A DNA stretch of 11,630 bases from an uncultured Lachnospiraceae bacterium. GTDB lineage: Bacteria > Bacillota > Clostridia > Lachnospirales > Lachnospiraceae. Position numbers and translations under genes: made by a program. Below the pieces are notes generated by a model, which had not been told where the DNA came from, made no database searches, and saw only the letters and a program-made list of their open reading frames with translations. The DNA lies in the NCBI GenBank assembly GCA_947174725.1, contig CAMWKA010000028.1, forward strand, positions 1 to 11,630, given 5' to 3'. Below, in pieces: positions 1-11,630 of this stretch; the stretch's first letter is position 1; each line of letters opens with the position of its first letter.

Positions 1-31
1 GGATTGGTTCGGCAAATAATAAAATAAGGTA

Positions 32-60
32 TTGCTATTATAGATATTATGTGTTATAGT
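32..60 (+). promoter_or_regulatory. Candidate promoter for the surface-protein gene
   Basis: TTGCTA at 32-37 (4 of 6 matches to the sigma-A -35 consensus) is followed, after exactly 17 bases, by TATAGT at 55-60 (5 of 6 matches to the -10). The region is AT-rich, so such matches arise easily by chance. Transcription from here would give a leader of roughly 110 bases before the ATG at 178. The rest of the first 160 bases shows no ORF or stable hairpin that I could see. Confidence 0.33.
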
Positions 61-177
61 TTCACTTACACATCTTAACATTTTACATATGATATCAAAT
101 GATGCTGTATATCAAATCGGAAAATCTGCTTATGACGTAACCCTCTGGATTATTTTTTATTAAGGAGGATGAAAGTC

Positions 178-2115
178 ATGAGAACATCAAAACGAAAAAT
201 TTATCAAACATTATTTGCGCTATTTCTTATTGTGCTACAGTGTACTATGTCCGTTCATGCGGAGGGGTTAGCACTGCCTGAGCGGTCTGTTCCCGCAGTG
301 GGCCTTGTGCAGTCGGGGGAGTCCGTTTCTGCGACATTGTATCATGAGCATACGCAGAATGCCTGTTGGGAGCAAAAGTGGGTTCCGTGCGGCGGCAGCT
401 GGCGTACTGCTTTTGAAGCTTCTGTGGGAGCTACAGTATTTTATTGTACCAATAATACGAGCAAAGAAATTAGGAATGGCGTAGTGCTGTCGAGTATACA
501 TACCGGATGGTTGTGTGACGAGCACACGGGCATACATGACGGTGAGTATGTCACCAGCTTAACATGCACCCAATCCGTTGTGGGTACATTTACGGTTACA
601 AAGGTATTAACGGAGACGAAAGAATTGGTTGCGAGCGTTTCCCGTCAGGGAACTGGATTGTCCGATGTATCGATTTGCTGGAAGTACCCTGATCAGAGTG
701 TGATTGAAGGGGAGCGGGTGACGATATCGCAGAATGGGATATACCGTGCTACACTTAACTGGAAAGATGCCAAAACAGGAGTTAATCACACGACAACGAT
801 TGATTATGTGGAAATTTCTAATCCGATTATGCTGGTCTTTCAGAGTGGTGACGAGGTGGTTGACGAGATAGAAGTTGCCTATGGTGATCCTTTGCCGGAC
901 ATTGAGATCCCTGTATGGAAAGGTCATGATTTCAAGGGTTATTATGTGGGTATTGTGGACGATGAGAAAACCGCAGATGCCAAGGCATGGTACGATGAGG
1001 AGGGCAATCCCGACAAATCGATAACGCTTACGGAAAGCGCGTTGAAAGAGACGCTTACTGCGAAATGGGAAGCCACTTCCTATCATGTTTATTATGGCAG
1101 AGACAAGGATGGAGACGGAATAGGGGATTTTGAACTTGAGGTAACTTATGATGAAGAATATGGACCGATTGCAATTAATGTGGAACATAAGGACGGTTAT
1201 ATATTTGACGGTTATTATCTGGGTGATGAACAGGTTTTTGATGCGGATGGCAATGCCACGGGTGTCTGGCGTTGGGATGTAGAAGGAGAGATTATATTAG
1301 AAGCAGGTTACCATAAGAAACCGGAATCCTCATCCAATCAAGGAAACCAAGGAGTTCATGAAGACGGGGAGAAAGTGGACGGTGAAGTTGTACCGACAAT
1401 ACCTGATCATATATCAGACAGTTCCGGTTCGGATAATAACATATCAAATAATAGTATATCAGGTAATGATATATCGGGCAACGATTTCTCCGACGATCCA
1501 TTTGATTCCGGACGGGAGAACGCTGGCAGCGGTACAGATAGAGGCAGCCATGGCGGAAATCATGATATGAGTCATGAAGAATATGAAGATGCTGAAGACG
1601 GGGATAGGAAACCGTTTGATGTCAGGATATCTGCGCAATATGATAGCAGCGCATTTGATGCGGATGCAGATGAAAGCATTGTGACGCAGGAGGCGGTTTC
1701 CCATCAATTATCAGAAAATCTGGCGACAAAAGGAACGATGGAGGCTGGGATGCTTTGGAACAGTTCCACGGCTGTCAAAGCTATTGAAGTAACCGGTATT
1801 ACGGCAGGTACCTTGGGTCTGGCATATTTAATTGTCTGGATGATCATAACCAAAGCTTCTCTTGCGGAATTCTATTCTGTCTGTGCTGACGGAAGTAGGC
1901 GCCGTTTGGGGGCAGTATTGATTCTGCATGGTGAAAACGCATTCCATATCCATATCAAAGAACAGATGCTGGAGAAAGGAGAAACCGGAAAGTATCAGAT
2001 ATTATTTAGAAAACAGTTTGCCGTTAAATATGCTAATCAGGATGTGATTATTCACTGTCGGGAAAAAGAGGTTTCGGAAGTGATCAGACCGGAGATTGGT
2101 TTCTATATAGAATAG
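178..2115 (+). CDS. Secreted, membrane-anchored surface protein with InlB/MucBP-like repeats
   Basis: I place the start at the ATG at 178 (645 aa) rather than at 169. AAGGAGG at 162-168 abuts the 169 ATG directly but lies 9 bases from 178. Residues 1-28 look like a signal peptide (MRTSKRK, hydrophobic 12-20, cleavage after VHA). Residues about 55-130 are rich in Cys (63, 71, 90, 113, 130) and His (56, 58, 108, 116, 120). Residues about 218-300 and 302-381 resemble two InlB B-type (Listeria-Bacteroides) beta-grasp repeats; the second contains a calcium-loop-like DKDGDGIGD at 309-317. A Ser/Asn/Asp/Gly-rich stalk (about 385-500) precedes one membrane segment at about 536-558 and an 85-residue C-terminal domain that I do not recognise. 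There is no LPXTG motif, so anchoring is by the membrane segment. The N-terminal part should be outside the cell and the C-terminal domain cytoplasmic by the usual topology. The role may be adhesion or envelope sensing; this is inference. The neighbouring ClpX-like and GGDEF genes suggest a sensory role. Confidence 0.8.
   Translation: MRTSKRKIYQTLFALFLIVLQCTMSVHAEGLALPERSVPAVGLVQSGESVSATLYHEHTQNACWEQKWVPCGGSWRTAFEASVGATVFYCTNNTSKEIRNGVVLSSIHTGWLCDEHTGIHDGEYVTSLTCTQSVVGTFTVTKVLTETKELVASVSRQGTGLSDVSICWKYPDQSVIEGERVTISQNGIYRATLNWKDAKTGVNHTTTIDYVEISNPIMLVFQSGDEVVDEIEVAYGDPLPDIEIPVWKGHDFKGYYVGIVDDEKTADAKAWYDEEGNPDKSITLTESALKETLTAKWEATSYHVYYGRDKDGDGIGDFELEVTYDEEYGPIAINVEHKDGYIFDGYYLGDEQVFDADGNATGVWRWDVEGEIILEAGYHKKPESSSNQGNQGVHEDGEKVDGEVVPTIPDHISDSSGSDNNISNNSISGNDISGNDFSDDPFDSGRENAGSGTDRGSHGGNHDMSHEEYEDAEDGDRKPFDVRISAQYDSSAFDADADESIVTQEAVSHQLSENLATKGTMEAGMLWNSSTAVKAIEVTGITAGTLGLAYLIVWMIITKASLAEFYSVCADGSRRRLGAVLILHGENAFHIHIKEQMLEKGETGKYQILFRKQFAVKYANQDVIIHCREKEVSEVIRPEIGFYIE
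1411..1500 (+). repeat. 15-base tandem repeat encoding ISGND-type stalk units
   Basis: Within the stalk of the surface protein the DNA has a 15-base (5-codon) periodicity. Units starting at 1441, 1456 and 1471 encode ISNNS, ISGND and ISGND, and a decayed unit at 1486 encodes FSDDP. Another ATATCA-led unit at 1411 lies exactly 30 bases before 1441, in the same register. Such in-frame repeats often vary in copy number between strains and change stalk length; that variation is inferred, not seen. Confidence 0.6.
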
Positions 2116-2117
2116 GC

Positions 2118-2146
2118 TTGCGGAGTAGAAGGAAAAAATGTAAAAT
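2118..2146 (+). promoter_or_regulatory. Candidate internal promoter ahead of the ATPase genes
   Basis: TTGCGG at 2118-2123 (3 of 6) and TAAAAT at 2141-2146 (5 of 6) are separated by 17 bases, just after the stop codon of the surface-protein gene. If used, transcription would start near 2153, placing the long hairpin at 2159-2202 at the extreme 5' end of the ATPase mRNA. The -35 match is poor, so this is tentative. Confidence 0.25.
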
Positions 2147-2158
2147 GTATGCGTAGAG

Positions 2159-2202
2159 GATAGATTGAAAAATAAGATCAATATCTTATTTTTCAATCTA
2201 TC
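2159..2202. repeat. Perfect 20-bp inverted repeat with 4-base loop
   Basis: Bases 2159-2178 are the exact reverse complement of 2183-2202, with the loop CAAT between them. The arms are AT-rich. In RNA this makes a 20-bp uninterrupted hairpin between the surface-protein gene and the first ATPase gene. No T-run follows the second arm; the T-rich stretch lies inside it, so it is not a textbook terminator. It could be a 5' mRNA stabiliser, a partial or processing hairpin that uncouples the two genes, or a dyad operator. Confidence 0.9.
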
Positions 2203-2277
2203 GCAGATGAGAAACCACATGTGCGGACTTCTCATTCAGATTTAAGATTCCGCGAAGGGGAATGGTGGAGGCAGAAT

Positions 2278-3741
2278 ATGATCCATATTTTTCGATTGGA
2301 AAGATCTACAAAGGATATTACGGAATACATTATCAAACGCCTTGCTATTGTTTGTGAAGATATCAATGCCAAAGACGCGGAAAGTGTAGCTTACCTTACT
2401 ATCCTGTATCAGCGTGTTCTGGAGGATCGTCGTATTGCTTCCGAAGAACGCAGTCTGATGCATATATTGGATAAAATGGAAGAGGATTTGATGTATGACC
2501 GACGAATCTTTGCGGCGCGGGCGGAGTTTGTTTTGGATTTTCTGGAGGCCGATCTGCTTAGGTGCGCATTGCTGAGCTGTAACAATGAAACAGAGGTGAT
2601 AACTTTAGGTCGGGTACGCTGGCTGAAAAAAACATATTTTTCAGGTGAGAAGGAAGAGAAGTCAGCAGAAAGACTGACGCCTGGAACATTAAAGCAGTAT
2701 TTAGATCAGTATGTGATCGGACAGGAGGCTGCAAAAAAAGCGGTGTCGGTGGCGGTATACCGTCATGATAAGATGGTAAAACATCCAGGAGAAAAATTCG
2801 CCGCCAATGTGGTATTGCTGATTGGACCAAGCGGCTGTGGTAAAACGGAAATCATGAGGAGGATCCAGGAGGTTACGAAGTATCCGGTTGTCTGTACGGA
2901 TGTTTCTTCTCTGGGGGCATCACAGTATCGGGGGAGACATAAAGAGGATCTACTGATTTCGTTATGGGAAAAAGCAGGCAGAAAAAAGGCGGAGGCAGAA
3001 CATGGTATTATATTTATGGATGAATTTGATAAAGTTCTTCGGCCCGTATTTTCTGAGAGGGGCGTTAATGTTCATGATGACGTTCAGTCCCAGCTGCTTA
3101 CTATGTTAGAGGGCAGCGACGTGGAATTGAAAGTCAACGGCAGAGTCTTTACAATGAATACTTCCCATATCTTATTTATATTGGCAGGCGCGTTTCAGGG
3201 CATTGAGGAATGTGTCCGCGAGAGTAAGGTGAAAGAGGAGAAGCAGTCAGGCTTTATTGGATTTAGCAATCCTTTGATGAGTGAGATCGATGTAGGTTTC
3301 AGCAAAGATAATATTACACATGAAGTATTGATGAAATATGGCATGAAACGGGAGTTGGCGGGAAGGATCAGTGAGATTGCCGTATTAAATCCCCTGAAAA
3401 AAGAGGATATGATCAGGATATTGACGGTTCCTAAGGATAATCTGATTGAGAGGTATGCCAGAGAAATCAAGCTTGCGTGTGGAGCAGAATTGATATTTAC
3501 TGAGGAAGCGTTGGAAAAAATAGCGGATATGGCGCTTGCAGAGGAGACAGGAGCACGGGCGCTGCATCAGATCGTGAGGCGGTCTGTCAGACAATGTTTG
3601 TTTGAAGCGCCCGGTTCAAAAGGGATCAGCAGGATCACAATCACAGAAGAAGTTGTATTGGGAGAAAAAAGTCCGGTTCTTTATACGGAGAAAGATAGTG
3701 CGGACTGGAATGTAGGAGAGTGGGATGAGGAGGCTTTTTGA
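2278..3741 (+). CDS. ClpX-like AAA+ unfoldase with atypical N domain (first paralog)
   Basis: The start is ATG at 2278 (487 aa), preceded by GGTGGAGG at 2264-2271 with 6 bases spacing; an in-frame GTG at 2221 lacks such a site. Residues 1-132 are predicted mostly helical and lack the four-cysteine zinc-binding domain of ClpX. From residue 133 the protein follows ClpX closely: LDQYVIGQ entry motif, Walker A GPSGCGKT 183-190, Walker B IIFMDEFDK with D248/E249, sensor-1 region ending LFILAGAF, IGF at 327-329 where ClpX contacts ClpP, arginine-finger motif AGR with R363, and sensor-2 GAR with R427. All ATPase residues are therefore present. The pore-1 loop, GYVG in ClpX, reads QYRG at 216-219 and is followed by RHKED. 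The RKH loop of ClpX is missing. ClpX is about 420 aa, so this is longer at the N terminus. Likely role: ATP-driven unfolding of specific proteins, perhaps with ClpP; substrates are unknown. It is translationally coupled to the next paralog, which it overlaps. Confidence 0.88.
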   Translation: MIHIFRLERSTKDITEYIIKRLAIVCEDINAKDAESVAYLTILYQRVLEDRRIASEERSLMHILDKMEEDLMYDRRIFAARAEFVLDFLEADLLRCALLSCNNETEVITLGRVRWLKKTYFSGEKEEKSAERLTPGTLKQYLDQYVIGQEAAKKAVSVAVYRHDKMVKHPGEKFAANVVLLIGPSGCGKTEIMRRIQEVTKYPVVCTDVSSLGASQYRGRHKEDLLISLWEKAGRKKAEAEHGIIFMDEFDKVLRPVFSERGVNVHDDVQSQLLTMLEGSDVELKVNGRVFTMNTSHILFILAGAFQGIEECVRESKVKEEKQSGFIGFSNPLMSEIDVGFSKDNITHEVLMKYGMKRELAGRISEIAVLNPLKKEDMIRILTVPKDNLIERYAREIKLACGAELIFTEEALEKIADMALAEETGARALHQIVRRSVRQCLFEAPGSKGISRITITEEVVLGEKSPVLYTEKDSADWNVGEWDEEAF

Positions 3742-5287
3742 AAAGTGTAATGATAAGACATATGATCTGTATCTGAAAAGATCCATGGTGTTATACCAGA
3801 AGCAAAACCAACCGTTTACCAATAATATGGTGATCTATGCCTATCTGTCTGTTGTGATCCATTATATATTTGTATCGCGGGATAAAGATGAACAGGTATT
3901 GGAAAGCGTGATGAAGCTCTTGGGTGCTTCCTACAAAGAGGGAGACGGACAGGCACCTTTCTGGACGATATTAAATCGGGAAGCCGAGGAATACACGGAT
4001 GATCTGCTGTTGGTAAATGGTACCAGACTGGAAAAGGTTGTCTCTAATGAGGATATTGATGAATGTTTCGATTTTTTGGAATGGGCGGTGGGACAGGAGC
4101 CTGATGAGGAAAAAAGATATCTGGAGCTTGGGGAGATAGCAGTCAATAAGATCCAGTTTTTTAAGGACGGACGTAAGAGACTGGAAATGAGACGGAGGGA
4201 AGCAAGAGGCGAAAAAGAGAACGATCCCCGCTTCATCAAAAAATGTCAAAGTTTTTTGCAGGAATATACACCGGATCGGATCAAAGCGTATCTTGACCGT
4301 TATGTGATCGGACAGGACGCTGCGAAGATCAGTATCAGTGCAGCGGTTTATAATCATTATCAAAGGATCCTTCATCCGGAAGAAGATCTGGTGAAGTCCA
4401 ATATTATACTGATTGGACCTACCGGCTGTGGTAAGACGGAACTGATCCGCAGGATAGAGGAACTGGTTAACGTTCCTGTGGTGATCTCCGATTTCAGTGG
4501 TATCGTTGCGACCCCATGGAAAGGGAGAAATAAGGAGGAAGCGCTGCTGAATCTATATCTGAAAGCAGATAAGCAGTTAGAAACGGCGGAGCATGGAATT
4601 GTTTTTTTTGATGAGTTTGATAAAATGATACCGGTCAGAAATAGTGGGATGGGACTGGATATCAATCAGGAACTTCAGGGACAGATGCTTGGGATGATGG
4701 AAGGTACGATGATCGATGTTCCATATATGAATGGTTCCGGAAATGACGCAGTGATCCGGATGAATACCAGAGATATCTTATTTATCTGTGCCGGCGCGTT
4801 CGAGGGACTGGAAAAGATCGTCAAAAAAGATCTTCAGAAGGAAGGAAGTCTGGGATTTCACAGCAGCCTGCTTGACCAGTCGGAAATTGAGGTCAGCGAG
4901 GACAATATTAAAGTGAAACATCTGATGGAGTATGGGATGAAACCGGAGCTTGCCGGACGTCTGGGGGCGGTCTCGGTATTGCATGGACTGGATAGGGAAA
5001 TGATGAAAAAGGTTTTGACGGAACCGGAGGACAGCATCATTGCCAGATACCAGAGGGAATTTGATCATGAGAATATCCGGCTGGAATTTACGGAGGAAGC
5101 CATCGATGTTATTGTTGATAAAGTTTCTAAATTAAGTATCGGGGCCAGAGGATTAAATGCCGTCATTCATGAGATTTTAGAAGATGCGTTGTTTGAAGTT
5201 CCCGGTATGGATGGTGTCAGACAGGTAACGATCACCGGTGCCGCAGCGGCGCTGGAGGAAGCGCCGGAGTATACAATAGAGAGGTAG
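3725..5287 (+). CDS. ClpX-like AAA+ unfoldase with atypical N domain (second paralog)
   Basis: The gene begins inside the end of the previous one (17-base overlap), with AGGAG at 3714-3718 six bases ahead of its ATG. The 520-aa product has an N-terminal region of about 180 residues that is helical and acidic, lacks the ClpX zinc ligands and shows no clear similarity to the first paralog's N domain. From about residue 181 it is ClpX-like: LDRYVIGQ, Walker A GPTGCGKT 231-238, Walker B IVFFDEFDK with D296/E297, LFICAGAF sensor-1 region, LGF at 376-378 in the ClpP-docking position, AGR with arginine finger R412, and sensor-2 GARG with R475. The pore-1 loop is PWKG at 264-267, followed by RNKEE, so Trp replaces the usual Tyr and Lys replaces Val. 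The C-terminal two-thirds is clearly homologous to its neighbour, suggesting duplication. The tight coupling makes a mixed hexamer of both proteins plausible, though this is inferred. The cyclase gene starts 9 bases downstream. Confidence 0.88.
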   Translation: MRRLFEKCNDKTYDLYLKRSMVLYQKQNQPFTNNMVIYAYLSVVIHYIFVSRDKDEQVLESVMKLLGASYKEGDGQAPFWTILNREAEEYTDDLLLVNGTRLEKVVSNEDIDECFDFLEWAVGQEPDEEKRYLELGEIAVNKIQFFKDGRKRLEMRRREARGEKENDPRFIKKCQSFLQEYTPDRIKAYLDRYVIGQDAAKISISAAVYNHYQRILHPEEDLVKSNIILIGPTGCGKTELIRRIEELVNVPVVISDFSGIVATPWKGRNKEEALLNLYLKADKQLETAEHGIVFFDEFDKMIPVRNSGMGLDINQELQGQMLGMMEGTMIDVPYMNGSGNDAVIRMNTRDILFICAGAFEGLEKIVKKDLQKEGSLGFHSSLLDQSEIEVSEDNIKVKHLMEYGMKPELAGRLGAVSVLHGLDREMMKKVLTEPEDSIIARYQREFDHENIRLEFTEEAIDVIVDKVSKLSIGARGLNAVIHEILEDALFEVPGMDGVRQVTITGAAAALEEAPEYTIER

Positions 5288-5296
5288 AGGCAAAAG

Positions 5297-6892
5297 ATGG
5301 GAAAATTACAAAAAGCAGTGCTGATCAGGACCGTCGTTCCGATCATGCTGATGGGTATCGTTATTGCGCTCTTTGCAAGCAACCGTTATGAAAAGATGCT
5401 GTATGAACAGATGAAACCGATGTTAAGTATGACAGCGTCTTCTGTGATGGCAGTTTATGACGAACTGTATGAAGGGGATTATGTGCTGAAAGGAGACGGG
5501 CAGTTTTCTCTATATAAGGGAGAGCAGGAACTGACCGGCGATTTTGAGATCATTGACAGGATCTCTGCGGAAGCGGGTGTGGAGATTACTCTATTTTATA
5601 AGGATGCAAGGATCCTGACGACGTTAAAGGATGCAGAAGGCGAGCGGTATGTAGCTACGGGAGTAAATAGCGTTATTTATCGCGCGATAGAAAGAGACCC
5701 CCAAGTCCAATATTATAATGTAGAGATCGATGGTGTGGAATATTATGCCTGTTATGTGCCGATGATGCATTCTGATGGCACTCTGGTCGGTATGATAGGG
5801 GTGGCAAGGCAGTCGGATCAGATTTCAGAGGTGGTACTGAAGACATTGGAACCTATCTGGCTGATCATATTGTTTTGTATGGTTTTGGCAGGATATATCA
5901 GCGTTAATTATACGAAGGGACTGGTAGACGGGATCCAGCATATCCGCGATTTTCTGCAGCGTATGACGCGGGGCGATCTAAATTATATGATGAATAGCAG
6001 GATCTTAAAGAGAGAAGATGAGATCGGTGACGCCGGAAGATCCGTGGTTGCAATGCAGAAGGCAGTCCGTATTCTGGTAGAGCGGGATCCGCTGACCACA
6101 TTATATAACAGACGGTATGGTACGGTAAAATTAAAAAAGATCCAGGCGCAGGCCGCACGATGCGGTCTGTCTTATGCAGTTGCGATGGGGGATATTGATT
6201 ATTTTAAAAAGGTCAATGATACCTTCGGACATGAGGTTGGAGATTCCGTGCTGATACGAGTGGCGGAGCAGCTAAAAAGGGCGGTTGTGGGCAAGGGCTT
6301 TGCCTGCCGCTGGGGCGGTGAGGAGTTTCTGATCGTACTGGAAGGACTTGACCGGAAAGAGGCGATGGAAACGCTGACCCAGATGCTCCAGAATATCCGA
6401 AGTATTGGGATTCCCTGTCAGGGACAGGAGATCAGGGTGACGATGACTATGGGGCTTGTTGATGGGTGCTTATCAGATGATCATGAAGAACTGATCCGTA
6501 TGGCGGATGACAGGCTGTATTATGGAAAGGAACATGGAAGAAACCGGATCGTTACCAATATGGACGAAGATGCAGGGTCATTTGACATGTATGATATGGA
6601 AAATATCAAGGAGATGCTTTCGCAGACGGAGTATGAACTATCAGAAATGTCAAAGGATCTGTATCAGTTCGGAACGGAAGATGTTGCAGAGGCTTTGGAA
6701 TTGCAGCTGATGGACGGGGAGAAAGAAGAAAAAGATCCAATGGAACTGAACCGGATGGTAGAAGAGATCGTCCGTAATATGGCAGAAAAATTCTTCAGAG
6801 AAATTGAGGAAGACGAAGAAGACGGCGCATCGGAATCGGAGGAGACGATGCATGAGGAAGCGAAGGACAAGTCTGGGGAGGAAACCGATTAA
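5297..6892 (+). CDS. Membrane diguanylate cyclase (Cache-HAMP-GGDEF) with acidic C-terminal tail
   Basis: This 531-aa protein should make cyclic di-GMP from two GTP at the inner face of the membrane. Membrane segments lie at about residues 8-26 and 187-205. The extracytoplasmic loop between them resembles a single Cache sensor (VEITLFYKDARILTTL, then IDGVEYYACYVPM and GTLVGMIGVARQ). A HAMP-like linker follows (about 206-262). The GGDEF domain runs from about 264 to 421, with DIDYFKKVNDTFGHEVGD and the active site RWGGEEF (GGEEF 340-344), so it should be catalytically active. The inhibitory RxxD site expected at 331-334 reads VGKG, so classic product feedback is probably absent. Residues about 425-531 form an unusual helical, Glu/Asp-rich extension ending EETD. 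GAGG just before the ATG serves as ribosome binding site. It is the third gene of the ATPase operon; being a substrate or client of the ClpX-like proteins is a possibility, not shown. Confidence 0.9.
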   Translation: MGKLQKAVLIRTVVPIMLMGIVIALFASNRYEKMLYEQMKPMLSMTASSVMAVYDELYEGDYVLKGDGQFSLYKGEQELTGDFEIIDRISAEAGVEITLFYKDARILTTLKDAEGERYVATGVNSVIYRAIERDPQVQYYNVEIDGVEYYACYVPMMHSDGTLVGMIGVARQSDQISEVVLKTLEPIWLIILFCMVLAGYISVNYTKGLVDGIQHIRDFLQRMTRGDLNYMMNSRILKREDEIGDAGRSVVAMQKAVRILVERDPLTTLYNRRYGTVKLKKIQAQAARCGLSYAVAMGDIDYFKKVNDTFGHEVGDSVLIRVAEQLKRAVVGKGFACRWGGEEFLIVLEGLDRKEAMETLTQMLQNIRSIGIPCQGQEIRVTMTMGLVDGCLSDDHEELIRMADDRLYYGKEHGRNRIVTNMDEDAGSFDMYDMENIKEMLSQTEYELSEMSKDLYQFGTEDVAEALELQLMDGEKEEKDPMELNRMVEEIVRNMAEKFFREIEEDEEDGASESEETMHEEAKDKSGEETD

Positions 6893-6915
6893 GACAGGGC
6901 GGTTACAATTCCCAG

Positions 6916-6965
6916 AACTTTAGAAGGCGGATAAAGGCTGCTATAAGTATTAAAAAACTTTAGAA
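6916..6965 (+). repeat. Direct repeat AACTTTAGAA flanking the MATE gene promoter region
   Basis: The 10-mer AACTTTAGAA occurs at 6916-6925 and again at 6956-6965, a spacing of 40 bases, in the short gap before the exporter gene. The first copy overlaps the candidate -35. It could be a pair of regulator half-sites or chance in AT-rich DNA. Confidence 0.35.
6919..6947 (+). promoter_or_regulatory. Candidate promoter for the MATE exporter
   Basis: TTTAGA at 6919-6924 (4 of 6) and TATAAG at 6942-6947 (5 of 6) are separated by 17 bases. There is no obvious terminator after the cyclase gene, so read-through from the upstream operon is equally possible. Confidence 0.3.
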
Positions 6966-6981
6966 ACGAGCGGGTAGGAAA

Positions 6982-8397
6982 ATGGAACAGGATCAGAACC
7001 TATTACAGGAAGAAACGAAAGAAAATAAAATGGGTACTATGCCGATACCAAGATTATTAACAGGTATGGCATTGCCTATGGTCATATCGATGATGGTACA
7101 GGCATGCTATAATATTGTAGATAGTATTTTTGTGGCAAAGATCAAGGATGATGTTATTGTCAGCGGTTCTGCGGGAACAGCGGCATTGAATGCGGTGGGT
7201 ATGGCATTTCCGGTACAGATGCTGCTGATTGCATTCGGAACGGGAACCTGCGTCGGTGTGAATGCGGTACTTTCCAAGGCACTTGGAGAAAAAGACCAGA
7301 AGACGGCAGATCAGGCGGCGAATAACGGAGTTTTTCTTGCGGTTTGTAATTTCCTACTGTTTCTGATTTTTGGGGTATTTTTTTCGGGGCTTATAATTCG
7401 TATGCAGGGAGGGGAAGGACTGACGCTGACTTATGGCACCCAGTATCTGACGATTGTCTGCGCCTGTTCTTTTGGCGTATATACTCAGTTGATTTTTGAA
7501 CGGTTGCTGCAGGCTACGGGAAGGACGATTTACAGTATGATTACTCAGTTGACAGGCGCGGTGATCAATATTGTGCTGGATCCGATCTTTATTTTTGGTC
7601 TGTTTGGCATGCCGGAGATGAAGGTAGCCGGAGCGGCACTGGCGACAGTGATCGGACAGATCTGTGCAGCGATTCTGGCTGTCATATTAAATGCAAAGAA
7701 GAATACGGATGTTCATGTGAACCTTAGAAGTTTTCGACCAAATTTAAAGATGATAGCAAGGGTTTATCAGGTGGGATTTCCTTCTATCGTCATGCAGGCG
7801 ATTGGTTCTGTCATGACATCCACCATGAACCGTATCCTGTCAGGACTGAATTCGGATTCCGTTGCGGTATTTACCGTATATTTTAAGCTGCAGAGTTTAT
7901 TCTTTATGCCTGTGTTTGGCATCAATAACGGCATGGTGCCGATCCTCGCATATAATTATGGAGCAAGAAAGCGTAAAAGAATGGTGCAGACGATCAAGCT
8001 CAGTATGGTATATGCGTCCCTGTTTATGTTGGTGGGATTTGGGTTGTTTGAATTATTTCCGGAGACACTTCTTCGCATCTTTGATACGGGGGATCCTAGC
8101 TTGATCATCCTCGGCGTTCCTGCGCTTCGGACCATTGGATTTCATTTCCTGGCAGCATGGTTTTGCATCATCAGTGGAACGGTATTTCAGGCACTGGGCA
8201 ATGGCGTTTATAGTCTGCTTGTTTCCGTTGCAAGGCAGCTGGTAGTTTTGATTCCCGTGGCGTATGTCCTGTCAAGGATCGGGGGATTGGATCTGATCTG
8301 GTGGGCATTTCCGATTGCCGAGGTAATGTCGCTTGGCGTATCGGCTTATTTGCTGTTTCGTATCTACCGTAAAATTATCAGACCGATTCCGGCATAG
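6982..8397 (+). CDS. MATE-family multidrug/cation antiporter, MepA-like
   Basis: The 471-aa product is a polytopic membrane protein with about 12 hydrophobic segments, the normal size for the MATE family. These carriers export drugs, dyes or metabolites in exchange for Na+ or H+. Recognisable family signatures are the first helix MALPMVISMMVQACYNIVDS (about 29-48), followed by IFVAKI; the NAVGMAFPVQML segment; the FERLLQATGRT motif; the LDPIFIFGLFGMPEMKVAGAALAT stretch, shown here only in outline; and FMPVFGINNGMVPILAYNYGA in the second half. The MGTMPIPRLL start of the conserved region matches the MepA/VmrA-type clade rather than classical NorM. The chosen ATG has only a weak site (TAGGAA) close to it; an alternative in-frame ATG at 7030 would remove 16 hydrophilic residues without affecting the transporter core. 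The substrate cannot be told from sequence. The gene is 89 bases past the cyclase and probably separately controlled. Confidence 0.93.
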   Translation: MEQDQNLLQEETKENKMGTMPIPRLLTGMALPMVISMMVQACYNIVDSIFVAKIKDDVIVSGSAGTAALNAVGMAFPVQMLLIAFGTGTCVGVNAVLSKALGEKDQKTADQAANNGVFLAVCNFLLFLIFGVFFSGLIIRMQGGEGLTLTYGTQYLTIVCACSFGVYTQLIFERLLQATGRTIYSMITQLTGAVINIVLDPIFIFGLFGMPEMKVAGAALATVIGQICAAILAVILNAKKNTDVHVNLRSFRPNLKMIARVYQVGFPSIVMQAIGSVMTSTMNRILSGLNSDSVAVFTVYFKLQSLFFMPVFGINNGMVPILAYNYGARKRKRMVQTIKLSMVYASLFMLVGFGLFELFPETLLRIFDTGDPSLIILGVPALRTIGFHFLAAWFCIISGTVFQALGNGVYSLLVSVARQLVVLIPVAYVLSRIGGLDLIWWAFPIAEVMSLGVSAYLLFRIYRKIIRPIPA

Positions 8398-8432
8398 GAC
8401 AGGACTTTTGGCGGATCAAGGATAAACCATAA

Positions 8433-8461
8433 TTGACATTTGACGTAACCTTTGGTAAGAT
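8433..8461 (+). promoter_or_regulatory. Strong promoter of the tRNA-Leu gene
   Basis: A perfect TTGACA at 8433-8438 is followed after 17 bases by TAAGAT at 8456-8461 (4 of 6 matches to TATAAT), 28 bases before the mature tRNA 5' end. Position and quality fit a stable-RNA promoter. Confidence 0.75.
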
Positions 8462-8489
8462 ACAGTGAGTGCCGGATGGCACGATATCA

Positions 8490-8569
<80 letters not shown>

Positions 8570-8595
8570 CTATTCATAGTAAAATCAATGCTTTG

Positions 8596-8629
8596 GAGCG
8601 TTTTGCCTGAAAGGGGAAGACGCTCTTTT
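8596..8629 (+). terminator. Rho-independent terminator after tRNA-Leu
   Basis: GAGCGT at 8596-8601 pairs with ACGCTC at 8620-8625. The stem extends inward through TTT/AAG (one wobble) and, past one mismatch, CC/GG. A TTTT run follows directly at 8626-8629. It lies about 26 bases after the tRNA 3' end. Confidence 0.75.
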
Positions 8630-8724
8630 GCTATATTGGACGTCATTTTTGATATCCGTTTTGTGATTTAAATTTAAAATTATTTATGATATTATTAAAT
8701 GGAAATGTTATTTTACATTCAGCT

Positions 8725-8730
8725 TATAAT
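8725..8730 (+). promoter_or_regulatory. Candidate -10 element of the acetyltransferase/hydrolase unit
   Basis: A perfect TATAAT stands 42 bases before the acetyltransferase ATG, just after the tRNA terminator. No good -35 hexamer is found at 16-18 bases upstream, so it would be a weak or activator-dependent promoter, if real. Confidence 0.3.
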
Positions 8731-8772
8731 AGATAACAATACAGATTTACGAGTTGTCGGAGGAACGAGCAG

Positions 8773-9315
8773 ATGGTATTAAGTACAGAAAGATTAACGC
8801 TTCGCAGATGGAAAGAAGAGGATGCGGGCAGTTTATATGAATACGCAAAAGATCCGGAGGTTGGACCGATCGCCGGATGGCCTCCTCACAATAATATAGA
8901 GGAAAGTTTAGATGTTATCAAGAATGTATTTAATGGCGCTGAGTGCTATGCAATATGTGAAAAGGGCAGTGATAAGGCAATTGGCGCAGTGGAACTTAAA
9001 TTAAACGGTCATACGGATATGACAGAACGGGACGATGAGTGTGAACTTGGTTACTGGCTGGGAAAACCATTTTGGGGAAGGGGCTATATGCCGGAAGCTG
9101 TAAGGGAACTGATCAGACGCGGATTTGAAGATCTTGGAATGACAACCATCTGGTGCGGTTATTATGACGGAAACCAGAAGTCAAAGAGAGTACAGGAAAA
9201 GGTTGGCTTTATATTTCATCATACCTGTAACGAAGTTCCGGTTCCATTGTTGAATGAAATAAGAGTGGGTCATACGAATTATATGACCAGGGAGCAGTGG
9301 GCAAAATTAAAATGA
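8773..9315 (+). CDS. GNAT-family N-acetyltransferase (RimJ/RimL-like)
   Basis: The 180-aa product has the normal length and layout of the Acetyltransf_3 (RimJ/RimL-like) group, which moves an acetyl group from acetyl-CoA to an amine on a protein N terminus, antibiotic or small molecule. The N terminus LSTERLTLRRWKEEDAGSLY is characteristic (residues 3-22). Motif A, which binds the acetyl-CoA pyrophosphate, is ELGYWLGKPFWGRGYMPEA (91-109) with the core GRG. Motif B follows as N134, then KSKRVQEKVGF (136-146). GGAGG at 8759-8763 lies nine bases before the ATG. The isochorismatase-like gene starts 19 bases after its stop, so the two are probably cotranscribed. The acceptor substrate cannot be told from sequence; a detoxification role would be a guess. 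Confidence 0.92.
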   Translation: MVLSTERLTLRRWKEEDAGSLYEYAKDPEVGPIAGWPPHNNIEESLDVIKNVFNGAECYAICEKGSDKAIGAVELKLNGHTDMTERDDECELGYWLGKPFWGRGYMPEAVRELIRRGFEDLGMTTIWCGYYDGNQKSKRVQEKVGFIFHHTCNEVPVPLLNEIRVGHTNYMTREQWAKLK

Positions 9316-9334
9316 TAGAAAGGAGAAAAAAGCG

Positions 9335-9886
9335 TTGGTATTATTGGTAGTAGATATTCAAAAGGGAATCACGGATGGAAGACTTTATCATTTTGATGAA
9401 TTTATTAAAAATACAGTCAAGATCATAGAGACTGCCAGAAAAAACAATGTGGAAGTTATTTATATTCAGCATGACGATGGACCCGGCACCGGATTCTCTA
9501 TAGGGGATGATGAATTTGAAATTGCGGATCAGGTGAAGCCGGCACAAGGCGAAAAGAGGTATATCAAAGAAACCAATAGTTGTTTTGGAAACAAAGAACT
9601 TGCCGGTTATTTGGAAGAAAAGAAGGAAGATACCCTAATGATCGTTGGTTTGCAGACAAATTTCTGTATTGACGCAACGGTCAAGTCCGCGTTTGACAGA
9701 GGCTATAAGGTCATCATACCAAAGGGAACCAACTCAACATTCGACAATGACTACATGGATAAAGAAACCACATATAAATATTATAACGAAATGATGTGGC
9801 CGAAACGATTTGCTGATTGTGTTTCGGTGGAGGAAGCAGTTGCACAGATTCTTGGGGATATGCCTATTGCATCAAAAAAGATTTAA
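9335..9886 (+). CDS. Isochorismatase-family cysteine hydrolase
   Basis: This 183-aa cytoplasmic enzyme belongs to the isochorismatase/nicotinamidase fold family, whose members hydrolyse amides such as nicotinamide, N-carbamoyl compounds or isochorismate. The catalytic triad is visible: D7 in LLVVDIQKG, K78 in RYIKETNSCF, and C111 in GLQTNFCIDATVKSAFDRGY. The position before C111 matches the family's cis-peptide region. Translation begins at a TTG, with AAAGGAG ending at 9325, nine bases upstream; no ATG lies near the conserved N-terminal strand, which supports TTG. The gene follows the acetyltransferase by 19 bases and is closed by the terminator near 9952. The metal-ligand set of true nicotinamidases is not evident, so I would call it only a cysteine hydrolase. 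The substrate is unknown. Confidence 0.92.
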   Translation: MVLLVVDIQKGITDGRLYHFDEFIKNTVKIIETARKNNVEVIYIQHDDGPGTGFSIGDDEFEIADQVKPAQGEKRYIKETNSCFGNKELAGYLEEKKEDTLMIVGLQTNFCIDATVKSAFDRGYKVIIPKGTNSTFDNDYMDKETTYKYYNEMMWPKRFADCVSVEEAVAQILGDMPIASKKI

Positions 9887-9951
9887 GGGTTGCCCTCTGC
9901 ACTTATCAAAAGAATGTGCCTGTAAAGAGCGAAAAAAGTCGATAAAGAAAG

Positions 9952-9993
9952 TCCTCTTGAATTGAACTTCGGCTAGATTCAGGGGGATTTTTG
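9952..9993 (+). terminator. Rho-independent terminator of the acetyltransferase/hydrolase unit
   Basis: TCCTCTTGAAT (starting at 9952) pairs with ATTCAGGGGGA (9977-9987) over 11 bp, including two G-T wobbles. The loop is about 14 bases and contains CTTCGG. A TTTTT run follows at 9988-9992. It lies about 65 bases after the hydrolase stop codon. Confidence 0.75.
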
Positions 9994-10042
9994 GTTTTGT
10001 TGGTCGATTTCTGAAGAAAAGAGACACTTTCTGCAAGGGAGG

Positions 10043-10071
10043 TAGAAATGTTGAAATATTTAACTTATAAT
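10043..10071 (+). promoter_or_regulatory. Candidate promoter of the C39-like peptidase gene
   Basis: A perfect TATAAT at 10066-10071 has TAGAAA at 10043-10048 (4 of 6) with 17 bases between. Initiation near 10078 would give a leader of about 38 bases to the GTG start. This reading competes with the small ORF at 10048, which covers the same bases. Confidence 0.35.
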
Positions 10072-10101
10072 GACAAACGCAACGGAAATATATATGATTA
10101 A
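10048..10101 (+). CDS. Possible 17-residue leader peptide ORF
   Basis: ATG at 10048 opens a short frame, MLKYLTYNDKRNGNIYD, ending with TAA at 10099-10101. It has a good ribosome binding site (GGGAGG at about 10038-10042, roughly five bases away), better than chance ORFs usually have. The stop sits directly against the AAAGGAGG that serves the peptidase gene, so translation could be coupled. It has no signal peptide, and no family is recognised. The candidate TATAAT inside it offers a competing explanation in which this stretch is promoter rather than coding. Confidence 0.25.
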   Translation: MLKYLTYNDKRNGNIYD

Positions 10102-10115
10102 AAGGAGGTATTACT

Positions 10116-10895
10116 GTGAAGAAGAAAAAAATTGTTGCACTAGCACTTTGTTTAGGGATGCTCTTTTCTACATCGGTGACATCAGTGGCGGCTGAAACAG
10201 AAATTGGAGAAACAGATGCTTCTATTGAAGTAGAAAGAGATGAGGCATCTGTGAATACTGGTGATCTTCTCAGTCCTGTTGAAGAAGTAGAGGAACAGCT
10301 TGCTGGTCTTTCAGCAGATGAAATTGAAATTGCTATTGAAAAGCTCAACGATGTGGGAGATGAGAGTGGCATTACTCCTTATGCTGTAACATGGAGTTAC
10401 CTTCCGAATTTTACAATGTATAAACAGTCTACAAGTTACTATTGTGTTGTTGCCTCGTGTAAAGCTGCAATGCAGTATTTGACTGGTTCCTCTGATAGTC
10501 AGTCCACTATTGCTTCTGCGTTGGGCACAACTACTTCAGGAACGCCATTTTCTAATGCTAAAACATATTTGAATGATAATCAATCAGAAAATACATATAT
10601 AAGTAAGGCATCCAGCACATCTCAATCGACAATGGCAAGTAATTTCTACAGCGCTATCCATACTTATGATGCGCCAGCACTGATTAGCGTCAAACTTTCT
10701 ACCACTAATGGATGGGCATATAATACAAGTGGACATACTATGTGTATTTACGGTGCAAGAAGTGATAAAGAATATTTTGCCATTGCTGATCCATATATTC
10801 AATGGGTAGACTCGAATGCATCTATGTATTATAGCAAATCAGCAAGTGCGATTCATACCGCTATATCTGATAGAGGAAATGGATATATTTATTAA
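10116..10895 (+). CDS. Secreted C39-like (papain-fold) cysteine peptidase
   Basis: Translation starts at GTG 10116, with GGAGG at 10104-10108 seven bases ahead. The 259-aa precursor has a clear signal peptide (MKKKK, hydrophobic 6-20, cleavage after SVAA at residue 26). An acidic region, about 27-90, may be a propeptide. The rest matches the Peptidase_C39_2-like papain fold: oxyanion Gln at Q104 in YKQSTSYYC, nucleophile C110, His H207 in TSGHTMCIYG and Asp D225 in FAIADPY. The usual CGPAS after the nucleophile is CVVAS here, a mild deviation. It probably cleaves peptides or glycine-type linkages outside the cell, but no ABC transporter or bacteriocin is adjacent, so a bacteriocin-maturation role is not supported. 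The gene is more AT-rich than region A. The lipoprotein gene starts 129 bases downstream. Confidence 0.82.
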   Translation: MKKKKIVALALCLGMLFSTSVTSVAAETEIGETDASIEVERDEASVNTGDLLSPVEEVEEQLAGLSADEIEIAIEKLNDVGDESGITPYAVTWSYLPNFTMYKQSTSYYCVVASCKAAMQYLTGSSDSQSTIASALGTTTSGTPFSNAKTYLNDNQSENTYISKASSTSQSTMASNFYSAIHTYDAPALISVKLSTTNGWAYNTSGHTMCIYGARSDKEYFAIADPYIQWVDSNASMYYSKSASAIHTAISDRGNGYIY

Positions 10896-10925
10896 GAAAT
10901 AACAGAAATATATTATTAAAATCAT

Positions 10926-11002
10926 GAGAGTGTTCCTTATATGTTTGATTTGGATAAGTTTGATATTAACTATTCAAAGAGATTTTCTGTAGGAACACTC
11001 TC
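10926..11002. repeat. 12-bp perfect inverted repeat with 53-base loop
   Basis: GAGAGTGTTCCT at 10926-10937 is the exact reverse complement of 10991-11002. The 53-base AT-rich loop can form a small inner stem (TTTGA/TCAAA). TGTTTGTTG follows the second arm, a weak T-rich tail. It may be a terminator of the peptidase gene with an unusually large loop, or a structured leader of the lipoprotein gene, whose ribosome binding site begins about 11 bases further on. Confidence 0.7.
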
Positions 11003-11024
11003 TGTTTGTTGTAGAGGAGATAGA

Positions 11025-11630
11025 ATGAAAAAAAAGGTAAGTTCGTTATTGTTAATAATCATCATATGTTCTTTTTTGTGCAGCTGTAGTAAAAATACGG
11101 CTGCAGATAATTATAGTATCGAATCAGGAAACGATAGCAGCTATATTTTAGCGTCGCTTCAATTGGACAATAAAAATATAGATAATATCGTATGCATATT
11201 GGACGACAATATTATTTATTCGAGTTATGAGAATGAAGATACTGTTTTGGCTTTTTATAAATATAATATAAGTGATAATCAAACATACAGTATAGGTTAT
11301 ATTGAAAATCCATATATTAATTCTGGAGATGTAGTGGCAATAGATGATATGGTATTCTTTTATTGCAATGAGATTATTATAGATTCGAGTAACCCTAATG
11401 GAAAGTTAGAAAATTCATTATATCAAATAAGCATTACAGATAATAATTTACAGAAATTGGCTAGTGATTCTGTGGATCAGACATTGATTTATTTAGATTC
11501 CTTAGATGATACTATAATTTCATTTAAAGGAAAAATAAATGATGCTGAAAGTATAACCTATTTGGATCTGTTTGACACTTCAATGGAAAGTAGTGATAAC
11601 TTTGAAATTTTAGTATCTAAAGAATATAAT
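11025..11630 (+). CDS. Lipoprotein of unknown function, 5' part only
   Basis: ATG at 11025 is preceded by AGAGGAGA at about 11012-11019. The frame stays open to the last base of the window (202 codons), so the 3' end is missing. The N terminus is a lipoprotein signal: MKKKVSSLLLIIIICSFLCSC with lipobox LCSC, making C21 the lipidated residue. The mature part is rich in Asp, Asn, Ser, Ile and Tyr, with repeating short hydrophobic strands such as IVCILDDNIIYSSY, AIDDMVFFYC and TLIYLDSLDDTIISF. These are spaced roughly as in beta-propeller blades, which is only a resemblance. I recognise no family. An in-frame ATG at 10941 exists, but it lies upstream of the signal peptide and has no good ribosome binding site. 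It lies downstream of the secreted peptidase and may work with it at the cell surface. Confidence 0.75.
   Translation, partial: MKKKVSSLLLIIIICSFLCSCSKNTAADNYSIESGNDSSYILASLQLDNKNIDNIVCILDDNIIYSSYENEDTVLAFYKYNISDNQTYSIGYIENPYINSGDVVAIDDMVFFYCNEIIIDSSNPNGKLENSLYQISITDNNLQKLASDSVDQTLIYLDSLDDTIISFKGKINDAESITYLDLFDTSMESSDNFEILVSKEYN

Follow-up and report, generated by a model that had tools for sequence, protein, structure and literature searches.

Why should a bacterium encode two unusual ClpX-like unfoldases together, just ahead of a diguanylate cyclase (DGC)? This arrangement suggests that c-di-GMP signalling there may be under the control of a dedicated protein-destroying ring. The initial annotation of the window, i.e., the whole analyzed stretch of 11,630 nucleotides, had proposed a candidate module of four genes in which an envelope signal is linked to c-di-GMP output through unfolding, a link that is taken here as a hypothesis. 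The window hosts the following features:

178..2115, plus strand: S, a predicted secreted single-pass membrane protein
1765..1857, plus strand: predicted long helix of S (residues 530-560) that should hold the transmembrane (TM) segment; from a model, TM assigned by eye
1861..2112, plus strand: C-terminal domain of S, presumably cytoplasmic; no family match found
2118..2146, plus strand: promoter-like TTGCGG-N17-TAAAAT just 3' of the S stop codon; by eye, unscored
2159..2202, no strand: perfect inverted repeat with 20-bp arms and a 4-base loop, between the promoter-like site and the X1 start (z -7.5)
2278..3741, plus strand: X1, ClpX-like AAA+ ATPase of 487 aa without zinc finger, with its own helix-rich N-domain
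2917..2949, plus strand: X1 pore-1 loop ASQYRGRHKED
3256..3264, plus strand: X1 IGF tripeptide (ClpP-docking loop)
3725..5287, plus strand: X2, ClpX-like AAA+ ATPase of 520 aa without zinc finger, overlapping X1 by 17 bases
3725..4159, plus strand: X2 N-domain (residues 1-145) with eight helices predicted and a remote resemblance to the all-alpha domain of VirD4/TraG
4508..4540, plus strand: X2 pore-1 loop ATPWKGRNKEE
4850..4858, plus strand: X2 LGF tripeptide (ClpP-docking loop)
5297..6892, plus strand: DGC with sCache_3_3 sensor, weak HAMP-like linker, GGDEF domain and acidic C-terminal tail
6314..6328, plus strand: GGEEF active-site motif of the DGC, no RxxD I-site upstream
6982..8397, plus strand: MATE-family transporter, a common but not constant neighbour (19 of 31 loci, some loci ending early)

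Within one Lachnospiraceae genus from gut and rumen, 31 of 35 genomes contain both X1 and X2, the other four neither; the X2 N-domain was absent from all 394 genomes of other genera in the family sample. A sensor DGC comes after the pair in 31 out of 31 main loci; in 29 of them the distance is at most 118 bases, and in L060 one gene intervenes. The annotated gene order with its 17-base overlap was confirmed, and the candidate module recurs on genus level, which makes X1-X2-DGC a well-supported recurring module. The locus is also present in records with the strain-like names XPB1003, NK4A179, and AB2028, which bear no MAG label. A neutral lineage-specific duplication, with inherited gene order and proteins having unrelated jobs, could produce a comparable picture: every placeable main locus belongs to one genus and, consequently, common descent accounts for part of the synteny. 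However, the order has persisted as X1 and X2 drifted to ~50% identity, and nearby insertions in G034 and G009 leave X1-X2-DGC intact, rendering a neutral origin doubtful.

The proposed tie between pair and cyclase holds throughout the main loci but is separable. Three divergent X1-X2 pairs with enough DNA to judge (L086, L088, L090) have no directly adjoining DGC, with L090 showing a weak GGDEF match on the opposite strand ~2.5 kb away; for the divergent pair of L089, too little sequence was available to judge. Conversely, G013 and G014 lack the pair and keep the DGC.

The locus also extends beyond the four members initially listed, by at least two. Upstream, relatives possess an HtrA-type protease and X3, a third paralog of ClpX, and in the window genome HtrA adjoins X3 on contig C113. 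Pairless G013 and G014 retain HtrA-X3-DGC, G014 in addition S, and both branch beside pair-bearing species in a rooted X3 tree; X1-X2 were thus probably inserted into an older HtrA/X3/S/DGC locus. This tree comprised 28 of 33 X3 rows, leaving out three outgroup rows as well as L071 and L077, which have no firm placement among the X3 sequences. The X3 of L039 scores 27.1 bits for zf-C4_ClpX (cut-off 27). A family-wide X3 count (383 of 397 genomes, E 1e-140) was discarded for mixing X3 with canonical ClpX. The X3 model scores the canonical ClpX of the window genome at 489.8 bits, and X3 is therefore claimed only where neighbourhoods were read.

Seven such X3 loci from other genera, picked from the strongest matches and complete genomes, place X3 beside HtrA (four) and/or a subtilase (five), without DGC or S. 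This fits an explanation in which the pair serves quality control of the envelope: together with HtrA and X3, the two unfoldases would remove secreted or surface proteins that have failed, and the DGC would be no more than a neighbour expressed alongside. The divergent pairs without adjoining DGC and the four of 31 pair-bearing genomes in which S was not found are in line with it, whereas the DGC following the pair so closely in the main loci is not; we regard quality control as somewhat unlikely.

S is predicted to consist of a signal-peptide-like start, a Cys/His-rich beta N-domain, an Ig/PKD-like domain, and InlB-type repeats showing the InlB B-repeat fold, followed by a disordered stalk, a TM helix, and a cytoplasmic beta domain of ~85 residues, for which sequence search gave no convincing solved relative and only weak Pfam matches. 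This C-terminal domain occurs in 28 of the 35 genus genomes and 27 of the 31 pair-bearing ones. Because the promoter-like site comes just after the stop codon of S, both in the window and in four out of four close relatives read (TTGCG(G/C)-N17-TAAAAT, the first hexamer being TTGCGC in L076), S may be transcribed separately from X1 onward. The interpretation put forward by the initial annotation is supported in part: the module recurs, but was not borne out as stated with regard to S, to the tie of pair and cyclase, and to the number of members. The predicted topology of S and its sharing a locus with HtrA and ClpX-type genes would also suit regulated intramembrane proteolysis: HtrA would cut the S ectodomain, a site-2 protease would free the tail and X1-X2-ClpP would degrade it. 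This resembles RsgI of Clostridium thermocellum, the released fragments of which are degraded by ClpXP (PMC12203970). Still, the genomes with the pair in which S was not found, and the occurrence of S without the pair in G014, make this course of events unlikely.

ClpX is generally taken as a homo-hexamer choosing its clients via the zinc-finger domain and adaptors. Whether a normal ClpX exists elsewhere, as raised at the outset, is answered by a copy adjoining ClpP on contig C22 of the window genome. X1 and X2 possess the AAA+ ClpX-type core fold and the catalytic motifs; the N-terminal C4 zinc-binding domain is absent from both. Both score below the cut-offs of the NCBIfam ClpX model NF003745 (X1 246.1, X2 299.8 vs. 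359) and of the HslU equivalog (139.3 and 137.4 bits vs. 362.45), and the GYVG pore-1 loop is replaced by QYRGRHKED in X1 and PWKGRNKEE in X2. The lost zinc finger and the changed pore loops, together with the absence of the docking tripeptide from X2 of L077 and of the divergent L088 and L090, would be compatible with ClpP-independent remodellers, e.g., controlling DGC or S assembly. Such a role appears improbable: 28 of 29 main-locus X2 rows ([ILM]GF) and 32 of 32 X1 rows ([IMF]G[FY]) have retained the tripeptide, within a loop with differing flanks. The X2 alignment was made without L076 (X2 interrupted), L078, L086, and L089, the X1 alignment without L086, L089, and L083, the latter dropped for its Walker A reading GLTGCGKT; both include the divergent L088 and L090. 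On the side of the protease, only five (two of these >90% complete) of the 21 genomes with the pair that were searched gave a single PF00574 (ClpP) match; the other 16 gave two to five matches.

Sequence search retrieved no convincing solved relative of either N-domain, and comparison of the two demonstrated no relationship between them. With X2 as query, the lists from Foldseek and VIA were taken up by ClpX and HslU, thus barely probing the N-domain fold. The X2 N-domain does show a reproducible remote profile match to the VirD4/TraG all-alpha domain (hhalign probability 25 to 35% with full TraG sets). A set of 32 TraG proteins was composed of 30 plus two of an earlier six; as these two had been retained after scoring, the comparison was repeated with the 30 alone (score 35.0, probability 32%, shuffles ≤17.6) and all 36 (score 33.4, probability 25%, shuffles ≤20.2). 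In a robustness check on the set of 32, with the X2 AAA core against TraG (46.6) as a yardstick, the probability falls to 12% without the three best TraG; taken by themselves, four TraG of a different subtype gave no match, and a first test with six TraG was negative (probability 0.6). The X1 N-domain gave no such match to TraG (14.1, 15.1, 12.1), and the coupling-protein ATPase domain PF02534 was not found in X1 or X2 (E 0.1). A 77% coupling-protein match was set aside as biased, since its TraG set included L163 and L164, both retrieved with the X2 profile itself. Class-wide search with the X2 N-domain revealed four weak partial matches outside the family (E 1.7e-4 to 8.8e-4); among three inspected by eye, two resemble VirD4/TraG proteins and one an unrelated AAA protein. 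A protein-collection search gave nine proteins, all carrying ClpX-type AAA domains. An origin from mobile elements was rejected, as neither 50,697 phage records nor 72,556 plasmid records contained a match to the X2 N-domain (E 1e-3).

An RxxD inhibition site (I-site) is common, though not obligatory, in diguanylate cyclases. The GGDEF domain of the DGC was recognized by PF00990 (2e-37), and the GGEEF motif is present in 31 of 31 DGCs, the RxxD site in none of them. The acidic tail was ruled out as a pair-specific degron because pairless G014 carries it too.

As the best explanation, we tentatively favour an X1:X2 ring acting on housekeeping ClpP, by which proteolysis of a membrane-linked client of the locus sets c-di-GMP output. 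X1 and X2 would be translated together and build one dedicated unfoldase of the ClpX type, its likeliest form being a mixed hexamer, as suggested by the pairing, with two homo-hexamers as the alternative arrangement. Inserted into a pre-existing envelope locus (HtrA, X3, S, DGC), this ring would dock on ClpP via its IGF loops and recruit substrates by the new N-domains in place of the zinc finger, the one of X2 resembling the all-alpha domain that serves recruitment in VirD4/TraG. As its client, either the cyclase or the cytoplasmic tail set free from S would be most likely. Architecture, motifs, co-occurrence, and gene order are read from the sequences, and the insertion of the pair is backed by the X3 tree; that the ring is mixed and uses ClpP, which client it has, and in which direction control runs is what we infer. 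Tripeptide-less X2, DGCs without the pair, several ClpP in most genomes, and the low-probability VirD4-like match were counted against this explanation, as was a mixed mirror-tree outcome. The latter analysis (15 or 18 loci, L076 left out) gave X1-X2 residual correlations of 0.33 to 0.86 over four settings, and -0.001 for X1-DGC and 0.28 for X2-DGC once X3 and HtrA were both regressed out; being setting-dependent, it carries no weight as proof. Quite unlikely is the far-reaching version, in which, within one genus, a heteromeric X1:X2 with a coupling-protein-derived recruiting domain and re-charged pores stands between a surface receptor and a feedback-blind DGC and determines c-di-GMP by selectively destroying this DGC or the regulator of it.

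If the favoured explanation is true, this pair would show how a Clp machine gains a new client range through new N-domains, that of X2 being similar to a recruiting domain from conjugation, and would exemplify a mixed Clp ring in bacteria. Lacking an I-site and encoded beside a dedicated unfoldase, the cyclase would furthermore be a testable case of c-di-GMP controlled via protein turnover.

Such a ClpX-like pair or module was not described among the matches listed from the open-licence PMC literature. X1 and X2 share with ClpX the AAA+ core fold, Walker A and B, sensor and arginine-finger motifs, and the IGF-type loop; unlike ClpX, with its GYVGEDVE pore loop and C4 zinc finger, they possess helical N-domains and changed pore loops, are encoded as a pair, and score below the NCBIfam ClpX cut-offs. 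Myxococcus xanthus harbours several ClpX genes with diverged roles in its genome, the extra copies being isolated genes (PMC11423568), whereas X1 and X2 overlap or abut and are followed by a cyclase. ClpI of Actinomycetota, recognized by bioinformatics, is likewise a distinct lineage-specific Clp unfoldase, but of another Clp class and another lineage (PMC10149685). RsgI, as portrayed in PMC12203970, is like S a single-pass protein with extracellular sensor and cytoplasmic part, the latter finally degraded by ClpXP; its topology is opposite, and the neighbours of S that were read include a cyclase and no sigma factor. According to PMC7434980 and PMC12624023, the VirD4/TraG all-alpha domain is involved in recruiting substrates; in X2, the similar domain forms an N-terminal extension of a ClpX-type ATPase instead of accompanying a coupling-protein ATPase domain.

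Four consecutive genes of the same (plus) strand, proposed by the initial annotation, are borne out by their coordinates, and the 17-base overlap of X1 with X2 as well as the 9-base gap between X2 and the cyclase gene are both seen in the window. The features are:

178-2115, plus strand: S, predicted surface protein with InlB-type repeats
2159-2202: perfect 44-base inverted repeat with 20-bp arms and a 4-base loop, in the S-X1 gap
2278-3741, plus strand: X1, ClpX-like AAA+ ATPase
3725-5287, plus strand: X2, ClpX-like AAA+ ATPase
5297-6892, plus strand: DGC, diguanylate cyclase
10116-10895: secreted-looking papain-like cysteine protease (Peptidase_C39_2)

The window, contig C28, belongs to a genome that is 72.7% complete. 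Whether a normal ClpX exists elsewhere in this genome had been raised as a check; one is present on contig C22, adjoining the sole ClpP found. Another ClpX-like gene, X3, whose N-terminus resembles a zinc finger, lies on C113, flanked by an HtrA-type protease and a subtilase, the domains of this neighbourhood having been read from close orthologs in L039.

Comparison of 35 sequences (the window and L057-L090), comprising 31 main loci with X1-X2 of the window type and four divergent pairs, showed that the ordered neighbourhood recurs. DGC follows X2 in all 31 main loci, with a spacing, based on gene starts picked by script, of at most 118 bases in 29 of them, 185 in L071 and 1,768 with one intervening gene in L060. 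X1 and X2 overlap or abut in 29/31, being separated by 26 bases in L071, and X2 is interrupted in L076. S is found directly upstream in 21 and a MATE transporter gene downstream in 19 of the 31, counts that include loci ending early. The association of pair and cyclase seen throughout the main loci does not extend to the divergent pairs L086, L088, and L090, none of which is directly flanked by DGC, S, HtrA, or X3; L090 carries a weak GGDEF match (183 bits) on the opposite strand about 2.5 kb off, and L089 is too short to judge its neighbors. By eye, the L088 pair sits beside shikimate-pathway-looking genes; L086 has the X1-X2 order reversed. In L076 (UBA7480), both X2 and X3 are interrupted and only a 3'-end remnant of S is left, so that this locus may be decaying or may contain assembly errors.

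The membership of S in one unit with X1-X2-DGC, as initially envisaged, appears less likely. Just 3' of S, the window and all four close relatives read share a promoter-like sequence, which suggests separate units. Inspection of the S-X1 gap by eye revealed a different inverted repeat in L057 and a small GC-rich repeat in L058, L059, and L076. S adjoins X3 in two genomes, G034 and G009 (L043-L046); in G034, about ten genes separate S/X3 from X1, and a clostripain-family protease (C11) gene is located immediately upstream of X1. Of the 31 pair-bearing genomes, 27 encode the cytoplasmic domain of S, as does pairless G014. In the predicted model of S (mean pLDDT 69.3, higher in the ectodomain), an Ig/PKD-like domain and an InlB-type repeat are followed by a disordered stalk, a TM helix and, at the C-terminus, a beta domain.

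Among 35 genomes of the genus, 31 contain X2, which is split into two pieces in G022; the X1 N-domain was detected in exactly these 31, and neither was found in G013 (94% complete), G014 (99% complete), G023, and G033. Within an even sample of 397 family genomes, three of them from the genus, the X2 N-domain profile matched two, both from the genus. A pattern-based and not exhaustive scan of 84,980 species, keeping the best 80 of 84 relatives, confined main-type loci to Lachnospiraceae-titled records and one "Bacillota bacterium"; the family assignment is taken from these titles. Seven loci from seven other genera of the family (L151-L157) contain X3, adjoined by HtrA in four and a subtilase match in five, with DGC, S, and the pair absent; by eye, X3 lies near polysaccharide-type genes in several of them. 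The gene order is HtrA-X3-S-DGC-MATE in pairless G014 and HtrA-X3-DGC in pairless G013. In an X3+HtrA tree rooted on four other genera, these two genomes group together (93.9/95) beside the 22 pair-bearing loci taken in (91.1/91); pair-bearing L071 and L077 could not be placed. Based on these gene orders and the rooted tree, X1-X2 were probably inserted between S and DGC; alternatively, the pair may have been lost early.

Both ATPases are ClpX-type AAA+ proteins scoring below the NCBIfam ClpX cut-off of 359 bits (X1, 246.1; X2, 299.8), and the zinc finger is absent from both window proteins. Walker A/B, sensor-1, arginine-finger, and sensor-2 motifs are retained in nearly all rows (32 X1, 31 X2). 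In most rows the pore-1 loop reads Q[YF]RGRHKED (X1) or PW[KR]GRNKEE (X2), changed to positive charge compared with GYVGEDVE in the ClpX of the window genome. The docking tripeptide is present as [IMF]G[FY] in 32/32 X1 and as [ILM]GF in 28/29 main-locus X2 (DSF in L077), and is replaced by TSF and GSF in the two divergent X2 (L088, L090). This loop docks ClpP, and substitution of its isoleucine abolishes ClpXP proteolysis, according to an excerpt of PMC12211083. With the docking loops retained, X1-X2 of the main loci would use ClpP, which need not apply to every pair given the tripeptide loss in two divergent X2. ClpP (PF00574) gave a single match in 5 of 21 pair-bearing genomes searched, including G004 (99% complete) and G012 (92% complete), and two to five matches in the other 16.

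The X2 model (mean pLDDT 81.1) shows eight helices within residues 1-145, and its AAA part resembles that of ClpX. A likeness of this N-domain to the all-alpha domain of VirD4/TraG-type coupling proteins was proposed first and tested afterwards. The initial hhalign run, against 32 TraG, scored 35.3 (reversed query, 13.2); random half-sets scored 28-40 in 8/8 cases over a much alike region, and omission of the three best TraG left 30.2. With 30 TraG chosen by PF02534 alone, the score was 35.0 over 122 columns, compared with 13.2 for the reversed alignment and no more than 17.6 for any of 40 column shuffles; once six further TraG had been added (36), it was 33.4, with no shuffle above 20.2. For the X1 N-domain, scores ranged from 12.1 to 15.1. 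Since the hhalign probability is low (25-35% for full sets, 8-58% for half-sets, 12% without the three best), the resemblance is a supported lead, not proof. In passages of PMC7434980 and PMC12624023, the all-alpha domain of coupling proteins participates in substrate recruitment.

DGC combines sCache_3_3 and GGDEF domains. GGEEF is conserved in 31/31 and the RxxD I-site was found in none of the 31, therefore classical product inhibition appears unlikely. In L047 (2194-4338, G007), an HD-GYP-like protein gene, recognized by eye from sequence, adjoins DGC, possibly placing c-di-GMP synthesis and breakdown side by side.

Considering their exceptionless co-occurrence in the genus sample, the gene overlap, and the persistence of the pair without an adjoining cyclase, X1 and X2 would act together, most simply as one ring. 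As the pair constantly precedes a cyclase without I-site, DGC turnover is the most economical client hypothesis; against it, DGC persists in pairless G013 and G014, and rate correlations are mixed. A serious rival is a cascade like that of RsgI, the Clostridium thermocellum transmembrane signaling protein, in which ClpXP terminates the signal, as excerpted from PMC12203970. No description of such a ClpX-like pair was found among the open-licence papers listed; several ClpX genes within one genome are already known from M. xanthus (PMC11423568, in excerpt).
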